From positions 2,939,198 to 3,003,197 of the forward strand of contig BCIX01000001.1 of NCBI GenBank assembly GCA_001600095.1: a stretch of DNA of 64,000 nucleotides, in the 5' to 3' direction. Below the pieces are notes generated by a model that saw only the letters and a list, made by a program, of their open reading frames with translations, did no database searches and had not been told where the DNA came from. This document shows positions 1 to 64,000 of the stretch, piece by piece. This stretch comes from Bullera alba (taxonomy: Eukaryota; Basidiomycota; Tremellomycetes; Tremellales; Bulleraceae). The translations under genes were made by a program, and so were the position numbers. How positions within the stretch are numbered: position 1 is the first letter of the stretch; each line of letters opens with the position of its first letter.

Positions 1-2410
1 GTCATCGACGTAGACGTGGCGAGATGAGAGTGTGAGCTTGTGCGGGAAAAGGTGGATGTGGAGGTGCTGGTTCGGGAAACAGCAGGTCGGGATGTGTTCT
101 GGCTTTGTTGATTGGCCTCGATCAGAGAAAAGCAGTATGCGAAATTGGTCTGATGGGCAACTTTGGCGAATGTGGCCACGACTGTCGGATTGCAACCCTT
201 AAGATGGGAGGTTAGCGTCATGATAGATGGAAATTAGTCGTCCAAAACTCACCAGTAAAGGGTTCAGGTCCGAGAAGATGACCCTCTGAAGCACATCGAG
301 ATCTTTCATCCATTTCCCATCGCTCTCGCCTTCTTGGCTCTCTCCGTCCATCTCCATCTCGCCCAGGACATTGTCTCGATCCTTGTCCTCGGTGAAAGCC
401 CTCCATCGGAAGCAAAAGATGAGCAGCACGCTCTGGCAGACTGCGTAGAACAGCTGCGACTCGTCCAATTTGATTCGTCCATTCGATCCCGATTGTTGAG
501 CCTGACTTGACTTTCCATCAATATACGCCAAGAGGTACGTTAAGACCTGTCTTGCCTGCTCGTCGGTGACGAATCGAGCACGGCAAACGATAGAGCCAAT
601 GTACACTGCCGAAGCGACCCGTTGGGACATGGACAATGGCTGCGACGCTGCCGTGGGCATGGTGGTTGATGTCGCGTACAGCGCTTGTGAAACGAGCAAG
701 CCGAGGAATAGGTCGGAGTGCGATGGCGACAATGAGGAAGTGATGAAGAGAACGAAAGGGACATGCTGAGTCGCAGATGTTGGCAGAATCTGACGCGAAA
801 AGAGCGTGAGAAGCGTCTGGAAGTGTGATAGTGACTGTGCGGGCGTTGGTGTCGGTCGATTGGTCGTAATAGTGGGCGTTGGAATGGAAGATGATAGTGG
901 ATTGGGTTGCTCTGCAGTCGGTGTCGACGCACCAGAGCTGTTTGCCGTCGAGGCTAGGTGTCCAGCGGCCATCTCTGCGGCAGGCATTGGCGTCGGCCTG
1001 CCACCCATGCACTCTTGCAGATGCTGGAAAAAGTAGACCAGCATTCCATCCAGCTTTCCCTTCATCACCTTGACGGCTTCCTTCCGCTTCACCTTCGCAG
1101 CCAAGATCGCGGCTTCATCCACCAGATCTTTCTCGTCCTCGTCGCCTTCTCCCTCGCCGTCTACGGACGATAAATCGTCCGGATCTACGTCGTCGTCGCT
1201 GTCGCTGTTGTCGATAGCGGAGTCTTCGGGTACAGGCATGTCTTCGGATATGGACAGATCGAAGGGATCAATCGAAGGCAATGAGGCCGTCTGCTCTTGA
1301 TCATCCTCGTCTTCTGTTTCTTCGTCATCTTCCTCCGCTTCGACCGCTTTGGTGATCTCGACCTGTCAGACGGTCAGCTAATTCTCAAGACGTTTCTTTC
1401 TGAGCACTTACATCTATTCGGAGCATTCGATCGACGATCTGGCTCCAGACACGCTGACCCAGTTCGGGACAGTAACCGGTCATTTCACAACAGTTTCTTA
1501 CCCAGGTGGTCTGGGCGACTTCCTGCTCTCTCTTATTGGGAAAGTTCTTGGCAAGAACCGGCTGGATGACAGAGGGAAGCATTGGCATGAGTGAAAGGAG
1601 GTGCGAGAGGAGTAAGTGGTGGCGAGCGTGGTATAGTCGTCGGGTAATAGGAGTGGAGCTAGTCGACGGTATGATGTGCTCTGCTCTCCAACTTCAGCCA
1701 GTGATCCACGGCAGCACGGGGGAGAACTCACGCCATGTGAGCCCCTTGACGGCCATGTTGACGACCTCTTTCGCGAAGCCTGGCTGGGCACTGACGAGCA
1801 CACCGCAGAATCCAATGAAGATCTTCACGAACCGATCCTCTCCAGCGGCCCATTTGAGCGCGAGGACTGCAGACACGAGTGGCGCGTGAATGTCGGGTGA
1901 GAGCATGGTGACATTTGCCGTCAATGCCTTGAGGAGCGGCTGCAAGGGTTGAAGAGCGGGTATTGGCGAGGTAACAGTTGGCAGGAAGTGTGCCAGTAGA
2001 TCGTTATAGTGCTCCATTTTGCCCACCAGGGATTCTCTCAACGCATTTGGGACAAATACCGCGATCAGACCTCTCTGGAAGGCTTCCCTGTCTCTATCCC
2101 TGCTCTTGGTCCTGACATCACATTGGTCTCCGACCGATTTGGTACGCCGCGAGATTCTAGGCTTTGTCGATTCGCCTTCCGACTCTCTGGGTCGCTTCTT
2201 GCCTGCGAGAGAGGACGATCTCGAGGCGGATAACTGAAGAGAGTCACCTCCGAAAGACATGTTGGAAGAAGAGGCAGATGGCTGCCTCATGAGCTGACTC
2301 GGAGGCGGCATGTGGTGATGCTTGTTCTTGAGCGGGGTGGAAGGTGGTTGTGCGTGACGGGGGGTCTTCGACATGTGAAGCGAAGACCAGGAGGGTGCAC
2401 CCAGCGACAT
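1..2410 (-). CDS. RRN3: RNA polymerase I transcription initiation factor RRN3 (3' end outside window)
   Basis: RRN3 bridges RNA polymerase I and core factor at the rDNA promoter and is needed for rRNA transcription in the nucleolus. Proposed exons are 1732-2410, 1412-1680, 253-1362 and 197 to beyond the left edge; phases agree at every junction. Family hallmarks are the 'KNFPNKRE' and 'TGYCPELGQRVWSQI' blocks followed by 'DRMLRIDV', then a long Asp/Glu-rich stretch ('DSDDDVDPDDLSSVDGEGEG'), as in RRN3 of other eukaryotes, and later 'VATFAKVAHQTNFAYCF'. The N-terminus is a basic, Ser-rich, disordered leader of about 90 residues. The start at 2410 is the first Met of the open frame. At least 750 residues are present and the C-terminus is missing. 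The gene is divergent from the RNase III gene. Family assignment is strong; the exact first intron is less certain. Confidence 0.88.
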
Positions 2411-2880
2411 GTGCGGGCGAGCTGTCGGGTCGGTGTGATTGTGTCGCTGGATGCCGTTTTGCAGGCAGCAGGATCAATGAGAGCCTGCTATTCTAAGCTG
2501 TAGTAGGAGATACTGTGATGGTGTGAGTTGACGATACCAGCTAGTCTAGGTGTCCAGGTGAGTACTTCAACGGTCGTGCAAGCACTACCAAGGTCGTGTG
2601 CCGGATCCGCTGGCTGCTCGCTCTGAAATCTCAATCTGGAAAATGAGCGGCGAATATCCCACGTCATCAAAGTTGGCCACCCGTATCAGATGGTCTGTGC
2701 GTAGCGGTCTGAGCTGGATCTTGGCTGGATCCTGGCCTCTCTCTGCGTCTTGCATCTCAACAGATCTCAACTTCATGCCTCCTTGCCTGTCTTCATCTAT
2801 CTTGGCTTAAGAGACGCACACAACTTCCTCATCTTGACCAGATTTAGTGTTGACCATTCTACCATCGCTAATCACCCAAT
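2411..2880. promoter_or_regulatory. Divergent intergenic region, RRN3 / RNase III
   Basis: These 470 bases separate two genes transcribed away from each other and must hold both promoters. I see no convincing ORF, RNA gene or named motif. A T/C-rich stretch just before 2881 fits a fungal 5' leader. Confidence 0.5.
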
Positions 2881-4329
2881 ATGCCAGCCAAGAACGCAAG
2901 ACTGGTCAACGGACTGCTCAACGCAAGTTTCATCTTGCAGAACTTACCGGAAGACCTGGTCCTTCCTCCCTTACCTCCAATCGCTGACCCAGCCCTCGAG
3001 CGCACAGCTCTTACCCACGTGTCATTCCACGGTATAAAGAGAAGAGATGATGACTTTGATCTCGAGCAAGCAGAGGAGATCCTCGATTATGAGAAGCTGG
3101 AGTTTGTGGGGGATGGGATATTGGGTGAGCACTGCGCAGTGTTGAGATCTGCTCTCATTATTGTCATGTTACTAAACAGACTTACTATTTAGGTGGCCTT
3201 GTCACACCACTCTGTCACGACTTATACCCCAATCTCCGTCAAGGCGCCTCTACGGTAAGTAAGCTATGGTGCTCATGCAGTGTCAAGTGATGCACTCATG
3301 TCTGAAGCGAGGCTTCGTTGACCTCCATCATCTCGTGATCCAAGCTTACGACTGTCCTTATAGCTACTGAAGACAGGTATGGTGGCGAACACTACCTTAG
3401 CTTTGATCGCAGACGCCTACAAGCTACCCCAAAAGCTCAAGACCTCCCCCGACGCATTCTACGCCGCGCCATCCTCAATCAAGGTCAAAGCGTCCGTCTT
3501 CGAGAGCTGGGTGGCGGGGGTGTATTATTCCCAGCTAGCGGAGATCATCAAGAGGAGAAGCAACCAAGAGCCTCACATAGAAGCCCCCGAAGACGGATCC
3601 GTGCAAGACTCGGTCGAAGTCGTCTTCAAGGAAAGCCCCGAAAACTCACCAAAAGTCTCTCATCCCGACACCCCTCCAGTCGACGAAACGGAAGCCGATA
3701 TGGATGCGGTGGAGGATGAATGCGGTAGCGGTAGCGACTCGGACGATCCGATCACCTATGTCTCCAGGCTATTCCGGCCCATGCGAGAGATGTCCTCCTC
3801 AAGCCGAGAGTCCGTCTCCACCACAGCATCCCAAATCCCAGACGTCCCAACCATTCCCGATGCTTACCACATAGCCCAGGGCGAAGCCATAGCCTTTCTC
3901 AATGCGTGGATCCGCCCTCTCTTCACCCCGATCGCGCACTACACCATGCACTGTATCCAGGAATACAAGGTCCAGTTGACGAAAGAGCAAACCAGGGCCC
4001 CGCTCGAACAGGGCGAACAGGAAGGGGATGATGCACGGGCAGTGGGCGCAAAATCCGCTTTGTCAACCTACACCAGTAAGAAGTTTCATTCGTTGCCGGT
4101 GTATACATATGACAGAGCCAGCGGAGGGTTCTGGAGGGCAAAATGTGCCGTTGTGGATGATCAGGGCAACTCGCTGTGAGTGTTGCGACACCGGTTGGTC
4201 TTCGCGGAGATGCCGCTTGGCTGACTTTATCGATGCTGTAGCGAGGCTATCGCGGTGCGGGCAAATCAGAGACAGGCATCGATGGTCGCGGCGTACCGCA
4301 TCTGCCGTCAGCTCAAGTTCGTGAAGTGA
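2881..4329 (+). CDS. RNase III family protein with dsRNA-binding domain; one catalytic Asp replaced
   Basis: Proposed exons 2881-3124, 3193-3254, 3364-4175 and 4242-4329 give 401 residues. Residues 30-160 form an RNase III domain: the signature 'YEKLEFVGDGIL' carries E71, E74 and D78, and the closing helix reads 'KASVFESWVAGVYY'. In active enzymes that helix has Asp-x-x-Glu ('ADVFEA'); here S146 stands where the Asp is expected while E149 is kept. About 180 low-complexity acidic/Ser residues follow, then a dsRBD-like C-terminus ('GGFWRAKCAVVDD' ... 'AYRICRQLK'). No mitochondrial targeting sequence is evident. The architecture resembles Rnt1-type nucleases, which process pre-rRNA and snRNA in the nucleus. 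The replaced Asp leaves activity open, and a structural or RNA-binding role is possible. The family call is firm; exact orthology is not. Confidence 0.82.
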
Positions 4330-4475
4330 GGAGTCGTCTTTGTGGTGGTGGAAGGGTAGTAAGCGGGGATCAGCTAGAGAAACCTATACATACTCTAGGA
4401 ATACAAAACGTCCTATCTTGACTATGTGATACATGTACTACCCCTCTCGCTCCGAAGCTCCATACACATCTTCCA

Positions 4476-5084
4476 TCATGCGGCCTGTACCCCTGGACGC
4501 TCCTCCTGAAGCTGCTTGATCAGATCTCTCCATCGTTTCGCGCGTCCTTCCCTCCCTAGGCCATCATCCACTTCACTCAACATCTCCAGCGCTCTTATCC
4601 TCAGAGATAGCACATCCTTCGCCGGAGGCGTATCCCTGGCCCCTAGGACTTCCGACCTTACAGGCCCATCCTCCACGGTGCCGTCCTCTTTTTCCGTAAC
4701 ACCTGTCCTGGCGCCGTCCGCCCCTGCTCCACCGATGTCTCCAATTCCAAGCCCTGTCTGGTCGCTAATGCTCTCTATCCTCTTGGCACGCTTTGATATC
4801 GCTTTACACCTCCTCTCCACGATCGTCAACTCTGCTTCGGCGGGCGCAAAGCCAGGGAGTCTATCGTCCAAATGGGCTCTTGCCAACTCCAGCCGTAATT
4901 CCAATTCCTGCAGCACTCTCGAACCATCGGTCTCCTGCGAGGATCCACCTTGATTGTTGCTGATCAAATGCAGTTTGGCAGACAGAAGCTGTATACGCTC
5001 GTCGTGTGGAAGAGTTGGCGACGAGAGCAACTTGTTCAAGAAGGCGACGTTGAGTAAAGGCGATGAGAGGATATTTGGTGGCAT
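4476..5084 (-). CDS. Hypothetical protein, 202 aa, helical
   Basis: A single uninterrupted frame of 202 residues that I do not recognise. The first 110 residues look helical and charged ('PHDERIQLLSAKLHLIS', 'LELRLELARAHL', 'RRCKAISKRAKRIESI'), which suggests coiled coil. A Gly/Asp/Glu-rich linker follows, then a second helical segment ('LSLRIRALEMLSEVDDGLG', 'AKRWRDLIKQLQEERPG'). No signal peptide, membrane segment or catalytic motif is visible. It converges with the RNase III gene, 146 bases away. The low-complexity linker flanked by helices and the clean start and stop favour a real gene, but without comparison the case rests on ORF quality alone. Confidence 0.6.
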   Translation of the reverse strand: MPPNILSSPLLNVAFLNKLLSSPTLPHDERIQLLSAKLHLISNNQGGSSQETDGSRVLQELELRLELARAHLDDRLPGFAPAEAELTIVERRCKAISKRAKRIESISDQTGLGIGDIGGAGADGARTGVTEKEDGTVEDGPVRSEVLGARDTPPAKDVLSLRIRALEMLSEVDDGLGREGRAKRWRDLIKQLQEERPGVQAA

Positions 5085-5599
5085 GACGCCAGGTCGTGGT
5101 GGATTGCTCTTCTTGGACGCTACCTCATCGATGTTCCGGCCCCTTCATACCGTAGCGAATTGGCGAGCGGATGCAGTACTGGAGTAGCGACGTATGCTGC
5201 TTAGGTGAGAATGAATGCACGGCTCGAACAGCTGGAGGCCGCTAGGTAGTGAGCGTCGAAGGGGGCAAATTCTCATGCTCGCGCCTCGACGCGCGACTGA
5301 TTTCTTTCCCGTGCTCGCTGCCAGCTGCGTGAGTCTGGGGAGCTACAACTTGAGGCGTAACGGAGGAGCATCTTCAATACGGTACATGCCCTAGGACGGC
5401 AGGGTCTCCAGATCGGACAGGCATATGACCATGCGATGTTATGCTCATACGACCATGCATTTCATAAAGATACAGATCACTTCGTCCATGGTCGTAAGAC
5501 CGCCCCTGCCCAAGGCACAGAAACGACCACTCGTTACGTACTCGCCAATGCCTATAGATTCCCTACTATAGCACTCCCTAGAACTCCCCAGTACTCCCT
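5085..5599. other. Intergenic, no gene seen
   Basis: These 515 bases lie between the 5' end of the 202-aa hypothetical gene and the 3' end of the UBE2S-like gene, both on the minus strand. They should hold the promoter of the former and the terminator of the latter. Short frames here show no recognisable protein. Confidence 0.4.
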
Positions 5600-6928
5600 C
5601 TATAGCCTCTTCAGACCCCGCTTCGCCGTCGTCTTGGGCTTGGACGCGGTTTTCACCACTTCCTTCTCCTTGACCGCGCCTTTGACCGCTTTCACCGGTT
5701 CATCCTCCATCACCGCTGTTGAGACTGTTGCCGGGCTTTGCTCCTGCCTTGCATGATTCTGGAGAGGGGTTGGTCGCGACGCTGAAGTCGGAGCAGTGAG
5801 CGTGGTCGAAGACGTGGTAGATGACGATGAGTTGGGCGGGCGGTTCTGTGATTGAGTGTTGGGTGCGATGGACGAAGAGGTCTTGTTGCTGTTGGAACCA
5901 CTTGGGCCATTCCTGAACTCAGGCGGTGGTACCTGCCAGTTCATGTCAGCTAGGAAAGACTTTATGGGGTCTCATACAGCAGCTACTTCGACAACGCAAG
6001 AGACCACATGGACATACCTTCGGAGTGGCATGAATTGACGTCATGAGTCGAGCGTACTAGGCTCAGGTCAGCTATACCGTACACAGACGTGCAGCTGTGG
6101 CTGTGAGTGAGAAGCCATGTACCTACCTTGCAATAGCCATCGTAATCCGCCAGCAGCTGCTTGCCTGACTCCTCATCCAGCGCGCTCTCCGGGTTCGGGT
6201 ATATCAACAAGCATTTGATCGTCTATGGGGGCAAGCGTCAGCACCGTCGACTCTCGCTTCTCAACCGGCGCTGCATATGACAGTCGCAACGCCAGTGTTC
6301 GCCTGGCTCGCAGGGCTTCCGGATATTTACTCACCACTAGAACATGGCCCACTCCGTACTCCTTCTTCCAGCCTTTTTTCAGCGTATCGACACAGATTTC
6401 CCCCGATTTCGACATGTTAGGGTGGAAGATCTTGGTCAACATGGTACCTTCGTATCGTAAGCATAGCTGAAACAACAGACCCGATGGATCCGACAGCTAA
6501 GATGCTCGCAACTCACACTTTGGTGGGACATTTGGATACTCTGGACCGAAATTGAACCGTATCCTGAAGTATCCACCTTCGTATGGCGTGCCAGCTGCGC
6601 CAATGATCAGCCCTGATCTCCTAGCTAAGCTCTCCCGTGCGTCCACATCTTCCGAGGCGGGCATCAAGCGCATGTTCAACAACATTGGTCCTTCCTTCCG
6701 ACCCCCTTTGTGCTTGTTGTGGCTGAACGCGACATACCTGGCCCTTGAACCCATCCTTCGATCGCCGTCAGGTCCTCTTCATCCACCACTATCCTCACAC
6801 CCTCAGGAGGATCCGATCTCAGCGTCACAACCTCCCTCGAGAGAAGTCGGAGTGCTTGTGGGGTGAGCGACTATCCGAAGTTAGCTGGTTGTTTACCTAC
6901 GCGTCGATTTGAAGGAAAAGCTCACCAT
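5600..6928 (-). CDS. UBE2S: Ubiquitin-conjugating enzyme E2, UBE2S type
   Basis: Proposed exons 6926-6928 (ATG alone), 6738-6870, 6517-6594, 6335-6447, 6127-6222, 6018-6056 and 5600-5932 encode 264 residues with every phase consistent. The UBC fold spans about residues 1-150: '[20 protein letters not shown]', the HPN motif 'KIFHPN' at 77-82, active-site C90 in '[13 protein letters not shown]', then '[20 protein letters not shown]'. These blocks match UBE2S, the E2 that extends Lys11-linked chains on substrates of the anaphase-promoting complex, better than other E2s. A Ser/Thr-rich, then Lys-rich tail ends in 'KRGLKRL', close to the Leu-Arg-Arg-Leu tail with which animal UBE2S docks on APC/C. 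The N-terminus '[18 protein letters not shown]' matches helix 1, so the ATG-only first exon is well supported. Confidence 0.87.
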
Positions 6929-7405
6929 AATTCCCTGATTGCTAGCTTGTCGTGTCGACTGCGTGAGGAGTTACAAGGATTTACTGAGTACTTGCTCAAG
7001 CGACAGAGGACTTGTGCAATGTATGCTCGGTGATGTTGTTGCTGGTTGAGTATGAAATCTACCAGTTCTACCAGTTCAGTTGTTCCAACCCATGGCCTGG
7101 CATGGCGAGTGTCAACAAATGCAGCGGAACCAAAAACAAGAGGTCAAACTTGGCCGATTGAGATTTGAGATGGCAAGTGAGATGATGATCGACCAGTCCC
7201 GACTCTCGCAGCAACCCCAACCCATGCTGGAATGCTGACAGTCCTTCTGGTCGCTTGATTGGTACAGGGCAACTGATTATACTGACATGCATTGTCCGCA
7301 TTGACGCATTATTATTGAACCCTTTCGCGTCTGAAGGTTTCTCCTAAGCTCGCCCAGGACGCGCTCAACGAGCGTCAGGCGATGCGATTTCAGCTTAGGT
7401 TTCTC
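6929..7405. other. Intergenic, no gene seen
   Basis: These 477 bases lie between the UBE2S-like start codon and the stop codon of the MFS transporter, both minus-strand. They would carry the UBE2S promoter and the transporter terminator. The short frame at 7068-7301 has no recognisable feature and is not called. Confidence 0.4.
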
Positions 7406-9895
7406 CTATCTCGGCACTTTGCTCAAGACCCCCTGCTCGGCTTCTGCCTCTGGGCTGACTGGCGGTTTCTCTTCGACGTCTTCTGACTCTGTTGACGGTA
7501 TAGGCTGTCGATGCCTGTCCAAGCTGTAGTTCTTGGTGAACAAAGTGATCTAGACAATCCGGTCAGTCCCCATTTTCACACGAAGCGGCCCTGGCTGGCT
7601 ATGGCAGGGTCACGATAGCCTCTCTTACTCACGACTAAGGCGAAACCAAGCAGCCCACAGCCAATGATCCAACACAACTTGAAAGAATCCGAAAAGGCAT
7701 TCAACACCTCGATCTTGGTGATCTCATCTGGGATCTCCTGTAACGCTCGGTAATCCTCCGTATTGCGAGGTACCTTGAACTCGGAACCGTAACCCGGTAT
7801 TTTGCTAAATTTCGTTCGCAGTTCCGAGTTGAGCAATGCAGTGAATATAGCCACTCCTACACACAGGCTCAATTCAGCTGTCCGACCGCACTCCATTGAT
7901 AGGTATTGCAACTCACCGACTGACGCGGCTATTGACCTGACTAGCATCACGGCCATCATGCTCGCGGCCATGTCCTTATCTGGCATAGCGGCCTGCACGA
8001 TCATCATGGGCGTTTGTATGGCGAGCCCGATTCCAGCACCGGGCAGAATCTGAATGCCCTCCTGAGTCGCATACGACACGTCTCGCTTGAGCAAAGCGGC
8101 AAAGAGGCCGTATCCGAGACACGACATGAAATGTCCCGCCCACACGATCGGTCGTGTGATCTGCCATCGATTGGTGATCTGACCAGAGATGATGACAAAG
8201 ACCGAGGTGACTAGGGAGAAGGGGATGATTGCCTCGCCGGACTTGAGCGAGTCGAAACCCCTCACCTAAGCGAATATCAGATGTGATCGTACGAGATGGA
8301 TGATGTATGCTCACTCCTTGGAAGAACTGAGGAAGGAGGAAATTCGCCGGCATGAAGATCATAGAGTTCATGAAGGCGCCAATGGTGAAGAAGAGTGTCG
8401 TCCGATTCCGCATCAGACGCTACGCGCCGTTCGATCAGTCATTGATCCCAACCTGATCATTCTTGTGACTTACAGGAGGTATAATAGCATTACGCTTAGT
8501 GCGGAACGAGTGTATTATGCTGAGTATAAGCAGCACACCACCGCTGACAATCGTTGCGTAGGCTGAAGGCGCATCAAAGCCTTCGTCTGCGGCCTGGGAG
8601 AAGCCAACGATGATGAGCGCCGCGCCGCACATGATAAGGATTCTGCAAAGGACAGGACAGGTAAGCTTGATCCTGAGTTGGCTGAGCTATAGTGTACTCA
8701 CAGGCCAATGAAGTCGAAGGATTTGCGCAGTCCTTGCACTGAGGCGCCAGTCGGTTTCTTCAGATGTAACGTGAAGAACAGGGCCAGGAAGGCAACTCCG
8801 CAAGTTGGCAAGTTGAGGTCTGTTACGTTCAGCCTACATCCCGTTACTGTTTCGGCTCGACTCACAGAAGCACCATCTCCTACACTCCGGATCAGCATCG
8901 ATCACCTACGCTTACGAGCGATCGGATTACTCACCACGTCGTCTTCTGGGTGATCAATCCTCCCAGAATGGGACCCATGACCGCGGCGACGCCGAATCCG
9001 GCTCCGAGATAACCTTGATACGCGGCCCTCTTGTGCATCGGCACAATATCCCCAATGATAATCATCGTCAGACCAATGATCGGTCCACCCCCAAGACCAG
9101 TGAGAAACCTCGCCGCGATGAGCATTTCTATGCTTGTTGAAGCACCACAAACGGCTGAAAAGACCAAGAGGAGGAGAATGGCAGCGAGGAGCATCTGCTT
9201 TCGACCGATAATGTCAGACACTCGACCATTGATGGGCATCAGAAGCGTCTGCGCAAGGAGATATGACTGCAAGGACGGTCAGACCGGCGCTATGGGGTGA
9301 TGACTCGGGGACAAGGTACTCACTGTACCTATCCAGGAGAATTGGGTATGTGAAGCATTCAGCTCGGCAGCGATCGTCGGTAATGCTGTAGCGATGATCT
9401 ATGGCTCTTAGCCCAACTTCACAGTCAATACAGAACAGAGCCGACTCACCGTCTGATCCATTGAGGCGATGAAGAGTACCAGACACAGCGCAGGCATCAC
9501 CAAAAGCAGGTTGTTCTTCGGCTGCTCGTCGCCTATGAGTCAGGTCAGCATTCTGCAACTCGAACAACATATGCCTTAGTGAACGCACCAAATACATGGT
9601 GATCCTCTTCCTCTGCTGCTTCACCACTGAACTTTCTTCCAGCTGCCTCCAGCTCATCGCCCTTGATTGACGAAGCGTCCGTTTCATCATACACGCTGAG
9701 TTTTCGCGGCTGCCCAGCAGGACCCGCAAGTCCACCGCCGTCTGTCCGACTACTCTTGCTGATCCTGCTGGCGCGACTGTTCATCCTATGAATGTCTTCC
9801 AGCATGACTGCCCCAGCAGCCGCGTCCGCCGGCGCGCCCGCCGACGCTGGGATCACGCTGGCATTGCTGTCTTGGCGGTGAAATCGATTCGACAT
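7406..9895 (-). CDS. MFS transporter, DHA2 (14-TM drug:H+ antiporter-like) family
   Basis: A plasma- or vacuolar-membrane secondary transporter spread over about ten exons. A 110-residue Ser/Asp/Glu-rich cytosolic N-terminus leads into TM1 'LLLVMPALCLVLFIASMDQT' followed by 'IIATALPTIAAEL', the D1 motif of drug:H+ antiporters. Motif A is 'NGRVSDIIGRKQML' and motif C is 'GFGVAAVMGPILGG'. Many later hydrophobic segments are present ('IIPFSLVTSVFVIISG', 'CWIIGCGLLGFAL'). The C-terminus 'FTKNYSLDRHRQPIPS' ... 'LSKVPR' is reached through an intron at about 7530-7615. Relatives include fungal efflux pumps and vacuolar basic amino acid transporters (VBA type); sequence alone does not settle the substrate. 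The start at 9895 is the first Met of the open frame. Confidence 0.85.
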
Positions 9896-10357
9896 GGGTG
9901 TGAGTGATTCGACAAATTAGCCCTAAACAAATCGTCAAACGCGAACACGAAACAGACTATGGTACAAAGGTGAGCGATCACCTCTACTTCTATACACTAG
10001 AGTACATGGCACGTCCTCCTCACTCCGCCTTGCTGACTGATGACCCGTAGACGGCCTGCATGGTGATGAAAAATCTCTCGCCTCCTTCCCCCACTCTACC
10101 ATCGGTCAAACCCGTCAATCTAAATCGCTTCGGCCCGGACAACGCCGTTAGAGCGTGTAACGGGATGTACCTTGTCCGAAGAGCTTGGCCCAGGCCATTC
10201 CCAGCCCTGCCAGCATCCCGATAGTGGAGTACACTGCAGTGGGCGTGGACTGTGAGCGCGACTTTGTATTTATTTGATACAACGATAATGCCTCAGAGAG
10301 CGAGAGCACGAATACACAGAACAACCCCAGCCCCTGAAAAGCTCCGGTACCCGGCGT
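9896..10357. other. Intergenic, no gene seen
   Basis: These 462 bases lie between the MFS start and the ING-like stop, both on the minus strand. They include the MFS promoter. No coding or RNA feature could be supported. Confidence 0.4.
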
Positions 10358-11693
10358 CTACCGCTTCCTGCTCTTCTTGTCCTTGTATCCGCCCGCCTTG
10401 GTGCCGTCGCTCGAGGCAAGTCCAAGCCGGCGCACACAATCTGGGCAGTACCATGTCTCTGGCAGCGGCGGCGTGACACCTACACAACCGACGTGGAACT
10501 AAAAGCAAGGCATCAGTTTTTGACTCCCCTTCTTCCGAGTGGTATGCACTCACCCATTCGAATTGACAGTCATCATTGTCACAACCTATCATCTCCCCAT
10601 ATGATTTCCTTTGGCAAGTACAGTACAGCGTGTCATCAACTTCTCCATCTCCTTCGCCAGCACCTTCGTCCACTTCGCCCTCGACATCGACCTCGCCATC
10701 CGCGTCCGGATCCTCGGACAGCGTTGACGTGGAGACATGTCGACCGTGCCGGGAGCCGTGCATGCCAGTCCGACTTGAAAGCGAGGGCCGGCTGGGAATA
10801 GACGTGGGTGGGGGCATCATATGTGACGAAGGCGGATGGACGATGTGTGGAGTATTGGGGAATGAAGGTAGTGGTAGAGGCAGAGCATTTGGCTTGCGTT
10901 CTGAAGTGTGTCAGTAAGAGCAGAGCGAGGTTGTGGAGAGTTTGCGTTCTTGTCTGCTGCATGATGTGATCGATTCTCCGACTCACTCTTATAAGGCCTG
11001 GCATCTGATCCAGGACCGAGACCGGTTGGGGGAAGGAGGACTTCTGCCCCGCCCAGCTCTCCATTACCTGCGATCACCTTGCCCTCTTCCTTTTCAATCT
11101 CCTCCATATCCATTCCACCGACTTTCTTCCATTCTGCCCTCCCGCGCTCCTTGGCCCTGTTCACGATACGTTCCAGTCTCTCTGCCAGCTTGATCTTTTC
11201 TTCCTGCAAAGCCTCGACTTTGCCCCATTCAGCAATGATCTTCCCAATTGCCTGTTGATCCTTCAGAGTAAGATGCTCCACTGGTAGCGGTGCTCCGGTC
11301 GGGATCGGTAGTTGGAACGTAGGGGTAGACGATCCAGAGGTCGCCGTCCCAGATGCGATGTTTTTGGCATGTTTGGTCAGACCATGATGACGGGTATTTA
11401 TGCGTTGTAGCAATTCTGCAACAGTGTCAGTGATTCTGGTTGACGTGCATCCCGGCAGAGTAGTCACAGCACAGACTCACGTGCTATCCTTGTATCCTTA
11501 TCGGATATCTCCTCTAGTAAGAATGCGACCTCTCCAGGCAAGTTGTCAAGACCTATCCAGCCCCATAAGCATACACCTTATCACCTTTGAATCACCGTGT
11601 CCACTCACTCGCGACAAACTCTGCGGCAGCGTGCGCTGCCTCTTCATGGTTGAAATGGGGGTGGACATGAAGCACCGTGTTGGTGGAGGCCAT
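10358..11693 (-). CDS. ING-family PHD-finger chromatin protein
   Basis: Proposed exons 11609-11693, 11481-11552, 10987-11415, 10554-10900 and 10358-10498 give 357 residues in consistent phase. The N-terminal ING domain reads '[20 protein letters not shown]' and then '[15 protein letters not shown]', followed by a helical region with '[20 protein letters not shown]'. A Pro/Ser/Asp/Glu-rich linker leads to a C-terminal PHD finger: '[20 protein letters not shown]', 'CQFEWFHVGCVG', '[10 protein letters not shown]', with complete Cys4-His-Cys3 ligands. The Tyr/Gly-Glu-Met/Trp positions that read histone H3 Lys4 trimethylation in ING proteins are present. A basic tail 'YKDKKSRKR' closes it. ING proteins tie acetyltransferase or deacetylase complexes to active promoters. 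Which complex (NuA4, NuA3 or Rpd3-like) is not decidable here. Confidence 0.9.
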
Positions 11694-12073
11694 GATGATC
11701 CTATCTGTGCGACTCGCAGGCTGAACCTTCTTGCCGTTTGTGTCGCTCTGTTGATGTCGCTGGACGTTACAAGACACAAGTCTACGCGGACGGATCTGAT
11801 GTTGTTGGGTGGCGAAGGATGCGAGTTGGCCGGGAGAAAATCGTCAAAAGGCAATGAGTGCGACCACGTGGCGTTTCAGTCCCGTTTCAGAATGATTCGT
11901 CGATGGTCCGCGCCGCGGATGCGATGCCACAGGATGACACTAGTGGGTGGTTGCCGACCAAGCGATGGCGAGCGGTCCCGAGCGTTCGGGGACAAAATCT
12001 AATAAGTCTGCGATCTTGGGATTGGATTGACTCTACTCGATATCTCTAATCCAAAAGTTTCAACACAATCGCG
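11694..12073. promoter_or_regulatory. Divergent intergenic region, ING-like / DUF423
   Basis: These 380 bases lie between two divergently transcribed genes and should act as a shared promoter. No specific element was identified. Confidence 0.45.
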
Positions 12074-12562
12074 ATGAGCTCTGCAGTCGCCTGGAAGTCT
12101 GGCGCCCTCCTCAGTACGTGAAACACCACAAGCCGGAACGATCGAAATTCGTGCTGACCCAAGGCAGCTGCCGTGGGCATGAGCTGCGGTGCATTCGGTG
12201 CACACGGTCTTAAAGCACGACAACCAGCACTGCCCCAGAGGTCCGTCGATAACTGGTCACTGGCATCGAATTACCTGATCTACAATGGTATCGCCCTATT
12301 GGCAATATCATTCCACCCACTCTTGGCCAGAGGAGTGTTCCGGTACAAACTCGCCAGTCGCCTGATCACAGGTGGAAGCGCTCTGTTCTCGGTATCGCTA
12401 TTCGGCTTGGTGCTCAATGATCAGGGCAGCTCGGTTCGAAAGGTTCTAGGGCCAGTGACCCCAATAGGAGGGGCGCTAATGATTGGAGGGTGAGCAATCC
12501 AGTCTGTGCACGTTGTGGGACAGCGCTGATCTCGGTATAGATACATACTACTGGTACTATAA
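12074..12562 (+). CDS. DUF423 / TMEM256-like small membrane protein
   Basis: Exons 12074-12113, 12168-12489 and 12541-12562 encode 127 residues. The N-terminus 'SGALLTAAVGMSCGAFGAHG' carries the hallmark Gly-Ala-Phe-Gly-Ala-His-Gly of the DUF423 family (bacterial YgdD, animal TMEM256). It is followed by 'NYLIYNGIALLAISFHPLLA', a third hydrophobic segment 'LITGGSALFSVSLFGLVL' and a fourth 'PIGGALMIGGYILLVL' that ends at the stop. Four membrane segments and this length are normal for the family. Function is unknown; the animal protein has been placed in mitochondria, which is not evident from this sequence. Confidence 0.85.
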
Positions 12563-12671
12563 TACACATGTCGGGCTATACAACAGATTTGTGTGGCGTC
12601 GTTGAGTCGTGGTCGGTCGTGAACGATCGTTGGAGGGGCTTGAGAATGGAATATAGACGTAAGAGGAGCCT

Positions 12672-13244
12672 TTAGGCGGTCACGACGGTGTCCCCGGCGA
12701 AAAGCCCATGATCACCTCTGGCAGAGGATGCACAATCACCACTCCTGTTGTGTCGCTTCATCGATCGTTCCTCATCCCACAGGGACACCTCTGCTCTCTC
12801 CTCTGGCGTCATTTGAAACTCCAGGACCCACTTGACTGCAAGGTTCTGCAACTCTCCGAGGGTGATTCGCTCCGGGTGATCTCCGCACCAACGACCCAAA
12901 TCCCTGATGAACATCTTTGCTCGGTCAATCTCGCTCCAGACCAGTATCTCCGCTTCCCTCGTGAGCTCCTTGTTGATCCCGCAGAGGTGGTTGGCCACGA
13001 TCATCGTGGAGGTCGGGTGGGAGGTGAAGATGTGCGTGAGGAGGAAGTATGCGCAGTCGGTGTCCGAGTGCATGAGGCTGTGGATGGGGATGGTCACCGG
13101 GCTCGGTCGGGGGAGAGTAGTAGACGGCTTGGCAAAGGGTGTGAGAGTATCGATGGAGGAGGCAGACAATGGGCGCTCGGTTGTGCCGCTTGTGATTGGG
13201 AAGAGTACCAGCGAGCGAGTCGCGATGATCGTGAGGTAATCCAT
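12672..13244 (-). CDS. Hypothetical protein, 190 aa
   Basis: A single frame of 190 residues that I do not recognise. The N-terminus 'MDYLTIIATRSLVLFPITSG' is hydrophobic but is followed by a Ser/Pro/Thr-rich stretch. The centre and C-terminus look helical: 'ANHLCGINKELTREAEILVW', 'DRAKMFIRDLGRWCGDHPER', 'LGELQNLAVKWVLEFQMTPE'. No catalytic motif is visible. It converges with the DUF423 gene, 109 bases away. Amphipathic helices with conserved-looking Trp, Cys and His residues suggest a folded domain rather than a chance ORF. A 5' exon upstream of 13244 cannot be excluded. Confidence 0.5.
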   Translation of the reverse strand: MDYLTIIATRSLVLFPITSGTTERPLSASSIDTLTPFAKPSTTLPRPSPVTIPIHSLMHSDTDCAYFLLTHIFTSHPTSTMIVANHLCGINKELTREAEILVWSEIDRAKMFIRDLGRWCGDHPERITLGELQNLAVKWVLEFQMTPEERAEVSLWDEERSMKRHNRSGDCASSARGDHGLFAGDTVVTA

Positions 13245-14440
13245 AGTGCTGAATGAAGCAGCAGTCAGCTTGTGTACACAGGTGTAAATCCCAAGTTCAG
13301 CAAGAAGCTGCTTACCCTGTCAGAGGTGTGGAAGGCTGTGGGTGTACGCCGTTTGGTATGTAGATGGCGCAGTACTATATAGTCGATAGTATTGCTCTTC
13401 TAAGCGACGTGGGAAGGCCAGGAGGACGAGCGTGAGGGATAGGAAGGCGCACAGCTGTGTGATGCGATGTTGCGATGTTGTAATATCGAGTCGAGTGCGC
13501 TACCCCGGCTGTGGTGTCGTGTATCTGTAGGGTATGAATGGTAGGGCTGTGGTGCTATTGCGAAGGCGACAATGTGGAGACCGATGGATGTGGTGATGGA
13601 AGCCGTGTGGTGACAAAGGATTGGGACGGTGAGTCGAGGTCGAATGGTCGGTTGGTGTGTCACACGACCAGTCAAAGGACCCTGTGGCGAATATGTATCC
13701 TCGAGTCGTACGGTGGCGATGTACGGTAGCGTGGTAGCGGTCTTGCCGGGTCTGTTACGCAGCGCGTGTTGTATGCGTGGTACGATGGATCTGTACTGGT
13801 CAGAGGATAAGCAACTAGAGAGATGGAGATGGCTGATGTCACTGTGTGGATGGCTACATACTCAGATGGTCGTGTGACCACCATCACTTATCGGCGTGAT
13901 CGACAAGGACACTCCGGCCAGGTGATACGATTGATGCATCTCACGATAGCCCGTATCCCTCCGTATCCTCGAAGCTGCCACTCACTGCTCGTGCCCCAGC
14001 GGTCCCCAACTGATATGTGGTCCTGAGCTGACGATCCCAGCTTAACTACAAGTAGTTACTCTTCTGCAACTGCATGGCCGGCCGGGGAGGAAGGACCTGG
14101 ATCGAACACCAGTTCTGTCCAAGGCTGCCGATCTAGAACGGCGTGGACGAGGATGAAACAAACGCTGAAACGAGGGATTCGCCACCCGGTCATGTGCCAC
14201 ATCACGGGCGATATGACTCACGATCGGCGTTATCGCGATCCACCCACTCCCTAGCCCGATCTGACGGCATCCTCCGCTCCCTTCCAGTCCGATTTTGATT
14301 CCGGGATATTGAGCCAATCCCCTCGCTCCCATTCGCGACGATCGATCAGAGCAAACGGAGGATACATGGCCAAGTGGTGACTTTGAACTACCATCTTGTT
14401 GTGAACAACTTGATCGATCACAACGACAAGTAGCAAATAC
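13245..14440. other. Long intergenic stretch, no gene seen
   Basis: These 1196 bases lie between the divergent 190-aa hypothetical gene and NDUFV1. About 13400-13740 is strongly G/T-rich on the plus strand, so minus-strand frames there look like low-complexity His/Pro/Ser proteins. No domain, RNA gene or transposon feature was found. The last few hundred bases should hold the NDUFV1 promoter and leader. Confidence 0.45.
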
Positions 14441-16272
14441 ATGGCGACAATGCTGCCAAAGGCCTCGTCATCAATACTACCCACAGCGAGGACATCGCTA
14501 AGATGTCTATCAACCGCATCGGCCTCTACTTCCAGAGTCCTGATTCCAACCACTCCAACACCCGCCCTGCCCTCTAGAAACCTTGCCACAGTGTCAGACC
14601 CTCCAGTCAGGCGATATGGCGGTCTCAAAGACCAGGACAGAATCTTCACCAACCTTTACTGCCGACACGACCACGGTATCAAGGGAGCCAAGGCCAGAGG
14701 AGATTGGCACAAGACGAAGGAGATCTTGCTCAAGGGAGACAGTTGGATCATCCAGACGATCAAAGACTCTGGGCTTCGAGGTCGAGGAGGTGCCGGTTTC
14801 CCAAGTGGTTTGAAGTGGTCTTTCAGTGGGTACAATCGATATCGACAGCACAACGTGCATGCACTGACCGATCGTTAGTGAACAAGCCAGGATGGGAGAA
14901 GGACAAGAGGTGAGATAGCTGTTACGACTGATCTTCGGGCCAGCTGACCCAAATTTCAGACCCCGATACCTCGTTGTCAACGCCGATGAGGGAGAGCCAG
15001 GAACGTGTAAAGATAGAGAGATCATGCGAGGTGACCCCCACAAGCTGGTTGAGGGATGTTTGGTTGCAGGTCGAGCTATGAACGCCACAGCGGGTGAGTC
15101 TTCATCGATCGACGTCAGCTCGGCACTGTGCTAATCCAGCTCTAGCCTACATCTACATCCGAGGAGAGTTCTACCAGGAGGCATCGCACTTGCAGCAGGC
15201 AATCGACGAGGCGTACAAGGAGGGGCTGATCGGCAAAAACGCTTGCAACTCTGGTTACGACTTTGACGTCTACCTTCACCGAGGTGCCGGAGCATACATT
15301 TGCGGAGAGGAGACTGCCTTGATCGAGTCGATCGAGGGTAAACAGGGCAAGCCCCGTCTGAAGCCACCTTTCCCCGCCGATGTCGGACTCTTCGGATGTC
15401 CATCCACTGTCGCCAACGTTGAGACTGTCGCTGTCGCTCCAACAATCGCTCGACGAGGAGGTGCATGGTTCGCTGGATTTGGTCGAGAGAGGAACTCGGG
15501 AACCAAGCTGTTCTGTGTCTCTGGTCACGTCAACAACCCATCGGTCGTCGAGGAGGAGATGAGTATACCACTACAGGAGTTGCTGGAGAAGCACTGTGGC
15601 GGTATCCGAGGTGGATGGGAGAACCTCAAGGGTGTCATTCCAGGAGGTTGCTCTGTCCCCGTCATCCCCATCAGGGACTGTGAGACCGCGTTGATGGACT
15701 ACGACTCGCTCAAGGACCACCAAACGTCTCTCGGTACCGGTGCCGTTATCGTCATGGACAAGAGCACCGACATGATCTCCGCCATCGCCCGATTCGCCAA
15801 GTTCTACAAGCACGAGAGTTGTGGACAGTGCACGCCATGTCGAGAGGGCACAACATGGATGATGAACATGATGGACAGGATGGTGGAGGGTCGGGCTCAG
15901 GAGAGGGAGATTGACATGTTGCTAGAATTGACGTGAGTGAAGCTCGATGCCAACTAGACCGCCTGAGCTGATGGGATGTGCACAGCAAACAAATTGAGGG
16001 TCACACTATTTGCGCTCTAGGTGATGCCGCTGCTTGGCCCATCCAAGGTCTGATGAGGCATTTCCGTGAGTACAACGTGAAGTCAGCTCTGAGTCGTCAC
16101 TGACCAATTGCATGTAGGACCCGAGGTTGAGGAGAGATTAGCCCAGTTCCACGCCAAGAACGGCGGAGTGTTCTTTGGTGGAAAGCTGCTGTCCGAGGCC
16201 GACGCGAGGTATGCCATCCCAGACAACCTCGGTGGTGAGGTCCAGCGGGCAATCGCCGGCAATGCTCTGTAG
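14441..16272 (+). CDS. NDUFV1: NADH:ubiquinone oxidoreductase 51 kDa flavoprotein subunit (complex I)
   Basis: This is the NADH-binding subunit in the matrix arm of complex I. It carries FMN and iron-sulfur cluster N3 and takes hydride from NADH. Proposed exons are 14441-14825, 14879-14909, 14960-15093, 15146-15932, 15987-16065 and 16118-16272. A Ser/Thr/Arg-rich presequence of about 50 residues fits mitochondrial import. The Gly-rich NADH/FMN loop is '[19 protein letters not shown]', followed by '[20 protein letters not shown]' and '[20 protein letters not shown]'. The N3 ligands are in '[14 protein letters not shown]', plus the later Cys in '[13 protein letters not shown]'. The C-terminal '[12 protein letters not shown]' extends past the core fold. 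Length and order match the family throughout. Presence of NDUFV1 shows the host retains a respiratory complex I. Confidence 0.97.
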
Positions 16273-16540
16273 TGATACGTGTATGCATAGTAGTGTGATA
16301 AGGATTCACATACAACTGGTGCTCCGAGAGGACTCGCTGTGGAATACAGATCCAGGCTTTCTCGTGTGAGGTGTAACTAAATATAAGGGAGGGGACATGC
16401 GAAGAGGACTTGGTCCGATGTCAGACCTCCACCTTCTGTGTCCGCGAGCATCTAACACCTCGGCCATCTCCCTCTCCTTCTCTCTTCCCCCCCTTCTCTT
16501 TCATAACACCCACTATCGGTAGTCACGTACAGAGCTCGTC

Positions 16541-17189
16541 ATGGCCACCTCGAACATCCTCACCGATCCCGTCCCGGAGTTGGAGGCCGCGCTCAAGAAC
16601 AACCTTTGGGGCATCGACGCTTCCGAATCATCGGTGCTCATCTCCCGGTCATTCCCCATCACCGCCGAGGACAAGGAGTCAGTTAGAGCAGAGTCTTCCA
16701 AGCTCGGAAGGACGAGTGAGCGAGTGGTGGGAAAATTGAGGGTTATGACTCTGGAGCGGTCCGACCTGGAAATTACGCTCGATCAAAGGGGGTACACGGT
16801 GAGTCCTTCGCTGGTTTCTTCACTGTGCCCTTGTCCTGGAGACGGTGTCTCCTAGACTGTACGCTTCCCGGGCGCTCATACCCGTACTGTGCAAGATCAA
16901 GGACATGTATCGTGACCACCTTCACCCCACTAGATCCCAGGTACTGACCCACTGATAGGTCGAATCTGCCATAGGCCCAGACGGATCGTCAAGACCTGGA
17001 ACAACGTACGAATCTCTAGAAACGCTCTTGATCGCCATCAGCCCCGCGTACGTCGCTGCCATGACGGCCGAGATAGGCAAACGCTTCGAGGGCTTCTCCC
17101 GCCCGGACAACGATGATGAAGTCGACGAGAGTCAGTCGACTGATCTGAAGGAGTTGGCTGAAGGAGGGGAACAAGCTGCTTGGAGATGA
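16541..17189 (+). CDS. GSKIP-domain protein, 162 aa
   Basis: Exons 16541-16798 and 16959-17189 give 162 residues. The C-terminal half matches the GSKIP (GSK3-beta interacting protein) fold: 'LGRTSERVVGKLRVMTLERS', 'DLEITLDQRGYTV' and the hallmark 'TYESLETLLIAISPAYVAAM' followed by 'IGKRFEGF'. Animal GSKIP has the equivalent 'Y-E-T-x-x-S-L-L-D-x-x-S-P-x-Y' block. In animals the domain anchors GSK3 and protein kinase A; in fungi the partners are uncertain. The 160-base intron is long for this locus but splices in phase 0 at GTGAGT and TAG. The gene converges with VPS5, 118 bases away. Confidence 0.72.
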
Positions 17190-17306
17190 CCTCGCTCATC
17201 TCGCTGCAACCGTCAAGATCGGTGGTCTTGGAGGAGAGAGAAATGTGTGTGTCTTTGCAATCCTCGTTATGACATAATGCATGTAGGATCAATCCCGGCT
17301 CCCCGC

Positions 17307-20251
17307 CTACTGCCCCTCTGAAGCCTTGACCATCTTCAGCACGATCCCGTGATACTCCTCCCAAGCGCCAATCAATTCTTTCTGAGCTTGTATCTGCCCT
17401 TCAAGATACACCTCCAAGACCCGCTTGAACTCTTCCACCCGCTCGCGCTCGAAACGGGCAAACTCGGCCTTGACCAATTTGGACACTGCCTCAAACTCGT
17501 TGAAAGCGTCACGCCCTCGTCTCTCGGCCTGAGCAGCAGAAGATCAGCATCGACTCGTACCCAATCTGACCAGTGCTTACTCACCTCGCCAATCTCCATG
17601 AGACTCTGGTTGACTCTATCGCCCAGTTTGCCCTGCTGCTTCAATTTCTCCCGCGTAGTCCTCAACCTGCCCGCCTCCTTCTCCGCATTCTGCCACCGCT
17701 CATAACACTTGATTCGACTTGTGAAAGCGCCCCTGACGCTGCCGATGAACCGGACGTATTCATCGGACAAGTTGAGCAAGTCGACCACTTGCTTCTTTGC
17801 CAACTCCTCGCTCAGCTCTTTCTCGCGGTTGATCAGGTCGCCTAGTCTCGCGAGGTTGCTGCACATCGAGCTATTGAGGTCCGACTCGACCAGCCTGGAG
17901 ATGGAGTCGGAGAAGTCGCCGAGGGCATTGATCATGTCAATCTTTTGCTTGGACGACTGTTCGATCGATTTCGAGAGGACCTTGAGCTGTGATTCCATGG
18001 CGTCGAGGAACGATTTCCGGGATTCAAACCATTCGTCCTTTTCCACAAACTTGTTGCCCGCGGTCCAACTTGACAAAACGCCCGACTGCTGCTTTTCATG
18101 TTGTTGCAGTGCCAAGGCCTCGTTCCGCCGGTTCTTCGACTCGATCGCAAAGTGGTCAGACTCGAGGAACAGCCGGAGATCGGGGTCGAGTTGGAGTACT
18201 GGATGTCCAGTGATCTTGGTCAGACACCTCTCCAATGCAAGTCGTCGAGACTCGATAAACGTGTCTTGAAATCGGCCGAATGGGTGTTTGTCCGGAACGG
18301 GCGGGACAATGACACCAGGGTTGTTCATCGTCAATGTTTCGTACAGCCATAAAAAGTCGGAGAATCGCCTGAGCACGGAAAAGTCACCGCGTCGATAATG
18401 AGGTGAGGTCGTGCTGGTTCGTACAGTGTACACTGTGTATCCACGGACTGGATCTCCGACTCGCGTTGGATCACTGATACTGATTTGGAACAGTGGCTTT
18501 GCGAGCATCTTACTCTGGCGAGGCGTACCACTCGACGACTTTGATGGCGATAGAATCTCGCCTCGAGGCGATTTCGGCGTTGCGGGCGAGTTTGTCGAAA
18601 TGTCCAAGGACTGCGTCCACCGTTCTCGAGCGCTGGCGCTGCTCTGCATCCGGGTGTGTGTAGGACGTGAAGGCGGAAGACTCTCCACGCCTGGCTCTCC
18701 CCAACCATTCTCCTCTGGCGCCCAGCTCTTGGCACTGGGACCCCCTTTGCCGAACAGCCCCTGATCGTCTTCGTCGTCCATCGCGCCCCAACCCTTGCCA
18801 GCGAAACGAGATGCGCTGGCAGCGGGCGTCGTCCAGCCTTGAGTTTGGTGTTCGGGCGACTTGGGCGGTGGAGATGGCGGTTGAGACATGCTGCTTGCGC
18901 CAATGCTGAGCGCTTGGAACCCGCTATCGAGATCGTCGTTGGTTGGCGCGTCGAGTGGGGACACGGCGACTCGGTCCACCGAGGGTGTCTCTAACGTGGC
19001 CGACAGAGCAGGCGAGGGTCCAGTGATATTTTCTGTGGGCTGCGCTTTGGGGCTTGGTGGTCGGGTGGGTACCGGCGTCACGGCTTCAGAAGCAGGCAGA
19101 GGGACAGCGGTCGGGTCTCGTGAGACAGTGGGAGTGAGGTCATGGCTGATTGAGGGAGAGGAGGTAGCGGCTTCGGTCGCGGACGTCGCAGTGTCTGCTA
19201 CGTCTGTCACTCTCACAGCGGGCGGATCAGACGGGTCCGACACTGCCTCTGCTCCTTCCTGCGAAGTCTGGGCCGGGTCTGGCTTGACGTCGCTCCCATC
19301 ATCGAGAGCTCCTTGCTCCTTCTCCTTGGGCGTGGCCTCCACCTCGACACTCTCAGAGCCCTTTGTAGGACCCTCAGCGGCCTTGCCCAGAGCTGGATCC
19401 TGTGTCGTCTGTCCATCGCCGTTAGGTCTCCTGCTGTCCGGTCGTGAGCCGTTTGCCAGCACGGTCACATCCTTGTCCCCCTTGTCTTCCTTCTCCACCT
19501 TGTCCCCCTTAAGGCCGTTCTGCTCCTTCTTCTCTGGCTTTACTGGCTCAGCCGCCGCCTCCTTGGCTACAGGCGTATTCGACCTCTTTCCCGGTGTGAA
19601 CACATGCGTCTTTGGCTTGACATCGACCGCCTTGCCGGCTGTCGGGCGACTTGCTGGCGTGGGGGCAGACTTGACGAATGCCTTTTTGAGGGACAGAGAC
19701 GGGTCTGAAGCCGCGAGCAGGTCCTCATCTATGAGATCGGATGGTAAACCCTTTCGTCCAGGCAGAGAGGACTGTTGTGCTTGTGTCTGCGAATCTGGGG
19801 CTGGTGATGAGATTGGGGGTTGAAAGGGCGGTATCGAGGGTTGTTGAAATGGAATAGCGAATGGATCTTCCCCTCCAAACCCTTCTCCTGCTCCATTACT
19901 ATATCCACCTCCATTGTAGGCATTGGTAGGTGCAAGCTCGGGATTGGAGTATGGGGAGTTGAAGGTCTCTTGTTCTCTAGCGGCAATGACGCTCGGTGGA
20001 TCTACTGCGTCAACACGCCCTCTATCCTCCTGTATCCTCTGCACATATGGGCTCGTGGTCTCTACAGTGGGCGATGGAGGCGCTGCGAAAGAGGGCAGGG
20101 CGGATGTCGAGGCGAAGGGGTCAGAGGAGGGCGTGTCGGAGAATGGGTTGGCCCAGGGGTCGGCATCCGCCTGTGGGGAAGACCAAGATGGTACGGCTGC
20201 CGCGGTCGTCGACTGCGATAGCATTCGTGCGAAAGCATCTTCTTCGTCCAT
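17307..20251 (-). CDS. VPS5: Sorting nexin VPS5 (retromer PX-BAR subunit)
   Basis: VPS5 forms the membrane-bending retromer coat with VPS17 and recycles receptors from endosomes to the Golgi. Two exons, 17585-20251 and 17307-17528, encode 962 residues. About 580 N-terminal residues are disordered and Ser/Pro/Glu-rich, opening with 'MDEEDAFARMLSQSTT'. The PX domain (about 584-705) contains 'VYTVRTSTTSPHYRRGDFSV', 'LRRFSDFLWLYETL', 'VPPVPDKHPFGRF' and 'FIESRRLALERCLTKI'; the Arg-Arg-Phe and Pro-Pro-Val-Pro-x-Lys blocks bind phosphatidylinositol 3-phosphate. The C-terminal BAR helices (about 715-960) include 'LKVLSKSIEQSSKQKIDMIN' and, in the last exon, 'LVKAEFARFERERVEEFKRV'. The retained Arg-Arg-Phe pocket and overall order favour VPS5 over VPS17. 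The N-terminal extension is longer than in yeast. Confidence 0.93.
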
Positions 20252-20518
20252 TGCAGTTGCGAGATTGAGGCGTGAACGCCTGGGTATAAGAGATGCGAGG
20301 AAATCTGAGTTGAGTAGTGTGAAAGGTGTGTCAAACAGTAAAGGCAGTTGGAATGGACGTTGACGCGAGACGGTCGGATTGAATCATGTCGGCACATCCG
20401 ACGAGCCGAAGCGATGCTGCGATGGCGTCTAAGGTGCATATGATGATTCACTCCGTGTCTATGCGCCATGCCAGCTACTGTATCGCCTGATGCTCAATGC
20501 TACCACAGCTACCATGCC

Positions 20519-22096
20519 TTACATTCGTGACATGCGTGTACTCATCATACCCGCCTGCTTCTTCCTGTACTCCCTTCTTTCCTCGGTGGTATCCTTTCCG
20601 CCGACCTTGCCCCAGCCGGCAAGGGGGATGACTATGCAAGTACAATTATCCTGTGCCCCCAGATCCTCGCCAAAGTGGACTATAGACTTGGCTGCTCTTG
20701 TGGGGTCTATAGACTCCCTTGCGAGGTCGATTATCTCTTGATCCGACATGAGAGACGTCAGGCCGTCCGTCACAAGGACAATGTACGAATAGTCCTCTCC
20801 TAAGCCACAATCAGTATACAGCGATGTTCAAGGTGACTCTCGACCCACCGTTTAGCACTCTCGTGTGTACCTCTGGCTCGGCAGTGACTCCCGACGGCTT
20901 GAACTCGCCATCACCAAACCTATATTCTCAGCCAACTGCCCCGCCATGTTGTCCGATCGGACTCACCCTCGAGTATTCTCTATCATGCCCATCCAACGGG
21001 ATTCACCAAATGAGTCAGAGACTAGGTTCCCAGTTCCCATTCTACGTAATCTCGTCGCTTCGACCCGACTCTCCGCATGATGCTTCTCCGTCAAGGGTAT
21101 CACCTGACCCGTTTCGCGAGGGCACAGAAGCACTCTAGTGTCGCTAACCAATGGGATTCAGTAAGATAGATCCGAATGTGTGCAACACTTGTGCTCACCC
21201 GGTATGACCTATTGTCACGGCTAGCTTCTTCGACGCCCAGTATGGCTCGCATGGCTCATCCAACGAATGGAGCAGAACGACACTAGCTGTCGATCCACAG
21301 AGCTTTGCCTTGTCTATTGTGGTGAGGACCTGTCTATCTGCCTGGGTCTGTCAGTATCCAGCACATCAATCAAGTGTATGGACTCGGGCTCACCTCCAGG
21401 AAGGCCAAGGTGATACGCTCCTCCAGGGTCATGCCACTGCCAAGATCCGGCAGATTAGATTGAGAGAACCGGGTCCACCGTTGTAGTCGGCCACCCCGCC
21501 AACGACGGTAATACCCCTCATGGGTGTTGACCATCCATTGCACTGTCTCCCCTATACTGTCCGGCTGCACTGTCTCCAGCAGAGAGTGTAGATTCTCTTT
21601 CAGATATTTTGACACTTCTTTACCGCCATGTCTGCACCGGGCATCAGCTCACAGTACCATCTTGTAGCCGTGCAAGGCCCACTGACCCATCGTAGATCCC
21701 AAAGAAAGCGACTTGACTGGCTAGAAAATCCGATCCGGCGTGCTCTGGCTTCCAAGCGATTTTCTCTTTCAGCTTGTCCAGCGAAGTCTGCAGCTCCCCC
21801 GGCGAGAGTTGTAAGGCGTGTACACTAGCGGCATCCTCCTGCTCACTGCCGATGGGCTGATCAGTAGTGACAGGCAGGCGGACTGGGTACACACGGTCTA
21901 GATCCTCTGGATGTACATAGTCCGACAATCTTCTGCGAGCTCAAGGGGACTTTATACGTACCTACAGAGCATCAATGATCTGCCAGAGCTTGACCTACTC
22001 ACTTCCTTGAGTTGAACCCCGGATGAAGTCGTGGAAGCACCTATCACCGAGCTGAGACCGCCTTAGACCAGCCCTCAGAGACCTTAGCGAAGCCAT
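20519..22096 (-). CDS. PP2C-family Ser/Thr phosphatase (PTC6-like)
   Basis: A metal-dependent protein phosphatase in about seven exons. Metal-binding PP2C motifs appear in order: 'VAFFGIYDG' joining 'HGGKEVSKYLKENLHSLLE' across an intron; a central 'ASVVLLHSLDEPCEPYWAS'; 'LTEKHHAESRVEATRLRRMG'; 'MIENTRGFGDGEF'; 'VLVTDGLTSLMSDQEIIDLA'; and the closing 'GAQDNCTCIVIPLAGWGK' with the Asp-Asn pair. The start at 22096 ('MASLRSLRAGLRRSQLGDR') is Arg-rich, lacks acidic residues and looks like a mitochondrial presequence, consistent with PTC6-type phosphatases that act in mitochondria. The tail 'EERREYRKKQAGMM' is basic. The family is certain; orthology to PTC6 is inferred from the presequence and C-terminal blocks. 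Confidence 0.85.
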
Positions 22097-22514
22097 CCGA
22101 CTATCTTGTAGCCATCCCCAAGTCGGTATGTCGATAAGGGAGGACAGAACAGAGAGTGTAGAGTGCGGTGCTTGCTCTGCTCTATGCCGCACGGTGCGCC
22201 TCCAGGAGCGAGCTCGGCCACGTGAGCGATGCGGAGTAAGTTACGTAAATTTGTGGGGTAACGCAGCTCTCGGTCCAACATCACCTCTCTTGCTTTCGAC
22301 AAACGCGTTCATCACCACGTCCAATACTACCTTCCTTGCTCACTGTCTTGTCTTCTTGCTCTCCTTGGATAGCCCAGGTGTAGAGGAGCGAGAGTGTTCC
22401 TTCTTGAGTATACTGCTTGGCTTCTGTCGACAATCGTGTACAGCCATTACCCCCCCACTCAGAACTGCCTGGAGAACCTTGGAAGAGCTTTGAACCCTCT
22501 GGCGTTGAGTCAAA
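22097..22514. promoter_or_regulatory. Divergent intergenic region, PP2C / DDT-WHIM gene
   Basis: These 418 bases lie between divergent genes and hold both promoters. No coding or named regulatory feature was recognised. Confidence 0.45.
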
Positions 22515-24895
22515 ATGGCTTCGTCTTCTCCAATCGAGATCAAATCTTCGCCTCCGCCTGCTGGACTCAAGATCAAGCTTAACGCCGGACTCGCCAAACG
22601 GGAACCTTCAGCCGGGACGAGCTCAGCTGGCGCTCGAGATGTCATTGAAATCGACGACAGTGAGCCCGATGAGGTAGCGAATGGGGTCAAGACGGAGCAA
22701 GCGAAAGTGCGGCACGAGGCGGATCTCAAGAAACATCACTACGAGCCGCCTAAAGCGGACCGTGTGCAGGACGAGTGAGTGGAATAGTGTTCTTCATGAC
22801 AGCAAACTGATAGACCGTTTAGCTGGCAGGTCGCATATGTCTGGGCATTCATTATGAAGTTTCACCAAATTGAACGTATACGAAAGCTGGAGAGTATTCA
22901 TGAGTGAGTCCACTACACCCCATCTCGATGTCTTCACTGGGACTGAGCGGCCGCTACCTTCACAGCTTCGAAAGATGCCTCATGGAGCCCGTTGCGAATC
23001 GCCCAGACGACGTACTAGAAGGCATACTCATTCGCTTCCTCTCAAACTTGAAGCCTGGCTTGCGTAACCTCGAGTGAGTAGACTCCAGTCACCCTTTCAC
23101 ACCCACAAATCGAGTGAATCCGCCTGCGTTTCACCCCTTTTCCCGACTCGCGCCGATCGAATCCTTTGTGGCACTTGCGAATCTCGGTCTCGGTCGCTGA
23201 CGACTTTTTCGCCACGCTTCTCCCGTCCCCCTGTCTATATCCTGCACCTCACGTCTAACTTGCTTTCGCCAGCTGCACCAACATCCAGCATCACCTCTCC
23301 GCATATGTCACCGACCAGCTACTCAACTCGAACGAGTTCACTGTCTGGGATCGACCCTGGGCGCCGAACGAAGAGGCGCGCGGGTCATGCTGCACGAATG
23401 CGAGGGACAGAGAGGAGCTGGGCAGATTACGTTATGCCGGAGAGCCGGCGAGCGAGAGGGCGGGAAAGAACCCAATCGCGCAGGTGGAGCAACGCGGTGG
23501 TGGGCTCTTTGAGCTGGACTGGAGGGAGAGGACCAAATTGCTCCGTCAATTGGTAGACTGGCAATGTGAGTTGCGCAGTCCTTGCCGTTTCAGTCCCAGC
23601 TCACATATCTGATCAGTGGCCCACGCTGAGAGCATCAAACCCGTCATCAATATCGAGTACAAGCTCGACGCCAAGGGTGCCAAAAAGGTCACGACGGCGA
23701 CAACGGCGAATGATCCCGAGGAGAGTATTGTCACCATCCCGCTCGGCCAGGATCGCGACAAGAATCGGATATGGGCGTTCGACCGTGGGTTAACGCGATG
23801 AGCTTGATATCGTCCCTGTATTGAACTTGACTTCGACTCCCAGATTCTGGTCGACTGTACAAGTCCGGGAATCCATTCAAGAGGCCATGTCCGTTGGTCG
23901 CCATTTCCACCACTAGAGCAGAGTTCGATGTCCAGCTGCAGGAGTATCAAGCGCACGGTGCGCAAAAGCCAGAAAAGCCCAAAGGCTCTGGTGTCAAGGG
24001 CAAGATGAGCAAGCAGGAGACTGTGATGTACCGGAAGTTGCTCAAGGGTATCGAAGATGAGAAGCAACTTGCTGCCAAGGTCGAAGAGCTTGTCCCGTTG
24101 ATTGAGAAGGAGGAGGCGGTAAGTCTTTCACAATGTATTCGGTCAGTGACAATACTCATTCTGTGTGTAGCGGATACAACGAGCGAGAAAGAGGATCGCG
24201 GCGGCCAATGAGCTGGCACAGATGGCCGAGGTTCGATCGACGAGGACGAGGCGAACGACCAGAAAGGTAGACTACACCTACGACGGGGATGAGGAAGAGG
24301 TGAGTGTGCGAGGGACAAGTGTAGAATGCCATGTTGACTTGGGTGATAGCCGGAGGACAACAAGCGGTCGAAGGGGAATAACGGCGACTGGGAGGGTTCC
24401 TCAACTCGAGGTCGACTTGTCATTCCGGGCGAAAGGCGATCCGCCCGGACGAGCGGAAGGGGCTCGAACGGCCAAGATGACGGTGCTTCAGACGCGGCGG
24501 AGATCGAGGAGGTGACGGAGCAACGACGGAACGGCACCGATGGCGACCATACAATGACCGCCAGCGGATCGGGATCTCTCGATCTCGAGGATGTCGAGGG
24601 GTTCGTGTCGGCGCCAGCGGCGCCAGCTGCGATTGGCGCAGCGGGCAAGCCGAAGAAGGCGGCTGCGAAGGGTTACGCCTGGGTGACGGAGTTTGTGCCA
24701 GAGAGCGAGTTGACACCAAAGGACAGAGCGGCTCTGGCGAAGAACAGCGCAGCAACCCCTGGCGACGGGTGGGCCAATGGACATTCCAGTCAAGAGGGTG
24801 CAGCTGCGGCGAACCCTCCGGAGGGGCAAGTGAATCACGGAGACCCAATGGAAGTAAAGGACGGTCCGCCTGTGATAGCCGAGGGTCCTCCGTAG
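22515..24895 (+). CDS. DDT/WHIM-domain chromatin-remodeler accessory protein
   Basis: Multi-exon gene encoding a protein with a disordered N-terminus followed by a DDT-like helical domain: 'AYVWAFIMKFHQIERI', 'DDVLEGILIRFLSNLKPGLR' and 'AYVTDQLLNSNEFTVW'. Then come WHIM-like blocks 'LFELDWRERTKLLRQLVDWQ' and 'DRDKNRIWAFDHSGRLYKSG', and a charged region 'EEARIQRARKRIAAANELAQ'. DDT plus WHIM modules are found in partners of ISWI and related remodelers (RSF1, CECR2, ACF1, fungal Ioc3), where they act as a ruler for linker DNA. Splices such as 22775 (GTGAGT) and 24300 (GTGAGT) keep the frame. The C-terminal 200 residues are Gly/Ala/Arg-rich and disordered. Domain assignment is by pattern and moderately sure; the specific complex is not known. 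Confidence 0.68.
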
Positions 24896-25082
24896 TCCTC
24901 TCATGCAAACACGTCAATGAGATCGACGAGATGCTTGACGTGACTGATGTCGATCGATGATCTGCTTCGTATCAGATCGTGACCCGTGTGGACGTAGCCT
25001 GCGTGGTTAGTGCTCCGCAACGTCTTCTCGTTATGATTGCATGCCTATTACCATATACTGCTGCGTTCATCCATCTCTATTC

Positions 25083-25849
25083 CTAGTTGGCTAGTAGTGG
25101 GGTCAGCACGGCTTCACTGACTGAGACGGGTATCGACTCACCATCTGGGGTCTGATAGAAGGAAGAACAAGTACCGTCAGTATAACGCAGCTGGTCTTCT
25201 CGCATTTACAGCAGATCGCTACATACCTTGGCAACGTAGTCAATAGCTATATCGGACTGGATCAGCAGTTGCATTCTCGGGACGATATGTGCTGACTCAC
25301 CCTGTCCGACTGATGTGATCTCGTCGGCCTCGGCGTCTGGGATCTCAATACCAAACTCCTCCTCGACGGCCATGACGACTTCTACGGCATCGAGCGAGTC
25401 CAAGCCGAGGTCTGTGGTGAAGGTCGCTGTTGGCGAGAGCTGGTTGGTGTGTCAGTACGATGCTAGGTTTGACTGCAAACAACGTGGAGTCGGAGTGAGA
25501 AGTAGTGTGCCCGAACGCGGAGCTCAAGGACCCAGTCTCCGCCAATGACGACCGCCATCTTAGCCTCGAACGATTGCGTCTATCGTCGGATGTGCAGACA
25601 CGAATTACCGAGCCGATCCGGATCACTCACCTTTCCACCGTTGACTTTCTCAAAAGACTTGAGAATGTCCAAGACACGAGACTCGATCTCCGACCTGCTC
25701 AAACCGCCTCCTGAAGCATATGTCCTCTGAGCAACAACTGCGCTCGATCGGGCGAGTCCGGTAGACTGGATTAAGCTCTGTCTTGCGGCGATTGGTGCTG
25801 TCTTTGGGATGGCGGAGCGGGAGATGGATTTGAGGGCGACTCTGAACAT
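25083..25849 (-). CDS. ACP1: Mitochondrial acyl carrier protein (ACP1 / NDUFAB1)
   Basis: Carries acyl chains on phosphopantetheine for mitochondrial fatty acid and lipoate synthesis; it is also part of complex I and supports Fe-S cluster assembly. Proposed exons 25631-25849, 25301-25439, 25227-25246, 25142-25151 and 25083-25090 encode 131 residues. The N-terminus '[20 protein letters not shown]' is a typical presequence. The core reads '[19 protein letters not shown]', '[20 protein letters not shown]' with the phosphopantetheine Ser in Asp-Ser-Leu, '[20 protein letters not shown]', 'ITSVGQAIDYVAK'. The last two coding exons are only 10 and 8 bases (ending 'KTPDAN'). Their splice sites are good (GTGAGT/TAG) and phases fit, but they are inferred. 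The gene is divergent from the mitoribosomal bL17 gene. Confidence 0.93.
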
Positions 25850-26117
25850 GTTGGCTGGGTGTGTGGGTGGTTGAGACTGGGGGCTGGAAGGTAGAGGTGT
25901 GCTGTGTTATGCAATGGATATGAGTGGAGAGGTGAGCCTGGAGGAGGATGGGTGGGTGGGAGATCGCCAGGGTGGGTGTAGATCGATAACGCCGAAAATT
26001 CCATCGGAATCAATTAGAGTGGCATCGTTGAAACCATACAAGACTGTGATTTCAGTGTTGTTTCAGTGTCAAGCGTTGCTATACTCTAGACTCGATCTTT
26101 AGCAACAACAACACACC
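25850..26117. promoter_or_regulatory. Short bidirectional promoter, ACP1 / mitoribosomal bL17
   Basis: Only 268 bases separate the start codons of two divergently transcribed nuclear genes for mitochondrial proteins. The segment next to ACP1 is C/T-rich on the minus strand, as expected for a leader. No named motif was recognised. Confidence 0.55.
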
Positions 26118-27553
26118 ATGCCTCACGCTCAGAACGTCAGGAGGCTGCAAGGATCACCGGCGAAGAGAGAGGCCGTGTTGAGGTGGGCGAAACAACGCAG
26201 TCTTTGGACGGAGTAGTCGATCACTGACAGTCCAACCCGAACAGGAGTATAGTTTCGTCGTTGTTACATCATGAAGCAATCAAAACGACTTTGGCAAGAG
26301 CCAAGATCACAGCGAGGGTGGCTGAGAAGGTGAGTTTTTATACGCTTGGTGGTGTCAGCTCACACACCTATAGATCATCACAATGGGCAAGATCGGGACA
26401 GTAGAGCAGAGACGAAAGGCCGAGGGCTTTCTCAGAGTCAGTACAAATATCAAAGAGTATCAAGCCGCAAAGCCTGACGGTCAAGATAGCCCCCACATAT
26501 GACTCTGGAAGCCATCACGGCGATCAACAGCAAGAAGCCGCCAACACAGCCTTTGAAGCTGTCCGACCCTTCCATCGACCCCGCATCATTAGAAAACTTC
26601 CTTCCGCCGAAATCACTCTTGCCCAAGGTATTCGACGTTCTGGCCGAGAGGTACCGAGACAGACCTGGAGGATACACACGGATACACAAGTACGGCAAGC
26701 GGAAAGGAGACAATGCGCCTCACGCCATCGTGACGCTGGTGGACGGACCGAGGGATATCAAATTCGAGCTTTTGGCCAAGATTGTGGGAGCGGATGTCGC
26801 TAGAGCTCAGTTGCAGCCCAAAGCGGTTGCTGAGCCTGTCGTCCGTGGAAGATCAGCGAAAACGACCAAGGAAGCGAAAGCAGTTCAGGGTGATCTCGCA
26901 GTGCAGAGCGGCGGTATCGCAGTTCAGAGCGATCAGGCCGAGCCTGCAGTCGGTGAAGAGTCGTCAGGATTGAGCAACGAAGCAAAATCCATCCGGGGCG
27001 ATCTTGAGGAATGGATGGGAGGAAAGGTGCCTACGATCATTGGGAAGACCAGGCAGCAACTCAAGCAGGTCTTGAAGTTCAGGGGTAAAGAGGATGTCGC
27101 CGAGTTTGAGGAAAAGGCCAGGCATTATGCGGTGAGTATCCTGACGGTCGAGCGTCCCGCTTCGCGTATGTTATACTGACCCGCTTTAGGACTTGATTGC
27201 GGCTGAAGGGTCGATATTCAAAAAGGCCCAGCCTGCGAAAGTAGCCTTACCGTCAGCCCGAATAGACAAGACCAGGAGGATTCCTCGAAGCAAGTGAGTC
27301 AGATTGTGTCGGCACTTGACATCTGCCTCAACACTGACGTTGCCTCAGGACGTATGGACCTTATGGCGACAACACGGAGCGAGAACCCGGACAAAGGCTG
27401 CATGGAATGTCGATGGCCACGACAGGTCTAGGACTGGCCAGAGGAGTGTTGGGCAAGATCCAACCGTTCAAGATGCAGAAAGAGGCTAGGCTCAAGACTG
27501 CCGCGCTGCTTGACCAGGCCGGTGATGTCTTCCCAGCCTCGACGCGGAGATAG
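26118..27553 (+). CDS. MRPL17: Mitochondrial large-subunit ribosomal protein bL17m
   Basis: Component of the mitochondrial 54S subunit near the exit tunnel. Exon 1 (from 26118) opens '[20 protein letters not shown]' and joins at about 26181/26244 to '[20 protein letters not shown]', then '[20 protein letters not shown]'; these are the core bL17 helices. The conserved C-terminal strand '[20 protein letters not shown]' followed by 'HAIVTLVD' is diagnostic. About 200 further residues extend beyond bacterial bL17, including a Val-Gln-rich stretch and '[20 protein letters not shown]' near the end. Long C-terminal extensions are known in fungal mitoribosomal L17 (yeast Mrpl8). There is no obvious cleavable presequence, as is common for this protein. 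Confidence 0.9.
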
Positions 27554-27897
27554 CTGGAAGGGAGGTGAATCTGAGGAGGGGTTCAAGATAGTTGGTACAC
27601 GTCTTCGACGGTGCTAGCCGGGGCTGAGTGCTCTTGGGCGCCACTCGTGTCCGATTGCAGTCAGATGCACGAGGAGCAGGCCCATCCATACTCTAGAGTA
27701 GGGTACATTTTGTAAATTTAGCATCGCCATGGCATCATTTGCATCACTTGCATCAACCCAGAAGCACCAAAATCGACCTCCACTTTTCGAGTTTCAGCTT
27801 GCACAAATGAGAAAGACGGCCACTCTAATGGTTTTGACATCAATTCCGTTCAGTGTATCACTCACGATCAAGGCAAACGACCAGATGGACTAGACGA
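27554..27897. other. Intergenic, no gene seen
   Basis: These 344 bases lie between the bL17m stop and the next start on the same strand. They are AT-richer than the flanks and should hold terminator and promoter. No feature could be supported. Confidence 0.4.
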
Positions 27898-30800
27898 ATG
27901 GCAGGAGTGTCCCTGGCGAGGTATGTCCACCCTCTCAGATTTTAGCTTATGTCAGGTATCCCCGCTCCCTCCGAGCTCTCTCGCAGATCTCCTCCAATTT
28001 CAGGCCGGATCCACCCCCACCCACCGCCAAGCAGCCATGTCGTCGATGTCTTGCGCGGAGACTGCAGACTGCCGCTGGAATCAGCAGATACGACAAGGAT
28101 TTACCCGGAGGAGCTCGCGATGCGAAGGACAATCCACCTCATATGCGGGATCTACCACCACACTCGAGCTTAGAACAGGCGAATGAAAGTGTCGAGCTGG
28201 ACCCATTCGAGGCTTACAACATACCCTCGGATGACACCGCCCTGGGACTGCACTATCAAAGGCCAATGTCTCGCCTGGACAAGAAGAAGATGCGGAGAGT
28301 GAAAGGGGTCTACAGCCTGGAGGAGATCAAGCAATTTTCGAGGAATGAGCGATATCCAGCCTCTGTGCTGATGGATATTGTGCAAAGTGCAAATTGCCCA
28401 CAATCCGTCATTCACTCTTCATATCTCGTACTCGGATCCATCGAAGGGCTGTCATTGGAGGAAACGCAAGCGATTGTGACACGCCTGTTGCGCAGGTGTG
28501 CATGGTACCACGTCGTTGCGGGGATAGAGAGTATATTGAACTTGTTCCTCTACAAGGTGGAGCAAACGATCAAGGAGGTGGAAGGGAGGATAGAGGACCT
28601 ACGCTACACTGCATCCACACAGCCAGAGGAAGAGGAGGTGGTGTCAGAAGCAGATGCGGAGACGTCAGGTGTGGGCGTACCCGGAATGGAGGACGGCGAG
28701 GTCGAGAGACCTAGACCATTGGATGGGGAACACCTTCAAAAGCTCTACATACCGATACTCAGGCGTCTAGGCGAGTTTACCACCATACCATCGTACTCTG
28801 TGCGATACATCTCGGCAACTCGCTTCTCGGCAAGCTATAACAGTCATCTCTTCCAGCCCACACTCCCGTACGTGATCACCGATCAAGTCAACCGGGTCAC
28901 TCAACACCTGTTCGAATCTATGGACCGGTTGCCGATATCGACCACCCCAGGCTCATCAACTAAGTCCGACCAGCCTTCGCAGACATTGTTGAACCTCTTA
29001 TTCCAGCCTGGATACTTTTCGCCCGACTTGATGGATATCCTCATGGAGCGGGTCGAACGGCACAATTGGCTCCTGACCAGCCTACAATGGCACATGGCAT
29101 TTCTTCACGCTGTGAGGCAAGGAAATCTCGCTCAGGCCATACGGTATCGAGAAAAGAGGGACACTGCGACCGACTTGCTCTTGCAAGATAGTGAAGCTAT
29201 GGCTCAGCAGCTCCGGTTGGAGGACCACATGGATGCCGACGCCGAGTCCGAAGCTGGAGCCGAGAGCTCAGCGCTCGCCAGACAGGTACGGCAGAAAGCC
29301 CGTCGGGCCGAGCTGCAGGTCGCACAAATGACCGTCGACGCTACCAAGGACTTGTTCGCGGTGACATCAATGGAGTCGGATTTTGTTCAATTCTTCAACA
29401 TGATGAAGCCGTATCTTCAAGAGCCTAGTCGGGATCTGATACCCCTGGAGGAATACCCAGACGCCATGCTGCAGTATCGGTATGCCTGGTCGATATTGCT
29501 CACTCGCGTTGGCCAGGACAAGTCGGTCGAGACGGACCATGTCAGGACGTTTTACCGAACAATGCCACCCTCCGCCTTGTGTGCGCACACTTTGACACCG
29601 GTGATCAACGGCTTGAACGCGAGGAGGGCGCCTAAATGGGCCACGGAGGTATGGCAAGACGCCCTCACGCTCGAGGCACACGCCAGAGACGAGGAACAAG
29701 GTCGTTATGTCAACAATTACACCATTGCTGAAGGCGTGCAAGCGGTTGCCAAGGGTTTCAAGGCTGAAGGTACAATCAGCGCCGACGGCCTTGTCAAGAT
29801 GGTTCGACTGGTGGATCGCCTTGGTCGGAGACATCTCAAGCCGGACCGTATGGATTCAGACAGTGAAGGTCTCGATCGAATTCAGCTCGACTCTGTGGTC
29901 TTGAACACCCTTCTACACCAATGTTCGGGGCATCACCAACCGGTGCTCGCGTTCAAATTGTGGTATGCGTCAAGGAAGCGATGGGGGATCTATGCCGATC
30001 ATCGGAGTCTAGGTCTGATTCTTCAGACCGCTCACCGATGTGAAGTAGCGAGGAACGGAGTCAATCTGTCACAGATCGATGGTCCTTCGCCCTCTGTTTT
30101 TACCCGAATCTCGAGGTCCTTCTCCACGCCATTCCAATCGCACTCAAGCTCCGAAGCTTTCCCAGAGGCGGAAGATGCTGCCGAGGAACAAGAGCTCTAC
30201 GACTCTGATGCCCTGGCAAGAATGGATATCGGTCAACTCGTCGCCGGACACCAAGACTGGGTCATGCTGCTGAATGGAGTCAGGCCATGGAGACTAGCAA
30301 AGAAGATTTTCAGGCAGGTCGTGATCGGGAACTGGCCATGGTTGAAGAATGTCGAGAATCCACTAGACCTGAAACCCGCTGGATTCGGCTACTTGTCCTT
30401 CTACTCGTCCGTCTCCCGACCCCCGGATACAGGTCAGAACGACAGAGACGACATGGGACCCGATAACCAAGGCATCAGTTTGGACAATTTCCGCCAGCCA
30501 TACCCACAAGCCAAATACCCCTACGTCATTCCCAATGCTGCGACTTTCCACGAGTATATACTCATCCTGGGGTCGTTCAACCAGGTCGAGGAAATACCCC
30601 TCGCTCTCAATTGGATGAAGTTGCTGGGTATCGAGCCGACATACAAATGTCAGCTGTACTCGCTGGCATTTGTGCGTGAAGTACAAGGAGAGCCCAAACG
30701 CGTGTTGAGGTGGTATGACGATGGTTCAGCGGAACTCGTCACGGATGAGGATATCTTGAGGAGATGGCTGGAAGATTGGCTCTTGCCTCGGAGCGAAACA

Positions 30801-31004
30801 CAAGAGCAGGATGTAGAGCAGGAAGGGGAATCCGAACCGGAGGATGGAGCGCCGTATGGTCGCGAGAGGAAGAAGACGACAAAGGAGCGGAAGAGCAAAG
30901 TCCGGATCCCGACGGCCGAGGCAGTGGTGCATTACAGGCGGTCGGTGATGCAGAAAGGGGGACGATTGATCTTACCGACCTCGGGCAGAGGTCGAGGTGT
31001 ATGA
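27898..31004 (+). CDS. Large mitochondrial PPR-like protein, 1023 aa
   Basis: Exon 1 (27898-27920, 23 bases) joins exon 2 (27956-31004) over a 35-base intron to give 1023 residues. The joined N-terminus 'MAGVSLARYPRSLRALSQIS' is a classic Arg/Ser/Leu mitochondrial presequence, which supports the small first exon. The body is helical, with pairs of antiparallel helices of pentatricopeptide-repeat character, for example 'LNTLLHQCSGHHQPVLAFKL', 'DHRSLGLILQTAHRCEVARN', 'ATFHEYILILGSFNQVEEIP' and 'LALNWMKLLGIEP'. Such proteins bind mitochondrial RNA and control its processing or translation. The C-terminus is charged (Lys/Arg/Glu). No named family was recognised; the PPR label is inferred from helix pattern and targeting. 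Confidence 0.72.
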
Positions 31005-31082
31005 TACATATGATACAAAGTGTATGTAACGACATGTCCCACATGATATTCAGCGAACGTGTCTCTATGCCATGAGGTAATA

Positions 31083-33044
31083 TTAAGCTAACTTTCTCGA
31101 CTTTTCCCAGGCCTACGACCGAGAGGTATGAGGACGCGATTATCGAAGCTCCAGCACGCGACGAAACGTACCTTGAAGATATTCCTACGGTTCACCACGC
31201 CAATACCCCGACATCCACTAAGATCCACTGTGTCCAGCAGAGGGCAGTAATCCAGGATCCTGAAGATGTCCTCCTCTACGCCGCTTCATGTTAGCTGACT
31301 CCGTAACCAGATGATGCAAGTGGCCTCACCGGTTATTGCAGTCTTAGACAGGTCCAGATGCCGCAGCCGTCGGAACTGACATATAGATCTGGAGGTGGCA
31401 GCTGAATCCTTGAAAAATGCATCAACCAGTGATAGTGTTTCGAGAGCAGGAGAGGCTTCCTCTTGGCCGCCGTGTAAGAGAGCGAAGGGTTCGATAGCCG
31501 TATGGCAGTTAATGTCTAGTCGCTGAAGTGGTGCGAATAGAGATGTCAGCTATCGTCCCAGTGACACCGTGACAGTGACACTGCGAGAACAAAGTCTGCG
31601 TTCAGACTTACTTTGACGGATCGGCGCCATGCCATGCAGCCATACACTCCGTTCAACATTAACGACATGTACGTTCGGTATCCGACAAGTTGATGTGACG
31701 TCCAGTTGGCTACATAGGTGAAGTCCTCCATAAGTTCGCATCCGCTCAGCGCCATTTGCAGGTCCAGGAAGTCATCTGCGGACTGGACGGTGAATTCGGA
31801 AGCGTCGGTGATGGAGAATTCGCGTAGTGATCCTTGCTGGCTGCGTATCAAGTCGGATAGGTCGGTGAGCGGGACAGGCGCCGCTCTGAACTCCAAGACG
31901 AGATGCGTCAAGGAATTGGGTTTGACGCGGACCGGGTCGCCAGGAGATATCACCAGATCGTTCAGGAACAAGTCGGTCAACGATGGGAAGCTGTCGCTCA
32001 GAGTCGACCACTTGAGCGGGCTGCGATCCGGAGTCGGCTTGACATTCACCTGTTGAGGACGGCCCATCGATTTCCGTTTGTCATAGGACGAGTACGTGTT
32101 GAGCATATCTCCAGGCAGACTCAGTTTGGTCAGTCGGGGGAAAGGAAGCGATGCGAAACAACTGTCGTAGTTCTGACCGGGTGAGGACCGGCTACGATTG
32201 ATAGAGGCTCACCTTGAAATCATATCCTAGCATCTCAAAGCTCTCCAGCTGTTGACCCAATCTTTCCAAGAGCTCCGCAACGTTGAGTCCCTTGATATTG
32301 GTGTAGCTCAGATCGATCCTCTTGAGGGCAGAACAGCGTCGCAGGATCGTCTCGATAGTCTTCTTGCCAGCCAATGTACAGCCACGAAGATTGAGCACGG
32401 TGATTCTCGGCATTTGATAGACCATGCCCGCAATGGCAACATCAGACGCCGAACCAGCGTACGTGAGAGAAAGACCGTCGAAGAACAGCGGATGAATCGG
32501 CTGAAGCTGTTTCAGTCGAGGCGTCTTTGCAATAGTCGTTACCAGCAGACCAGGAAGCTCGAGTGATGGCTCGAAGAGGAACAGCTGGACGAGGACTCAG
32601 TCGTCATTTCTCCTTCAATTACTCCGGATCATGTTCGAGCTCACATACATCCTTGATTATCTCAATCGTAAGGAAAGACCCCCATTTGTTGTATATTCCG
32701 TCCCTCACTCTGGACTTCAGGTGATCAGGGAGTTGTCCCCATTCTTGTTTCCAATATGTTCCATTCGTACCCCCGGATTCACCTCCTTCCTCCCAGACCC
32801 ACTTGAAACCTCTCACCGCAGCATCAGTAGCACACGCTGACAGGGACTTAAGTCCTCTAGGTCTCGGTCGTCGAGTCGCTATCGACGCTGTGGATAGGGA
32901 TGCCGTCTCGACCATCTCATCCCAGTCGTCCGTAGAATTCCATACCGACTTGCCCTTGGCTGATGAACCTTTACCGACTTTCCGCTTCTTGGAGGTCGGT
33001 GTTGATTTTGAGCCAGACGCGGAGATGGCTGCCCTTTTGGGCAT
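31083..33044 (-). CDS. Leucine-rich repeat protein with basic N-terminus
   Basis: Multi-exon minus-strand gene. The N-terminus 'MPKRAAISASGSKSTPTSKK' continues with Lys/Arg clusters that resemble a nuclear localisation signal. A short helical box 'WGQLPDHLKSRVRDGIYNKW' is followed by LRR units such as 'MPRITVLNLRGCTLAGKK', 'CSALKRIDLSYTNIKG', 'FPRLTKLSLPGDML', 'FPSLTDLFLNDLVISPG', 'FRRLRHLDLSKTAIT' and 'CPLLDTVDLSGCRGIGVVN'. The last exon ends 'AWEKSRKLA' at 31083. The repeats resemble those of F-box/LRR and RAD7-like proteins, but I see no clear F-box. Protein-protein recognition, perhaps in ubiquitin ligase complexes, is an inference. The start at 33044 was chosen because the upstream frame looks like leader sequence. 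Confidence 0.72.
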
Positions 33045-33590
33045 ACTGAGCCAGGATACGAATGGTGCGATCCAGGACGAGGTGAGATCAAAGGAGAATG
33101 AGTAGACGGTGAGTTGACGGTGAGTGAGTCGTTGGTGAGTCGAGGAGACCGCAAGCTGACTGAAAGCTGGAGGAGCAGATCGCTTATGGCCGACCCCACG
33201 GGGTAAGCGCCGGTCTATCAGGCGGTCCGATGATGGGAGGTACGATGGTTGTGCGGGACGGAGTGGTGTTCTCACTGTATTACCACACGCATCGTGCTAC
33301 AACTGGGAGTACTACTTGCACAAGGACAAGGAGCTGCTATCGCTCCCACGACGTCAGGCTGCTGAGCATGGACGACAGAGTCTATGAAGTATGTATATAG
33401 GAGAGACGTCCCAAACAACTGAAACACGCTAAGTATGGAGTCGGTCGGATCGTGTCCGTGTTTCAGATATTGGCAGTCTGGTCTACATAGAGTCACCTGC
33501 CCGCCTGACCCAACCTGTTATCTCCTGCCTTTGTATACTCTTTGACTTGTTCACCATCCTACCATCCGACTGACCTGATCAGTAATCACC
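33045..33590. promoter_or_regulatory. Divergent intergenic region, LRR / bestrophin-like
   Basis: These 546 bases lie between divergent genes. The plus-strand end is pyrimidine-rich with 'ACCATG' at 33588-33593, a good start context for the bestrophin-like gene. Nothing else was recognised. Confidence 0.45.
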
Positions 33591-36038
33591 ATGTCCGCCT
33601 CGTCCTCGCCGAAGCGGAAACAAGGGGAGAACAGCGCGTTCTCGGGAACTCTGGTGAGTCCTCCTCTGGTCCCTGCACGTCGCGTCCAGCTGCCGTGTAC
33701 GAGTACAGTCATACTAGAGGCCTATCCATCCTTAATGGCGTGTAATGGAGCTGATGTATCCACAGTCAACGATGAGCCTCCCGTTGAACACTCTTTCGTC
33801 CTTACTCACCATGCAAGACGTGGAGGATCACAAGCCGAGGGTGAGTTCACCGACTCACGCGACTGGATGCTAAGTGGAAACGTAGCTGTCGAAGATCTCT
33901 TGGCTGCCTGATATCTTGGTCTACTCCGGATCGATCATGCCGACAGTCCTGGGGCCGGTTCTTGTCGTCACGGCGTTCTCGGCGGTGGTAGCTGCGGTGT
34001 CGCTGTATTGGGGGAAGGAAGTGGGGTTGTCCAACAATGTCGGTGGGTGTTAGACAAGATTGCGATTTGTTCGAATGGTGTCCGTTGCTGAATGTCGCAG
34101 TCCCGCTCCTGTCTGTGGTTGTTGGTTTGCTACTGGGTAAGCTGAAATCGGGACACTGCGCCATTGACAAGCTGACCCACTTCAGTCTTTAGGTGGGCCC
34201 CGATAGATCAAGTCGTCCTTGTGTACACCCTCAACTGATCCCATCCATCACAGGAATTCGTCCGCATACGAGAGATACGCCGAGTGAGTGCTACTCCATT
34301 GGTGAATGCATTAGTGCTAAATCATGCCACAGGGGCCGCAAAGACTTCACGTCCTTGATCTCCAATGCGCGGAACCTCTCGCGGGTGAGAGTTCTTCCGG
34401 AGACCTGGTAACAACGCTTACACCATCTAGCTCATCTGGATCACTGTCACCCTGCCACCTGTAGCAGACGGCACAACAACGATATCTCGACAACAGCTCA
34501 CCCTGCAGAAGAAGCAATTGATCCGGTTGATAGTTGCCTTCGTTGTTGCAACCAAGCATCATCTCAGGGCAGAGGGAGGAGTGCATCACGATGACCTGAG
34601 AGGTGAGCTAGAGCGAGATCGCACTCCGAAAAGCTTACACAAGGTCTTCCTCCAGGGCTTCTGCCCTCTAGGCTAGCTGGGTCGAACTTGAAACACCTGA
34701 AGGTCGCCTCTTCACCAGAACAGGATCGACAAGCCGAACGCTTGCTCACACAATCACCTGACTCTTTGTCCAAGTCTCGTCCACGTTCTCCACGACCGGA
34801 CGAAGAGGCTTCCCTGGGGATGGCGCCGAGTAGCTCTGGACTGTACACTTCTCCCAGTGCCCTATCGGCCCACGAGCGTCATTCGACATTTGGACGACCC
34901 AAATCCTCTCAATCGCTGCGATCTCAATTGTCTGATATTGTATCAGCGCCCGGGTCAGCTTTACACAGGCGCCGTCACGACAAGGAGCGCCCTGGTGTCT
35001 TGAAGCGACGACCGACGGCAGTTCGAGTCTTGGTTCCCGACGAGCTGCTATCAAGTGACGGGGAAGGACAGTATGGTTTGGGACTTGGCCATCAGCATGG
35101 CCATGCACACGCGCATAGGCATCGCGAGAAACTGAAGGACCGGATCAGCGAACGAACTCCGTTGATCAAGGCTGGTGTCAAGCCTGATCTGAGAAAGAGC
35201 GGGGATGAGGGTGACTCGGGGACAAAGTTGATGAAGAGAGCGGAAGCGGGTTTGGGCCGTATGGTCGAGCTTGGCCTTCCACTCATCATGTACGTGAACC
35301 TCGTCTGGATTGTCTGACACGGCATAGCGCGCATGATATCAGCCGTACCCTTTTCCGCTTCAGGAGGATGGGATTTCTGGAATCGGTCGGGCCGGCGGTG
35401 ACTAAGGCGGTGACTGGTCTCACAGCGACTTCGCTGATAGACGAACCAGGGTGTCAACGCGATGCAAGCCCTGGTCAATAGTATGACCGACCAACTGGGC
35501 TCGATGGAGCGCGTGGTGTGGGTGGAAGAACCCGGGGGTGAATTCCAGCTTGAGGGGCTGACCTTTTGATCCCAGACAAACGCCCATGCCGTACATCATC
35601 GCCGTGCACATGAAGCAGGCGACGACGATGCTCTTATTTGTTCTGCCGTTCGTACTGGTCGACACGCTTCAGGCGAAGATGGTTCCGCTCATGTTCTTCA
35701 TCGCCTTGATCTACATGGGTGGGTCACGAGTGTATGACACTTGACTGATTGACGTAGGAATTGAGGGAATTGCGGCTCAAGTTGAACAGCCCTTTGGAAC
35801 GTGAGCGAAATGCGAGGCCTTGTGACCAAACAGGGAATGCCTGCTGATGATCGGCAGGGACCCGTGCGATCTCAATCTCGACCTCTATTGCACAGAGTTG
35901 CTGTGCGAGTGCGAGGCGATATTGGAGCGATTGCCAGAGGGCCAGGACGACGATGATGCCCTGTACGAAAGATCGGCGGAACAGTTGGCGCTAGATCTAG
36001 CTGCGGACGACGGTGACGATGGTGATGGTGGAGAATAG
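33591..36038 (+). CDS. Bestrophin-family (RFP-TM) anion channel-like membrane protein
   Basis: Multi-exon gene. Short N-terminal exons lead into 'SKISWLPDILVYSGSIMPTV', two hydrophobic segments ('VLVVTAFSAVVAAVSLYWGK', 'LLSVVVGLLL') and the family signature 'VFRNSSAYERYAEGRKDFTS'. Later exons carry 'PMPYIIAVHMKQATTMLLFV', 'LMFFIALIYMGIEGIAAQVE' and 'PFGTDPCDLNLDLYCTELLC', the conserved Gly-Ile-Glu-x-Ile ... Pro-Phe-Gly-x-Asp-x-x-Asp-Leu block of bestrophins. Bestrophins are pentameric anion channels; fungal members are little studied. A cytosolic insert of about 200 residues, Ser/Arg-rich with a His-rich run near 35085-35125, interrupts the helical core. The tail is very acidic ('AADDGDDGDGGE'). 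Membership in the family is well supported, ion selectivity is not. Confidence 0.82.
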
Positions 36039-36265
36039 CTCGCTCCCCAGTTGACCGCATGTCTATCCAGTCGGCCGCTTCCCTGCCCCTCTAATCTGAT
36101 GGTCCGGTCACGTTGTTCTGCAGCTCAGCGATGCTTGCCATCCAGTGATTGAACGCTCCTATCATCAGTTCCCAATGTCATACAGTACACGTCCATCCTC
36201 GCGTCAGTCCTTCCACAGTGCACGCAGATCCGCATAATCTACACATGCATCTCGAATCCTTCCGT

Positions 36266-36834
36266 TTAACGAGAGTACGACCAGACGTTCTTCAACACTG
36301 GAGCAGACAGTCAGCGATGTGTCGTCTGCGCACAACGGAGCAAGGCATCCACTCACGACCCTCCTTGGTGGCGATCCTGTTGATAGAGTCATCCGAGTCA
36401 CCCTGAGCCCTGATCCTGCCGCAGATGGCAATGGTGGTCGACTGTCCCTTGATGGCCTTTCCGTCGGCGTCAACGTCGGCAACCTGGATCTGGATGGAAG
36501 CGTGGTCCTTGGCGGTGATCAGACGGTCTAGAGGGGGTTAGGCCTGAGGTCTAACGTATAGTTTCGACGTGTTCGCTCACTGGTAGCAGAGCAGTGTCGG
36601 GGGATGTACAGGTCGACGAGGACACCTTTGTCGTTCTCTGCAATTTGAGCATAAAGTCAGCTACCCGCTCTTAACTGGCGTTTGCTCCATCCGTCCATTC
36701 GCAAGCACTCTCTCGTCCTTCGTATCCCTCCTCGACTAATCCTAATCTGACACCCAGCCACATCTAGACTCCTAGCGAAATCCTCCAGAGCCTCCTTTCG
36801 TATCCGAGCGTGAACGCGAGCATGACTGACCCAT
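36266..36834 (-). CDS. RPS21: 40S ribosomal protein S21 (eS21)
   Basis: Small-subunit ribosomal protein required for 20S pre-rRNA maturation in yeast. Exons 36831-36834 (ATGG), 36581-36637, 36357-36527 and 36266-36297 encode exactly 87 residues, the usual length. The spliced protein begins 'MENDKGVLVDLYIPRHCSAT' and continues 'NRLITAKDHASIQIQVADVD', 'STTIAICGRIRAQGDSDDSI' and 'NRIATKEGLLKNVWSYSR', matching eS21 throughout. The first coding exon is only ATGG, followed by a GTCAGT donor and a 193-base intron. Four of four exon phases agree. Introns early in ribosomal protein genes often carry regulatory roles. The gene is divergent from the RIF1-like gene. Confidence 0.95.
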
Positions 36835-37464
36835 TTTGGCTGAGGTTTTTGGTTGGTTTAGGTCGATGGTAGAAGCTTGAAGGATAGGAGCTTTTGTCGT
36901 CGATGTTACTGGCCTCTACAGCTGTCGACTTGCACAGGGACTGTCGAATTCGACAAAACCCTTCGGCGTTTCTCGGAGTTTGGCAGATCACCCGCTTGAG
37001 CTGGCGAGTGTGGCGGGACGAGCAATGATTTGCCACTCACCCACGGTGCTGCGAGCACCCACGTGGGCAATGGCTAGGCGGTGTGCGCCGAACATTACCC
37101 GTGCCTTAATCCCGTGGGACGCGTCTCGCGGGATGGCTGGAGAAGATCACATTAGAGCAATTCCTCATTTTCGTCTGATCCCTACCATCCTGTTCTCGGT
37201 CTACTGTACTCTCATCCAATCGCAGCCACGTTCTAGCATAGCCAGACATTCTCTTCTGTCCCATCTCTCACGACTGCACGCCTCGGAGACCTTGCGGCAC
37301 AAGCCTTACGACTCGACGCGACGAACGATCATTTGTAACGAACTACCAGAAAAATCTATCAACGCGTCCGGCGTCAGACACCACTCGAAAGTGTTTCCGA
37401 CCGTGACCGTCAAGTCGAGCGAGTGGTGCTATCAGCGCATCTCCGTACACGCAACCAAGTCGAC
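36835..37464. promoter_or_regulatory. Divergent intergenic region, RPS21 / RIF1-like
   Basis: These 630 bases separate a ribosomal protein gene and the RIF1-like gene. Sequence close to RPS21 on the minus strand is CA-rich, as fungal ribosomal-protein leaders often are. No named element was recognised. Confidence 0.45.
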
Positions 37465-40400
37465 ATGACCCCCGCGGTGCACTTTGCAGCTTTCGCCGAA
37501 GACGCCGGACCCTCGTCTTCCTCGCCAGCACAGTCATCACCCAGTAAGCAGGGCGCAAAGACTGTTCCGCTTGGCCTAGCCAAGACCGTTGGTGAGTTGA
37601 TGCGAACTACCCCAAGACGATTTCACACCCACGACACTCTCCTCACAGCTTCATTCTACTTGGTTCTATTTCTGTTCTCGCTGACACCCTTCAAATAGCT
37701 CTACCCAGACGAGGGGTTTACTTCTCCCCGCAGACAGATACCAAATACTTCCATTCGCAAGATTCCATCGTTCCCACGCAGAAGGACATCCCACCACCAT
37801 CTATCCGCTCGTATAAGGATATTCAACCCTCATCATCATCATCACCAGCGCCATCGACGCGCGAGTTGACGCCTTCTGGCCGCGGAATCCTGAAACTACG
37901 AGTTGAGGAAATCCGGGTCGCGTCATCGGTGGAAGAAGGTACACTGCTCAACAAGGAAGCTGCGAGATTGCTGGTCACTGGGAAGCGGCCGAGGCTCATG
38001 GCCAGGGACTCGTTTCAGCTCTCTATGCTGGCCAGTGCTGCCAGTGATGGGCTGAGCGGCGGCGAGGCAATAGTAAGCAAGGAGATAGGGAAGACTATCG
38101 ACGAGCTGCCAAGTTCAGATGACAACGGTCCGGTCGAGGAGGCTGGCGAGGACATAACGATGGCTGAAGAAGGCAGTTCTGAGGTAGAGGAGGAGATTGA
38201 GGAGAATGGCGGATTGACGACCTCGTCTCTGGTGTCCATTATACTGGAAGGAGCGGAAGACCTCTTGACCCTCGAGGAGGCATATTCGACATTGACATCC
38301 CGACTGCGGCAGCGGATACCTCCTGGCGACCTCGCACTCACTCTCTCAGCCGCTCAGCTCAACGAGATCCGCATGGCTACATCCCCTCTGCGAGAAGAAG
38401 CGCCCGCCCTCGTTCGAGCAATACAGCGGGATCTTCAGCGCTTGCTTGGCAAAGTGCCCAATGCGGAGACCTCCGGCTGCGACGACACGACTATGCCTTT
38501 CCGAGGATTGACGCCAATCAAAGACGCTCCTACGCCTACCCGTAACCGAATCACCCCGTCCCCGACGCCAACACCCGGTACCCAGGCAAATAAATTCCTC
38601 TCGCCGGATGGCAAACCGCTTAGAAAAGGCTACACCGAGTCGGAAGTCAGATACAGGAGAGAAGCATCCGGCGTAGGAGCCGCTACACTCAAATTCCTCT
38701 CTTTCCTCCTCAGCACGCCGCACCTATATGGATGTTTGTCAGAAGCCGACATTACCGCGTTGATCGACCAAGTCATGATGATCCCTCGAACGCCTCGATT
38801 ACCCACGCCCAACCCCAAACGGTCGTACTATCTGTCCATTGTCGTCATCGCCCAGCTCAAGGTCCCGGCATCCTGTATCGTCGGCGTCCACGACAAAATC
38901 GCTCGATCCCTAGAGTCGGCTCTCAACGACGCTCTGGGACTAGTCCCCAACCCGCAGGGCGCAGGCAGTGGAGTTCAGATCAAGAAGGAGGCATATTCCG
39001 CTGCATCCAATCTCATGTCGACCTATCCTGCAATCTTCCTACCACACTTTGCCGATATACTACCCGCTTGCTTGCGAGGCTTGGTTTCGCCTGCTCCACT
39101 TATGCGCAACAAGGCTGCCACCGCCCTTGCTGCCATCACGTCGGCAAAGCTCAACGTCTTATCCGACACCTCATCCCGAGATACCTGGACCAAGATGAAG
39201 ATCACCTGTGGAAAGTTGGAGACATTTGTGGTCACATTCCTCAAAGGTCCTGTGAGATCTGCTGCAAAAATTGGCGCGATCTACGCCAATAACGGGGAGA
39301 AGAGGACAGAATGGAACGATCTGGAGAGAATGCTCAAGGAGACTGTGGGGAATATCACGGACGTCCAGTGGGCATGTGCAACTTGGGCATGTCTGGTGAC
39401 AATGATGGGCGGAGCATATGCTGCATCAGGGTTGTCGACAGGTATCGACCATATCATGGACGTGAGTTAAAAACAAAGGAACAGGAGGAAGTACACTGAC
39501 GACGTGTATTCAGCGATCATTGCAACCATCAACGAACGCTGCTCGACCTTTGCTCGCCCGCGCTGCTTGGTGTCACGCTGTTCACGCTTACCTGACATCT
39601 GGGTCCATCACATCGATATCCGACGAGTCGAAGCGGATCACCTCGCACCAGCCCTTCGCCTCGGCAGCCACCACGACGGATCGTATCAAGTTACTGCAAT
39701 TCCCGGTCGAGCTCGCCATCAATCTCGCTCTGGACGCCTCAGCCGTTACGAAGGTGCAAGTGGACGATAGTTGGATATGGCAACGAAACGAAAAGGCGAA
39801 AAAGCTTCAATGGATGGTCACCTGCGGTCTTCTCAGTGCGACCGTCGTCTACACCTACACCGGTGCAGCCTTGTATCACCAAGAACAGCCCGCCAAGGCT
39901 GTCACCGCTGTAAGCGGATTGCCATCCTCGGAGGGTATCCCTGTGCCAGAAAGTGAGGTATCTGAAGCTCGACTCGACCGCCTAGACAAGACGTGGGAAC
40001 TGGTCGTCCAACCAATGCTCAAGTCCCTCGCCAAAGTCTGCGGCGTTCATCAGCTCAAGATCCACAGCTGGATGATCTTCGATGCCATCACCTCATTGAA
40101 TCCAGCTGCTGGCGACAAGTGGTCTCTGGACCGACTACTCTCGCCAAAATACCTCGCTGGCCAAGCTTTCACCGTGGAGCGAGACGCACCATTGGGCGAA
40201 TTCCTCGACAGTCTGGAAATGGAAGCTATCAAAGCGAGTGAAATACCATCTTGGGGCTCTGCTTGGGTTGTCAGGCGATTTGGCGACCTGCTGGAACTGT
40301 TCCAAGATTTGCTCTCTGGCATAAAGGGCCTGAACGGTGATTCCCCAGTCAAATGGGCCAAAGACGATCAGGGCCGGGATATCATTCCACTTGCGATCTC

Positions 40401-43400
40401 GAGAATATGGTCAAATCTGATCCGACACCTCAATACGATCCGAGAAGACAATGACAACACCGATCTATACCACACCGGACTCAGTCAGGTCGCTCGACAT
40501 TTGGTGCAAATCCTCAACAGGGAGCCAGAGTCGTATCTCCCCGCCAATCACGTCGATCAAGAAGGCAAATGTCGCGAGGACACCAACTTGATCCGGCTCA
40601 ACATGTTCAATCATCTGTTCAACGTCACCCGAGCTATCCTCGTACCCGATCAAATTGGCAATGTCGTCGTCCCGGTCTCATCAACCGCCGACGATGTTGA
40701 AGCCGCCATTGTCAAGGCGGCAGTCAGTCGAGATGTCAATGGTGGTTCGACTATCGCTGGCCGGCTATTGGGCCAGATTCTCCAGACAAAAGTATTCCAG
40801 ACGCCCATGGAACCAGAGGCTTCCGCGCTGTTCAAGTCCGTCTTGAACAAGGTGATTGATGCCGGAGCAGTCAGGGGTCAGTCAGGCAAGCTGCTGGGAG
40901 ACTTGACAAACCACATGCCATGGATATTCGCAGACGACGAATCGTTGCAGCTCGACGTATGGCGGGTCCTAGGTTGGTTGTTTCGGCTATAGTTTGTGCA
41001 CGAGCTGACGGAACTCCAGTCGCCAGATGGATACAAGTGATCGACCTGCAGCCTTCCGCCTCCGCCTCAAGCACCAATCATACCGGAGCCTTGCTCGTTT
41101 CGCTTCTGTCATGTCCGTTCCGCGGCAAGCAGGTCACATCAATCTGGCATCACCGAGCCAGTACAGAGGATCTGCAGATTTGGGACGCTTTGCTCGAAGT
41201 TACCATCAAGCGATTCCGCGCCAAGCGTGTCGGGTCAAACTTTGGTGTGCTTGAATCACTGGCTGGTCATCTGTCAGATTACCTGAATGAAGGCGAGAAG
41301 ACGAGGTTCGTGACCTTGTGTGGCTCTTGTGGATCATTCGCAGCTGACAGATTGACAGCTCATCTACCATCACGCTCTCTTGCTTGGCCCGTGCTGCTGG
41401 TTGGATTGCCTTTGTGGAGCCGCAAGCTCATCACGCCTCTCACTTCTCCATCAGCGAGAACTTTGTCCCCGTTGACTTCCTCAGCCTCGTATCACAGGCC
41501 TTGTTCGAGTCGTACCCTCAAAGTGATACGTTGGCTGCCGTTTCGCAGAGAGCCAATGTGCCAATCAGTGAAGCTCTGGACGAGCTGCTCGGGAAGCTCA
41601 ATTCAATGATCATCGCTCTCCCATCAGAATTTGTTTGGCCTGTCATCGAGGCCTGCTCCCCCGGTATGGCTGTCTGGTTGAAAGATGACGCGCATATTGT
41701 CCCGGAGTCGACCGCCAATACAGTAAGTGTAACGCAAAGCAATATCCGACCGCGACTGATTCCTATACAGCTCGATCAGCTGTATTGCAACATACTGTCC
41801 GCACTCTCTCGCGCCGTTACCGCGGGTCACATCGCAGCCACATCCGAGACCCTGGACAATACGATCCAACTCTTCGCTCCCCGACTATCGCGCTCGCAGT
41901 CGGCTGAGGTAGTCAAAGCCTTCCCCAACTTCTATACATCCAACTTCAGCAAGGTTGACTCGGCCCAAATGTCTGAGCATGTCCGGCAATTCCTTTACGA
42001 CTTCATCTCAGCCGTTCCAGGGATCATCGCCGTGCCAGGGTTGGTGGTCGTCGAGACACTTTCTCAGGTGTGTAGCTGGGCGATGCTCCTGTTTAGGCTA
42101 GGAAGCTGATCCGATCTTCTCAGGAGGAAAGCCAGTCTGGCTTCCCCAACGCTCAAGGCTACATTGCCCCTGTCATGCCAGAAGAAGAGGTCGCCACCGC
42201 CGATCTTGACATCACAGTCGATGCGACACCATCATCAGACCCCCAACCCGACACAACAGCGGACTACGACGCCGACGTGTCCCAAACTCAGCAAACGCAG
42301 GTCAAAACCCGAGCGACGACTCGGTCAGCTCACAAGGCTAGCCCTGTTATCATTCCTGAGCCCGAGACGACGCCCAAGTCGTCTCCTCGACACAAGGGCA
42401 AAGGCAAAGCGAAAGACGTCGTGCCAGAGCCCGCCGAGCCAGTTCCGTCCCCATCTGCGGAAGAGAAGGACGTTTTCGGTCCGACTAAGGTGGCGATCGC
42501 AAAGCCCAAACGGGGAAGGAAGGGCAAAAGAGGTAGTAATCTCCGTCCAGTGGGAGATGCAGAGTGTGAGTCCCTTTCAGTCACAGTTTGTGCCGGACTG
42601 ATGATCGGCATAGCTTTACCTGCGCCCAAACGAGCCAAGAGCCCCGAGGAGACTCAAGACGACGATTCGAGATCTTTGCCCGCTGCGACCCCTCTCGTGC
42701 CAGAATCTCCAGAAGACCTCGTGCGACCAGCCGAAGATGTCCCTTCGCACATCACGGAGCCATCACTCGCAGCCAATGGCGACGGCGATTCGACCGAGAT
42801 CTCAGACCAAGTCATCGAAGGCACGTCAAGCGGGTCGCAACACGCTGGCCCAAGTCAACTTGGTCAAAGTCATCCTGGCAAGGGTCGACACTCGCTCCTC
42901 AACTCGGCCAAGAGCTGGTTCCGACCAGTCTTCAGCGGTATTTTCAGCCCCTCCCATGAGTTCGACGCCGCTGGACCATCAGATGTACAGATGGCCGGCT
43001 CCGGAGCGGACATGGATGACCAGGACAACATGGATCAAGACGCTCCAGCAGCTGCTGCTGGCAACGACAAAGCCCCAGCTATCTCGGAACCAAACTCGAG
43101 CAATCTCAAGAATGTCACTCCTAAAGCATCCCCTGAGAAGGATTCTCCGGGATCCAGTAAATCCAGCCGCAAATCCCGACGGCAGCTCGCTCGACAGGCC
43201 AGGAAGAACGGCCAAGTCCCATCGCCAGCCCCAGTCATTGATATGTCGCAAGACGACGAGGTTGAGCCCGTACAGAAGGAGAGCAAGGGCAAAGGCCGAA
43301 AGAGATCCAAAGGGTCTGTTAGGGTCGAAGCTTCGAGTTCAGACATCGACCCATCTTCTCAGGCATCCATCGAGGAGAGTCAGCTGGACGACGAGGACGA

Positions 43401-43929
43401 CGACGTGCTGCTGCTCAGTCCGGAGTCTGCCAGGAAACGCAGACGTGAAGAGGACGAGGAGGTTGAGGTCGAGGTGCTCAAACGTGAGTCACCAAATGAT
43501 CCTCGCCACGTACAACATCGAAGCAAGGGGCTGACCCGAAGTCTAGGCGTTGAGACTACACCTTCGAAATCCCGAACTCGAAGCAAAGGACGAACGCTAC
43601 GAAATCAAAATGCCTTGGAGGCCAACAGTCCCCAAGAGCCAAGTGGTCGATTCGACGACGCTCCCGAGTCTTCAGGCAGCCTGGCACAGAGAGTGTCTGA
43701 TACCACAGGCGTCACCGACTCGCCGGCCCGGACGACGCAACAGCAACGTGTACTGTCGATGCTGGACGAGGCGGTGAGAAGTAAAGCTGTGGTCGACGCC
43801 ATGAACTTTGACGACTTGCTCCGTTTCATGGGCAAATTGGACGCATTGAAGGGCGTCGCTCAGAAAAGCTTGGAGAGGAGGATCCTGGACCAGCGAGCAG
43901 CCAAAAAGTCGAGACGAGAGAAGATGTAA
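37465..43929 (+). CDS. RIF1: RIF1-like telomere / replication-timing protein
   Basis: RIF1 recruits protein phosphatase 1 to chromatin to restrain replication origins and acts at telomeres and double-strand breaks. About ten exons begin with 37465-37591 and 37699-39461. Near the N-terminus 'RGVYF' (residues 47-51) matches the RVxF PP1-docking pattern and 'GILK' (105-108) matches the SILK pattern, the pair used by RIF1. A long alpha-helical HEAT-like array follows, including 'ATLKFLSFLLSTPHLYGCLS', 'PRSYYLSIVVIAQLKVP'-like segments, 'MRNKAATALAAITSAKLN' and 'WACATWACLVTMM'. The C-terminal third is disordered, acidic and Ser-rich with Arg/Lys-Ser patches, ending in a helix 'MNFDDLLRFMGKLDALKGVA'. 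Length (roughly 1,950 residues) and order fit RIF1. There is no catalytic domain. The call rests on architecture and PP1 motifs and is therefore probable, not certain. Confidence 0.75.
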
Positions 43930-44228
43930 CAAACGCTAAATCAGAGGAAGAGAGGAGAGGACGACTGAATAAAGAGTACTGTGTAAGAAGCATAACGAGG
44001 ACCCACGAGTGGAAGTGAACTGTGAACCCAAGTAGAAGTATCTTGTCCCCACCATATATTGATAGACCTGCACGTGCACAGCACCATCTTTGTAGAGTAG
44101 ATAGTGTACATACATGTGATATAATGCACGATGAGTGCATCGCAATCGTGAGGGCGCGAAGCCATAAGGGTTCGTACACTCGAGAACTCTACAGTGATAT
44201 CGATGGTGTGTACGGATGGAGGTGATGT

Positions 44229-47200
44229 CTACGGCTTTGCAGTGTCCTGAGGCTCGGTTGCTGGAGCTATAGCCTTAGGAGCCCTCTTCCTCCTTGCCTC
44301 GGTGACGGCTTTGAGTATCTCGGCGTTCTTTTCTAGGATGCCTTTATAGACAGACTTTTGCAAGGGCGTCAATGATATAGGAACGATGATCTCGATCTGA
44401 AGCAAGTCAGCCTTCCACAGCTCGGAGACAGGGGTCACCTGTGAAGCTGACTTACTTTGAGCGGTAGTTTAAGCACATCCGCTTTGATCCTTCGAAGGAT
44501 GTACGGCTTGATCATCTCGTGTAGTTCCTGGATGAGACCTTCGTTGAGATCGGCAAACCTCGCCTCGAGATCCGCCAAGTCCCTGGGAAACGAGTCGTCA
44601 GTATTCGTACGGCTACGGGTGCGGCACACAAAAAATACGCACCTGAAAGTCTCTTTGTCCAGGAAGTTCAGCAGGTTGAACAGCTCCCTCAGATTATTGT
44701 TCAGCGGAGTTCCAGTGAGCAGGATCCGATGAACCGTGTTGAGCGTTTTCAGCCGGTTGAAGATGAGGTTACTGTCTGATTTGACTGTCCCCAATGTCAA
44801 CACTATACTGCTTGAGAAGCCCAGTCCGGTAACTCACGTCTTTGACCTTCGTCGACGCAGAGCATCTCCCAACGAGGGATGTCAGAGAAGACACGGAACT
44901 CGTTGCCAGTTATCATGTCGTATGTCGTCAACACGATGTGGCTGTACGAACGTCCGTCAGACATTCGCTGGAACTGAAAGGGTGGTATACAATGCTACTC
45001 ACGCTTTCAGTCCTACTGCTTTGCCTTGCTGACTCTTGTGGTATAGCTCGTACTGGGAGATCACCTTTCGAGCTACCAACAACATCAGTATCCCAGTATC
45101 CTGAAGGGACCACATCGTATTTCCACTCACATGCCGCTTCGCCGTAGTAAGGAACCTGGATTACCTATTAGCTCTAAGACGGGTCTGAAAGGCAACACTA
45201 TACTGACGACACGAAGATGGGGAACCCATTTTTCAAACTCTCGGACCCAGTTGGTGATCGTCCTAGATACCGTCAGCGTCAGCACTAGCTAGCGGCATAT
45301 GAAATGCACTTACGAATTCGGCACGACCACCAGACAAGGGTAAATCTTGAATTCATCAGAGCCTAGATACCCCAGCAACGAGGCGATTTGGACGCTGATT
45401 GAGCGTCAGCTTCATATTCCAGAACGAGGTCAAGGAGGCTTACGTCTTTCCCAGACCCATATCATCTGCCAAGATACACGACTCTCGTCTGAAGTACTTG
45501 TAGAGCAGCCATTGGAAGCCCTCCATCTAAGTTCCGAGGTCAGCTCTCCATTTGCACACGACGGACCGCTGTTGCGTTTACCTGGAATGGCATGAGGGTC
45601 TGAGAAAGCCGTACTGTCAGCTCCTATAATCAGTCCGACAGAACCAGACTCACTCCGCCGACCAGACACGCTGGCTGCTCTGTAGGTGGCTCTCGCACTC
45701 GTGCAGCCTCGGCCTCTCGCGCCTGTCGTTGCTTTGGGGTGAGGACCGGAATGACCACCTGTCTTGCCTTGAGATATCGTTCCAGTGCGTGCTTGAAGGC
45801 AGGGTACAAGGGAGAGTCGACCGGTGGCGGAGTATCCCAACATGCTAGTAACGGCGTCAGCGGGATAGATGAGTGTCTCAAGACTTTGTTTGTGACCTAC
45901 ATTGGTCGTACTGGAGATCGTCCCATTTGACCTTGACCAAACCATCAGCTGCTAGCTCTGTGGGCTTCATAACTTGACTTACTAGGCACCACGTCACCAG
46001 CGGAGCGACCATGTCGATGTCCCGCTCAGTCAGTGTCTTCCCAGTACTCTCCTCCCACACGTCGATGTCCATCCTGTCCGTACTGGGAGGTTCCATGCCA
46101 TCAGGCCTGTGGGGAGCAACAACCTGAACGTCCTCGTCGTCGTTAGAAGGAGATGGCGACGCTGATACAGACAGTACTCTACCACCACGCTTCAGAGCCT
46201 GGTGTTTGGGCTTAGGTTTCGCCTTGGGCTTTGGCGGGACCAGCATGACATCCAAGACCCGGTCGACGGTCTGATATCGTCATCAGTACGATTCCTCTAT
46301 CTCGTGGACACCCGCTCACCCTCCACGCGTTTGGGATACTGGCCTCGGCATTGACGTCCGGTGCTGGACCATGACCCTGCCATTGATCAGGCTGGTTGTG
46401 GTGTCCCTTGCTTCTGCTCCCATTGACGCGGTCATCTTCCGCCATGACTTTCGCAATGGTCGGTTCGGCGATATCGTCTCCGGCCGCTGCTAAAGTCTGA
46501 TCCGTGATCAGGTTCAGAGCGGGCCCCTTCTCGAGGAATGAGCGCAGCTTCTGTCGGGCGATCTCCTTCAACCACCAATGAGGAACCCATGTGGCCTGTC
46601 GACCAACAGATCAGTCAGGAATAAAGAACTTCAGGCCTGTACTGACGTGTCGGAAGCCCCTGAGAGTCCACTTGACGAGGTATTCCCGCTGTAATGCCTC
46701 TTTGTAATCTGGCTTGTGATCGAGCTCCTCTGGGATGCTTTGGGCATCGGGAGGGAGTGGTCGCCAAGCACATATCTAGCTTCTGTCAGCTGTAGCACGA
46801 CGACAATTCACTGAACTTACGATGTCCACGGTCCACGGCCACTCGCGGCACTTATGACAATGCCAAGCATCAACTTTCTTCTGAGCCCGCTGATAGTGCT
46901 CCGCTCTCTCTGCCAGGCTCTCGGGACCATCTCCTTCCACTGGCTTCACTACAAGGGAAGTGAGCACGTACTCAAGCTGGACCCTTTATGCTACTCACTA
47001 TGTTCGTAGTGGCATGACGAGTGGCATCGGTGGCACCTGAAGAGCAGTGCTACCTCTGCTCGAGGCTTCTGATCGTCGAGCGGATCGTTTTCCTCCTGCA
47101 TCTTGATGTCGCCGTCTTTGTCTTTGACACCTGCCGGGGCTGTCGCTGCATCGACGACCTTCTCTTCGTGGCATTCGAAGCACTTGGGGTCCGCTGTGCA

Positions 47201-49093
47201 TCTAGTGCAGACAAAAGTCGCCTGTTCGTCGATGCCCAGAGATCTTCTTGGCTTCTCCCCAGCATCAGGGGGTCCCTCCTTAACCAGAAGGTCACTGAGC
47301 ACCTGTTTTTGCTGACCGGCCCCAAGGCAATTCTGATCCCAGAGCATATCAGCTTCTGAAGCCGTCTGAAAGACTTGTTTGGACCTACCCAGTGCGACGA
47401 TATGACACATTTCTCGCACTAGGATACGGGCCGTTAGCTTTCGTGGTTTGCGAAGGAAAGGCTCGACACGCACCTCGAGCCAGCCCAACAGAAGATGTGC
47501 CTGCTCTCCATCCGAGATCTCGTCGTCGTCCTGCTTCTTTCGCTTGCCAGATTTCAGCTTCCTCTTGGTTGCTTTCTCGAGCATGACATCGGCTCTCTCC
47601 CTCGAGCATTTCTCGCAGAACTGAGAGAGGGCAGTCAGCACAGCTAGATTTCGGGCACCTATCTTCGACTCACGGGTCTATGTTGCTGTAGAGCCTTGGA
47701 TATGACTTCAGGCTCAACGACCAAGCGATCCTCTTCACTGTCTACCTCACTCTCCCCCAGTCGATACTCTTCTATCTCATCCTCGCCCTCGGGTTCGCTG
47801 GATCCAGCCTGCTCCTGGATGCCATCGGGTTCAGAGCCATCGGAGTCTTCAGCCTGCTTTCGCATGCTCCTTCTAGGTGACCGAGTCGGTTTGATCGACC
47901 TGTGATGGCTGTAGGAAGATGCGATAGAGTCGCCTCTACTCTGTCGTGGACGATTCTGGCAGGATAGAGAGTCAGCGCGTATCACCAACTGTCTCTTCGT
48001 TCTGAAGTATACTGATGAACCTCCTTTGTAGGATCTTTGAGATCGTCCACGACAAAGGAGAGCTATACCGGCAGCCAGTGAGGCCGGGGAGGGAAGCAGT
48101 GATATTGGCAGAAGGAGTGGCACTCACCCTCTCCCTCAAAGCCCATTCCTTAGGCTTAGGCTTGGCTTCACGCTGGCCAGCTTTTCCACGTCCTCTTGAG
48201 TTGACCCTGGTTCGCTTGGATCTTCGCATGGCAAGCTCATCTTCGCTCTCCGACTCTACATCTCCTTCTTGATCTCCCTCTGATTCTTCCAGGCCATACT
48301 CGCCATCTGAGCTTGGTTTCACTTTTCTAGCTGCACTCCACCGCGACGGGACGTTGACAGCTCGACGAGAAGGCGGTTCTCTCTTTGGTTTGGCCATCAC
48401 CGTGAGAGGGGTGAAGGAGGAAGTACTGCTTGACGGATCACCTCTTGCGCTGCTTTCCTGCAGCGTTTTGTCTCGAGATTTATGTGTAGATCGCTTCGAA
48501 GGGTTATCGTGTTTGTAGGTCCGAAGTGTCGAGAGCGACATGAAGGGGATCTCCACAACCACGTCTTGCGGTGCAGCTGATCGCATAATGGGTGGAAATC
48601 GCAAGGGAGATGATGTCGTAGATTCGGATGGAGTGGGTGGGACTTGCCTCGCCTTTTCTTTTCCTTTACCCTTGCGGTCCGTGCGCGGAACCACCATCAC
48701 TGATTCCCCGTCCGAGCTCGCCTGTCCATATCGCCCATCCAATCCACCTATCACTTCGAAATCTGACGCTTCATCTCTCTCAGAGCTGAGGGCGAGCGGA
48801 TCGGTCGATACTGTCGGAGCTTTGTCTGGACTGAAAGATGAGCTGGAGCGGGGATAGAAGAGGGGTGTCTCTGCTCGAGGTCTTCTCGTAGAACTCGTAC
48901 GTGGTCGAGTGCTGGTCTGGTGCAGTGACCGTGCTGTGGACGCTGGGCGAGAGGATGTCCCGATTCCCTGGTCCATCTCTGACAGTCCTCTGAAGTCTTG
49001 TCCCACGTGCTCGTCATCAGAGCTCTCGATCCGTATAACGCGCTGATGAACATGTCGCCCAGACATCATGCCAATCCTTGACTCGCGAACCAT
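44229..49093 (-). CDS. N-terminal half of a CHD/Mi-2 (Mit1)-type remodeler: PHD-like fingers, chromodomains, RecA lobe 1 only
   Basis: Starts 'MVRESRIGMMSGRHVHQRVI' with an in-frame TGA 12 bases upstream. About 450 disordered residues precede Cys/His clusters 'FCEKCSRERADVM', 'VCTRCTADPKCFECHEEK', 'LFRCHRCHSSCHYEH' and 'WHCHKCREWPW', typical of fungal Mi-2 PHD fingers. Chromodomain-like blocks 'EYLVKWTLRGFRHATWVPHW' and 'VTWCLVKWDDLQYDQ' follow. Lobe 1 of the SNF2 motor is complete: 'MEGFQWLLYKYFRRESCILA' plus Walker A 'DDMGLGKT' (45445-45468), motif II 'VDEGQR' (DEGQ at 44842-44853), motif III 'HRILLTGTPLNNNLRELF', then 'PYILRRIKADVLKLPLK'. The protein stops after 'YKGILEKNAEILKAVTEARR' ... 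'TAKP'; lobe 2 is absent downstream. Lobe 2 of the same class is encoded by the adjacent upstream gene at 49575-53074. Alone this protein cannot be a complete ATPase. Confidence 0.88.
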
Positions 49094-49574
49094 TTGGTTT
49101 GATCAGTCGTGAGACCGAGTTGTGTCGGACAGGTGGTTCAATCTTGAAATGCTAGCTCGACCGCCAAATGTTGCCCTGCGTAGCTTGGGCACTACAGCTC
49201 CCTACCATAGTGCTGATCTGTTCGTGCTGGTCGACTGATTCTTGCGCTGAGCCAGCAACATTTGGCATCTTCAGTCTTTGGCCAGGCCTGACTTGATCTT
49301 ACCCCGCGTTTACCCCGTGTTTCATCGCGTCGGTGGTGGCAAACTGAGTGGCAAGGGTGGCGACGACAAGCCTCCGGCCAACGCCTACTGCCAACATCAT
49401 GACCTCGGATCGGGGTTACTCGTGCATGGATGTTGTCTATGCTGGACATGACTCGTATCTATGTATACAGTATTGCTATGATACACTCGTGCGATGCGGA
49501 GACGAGTACGTGAGATGCGTGATGGGTCATGAGTGGTCGTGAATCTCGTAATCATCATCGTCGAATGCTGCCAC
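49094..49574. promoter_or_regulatory. Spacer between the two remodeler half-genes
   Basis: These 481 bases follow the stop of the lobe-2 gene and precede the ATG of the lobe-1 gene. The lobe-1 frame has a stop at 49103-49105, so simple read-through fusion is excluded. The spacer contains two near-identical copies of a 'TACCCCGNGTTT'-like string (about 49300-49325 on the plus strand). It presumably holds one terminator and one promoter. Confidence 0.5.
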
Positions 49575-52500
49575 TTACTTGGGCCACTATAACCTCCGAC
49601 GTCAGCGTCGACCGACAACTCGATTTGTTCATAATCTTACTCACGTATGAATAACAGTCGAAAAGCTTTTTCATGGTGGCTGCCGGCCGGCCTTTGGATT
49701 GAGGAGACGCCGCTCGCTCTTCCTCCTCTGCTTGACGGATACTCGCCTTGAGTGCCTTTCTCCCTCGAGCGACGCCGCCAGCGCGATTGATGGCACACTG
49801 GCTGATCGTGTAGCCACATGCAGCTCGACAGAATGGACAAGGGTGCTGCAGGTTACCGCTATATGATCCCGAGGGGTCCACTATCTTCGCTGCCTCGAGG
49901 TGGTCGCAAAGGCTTTTCCACGCAGGACCGCTGCGTTCCTCAGGTCCGCGGCTCGAGAGCGAGCTGAGGTGTAATCAGTATTCAGGTCGGACCCTGACCA
50001 CTCCTGATTCCTATTCACCTCTCAATGGTAACGGGACCCAGCTTGACAATGGGACAATCTCGCAAAGGCTCTTGATTGCCTTGGCAGAATGTGCAAGGCC
50101 CTGAAAGATCCGGTCCCGCGCTTCTTGCTCGTTTGGACGGACGAACTTCTCCGGTAGGCTCGTCGTCATCTTCGACGACAATTGCTGCTTCTCTTGATCC
50201 TGGTAGCGATGTGGTTCCCATCGTTCCTTTTGGTGGTGTCTGCTTAACGGGAGCTACGTGTGGGCTACTTGTACTTGTTCCCATGCGCACCTCCTCCGGT
50301 CTCCGAATCTCGTCCAGGTGAGCCTATTGGGTGGTGGATGTCAGTGGGCTCTCTGGTAGCTATATGAGATACTGACCTCTATGCCAGGAAGCGCCATATT
50401 CGTTGACTCCGGGGTACGCGATGCCGCTGACGCTTCCTTGCTTGGCTGTCGCCTGCAGTCCGACTCAGTGTGACCAGGCTGTGCGCATTGCGAAGAGATG
50501 ATTTTCACGCCGTGTCCTGGCGCTGCAGTTTCAGGTATGGCTACTGCTGGCACCGGTGTCGATCTCGAGGGTCCAGGAAGCGGATCAGAGGGCTTGATTG
50601 GACCAATCGATGTCTCCTGGTACGGTTGCGGGAGGCTGGCCTCGGCATTCCTGTTGTTGAGCGTTCGGTGGGCTTGCAATGGCCGGCGCTTGAACTGTTC
50701 GGGAATTGGGGGGATCGGGTAATCGTCACTATCCGGCATGATTGACCTGCCGGACAAAAGGACCGGTAGGACTGCGTTGACTTGGGCCGGTGAAGTGAAG
50801 TATGTGCCACCTGATGGATTCGTCTTCATCAAGTAGCTATCCGTCTTTTCCGCTAATTCGAGGTACACTGACTTCCGTTGGTCGCCGTCGATTTCGGGTA
50901 CGCCCATGAGGCCCCATTTCATTACACTCTTTTGATCGCCCGTCTCCAGGAGGACGTGGTACAGCCAGTAACAGATGTCGATAGCTTGAGCAATCTGGGC
51001 ACCTGCGACAATGAGATTGCCCCTGCTTGCCGTAGTGCCGTTGACAGATCTGGGGGGTGCCGCTGGAGCAGTGATCGGCTGGGTCTTCTCTGGCGACTGT
51101 GGTCGGGCGGGCTCTGGCATTGGAGGAAGGCGGGGTTGCTGTGGAGCAGGCACTGCATTGGCGATTGCTCCGTTTTGCAGCATGCTCTCGTAGGCACGCT
51201 GACTTCGTTCCGCCTTTTTCTGCTTCTTGGCCTGTAGTCTCGCACTGCGCTCTTCTGGTGTCTCTTCTGGCTTCTGGGCGATGGTTGAAGGATCGGCCGT
51301 TGCATTATTACCTTCGGCGGCGTCTTTCATCACCATCTCTTGGGCTCTGGCGATGGCCAATTTCTGTTCCGGTGTCAACGCAGACAGTAGTGAATTCGTC
51401 GATAAGAGTGGATTCGCTAAAGGCTTCTTCGAAACCACCGGTTCACCGCTCAGAGGATCCAGCTCGCGAATGCCACCATCGCTATCCGACTCAGACTCGG
51501 ACTCCGATTCCCTGACCTGGAAGTCGGCGTCTGACGAGTCTATGGCATCCGACTTGCGCTTCTTCTTCCCCTTCTTATTGGCCTTATGGGGGGAGCCATC
51601 GGAGAGTGACGCGTCGAGACCGTACTTGACTTTCGAGGCTGCTAGTCTTCTTCTTCCTACCAGAGCCTCGGCATCTCGGGCTGCTTGAGCTTTTTTGGCG
51701 TTCTCCATAATCACCTTCCACGCATTATCCATCTCTTCCGCGTTGACAGCCTCGTTCTCGTCTACCTCTTGCAACCGACTTTGATCGTGTTCCCAGATCT
51801 TGGCGAAACCAAAAGACATTGTTTCCTTTGCTTTGGCCGCTCCGGCCTCCTCACCTTCTTCAGGCTCAGTGACCCCATCCACCTTCGCCTTGTCTCTTTT
51901 CTCCATCGCTATAGCCTCCACTTCAGCATCTTGCTGAACCCTCTCGATCAGGTTTTCGACATCCTGAGCGGTGTATCGTATATCGGAGGCCGCGATCCCA
52001 TCCTCATTTGACTCGTATAGGGCTGCTGCTCCATGTAACAGCATGCTGTCGATTTCTCCTTCCTCGCTGTCTTTGCCCATCTGTTGGACTACCAGGTGAT
52101 CGAGCACCATTTTCTTCTTGCCATTCAGTATGATTTGCTCTGCGCAAGAAGCGTCAGCTTGCTGTGACAGCGCGCATAATCTTATGTGGAAGCTGACTCA
52201 CCTTCCACGCTGTTCTTCATCATAAGCTTGAACACCATGACTCGCTTCTTCTGGCCGTATCGGTGACTTCTCGCGATTGCCTGGATTGGTGGATGAGCGG
52301 ATGAGACATGACTGGTCAGGTGTCTGGCATACTTACCTGCAGGTCCATGTGGGGATTGAAGTCAGGATCGTATACGATCACTATATATTCGATCAGCCTG
52401 TCAACCTCGATTGGTCAGACTAATAGTCACACTACACACCTATATCGGCAGTAGCTAGGTTGATACCGACTCCTCCTGCTCTCGTTGTCAGGAGAAAGAT

Positions 52501-53074
52501 GAAAAACTCGGAGTCGGGGGCATTGAATGCGTCCATGGACTTTTGTCTCTCTGCTTGTGGTACGTCGCCATCTAGCCTGAGAAACTTGTACCCTTCTCCA
52601 TACATGAAGTCCTCGACTAAGAAGCAGATAAGTCAGTCAGTCTTTTTTAGCTCTCGTCTGGGCTTGCCCATTGCCCATTGGCGTCATACCAGCACAGTCA
52701 CTCACTTCGGTCAAGAGCTATTTTGAACTAAGTCTTCGTCAGTATGCTATCCCGAAGTTGTGTAGCGTGTATTGGCCTACTTGGGAGAAGAGCAGAACTC
52801 TGTGACCCCTCTCTTTCAACTTTGGCAGCAGGAGCTTGAGGAAGGCCAACTTCCCAGATCCCTCTACGAGCTGCTTCTGTTGCTGGTCCTGAGGCAGATC
52901 CTCATTCTCGAGCTCCGGAGCTGATAGGTACGGATGTTGGCAGACCTTTCTCAGCTACGTTCGCCACTGTCAGCGAGTGCTTGACCCATGACATCAGAGG
53001 TGCAGCCGGAGGCCCTTCGAAGAAGGCCCACTCACCTCCATGAGGATATTCTTCATTGTCTTGACGGGCGCCAT
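49575..53074 (-). CDS. C-terminal half of a CHD/Mi-2 (Mit1)-type remodeler: RecA lobe 2 and C-terminal tail only
   Basis: Starts at 53074 '[13 protein letters not shown]' and splices to '[20 protein letters not shown]'. An in-frame stop lies 15 codons upstream (53117-53119). It then holds every lobe-2 SNF2 motif: '[11 protein letters not shown]' (IV), '[20 protein letters not shown]', '[17 protein letters not shown]' (V), '[15 protein letters not shown]' with '[14 protein letters not shown]' (VI), and '[20 protein letters not shown]'. About 600 acidic, Ser/Pro-rich residues follow with three Cys clusters near the C-terminus ('[11 protein letters not shown]', '[14 protein letters not shown]', '[15 protein letters not shown]'). 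The proposed end is 'CYSYWPK' at 49575, after an intron at about 49593-49643. There is no Walker A or DEGQ box anywhere upstream, so this is not a full helicase. The missing lobe lies in the next gene downstream. Confidence 0.88.
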
Positions 53075-53728
53075 GGTGTATGCCTGTGATTGCTGTCCCG
53101 GATGCGCTGGTAGAGACTATGCAGTACCTGGACTAGGTACGAATACCCAGGCTGGTCGGTACCGCCTCTTCAGGCTATCGACGAAGAAGCTGAAGAGGAG
53201 ACCGAAGAGAGATTGATGTTGCCGGAAATCAAAAGTCAATCTCGCGACGCGACCGATTTGTTGTTGCCAAACGATCGTTCTGTGGGCACCGACCAGACTA
53301 CGACTTCAATTCGGGTTTGCCTGGTTTTGCTAAGTAAGGCTGCTTGGCGATAAGAGGGGAAGAGGAAGTGAGAAGATTGGGGGAAGAGATAAATATATGG
53401 CCGTGGACAGCCTACACCCTTCCTCTGTCCGTCCTCCCTAACGACCATATCTCGCGGGTGAGCCTCACAAAGGATTCAGCTTGCTTCGGTGTGACGAGCC
53501 TGGACAGCGGATGGCGATCTCGAGAGCATTCATCTTGACAAAGGAGTGCCGGGAGTCAGTTAGGCGTGTATCGTCATACCACCCATCCAACTTGTGGCAT
53601 GATCAACGATGCTCCCTGATCGACATTCACTCTATTCACAACTGCATAGCTGATCCGGATTAATCACCTTCCGCCCTGGATCCAGTCTCCACCTCCTTGA
53701 CTTGACTCGGTATACTGATCGGTCTATC
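53075..53728. promoter_or_regulatory. Intergenic upstream of the lobe-2 gene, no lobe-1 remnant seen
   Basis: These 654 bases lie between the MetRS stop and the lobe-2 start, both minus-strand. I looked for leftover lobe-1 or chromodomain coding and found none. The 71-residue minus frame at 53236-53448 shows no SNF2 similarity. A pyrimidine-rich stretch on the minus strand near 53180-53220 could be promoter or leader. Confidence 0.5.
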
Positions 53729-56664
53729 TTAGATCGTGGTCTCCTTCAACTTCTTTCTCAGCTCGGCCAGCTCCGTCTTCAAGCTCTTTGCCGTAGCCAT
53801 CTCCTTCTCCACATCTCCCTCGGCATTACCTCTTTTGATCTGAGCGACAAGTCGGCCTTGACTCTCGATCTTTGTTTCCAACTCTCTCTCCTCAGGCGAC
53901 TTCTTCGCATCGGCAGCGGCAGCAGCGGCTTTCTTGTCTTTGGCGGCCTGTGCCTGTCGCGCAGCATGGGCGGCCTTCTTGTCCGCGTCGATCTCCTTGA
54001 CCTTGGGCACTTTACCGCCTTCTGGGTGGCCTCCTGGTCCGGAGGGGTCGACTTGCTCTGCCACCACTGAGTCGCCACCAAACTGCTTCTGCCACTTCTT
54101 CTCCTGCTCTCCGTTGACGTTCTCGATCTTCTTGAACAGGTACTCTGCTTTGCCAAGCTGATGACCAGGTAGAATATCGATGCTGAACACCGTGGGCAAA
54201 CTTCGCGCAGGCGCGTTCAGTTGGCGCAGAATACCGGTAGCAGTCGAAGGCATGAACGGGTGAATTGCCGCGGAAAGCAGGTAGATCAAATTGACAGCGT
54301 TGAGGATGACTTGAGCACATCGCTCTGGACGGTTCGCTAATAGCGAGTTGTCGAGGCCGGCTTCTTGCAGATATTGGTTACCTCTGGATGAGATGGACAT
54401 AGCTGCAGCGAGACCAGCTCGAAGTTTCGTGTCCTCCATCAAGTCTCTGTACTCCAAAAGCCGAGCATTGACGTCTTTGACAAAGTTGGCGTCGACCTCG
54501 GATTCCGGTGTCGATGAGGAGTGCAACTTGGACGGCTCTCCACCTTCGAAGCCTTCGGGCCCGGGTACGATCGAGTCGTACTTTGCGTTTGCGAATTTGA
54601 TGGCCTAAGCGTGTTGTCAGCAATCTCTCTCTCCCCTTGCACGACCGACTTACTCTGTTCACGAAGTTGCCCAAGTTGGCCAGCAGCTCGTTGTTGTTGG
54701 CGGAGATGAAGTTGGCCCAGAGGAAAGCGGAATCACTAGACTCGGGTCTTTGGGAGATCAGGTAGTATCGCCAGACCGAAGGAGGCTGGCCGGTCTCCTG
54801 GGCATTGTTGCCGAACACGCTGAGAAATCGTGAGCTCTTGTCTGCATCGAGAGCGCAGGGTTTACTGACCCGACATTTCTACTCTTACTGAACTTGGTGT
54901 CCTCGTAATTGAGATACTCTATGTTCGCTTAGCTCCAGGTAGCCCCTCTCAGGCTATACACTCACGGGTGCTGGAGATGTTGTGAAGCATGGTCCAGGGT
55001 CTGCCATCACCTAGAAGCATGGAAGGGAACAATACAGTGTGGAAGTAGACGTCTTGAGAGAGGTCAGGCGGTTCTCGCGATGCATGTTGATACTCACTGT
55101 CTTTACCCATGAACTGGTAAAGGTCCACGTTGTCCGGGTTCATCCACCACTTCTTCCACTGGTCGGTGTACGTGGCAGTGATCGAAGGATACCCGACAGG
55201 AGCATCGAACTGGTCATCGATCAGCTCAGTCTACGCATATGCTGTTTGCTTTCACGGACTCACCCAGACGTCTAGTCATAAGTTTCCATCAGCGTCTATC
55301 CTTTCTCACGTTCTGATACAGGACTCACAGATGACCTTTCCTTCGAGAGCATCATCTTCCTCCTTCTTGCCGACCTTCGGCACTTCGACTCCCCACTTGA
55401 GATCCCTAGTCACGGCACTCGGCCTCAATCCCTCTCCCAGCATTCTCGGCTCGATGATCTCTCCTTTCTCCGTGATGACAGCGTTCGATCCCCATTTTCC
55501 CTTGACTCGCGCTTTCTGCATCCACTCTTCCAGTCTTGGCTGCAATTTGTCCAGTCTCACACAAGCGTGGGTCGAAGGTCGAACGGAGATTTTGTGGGTC
55601 TTGTTCCGTTTGCATCTAGGGTGCAACAATTCCGTAGGCGAGGAGAATGTCAAAGAGCACTTGTCACATTGGTCTCCACGAGCGTCCTAGAGTCGGTGTC
55701 AGATATTATGACACATATTTGGGTGCACTCACGTCGTAGCCACACTGAGGGCAGACTCCCTCAACGAAACGGTCTGCCAGGAAGAGCTTGTCATCCTCGC
55801 AGTACGTCTGGTCGGCCGTCTCGAGCTGGAACAGGTCATTGTCATGCAGGTTGCGGTAGACCTCCTGAGTGATCCTGTTGTGCCCGGTCAGTCAACGTCC
55901 CCTTCCTGCCAGTACTGACTCACTCGGTGTGCTCCGGAGTCGACGTTCGTCCCCACTTGTCGAAGCCCAGCTCGAACCATCTAAGCCGATTCAGTAAGGG
56001 AAGAGGAGTGAGGAGACCAGCCATAACTCACTCGTAGATGGCAGTATGTAGTTTGTGAAACTTTGTCGTCAACTCCATCGGCGTGACACCTTCTTCCAAA
56101 GCCTGTTGTTGTGTCAGCCCAGCTGCTATGCGGGACCAGCTTTTCAACTGACCTTAGTCTCTGTGGCAGTTCCATACTCGTCAGTACCGCAGATCTAGGG
56201 GGTGGTCAGCTTCCGCAAAGCTTCGACAAAGGAGTCCGAGCTCGAAGTGGGCTCGTTGCTTGATAAGCAGGAAAGTGTACTGACGTATAGAGTGGGCACG
56301 TTGAGCGTTCTGCAGTATCTCGCGAAGACGTCCGCCGATAGAGTCGAGCTGATAACGTCAATTTGAGTGCCCTATACATGTATCTGCTTTGGCTCACCCG
56401 ATGATGTTACCGAGATGAGGAACGTTGTTCACGTCTACGACACATTAGTCTCTGCTCTCGTCCGCAAGTAGCTTGTCGACCCACATGGAAGGGCGGAAGT
56501 AACAAGGACGTTCCGCTGTCCGTCTTTGGGCAGGCTAAGCAGCTTGTATGAGCTCCTTCCTCCCCTTACCTCTGCCAGCCTTCGTCTACTCACACTGGTC
56601 CTTTGGACGGATCATGGATCTCCATGAGCAGCCCGTCGGCTTGCCGCAGACGTTGTCCTGACAT
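53729..56664 (-). CDS. MES1: Cytoplasmic methionyl-tRNA synthetase with C-terminal WHEP-like domain
   Basis: Class I synthetase charging tRNA-Met in the cytosol; at least ten exons. The start at 56664 gives '[20 protein letters not shown]'. The Rossmann fold opens '[20 protein letters not shown]' (HIGH-type motif PHLGN), then '[20 protein letters not shown]'. A zinc-binding knuckle reads '[18 protein letters not shown]'; later '[17 protein letters not shown]' and the KMSKS-type '[16 protein letters not shown]'. An anticodon-binding helical domain follows ('[20 protein letters not shown]'). The C-terminus '[20 protein letters not shown]' to '[14 protein letters not shown]' matches the WHEP helix-turn-helix of animal MetRS. 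The N-terminal GST-like domain of yeast Mes1 is absent. Identity is certain; exon borders are approximate. Confidence 0.95.
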
Positions 56665-57834
56665 CGTTGTAGGTGGTTATTTCGCGTTTGGACTGATGCT
56701 CCAGACGTTGAGCTCTCAAGATGTTGTCTCCGTCGTACTTGCTGTGATCTAGGCAGCTGTAGAAGGAGTGAGATGGACTGCCCAAAGCAACAAAGATGAA
56801 ACATGACCGAGAGACTTCGACTCGCGTTTCGGAAAATCACACGTCAGGTTTACCCGAACGCTATCAGTCACGATCATGGCGAATCATGGCGTTGGCGAGA
56901 GCATGTTCGGCATTTCTCCTGGTCTACTGTGGACATGAAGATCCTGGGAGGTCTGGACAAGTCAGCATATGCTTCCTGATCGTTTCTGTCGCTCGAGTCT
57001 GCAAGTGACTGGAATCTCTGGGATCAAACGCTCAAGCCTTGAGGAACAGAGACAAACACCCGTGTCCCGTGTGAGATCGTGATCACCCAGCAAAGTACGA
57101 GAAGAGAGGTCACTGTCAAGCCTGTGCTGTTCTCACCACCGCTCATCGTAGTGTTGTGCTGATCCGTTGTCATTCGCGACGAACACATACCCATACCCCG
57201 TAGTCAGAGAGCTTGAAAGTTGGATCTGATCTGCCGCTCTGCCCGCTCATACTTCGGCGTGCAAGGTCCAGCGCTCAGCTGACATGAGGAGATCAAACTA
57301 CTTCTCGCCATACAGCTGTAGCTGTACATAGAGCATGGTACCGCCCGGCGCCGACAGTAGAGTACAGTTGGGTCAGGCCAACAAGTGACTCCGTGCGGCG
57401 TGAGTGGCAAATCCGGGTAAGTGCTTTGAACTTTGAAGTAGAGAGCACGCAGCAATGAGCAGCGGGCTGGTTCAAGTCTCAAACCACGACACAGCGCATG
57501 ATTCACCACCTACTGGGACGGCGTCCGGGCATCATAGTCCCACCAAGAGGAGTGACAGTAGCTACAAGTCATCGCGCTCACGGCTCACCACATTCGACCA
57601 CCCGCTCATCCCTCCGCTGATAGCGAGACGCGCTTATACGCTCGTGTGGAGGTCGCAAATTTCTGTCCACCCTGTGGTCCATCTTGGGTCCATCGCACCG
57701 ACTCTATACCGAGGGCGGCCATATCATCATGCATCATCGATTGTCTCCTGTTGGTCTCCTGTAACAGTCCAATTGAACAAAGCCCTGCCTCGCCTCGACA
57801 AGAGCTCAGCATCGTTTCTTGTGATCTGAACATC
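56665..57834. other. Long divergent intergenic stretch, MetRS / WKF gene
   Basis: These 1170 bases lie between divergent starts. Open frames here, including one that runs in frame into the WKF gene from 57646, look like leader sequence with no domain. No tRNA, repeat or transposon feature was recognised. Confidence 0.4.
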
Positions 57835-59261
57835 ATGGCTACCGTGATAGTCCCTAGTTCGACCGAGCCCTCGAGCTCGAAAGACGTCATGAAGAAGGAC
57901 AAGAAGGGCAAGAAGGACAAGAAAGAGAAGAAGGAGAAGAAGGAGAAGCACGTGGAGATGTCTGCTGAGACTTCCAACCTTGACACCGAGGCTGCTGAGA
58001 CCAAAGAGGAGCGAACAGCGAGGAAGGAAGCTAAAAAGCTTGTAAGTGGACTCTCAAAACTACATGGGTCAAAGGCTGAGAAGACTCAGGCCAAAGCTGC
58101 ACAGACGGGCAATACCTCCCTCACGACGACCAAGTCTGAGGTCGAGGTGGACAAGCTATTGAGTGAAACAGCACCAGACAAGCCGAAAGCCGACAAGAAG
58201 AAAAGGAAGCACGAGGATACCACAACAGAGGACGACCAAGCGGTTAAGGAGGGCGTGACATTAGGCGAAGAGAGCGAGAAGAAGAAGAGCAAAAATGAGA
58301 AGAAAGAGAAGAAAGCCAAGGGGCAAGTAGCCGAGCCCGAGACCGAAGCAGCATCGACGGCTCCGGTCGAGAGCCAGGATCTTAGCGTGCCACCCACGAA
58401 GAAACCGAAGAAGGAGAAGAAACCAAAGTTGGACCGAGAGAAGATTCAGGCGAAGGAGGATCACGTGGATCAAGCACTACGAGCCGCTGAGGCAACTCGA
58501 GAGACCGGCGAAGGCGAGGATAGCAATATGACTGGCGAGGACGGTCCGTCGAAGAAGAGGAAGAAGAACAACGACGGCGAACTAGACTCTGAGGATATCT
58601 ATGCCGATGAAGCTCTTTCAGACGGAGCGAAGAAAGGTGGGTACTGCGCTTCATGCCGTCCTCTACTGGAGCTTTGGCTGATGGACGACACGTCAGCCAT
58701 TGTGTATGCTTTGCAGTTTACCCTCTCCCAGAAGAAGGCCGAAGGGTCGAGTACACCTTGGAAGTTCAACAAGGCTAAGCAGAATTGGCTCATCCGGCAC
58801 ATTTGGATCGAAGAGGAGGTGGGTTGTGAGCCTGCAGCCATCACCTTCACTAGTACTAACCTGACGACTCTGCTTAGATACCGGAGAAATACGTCAACCT
58901 CGCGTTGAGCTACTTGAAAACGATACAAGGTCTTGGTCGAGCGGTACGTCTGGTACTGACATGTTCCCTCAGTGCTCCATAGCTGACTGTGCTTCAGAAC
59001 ATGATAGACCTCGCCAAGAAGAATCGAGATGCACCTCCACCCGAGCCCTTGCCCGCACCAGAGGCACCGGCCAAGGACATTGAAGACAAGGCAGATGCAC
59101 CGGCCCCCGAGGCCAGCGCAGAAGAGACCGAACCCGCTAAGGGAGTCAGATTCAATGCGGAGCCAGAGGTCAAGGTCATCGAGGACACGGAAGCGAAGAA
59201 GAAGCACGAAGTCTCAAAAGACAGAGCGGAGCGGCTGCTCAAAGCAATGGGAGCTAGATGA
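57835..59261 (+). CDS. WKF-domain (C7orf50-like) nucleolar-type protein
   Basis: Exons 57835-58636, 58697-58818, 58878-58943 and 58998-59261 give 417 residues with consistent phases. The first 260 residues are extremely Lys/Glu-rich, with repeats such as 'KKDKKGKKDKKEKKEKKEK', and highly charged throughout. The WKF domain follows: 'AIVYALQFTLSQKKAEGSST', 'PWKFNKAKQNWLIRHIWIEE' and 'IPEKYVNLALSYLKTIQGLG', matching the Trp-(Lys/Arg)-Phe ... Gln-x-Trp-Leu-x-x-His pattern of C7orf50. Family members localise to nucleoli and have been linked to pre-rRNA processing; that role is inferred here. The C-terminus is acidic then basic, ending 'RAERLLKAMGAR'. The start at 57835 was preferred over an upstream in-frame Met because the N-terminal extension has no feature. 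Confidence 0.82.
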
Positions 59262-60206
59262 GCTTGAGTCCACTCAGACATGCAACGAACGTAATGAATG
59301 CAGCTTGTCATTGAGATGCCCGGTACATTTTAGGTTACTGCATCTCGCGGCTCGGATTATGTATCAATGTGTATAGAGAAACCCTGCTGAATGACGACGG
59401 GCATGTTACATAGCAGCGAGGACACGACATATCTCGACAGGTCCGTCCAGTTTCTCCGTCTGTGTCTACTGAGTATCCAGCTTGCGGAAGGGCTGCGACA
59501 GAACCACGCCGGACAGGCGTGGAGCGTTATCGGAGCGATACGCTGAGAGGGCCATTGGAGGCTGTAGTGTGCGTGTATGCCCATTGAGGGGCATGTCAAC
59601 GCCGATGCGAACGTGATGTATAGGTGATGAAGATGGTGATCGAGTCGAGGGTGAAGGATGGCGAGAAGCCGGAAAGCGATCCCATGATGGTGCGGTGGCT
59701 GGGGAGGCTGGGAACGAAAACGAAATGCTGCTTGACCCACATTTGGGCCATTGCGTGGAAGGTGAGAGACGCGCAGGTCCGGCGAAAGTGATGCTATCTG
59801 CGGATCATCGAGGGTATTGAAAAGTGATAAGGCTACCCAGTGACTGAGTCAAGGGAGGCATGGCGAGCCGAACCAAATTGTGAACCGGAGAGCCGAACCA
59901 GAAGGGTAAGGAATGGGCGGCGACTGAGATGACGAAGGGAGGTCGGAATAAAGAAGAGGGGCGGATTGATCGTTAATGAGTCGTTACAAGAGAGAACCAG
60001 AGTGGGGTGGGCCGGACACGGAATAATCGTGCTATGTCGAACTTTCGAATCGTGGTCTGATGATTTGTTGAAAACGACCGACTGGATTGCGAAGCGAAAG
60101 TCCACTCGGCTTGGCGAGCCGAACCACTGAGTTGTAACGTTCTCTATCCTCCCCTTACGGTGATGTTTGTGCGATGGCAAGAACAACTCCGTAGTGCGCG
60201 AATCAT
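59262..60206. other. Convergent intergenic stretch, no gene seen
   Basis: These 945 bases lie between two convergent stop codons. Minus-strand frames of 126-127 residues (59357-59740 and 59833-60213) are Arg/His/Ser-rich with no recognisable pattern. The region probably holds 3' untranslated sequence for both genes. Confidence 0.4.
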
Positions 60207-61430
60207 CTACCATCCCTCCTGTCGCCTGGTCGAGCTCCTGAGCTGTCTCTGGTTCTCGCCCAACTGCGCGGGGCCCTGGTCCTCACGGACGTGGTGCTTG
60301 CCGACAGCCACCGGGGGTCTACCCATGGCATCCTCAGAGGTGGACACCTGCTGCTTGTTGGGCTGGACAGACCAGTCGAACACGTAGTCGTACTGGAATC
60401 CCTCTCGGACGAACAAGTCTCGGAACAGCTTTCGCAGGTACGAGTAATCGGGCTTGTCGTCGAATCGGAGCGATCGGCAGTAGTTGAGGTAGATGGCGAA
60501 CTCGTTGGGGAAACCTCGGCAGAGAGTCTCGGTTGGCGTCGTCATCTCTGTATTGGTGTCAGCGGGGGAACAGGGGGTGCAGGCTTGCAAAGTGACTCAC
60601 TCTTCTCCATGATTCGGTCGTACTTCTGCTTCTTGGTAGCAGCCTTCAATCCTTGCCACGGGAGCTGGCCTCGGAGGAAGTACTAAGATGCTGTCAGCGG
60701 GAGGCACAAAGCTTATTGCTGGGCAGAACCTACCATGAGCACGTAGCCCAGAGACTCGAGATCATCCCGTCGACTCTGCTCGACACCCAAGTGGGTGTTG
60801 ATCGAGGTGTATCGGGCAGTACCGGTCAAGTTCTTGTTCTCTCTGTAGGGGATGTGCAAGTGGGTCTTGGGGTCCCTGTACTTCTTGGCCAAACCGAAGT
60901 CGATGATGTTGACCTGGTTTCCTCGCTTGCCAATACCCATCAAGAAGTTGTCTGGCTTGATGTCTCGGTGGATGAAGTTTCGAGAGTGAACGTACTCGAC
61001 TCGCGAGATGAGCTGATCAGCGAGGAGTAGGACAGTCTTGAGACTGAATTTGCGGTTGCAGAAGTTGAATAGATCCTCGAGAGAGGGTCCCCTAGTTGGA
61101 GTCAGCATCTTCAAGGCCAGAAGGAACAGGTACTCACAGAAGGTCCATTACCATTGCGTTGTAGTCGCATTCGGTTCCGTACCATCGGACGAATGGCACA
61201 CCGACACCTCCGGCTAGTGATTTGTAGACTTTGGCTTCATACTCGAGTTGTGGGTGCTTGGCCTTGACAGACTCGAGCTTGATACCGACCTCCTCACCGG
61301 AGACGATGTTCAGACCGAGGTAGATATCTCCGAAAGAACCACTTCCGATCTTCTTGCCAATCCTGTACTTTCCCGCGACTCTCAGATCCATGGAGGTCAT
61401 CCTGCCGGTGGGAGGTTGGTTGAAGGTCAT
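60207..61430 (-). CDS. HRR25: Casein kinase I (CK1 delta/epsilon, HRR25-like)
   Basis: Exons 61138-61430, 60734-61091, 60601-60682 and 60207-60547 encode 357 residues. Kinase motifs: Gly loop '[16 protein letters not shown]', catalytic Lys in '[20 protein letters not shown]', '[10 protein letters not shown]', and '[12 protein letters not shown]'. CK1-specific features are Ser-Ile-Asn for Ala-Pro-Glu ('[20 protein letters not shown]') and '[14 protein letters not shown]'. Then come '[20 protein letters not shown]' and a short, Gln/Arg-rich tail. No C-terminal Cys pair is present, so this is the soluble HRR25/CK1-delta type rather than palmitoylated Yck. The canonical start would be Met14 ('[12 protein letters not shown]'); the open frame adds '[13 protein letters not shown]'. 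It acts in ribosome biogenesis, vesicle traffic and meiosis in yeast. Confidence 0.95.
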
Positions 61431-62687
61431 GTCGAATAGGGGTTTGTCGTAAACGAAAAGGGGTTTACGACGTGATTGCGCGGTTTTGTTTCGATGAGCG
61501 GGTATTGCGACGAGAGATCGACGGGTTTTATGGCGAATGTGCAGATGCCGGAGAGGGACAGAGAGAGAAAGATGACGGTCGTAGCGACAATCAGTCGGTG
61601 CGCGGTTGATAAGTAGCGTAGGCGACACAAAGGAGAGTCGCAACCGAGCAGGTTTTGGGGCGAGGATAGGGTGGTTGGGGAAGATGCCAGAAAGTCGTTC
61701 AAATCGTTTCAAGGGGCATGAGGCGAAGTGAGAGGTGCATGAAAGAGGAATTGGAAACACGAGGTCAGCGTGAGTTCAAACGGTAGGGTTACGTAGCAGG
61801 GGTAGACGGCCACGCTGGGTCCAAGAGCTTGCAACGAAACACGTTGACTGCAGGATCTCGAGACACGCAACGCGGCTTGCTGATGGGTATGCACGACTCA
61901 CGTGAATAGATGTTGATAATTGACAGGCTATGCCAATCTTCTGCGTGTTGCTAATATCCACGATCCTTATCCGCGAGGGACTGTCCGGGATGAAGGAGGA
62001 GGAGCCTTTTGTCTCACACGGGATGGTGTTATCCGGTGAACGAGGCTGCGAATGTGAGTCGATTTCCAAGACAATATCCAGCGAGCCGATGTCGAAGCGA
62101 ATATGATTGAGTCGAGAACAAAGACATTGTGGAGGATGATGTGGCGCGAAGGGTGAAAGGAAAAGATGTTGAAAGGCGAGTGTTGGAGGATTGACGTTGA
62201 CGAGCAAGGAGATGAAAGGAAAGCATGTGTCAGCGTTTGTAGGATGGTAGAATGGGACGATTCTTAGGCCGCGCGTCTGATCAATCTCCTTTGATCACGG
62301 GCGAGAGATGAGTCTACGCGGGGTAGATCGTGACTGAGACTCACCTTGGTAGGATACGGTCCTTGTAATCAGACTTGATAGCGGTGTTGGACGGATGATT
62401 GAATGGAGATAGTCGCGTTGGATGTCAAGATCGGCCGGCCAAGTCAACGGGGCGAGGCATGGGGTGGACGGCGACCAGGATTTTCCGGCGTTATCTCCTG
62501 TACCTGAGACGAGGTGCCCCTTACTGATGAGATAACGCCGAGAGTGTGGCACTAGATGTAACGGGATCCAGCAACGCGCGTCTAGCCGACTGAGCGTTGA
62601 GCATCATTGCATGACCAGCAGCCATAGAGTGGTGAGCAACTCAATCATATTGCACACATCGATTGAACCGCTTACAATCACGACAAT
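61431..62687. promoter_or_regulatory. Long divergent promoter region, CK1 / UMP1
   Basis: These 1257 bases lie between divergent starts. Several consensus donors and acceptors occur on the minus strand (for example near 62217-62232 and 62339-62345), so the CK1 leader may contain an untranslated exon and intron. No ORF with a domain was found. Confidence 0.45.
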
Positions 62688-63436
62688 ATGGTGAGTCAGC
62701 ATGAAAAACGGGATGGACTTGCATCTCTGCAGTCATCTCTGGACACCCGATGTGGCCTGCTGCAACCAACACTGACCGTCTTGCCAGTCTTACCGCCTAG
62801 TTCCACCCACAGCGTCGACGTCGCAGGACCAGCATGTGATCTCCACACAGGTTAGCTGGAGCAGGTGCAACAACGTCTACAAATCCCAAGCTAATGCTCA
62901 ACTAGGCTACCGCGCACCCTCAGACCGGTACACATGATGCCTTCAGATATGGTTTGAAGTCGGCTGCTCAGGGAGTTGCGGTGGAGAACCTCAGTCCTCT
63001 TCAGGCTAGATTAGAGAAGGTCAGTTCAATTGACATCGTCTTCATATCCGGGTCACAGGAGTTCTGGCTGACTCACGTCGTAGTGGGCGACAACTCAGAA
63101 CGACATGAAGCAGACGATGGAGAGGAACACCTTCGGGTTGGCCTTACCGTTGAGACAGGCAATGGAGATGAAGATCGTCAGCGAGGTAAGTGACAAGGCT
63201 ACAGAGTGTGTGCGACCTCCCCGTGCTGAGCCTGTTTATTATAGTCCCTACATCACCCCCTAATGGAGGCTTCATCCCCGTCGTCACTGCCACTCGGCGG
63301 TTCGTCCAACCTTGCCCGAGAGATCCTCAGCGGAACGGACGAGTTGTTGGACGCCTGCGACTTCATGGGTGGTGCTAGAGATCTCGGAGAGGTCCTTGAC
63401 GTCAGTGCTATCATGGAGCGAAGTAGAGGAATATAG
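62688..63436 (+). CDS. UMP1: Proteasome maturation factor UMP1
   Basis: Chaperone that joins half-proteasomes during 20S core assembly and is its first substrate. Exons 62688-62690 (ATG alone), 62788-62850, 62906-63019, 63084-63185 and 63245-63436 encode 157 residues. The spliced protein begins 'MSYRLVPPTASTSQDQHVIS' and continues with the conserved 'HDAFRYGLKSAAQGVAVENL', 'SPLQARLEKWATTQNDMKQT' and 'MERNTFGLALPLRQAMEMKI' blocks of UMP1/POMP. The C-terminus 'LDACDFMGGARDLGEVLDV' matches the Asp-Phe-(Leu/Met) segment near the end of UMP1. The first exon holds only the start codon, joined through GTGAGT to a TTGCCAG acceptor. All phases agree and the length is typical for the family. Confidence 0.92.
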
Positions 63437-63590
63437 ATGGAAGACCGCCACCAGGATGGTAGCACCTCGAGAAGCAACTGTATATGCATTGTAACATGTA
63501 TCATATCATCCACACAGGCATCCGCGGTCGAACAGCGCATTTGGAAAACTACCAGAGCTTCTTGAGGCCAATGAGCAGTATCGAGACCAG

Positions 63591-64000
63591 CTATGCGATG
63601 GTCTGATAACCATTCCTGCCGGGAGCCGGTCCTGGTGGTGGACCACCCTGGCCTTGTTGCTGTTGTCCTTCCTCCTCATCACCGCCTAGTCTGAACCCAC
63701 CGCCAGATGGGAAAGAACCAGGTGGAGCAGCAGTGCTTCCCGTCGTCTGACCCGCACCAGCATTGCCGAAGGGTCCGGGCATCGTCCAATCTGCAAAGTA
63801 ACACGTTCCTCATCAGCATGTACTTCTGCCTTGTCTCATAGAGCCCGCCAACTCACTCTGAGCACCAGATTGTAGACCTTGGAAGGTTGGATATCCGAAT
63901 CGCAAGTCTCCTCCCCTCTCTCTCAGCTGGGCCAAACAAGTCAAGAACACCGGGATCTTGAGCAGTAGGACGAGAAAGGCGAATATGGATGAGATGGAGA
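63591..64000 (-). CDS. Membrane protein of unknown family, C-terminal part (5' end outside window)
   Basis: The gene enters from the right edge. The first visible exon encodes a strongly hydrophobic segment 'ISSIFAFLVLLLKIPVFLTC' and then 'LAQLRERGGDLRFGYPTFQG'. An intron (about 63792-63857, GTGAGT ... GCAG) leads to a last exon reading 'NWTMPGPFGNAGAGQTTG' and a Gly/Gln/Pro-rich tail ending 'GRNGYQTIA' at 63591. One membrane helix followed by a disordered cytosolic or lumenal tail is visible. I do not recognise the family. It converges with UMP1, 154 bases away. Confidence 0.65.

Follow-up and report, generated by a model that had tools for sequence, protein, structure and literature searches.

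Adjacent genes in Bullera alba carry the two ATPase lobes of a probable Mit1/CHD3-4-type SNF2 remodeler in reversed order

In the 64,000-nucleotide window of the Bullera alba genome analysed here, the ATPase motor of a Mit1/CHD3-4-type chromatin remodeler appears to be divided between two neighbouring genes, with lobe 1 encoded by gene A (44229..49093) and lobe 2 by gene B (49575..53074). The two halves are complementary and both genes lie on the minus strand, where their order is reversed, placing the lobe-2 gene B upstream of the lobe-1 gene A. From these sequence features we consider it about an even chance (roughly 0.5) that a single ancestral gene underwent fission with circular permutation and that its halves probably still act as a two-polypeptide ATPase. 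To our knowledge, the two motor lobes share a single chain in all known SNF2 remodelers, and the literature searches yielded no two-gene SNF2 motor among the matches listed, as the initial annotation had supposed. With the lobes on two genes, two distinct proteins would need to come together to form an active enzyme.

Gene A, a hand-built splice model of 22 exons encoding 1238 residues, comprises from N to C terminus an N-terminal region, PHD-like zinc fingers, two chromodomain-like regions and SNF2 ATPase lobe 1, all read on the minus strand. The PHD-like zinc-finger region (residues 478-634; 46848..47479, with introns within the span) reaches 26.2 bits with the Pfam zf-PHD-like profile, just below the cut-off of 27, and the first chromodomain-like stretch (residues 662-709; 46527..46721) stays below the Chromo cut-off at 21.0 against 25.1 bits. 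The second, Mit1-type chromodomain stretch (residues 860-910; 45768..46027) exceeds the Chromo_MIT1 cut-off of 27 with 34.2 bits across profile positions 32-82 of 82; of the reader domains initially assigned to this gene, it is the one that passes its Pfam cut-off. Lobe 1 (residues 953-1219; 44289..45587) fills the SNF2-rel_dom profile almost completely (223.1 bits, positions 1-269 of 290), while ResIII remains below its cut-off (17.2 against 22.5 bits). Specifically, lobe 1 contains motif I (Walker A), ADDMGLGKT (45394..45469, its last codon split by intron 45443-45395), motif II (Walker B), DEGQ, aligning to DEAH of CHD4 (44842..44853), and motif III, LLTGTPLNNN (44693..44722). The chain continues for 25 residues past the last CHD4-matching residue and then terminates at a stop codon (44229..44306).

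Gene B, a splice model of 10 exons encoding 977 residues, contains SNF2 ATPase lobe 2, a C-terminal bridge-like segment and a long tail with Cys-rich stretches. Its Helicase_C part (residues 49-161; 52254..52849, minus strand) covers the Pfam profile in full (positions 3-110 of 110, 87.2 bits), and SNF2-rel_dom gives no match in this protein. The lobe presents motif IV, RVLLFSQ (52781..52801), motif V (52456..52488) and motif VI (52251..52280), all on the minus strand, the last including the letter at CHD4 Arg1162, an arginine finger; the letters at CHD4 Arg1127 and Arg1162 are both kept. Past lobe 2, gene B runs on with sequence matching CHD4 in a phmmer search of the PDB. In the gene B tail and the first 322 residues of gene A, the domain search found nothing beyond one weak hit to Rieske_3 (E 0.011), which is attributed to chance. 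The first exon (53036..53074, minus strand) opens with an ATG in the context CACCATGG; from this first in-frame ATG and the intron between E13 and L14, it follows that the start sequence given in the initial annotation begins at residue 7.

The complementarity of the two halves is evident from their alignment to CHD4 chain 6ryr_W, in which lobe 1 of gene A matches residues 728-1002 and gene B, beginning at its residue 7, matches residues 1011-1204. The two matches lie 8 residues apart and do not overlap, indicating that the halves are complementary. Together with the Pfam matches, this bears out the annotation of the locus as a split SNF2 motor with no shared block, with correct coordinates and contents for both genes and with catalytic motif letters present in each. 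The break maps to the CHD4 loop of residues 1001-1006 (Asn1004), which, in the portion of PMC7338049 available, contacts H3 and takes the place of the H4 tail. Deletion of the homologous region in Chd1 is described there as abolishing remodelling, which argues that the cut site is not harmless (PMC7338049). Some usually conserved motif letters also differ, with ADDMGLGKT in place of ADEMGLGKT, TPLNNN in place of TPLQNN, and a Phe where CHD4 has Trp1148, and these could reflect lineage variation or relaxed constraint. Both the site of the break and these substitutions weigh against the two-polypeptide reading.

Both genes appear intact, with no internal stop in either spliced model and no frameshift, stop or lost splice site in the 32 exons of the two models. 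The open frames of 1238 and 977 codons stand against 29-46 stops per alternative frame of the spliced coding sequence (36 and 46 in gene A, 37 and 29 in gene B). Each of the 30 introns is bounded by GT and AG and contains a branch-like [CT]TNAY; the stricter CTRAY occurs in 26 of them (18/21 in gene A, 8/9 in gene B) and CTNAY in 20/21 and 9/9, respectively. Among the remaining AGs of the minus strand, by comparison, CTRAY accompanies 172 of 4412 (3.9%), and 25 of 763 inside the locus. The least certain splice calls are intron 2 of gene A (48020-47956) and the last intron of gene B. Codon usage correlates at r = 0.88 between genes A and B and at r = 0.74-0.86 between these and two neighbours, the neighbours correlating with each other at 0.87. 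Upstream of gene B, TATATTTAT is found at 53397-53389 together with CT-rich tracts, so that a TATA and CT-rich DNA precede the ATG. The absence of damage in exons and introns, the context of the ATG and the DNA before it all argue against a recent rearrangement that killed the remodeler and left two young pseudogenes whose decay is yet to come. Such a very young pseudogene would nevertheless look just as intact, some conserved motif letters do differ, and fission yeast is viable without Mit1; we judge this course of events unlikely.

The reversed order is exceptional within this genome. Among 21 lobe-1 loci scored genome-wide, lobe 2 lies downstream in 18 by profile, in one by tblastn and in one probably, as judged by eye, leaving gene A as the single locus (1/21) with the order reversed; here lobe 2, instead of following lobe 1 within a single polypeptide as in ordinary members, forms its own gene upstream. 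The permuted order of the halves was absent from the initial annotation. Exon-level six-frame searches of the 19.4 Mb genome found no second copy of either half. Specifically, the lobe-2 probe gave 27 matches, four of them at this locus (82-98% identity) and the other 23 at 27-58%, and the lobe-1 probe gave 24, eight of them at this locus (55-98%) and the other 16 at 31-44%; the low identities at the lobe-1 locus itself, from 55% upward, probably arise from matches running into introns. The same exon-level searches found no intact homologue elsewhere, a check that the initial annotation had proposed, and as far as they reach, the two genes are not decayed copies accompanying an intact gene. 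Contig collections, which contain no relatives of this genome, gave one short bacterial match among genome contigs and none among viral contigs.

A mis-join, or the collapse of a circular or tandem array with intact lobe 1-lobe 2 inner copies, could also generate this arrangement, since a multimer of a single 8.8-kb unit would, once collapsed, give a permuted unit running lobe 2, end, promoter, lobe 1. Against this, a plausible gene end and gene start stand at the outer junctions, the flanking DNA occurs only once in the assembly, the contig spans 8.0 Mb, and the repeats within 42-56 kb consist only of two-copy pairs (five direct and four inverted, 17-25 bases, 76-94% alike), although a collapsed repeat would not be directly visible in any of these features. 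On balance, an assembly artefact appears rather unlikely. One weak inverted pair (43784-43801 and 54487-54504, 83%) flanks the locus on both sides and is taken as chance; two tandem repeats are present in the window, neither near genes A and B. A search for microhomology at the breaks, comparing a 300-base with a 260-base stretch, found no exact match longer than 7 bases; two of that length occur, about what simple arithmetic predicts by chance.

The 481-bp gap from the end of gene B to the start of gene A (49094..49574) resembles neither half above chance and would comprise the terminator of gene B and the promoter of gene A, and the stretch from the methionyl-tRNA ligase stop to the gene B ATG (53075..53731), single copy in the genome, would serve as the gene B promoter. 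Beside each gene, no convincing leftover of the missing half was found among the best six tblastn and best five blastn matches per pairing. The best of these flank matches joins gene B residues 839-902 to the left flank (E 0.010, 33%), contains an internal stop and lies outside lobe 2; the remainder have E > 0.04, one of them pairing residues 1-16 of gene B with the end of the methionyl-tRNA ligase (E 2.0), and all are treated as chance.

Repair at the RNA level, in which trans-splicing joins the two transcripts into one lobe 1-lobe 2 mRNA, would be accommodated by two intron-rich genes on one strand and by 15 acceptor-like sites at 53400-53036 that score above the 10% quantile of real ones. 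The donor side speaks against it: of the five GTs in the last exon of gene A, only that at 44355 scores like one of the 30 real donors (5.2, against their 10% quantile of 4.9), and its use would delete the conserved SVYKGILEKN helix, while two donor-like sites (44113 and 44006) lie past the gene A stop. Judged by this splice-site scan, a transcript joining both halves is unlikely, and trans-splicing as the remedy is highly improbable.

In PDB searches, lobe 1 matches CHD4 best (3.6e-61), followed by CHD1 (2.2e-54), and lobe 2 matches SNF2h (4.8e-58), CHD4 (8.8e-57) and ISW1 (1.2e-56). Mit1 of the S. pombe SHREC complex and CHD3/CHD4 (Mi-2) share the chromodomain-like regions (Chromo_MIT1), both SNF2 lobes, the long C-terminal tail and possibly the PHD-like finger, the Mit1 layout being taken from a diagram legend (PMC6499331). 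These proteins are single polypeptides, whereas here the lobes occupy two genes and their order is swapped.

Gene B also resembles Hda2/Hda3 of the yeast Hda1 complex, which likewise possess a stand-alone SNF2 lobe-2-like DNA-binding domain; those proteins are described as non-catalytic, whereas gene B retains motifs IV-VI, and a partner gene for lobe 1 adjoins it. The halves might accordingly lead separate lives, gene B binding DNA as the lobe-2 member of a deacetylase complex and gene A acting as a chromatin reader, with no ATP hydrolysis by either. The Pfam HDA2-3 profile scores 47.9 bits on the whole gene B protein and 52.8 on its lobe alone, above CHD4 (40.1), SNF2h (32.5) and the Swr1-like protein of the same genome (22.7, under the cut-off). 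Since the ordinary SNF2 lobes of CHD4 and SNF2h also exceed the cut-off, HDA2-3 is not discriminating; with Helicase_C far better at 91.5 bits, gene B is not assigned as an Hda2/Hda3 protein, and separate roles for the two halves seem improbable. HDA2-3 gave three matches over the genome, none above the cut-off, a search that tells little because it missed gene B itself.

Members of the INO80/SWR1 class tolerate a long insertion between the lobes, but remain a single chain despite the interruption, whereas here the chain ends. Reverse gyrase of Nanoarchaeum equitans and Methanopyrus kandleri, an enzyme with a helicase part, is likewise made naturally as two polypeptides (PMC8185306). These archaeal enzymes are cut between the two domains in N. 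equitans and into pieces that do not follow those domains in M. kandleri, and a cut between two motor lobes, as seen here, is not among the features described in the available portion of that source (PMC8185306). Gene fission in chromatin-remodelling factors also has precedents in Caenorhabditis nurf-1 and insect ATRX, as far as the accessible parts of the reports describe them (PMC6752949, PMC4249797). In contrast to genes A and B, nurf-1 encodes the BPTF subunit and its two genes share duplicated sequence, and in insect ATRX the ADD and helicase parts are apart while the lobes stay together (PMC6752949, PMC4249797).

Under fission with circular permutation, gene B would have acquired a new start and upstream region and gene A a new stop. 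Proteins A and B most likely still assemble, protein A supplying lobe 1 and the Walker A and B motifs along with the chromatin readers, and protein B supplying lobe 2, the arginine fingers, the tail and the bridge segment, whose CHD4 counterpart extends back to the side of lobe 1. In the available portion of PMC7338049, the CHD4 C-terminal bridge is docked on lobe 2 and reaches toward lobe 1; in the pair, nucleosomal DNA and the bridge would clamp both halves around one ATP site. More tentatively, a Mit1/Mi-2-type locus may, through circular permutation, have given rise to a gene pair encoding an obligate two-subunit SNF2 motor, in which Walker A/B and the arginine fingers reside on separate proteins, the ATP site forms only when both meet on the nucleosome, and remodelling could be switched via either subunit. 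A natural two-chain SNF2 motor, if real, would mean that the lobe linker is dispensable, would offer a ready-made split enzyme for testing lobe closure as the driver of DNA translocation, and would be a clear example of gene fission via permutation; halves living apart would show an origin route for lobe-only proteins of the Hda2/Hda3 sort.

The SHREC partner domains Chromo_shadow (of HP1) and Arb2-like (of Hda1/Clr3) had no match in the six-frame domain search of the genome, which misses intron-cut domains and missed even the Chromo_MIT1 of this locus. Genome-wide domain matches numbered five for Chromo and ten for SET.

The two SNF2 lobe genes of this locus stand on the minus strand in reversed order, with the lobe-2 gene (gene B) upstream of the lobe-1 gene (gene A) across a 481-bp gap. 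The window (G000:C1:2939198-3003197) lies on contig C1 of a 19.4-Mb genome assembled in 7 contigs. Gene A runs from 49093 to 44229 with 22 exons encoding 1238 aa, and gene B from 53074 to 49575 with 10 exons encoding 977 aa. Both splice models were built manually, guided by reading frames, GT-AG sites and SNF2 homology. Neither spliced model contains an internal stop, and a fresh break that left halves without function is an unlikely reading of the locus. Introns are 45-89 bases long, and 26 of the 30 carry a CTRAY motif 14-24 bases 5' of the acceptor, compared with 172 of 4412 other minus-strand AGs and 25 of 763 AGs inside the locus. Since introns were chosen without reference to branch sites, this enrichment is independent evidence for real spliced genes.

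Gene A matches the Pfam SNF2-rel_dom profile over positions 1-269 of 290 (223.1 bits) and Chromo_MIT1 above cut-off (34.2 bits), together with a zf-PHD-like match slightly below cut-off (26.2 bits) and a Chromo match below it (21.0 bits). Some letters in its conserved motifs are unusual, namely ADDMGLGKT (45394-45469, minus) and TPLNNN (44693-44722, minus). The nearest solved structure to its lobe 1 is CHD4 (6ryr_W, chain residues 728-1002, E 3.6e-61), and its stop falls 25 residues past the last CHD4-matching residue. Gene B is nearly tied among SNF2h (4.8e-58), CHD4 (8.8e-57, chain residues 1011-1204) and ISW1 (1.2e-56), and its CHD4 match starts 8 residues beyond the end of that of A. Chain numbers exceed those in the CHD4-nucleosome paper (PMC7338049) by 3, an offset with which the printed letters at Leu1009, Asn1010, Arg1127, Trp1148 and Arg1162 all agree; applying it places the A/B cut within CHD4 1000-1007. 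Joining of the A and B transcripts by trans-splicing is highly improbable, as the end of A offers no usable donor.

Gene B also bears on whether A and B have separate functions, in the manner of Hda2/Hda3. This reading deserves respect because lobe-2-like domains without a lobe 1 are known in Hda2/Hda3 and because the B lobe scores 52.8 against HDA2-3, above CHD4 (40.1), SNF2h (32.5) and a local Swr1-like protein (22.7). However, B keeps its catalytic motifs and fits Helicase_C (87.2 bits, profile 3-110 of 110) better than HDA2-3 (47.9 bits by Pfam), leaving separate functions distinctly improbable. In the B tail, Cys-rich stretches at 50054-50095 and 49795-49839 (minus) have a zinc-knuckle look and match no Pfam family.

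Genome-wide profile matches (at least 51 for lobe 1 and at least 73 for lobe 2) were paired. Among the matches listed, 18 of 21 lobe-1 clusters have a lobe 2 by profile within 5 kb downstream on the same strand, one is the A/B locus with its lobe 2 upstream, and two lack a profile partner. For the first of these, C1:1558594, tblastn places lobe 2 downstream (L044:2653-3027 of the extracted stretch, E 2e-6); for the second, C2:527044, a gene with a RING-like stretch, lobe 2 is probably downstream, as lobe-2-like sequence was read by eye in downstream frames at L045:7302-7352 (E only 1.6) and 7500-7793. The tally for these 21 listed loci is thus 18 downstream by profile, one by tblastn and one probable, and the A/B locus is the one reversed. 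The C2 gene, L045:3000-7800 (G000:C2:527000-531800), is of SNF2 type with the RING-like stretch between its lobes, its lobe 2 being missed by profile and seen by eye alone.

A lobe-2 probe (B residues 1-389) returns 27 genomic matches, 4 at the A/B locus (82-98% identity) and 23 elsewhere (27-58%), while a 290-aa lobe-1 probe returns 24, 8 at the locus and 16 elsewhere (31-44%). The locus at C1:6236812 looks Chd1-like and that at C1:1412982 Swr1-like. A six-frame genome search with Chromo_MIT1 gave no match and missed the A/B locus itself, and is therefore uninformative on absence. No convincing remnant of the missing half was found beside A or B. Outer flank DNA on both sides (861 and 621 bases) occurs just once in the genome; an assembly artefact is rated improbable, somewhat more so than a fresh break.

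In SNF2 ATPases the ATP site lies between lobe 1, which has motifs I-III, and lobe 2, which has motifs V-VI. Should A and B both be expressed as proteins, such a site could form in trans only. The lobes could be held together by nucleosomal DNA and by a C-terminal bridge of B, as suggested by PMC7338049, where the CHD4 bridge docks on lobe 2 and reaches toward lobe 1. Matching sequence in B runs on beyond lobe 2, with CHD4 Arg1127 and Arg1162 kept and Phe in place of Trp1148.

Permutation of the locus offers the best picture of its origin. The whole locus may have formed a circle that opened within the lobe linker at reinsertion, or it may have been duplicated in tandem, after which the first lobe 1 and the last lobe 2 disappeared; the data fit either route and do not rank them. 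Duplication-degeneration is reportedly a path to gene fission (Wang et al. 2004, as referenced in PMC4249797). Among the titles and abstract openings listed from the open PMC literature on the locus, its family or split motors, no SNF2 enzyme with lobes on separate genes is described. Near precedents are nurf-1, which is two genes in some Caenorhabditis (PMC6752949), insect ATRX, with separate proteins for its ADD and helicase parts (PMC4249797), and split reverse gyrases (PMC8185306). Fungal fusion and fission are common (1,680 events in 12 proteomes), fission being harder than fusion because one product requires a new control region, according to PMC2557144.

At the 5' side of B, the first ATG lies in the context CACCATGG, and TATATTTAT occurs 323 bases 5' of it with CT-rich tracts in between. 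Directly upstream on the same strand, an exon at 53732-54604 (minus) encodes the C-terminal part of a methionyl-tRNA ligase of the cytoplasmic type (Pfam Anticodon_3, 68.1 bits; PDB 5gl7). Downstream of A, a convergent 584-aa open frame (42175-43929, plus) has no Pfam match at 0.001 and may form one large gene with frames from 37596. Elsewhere in the window, a 1003-aa open frame (17375-20383, minus) carries PX and Vps5 domains of the sorting nexin/retromer type.
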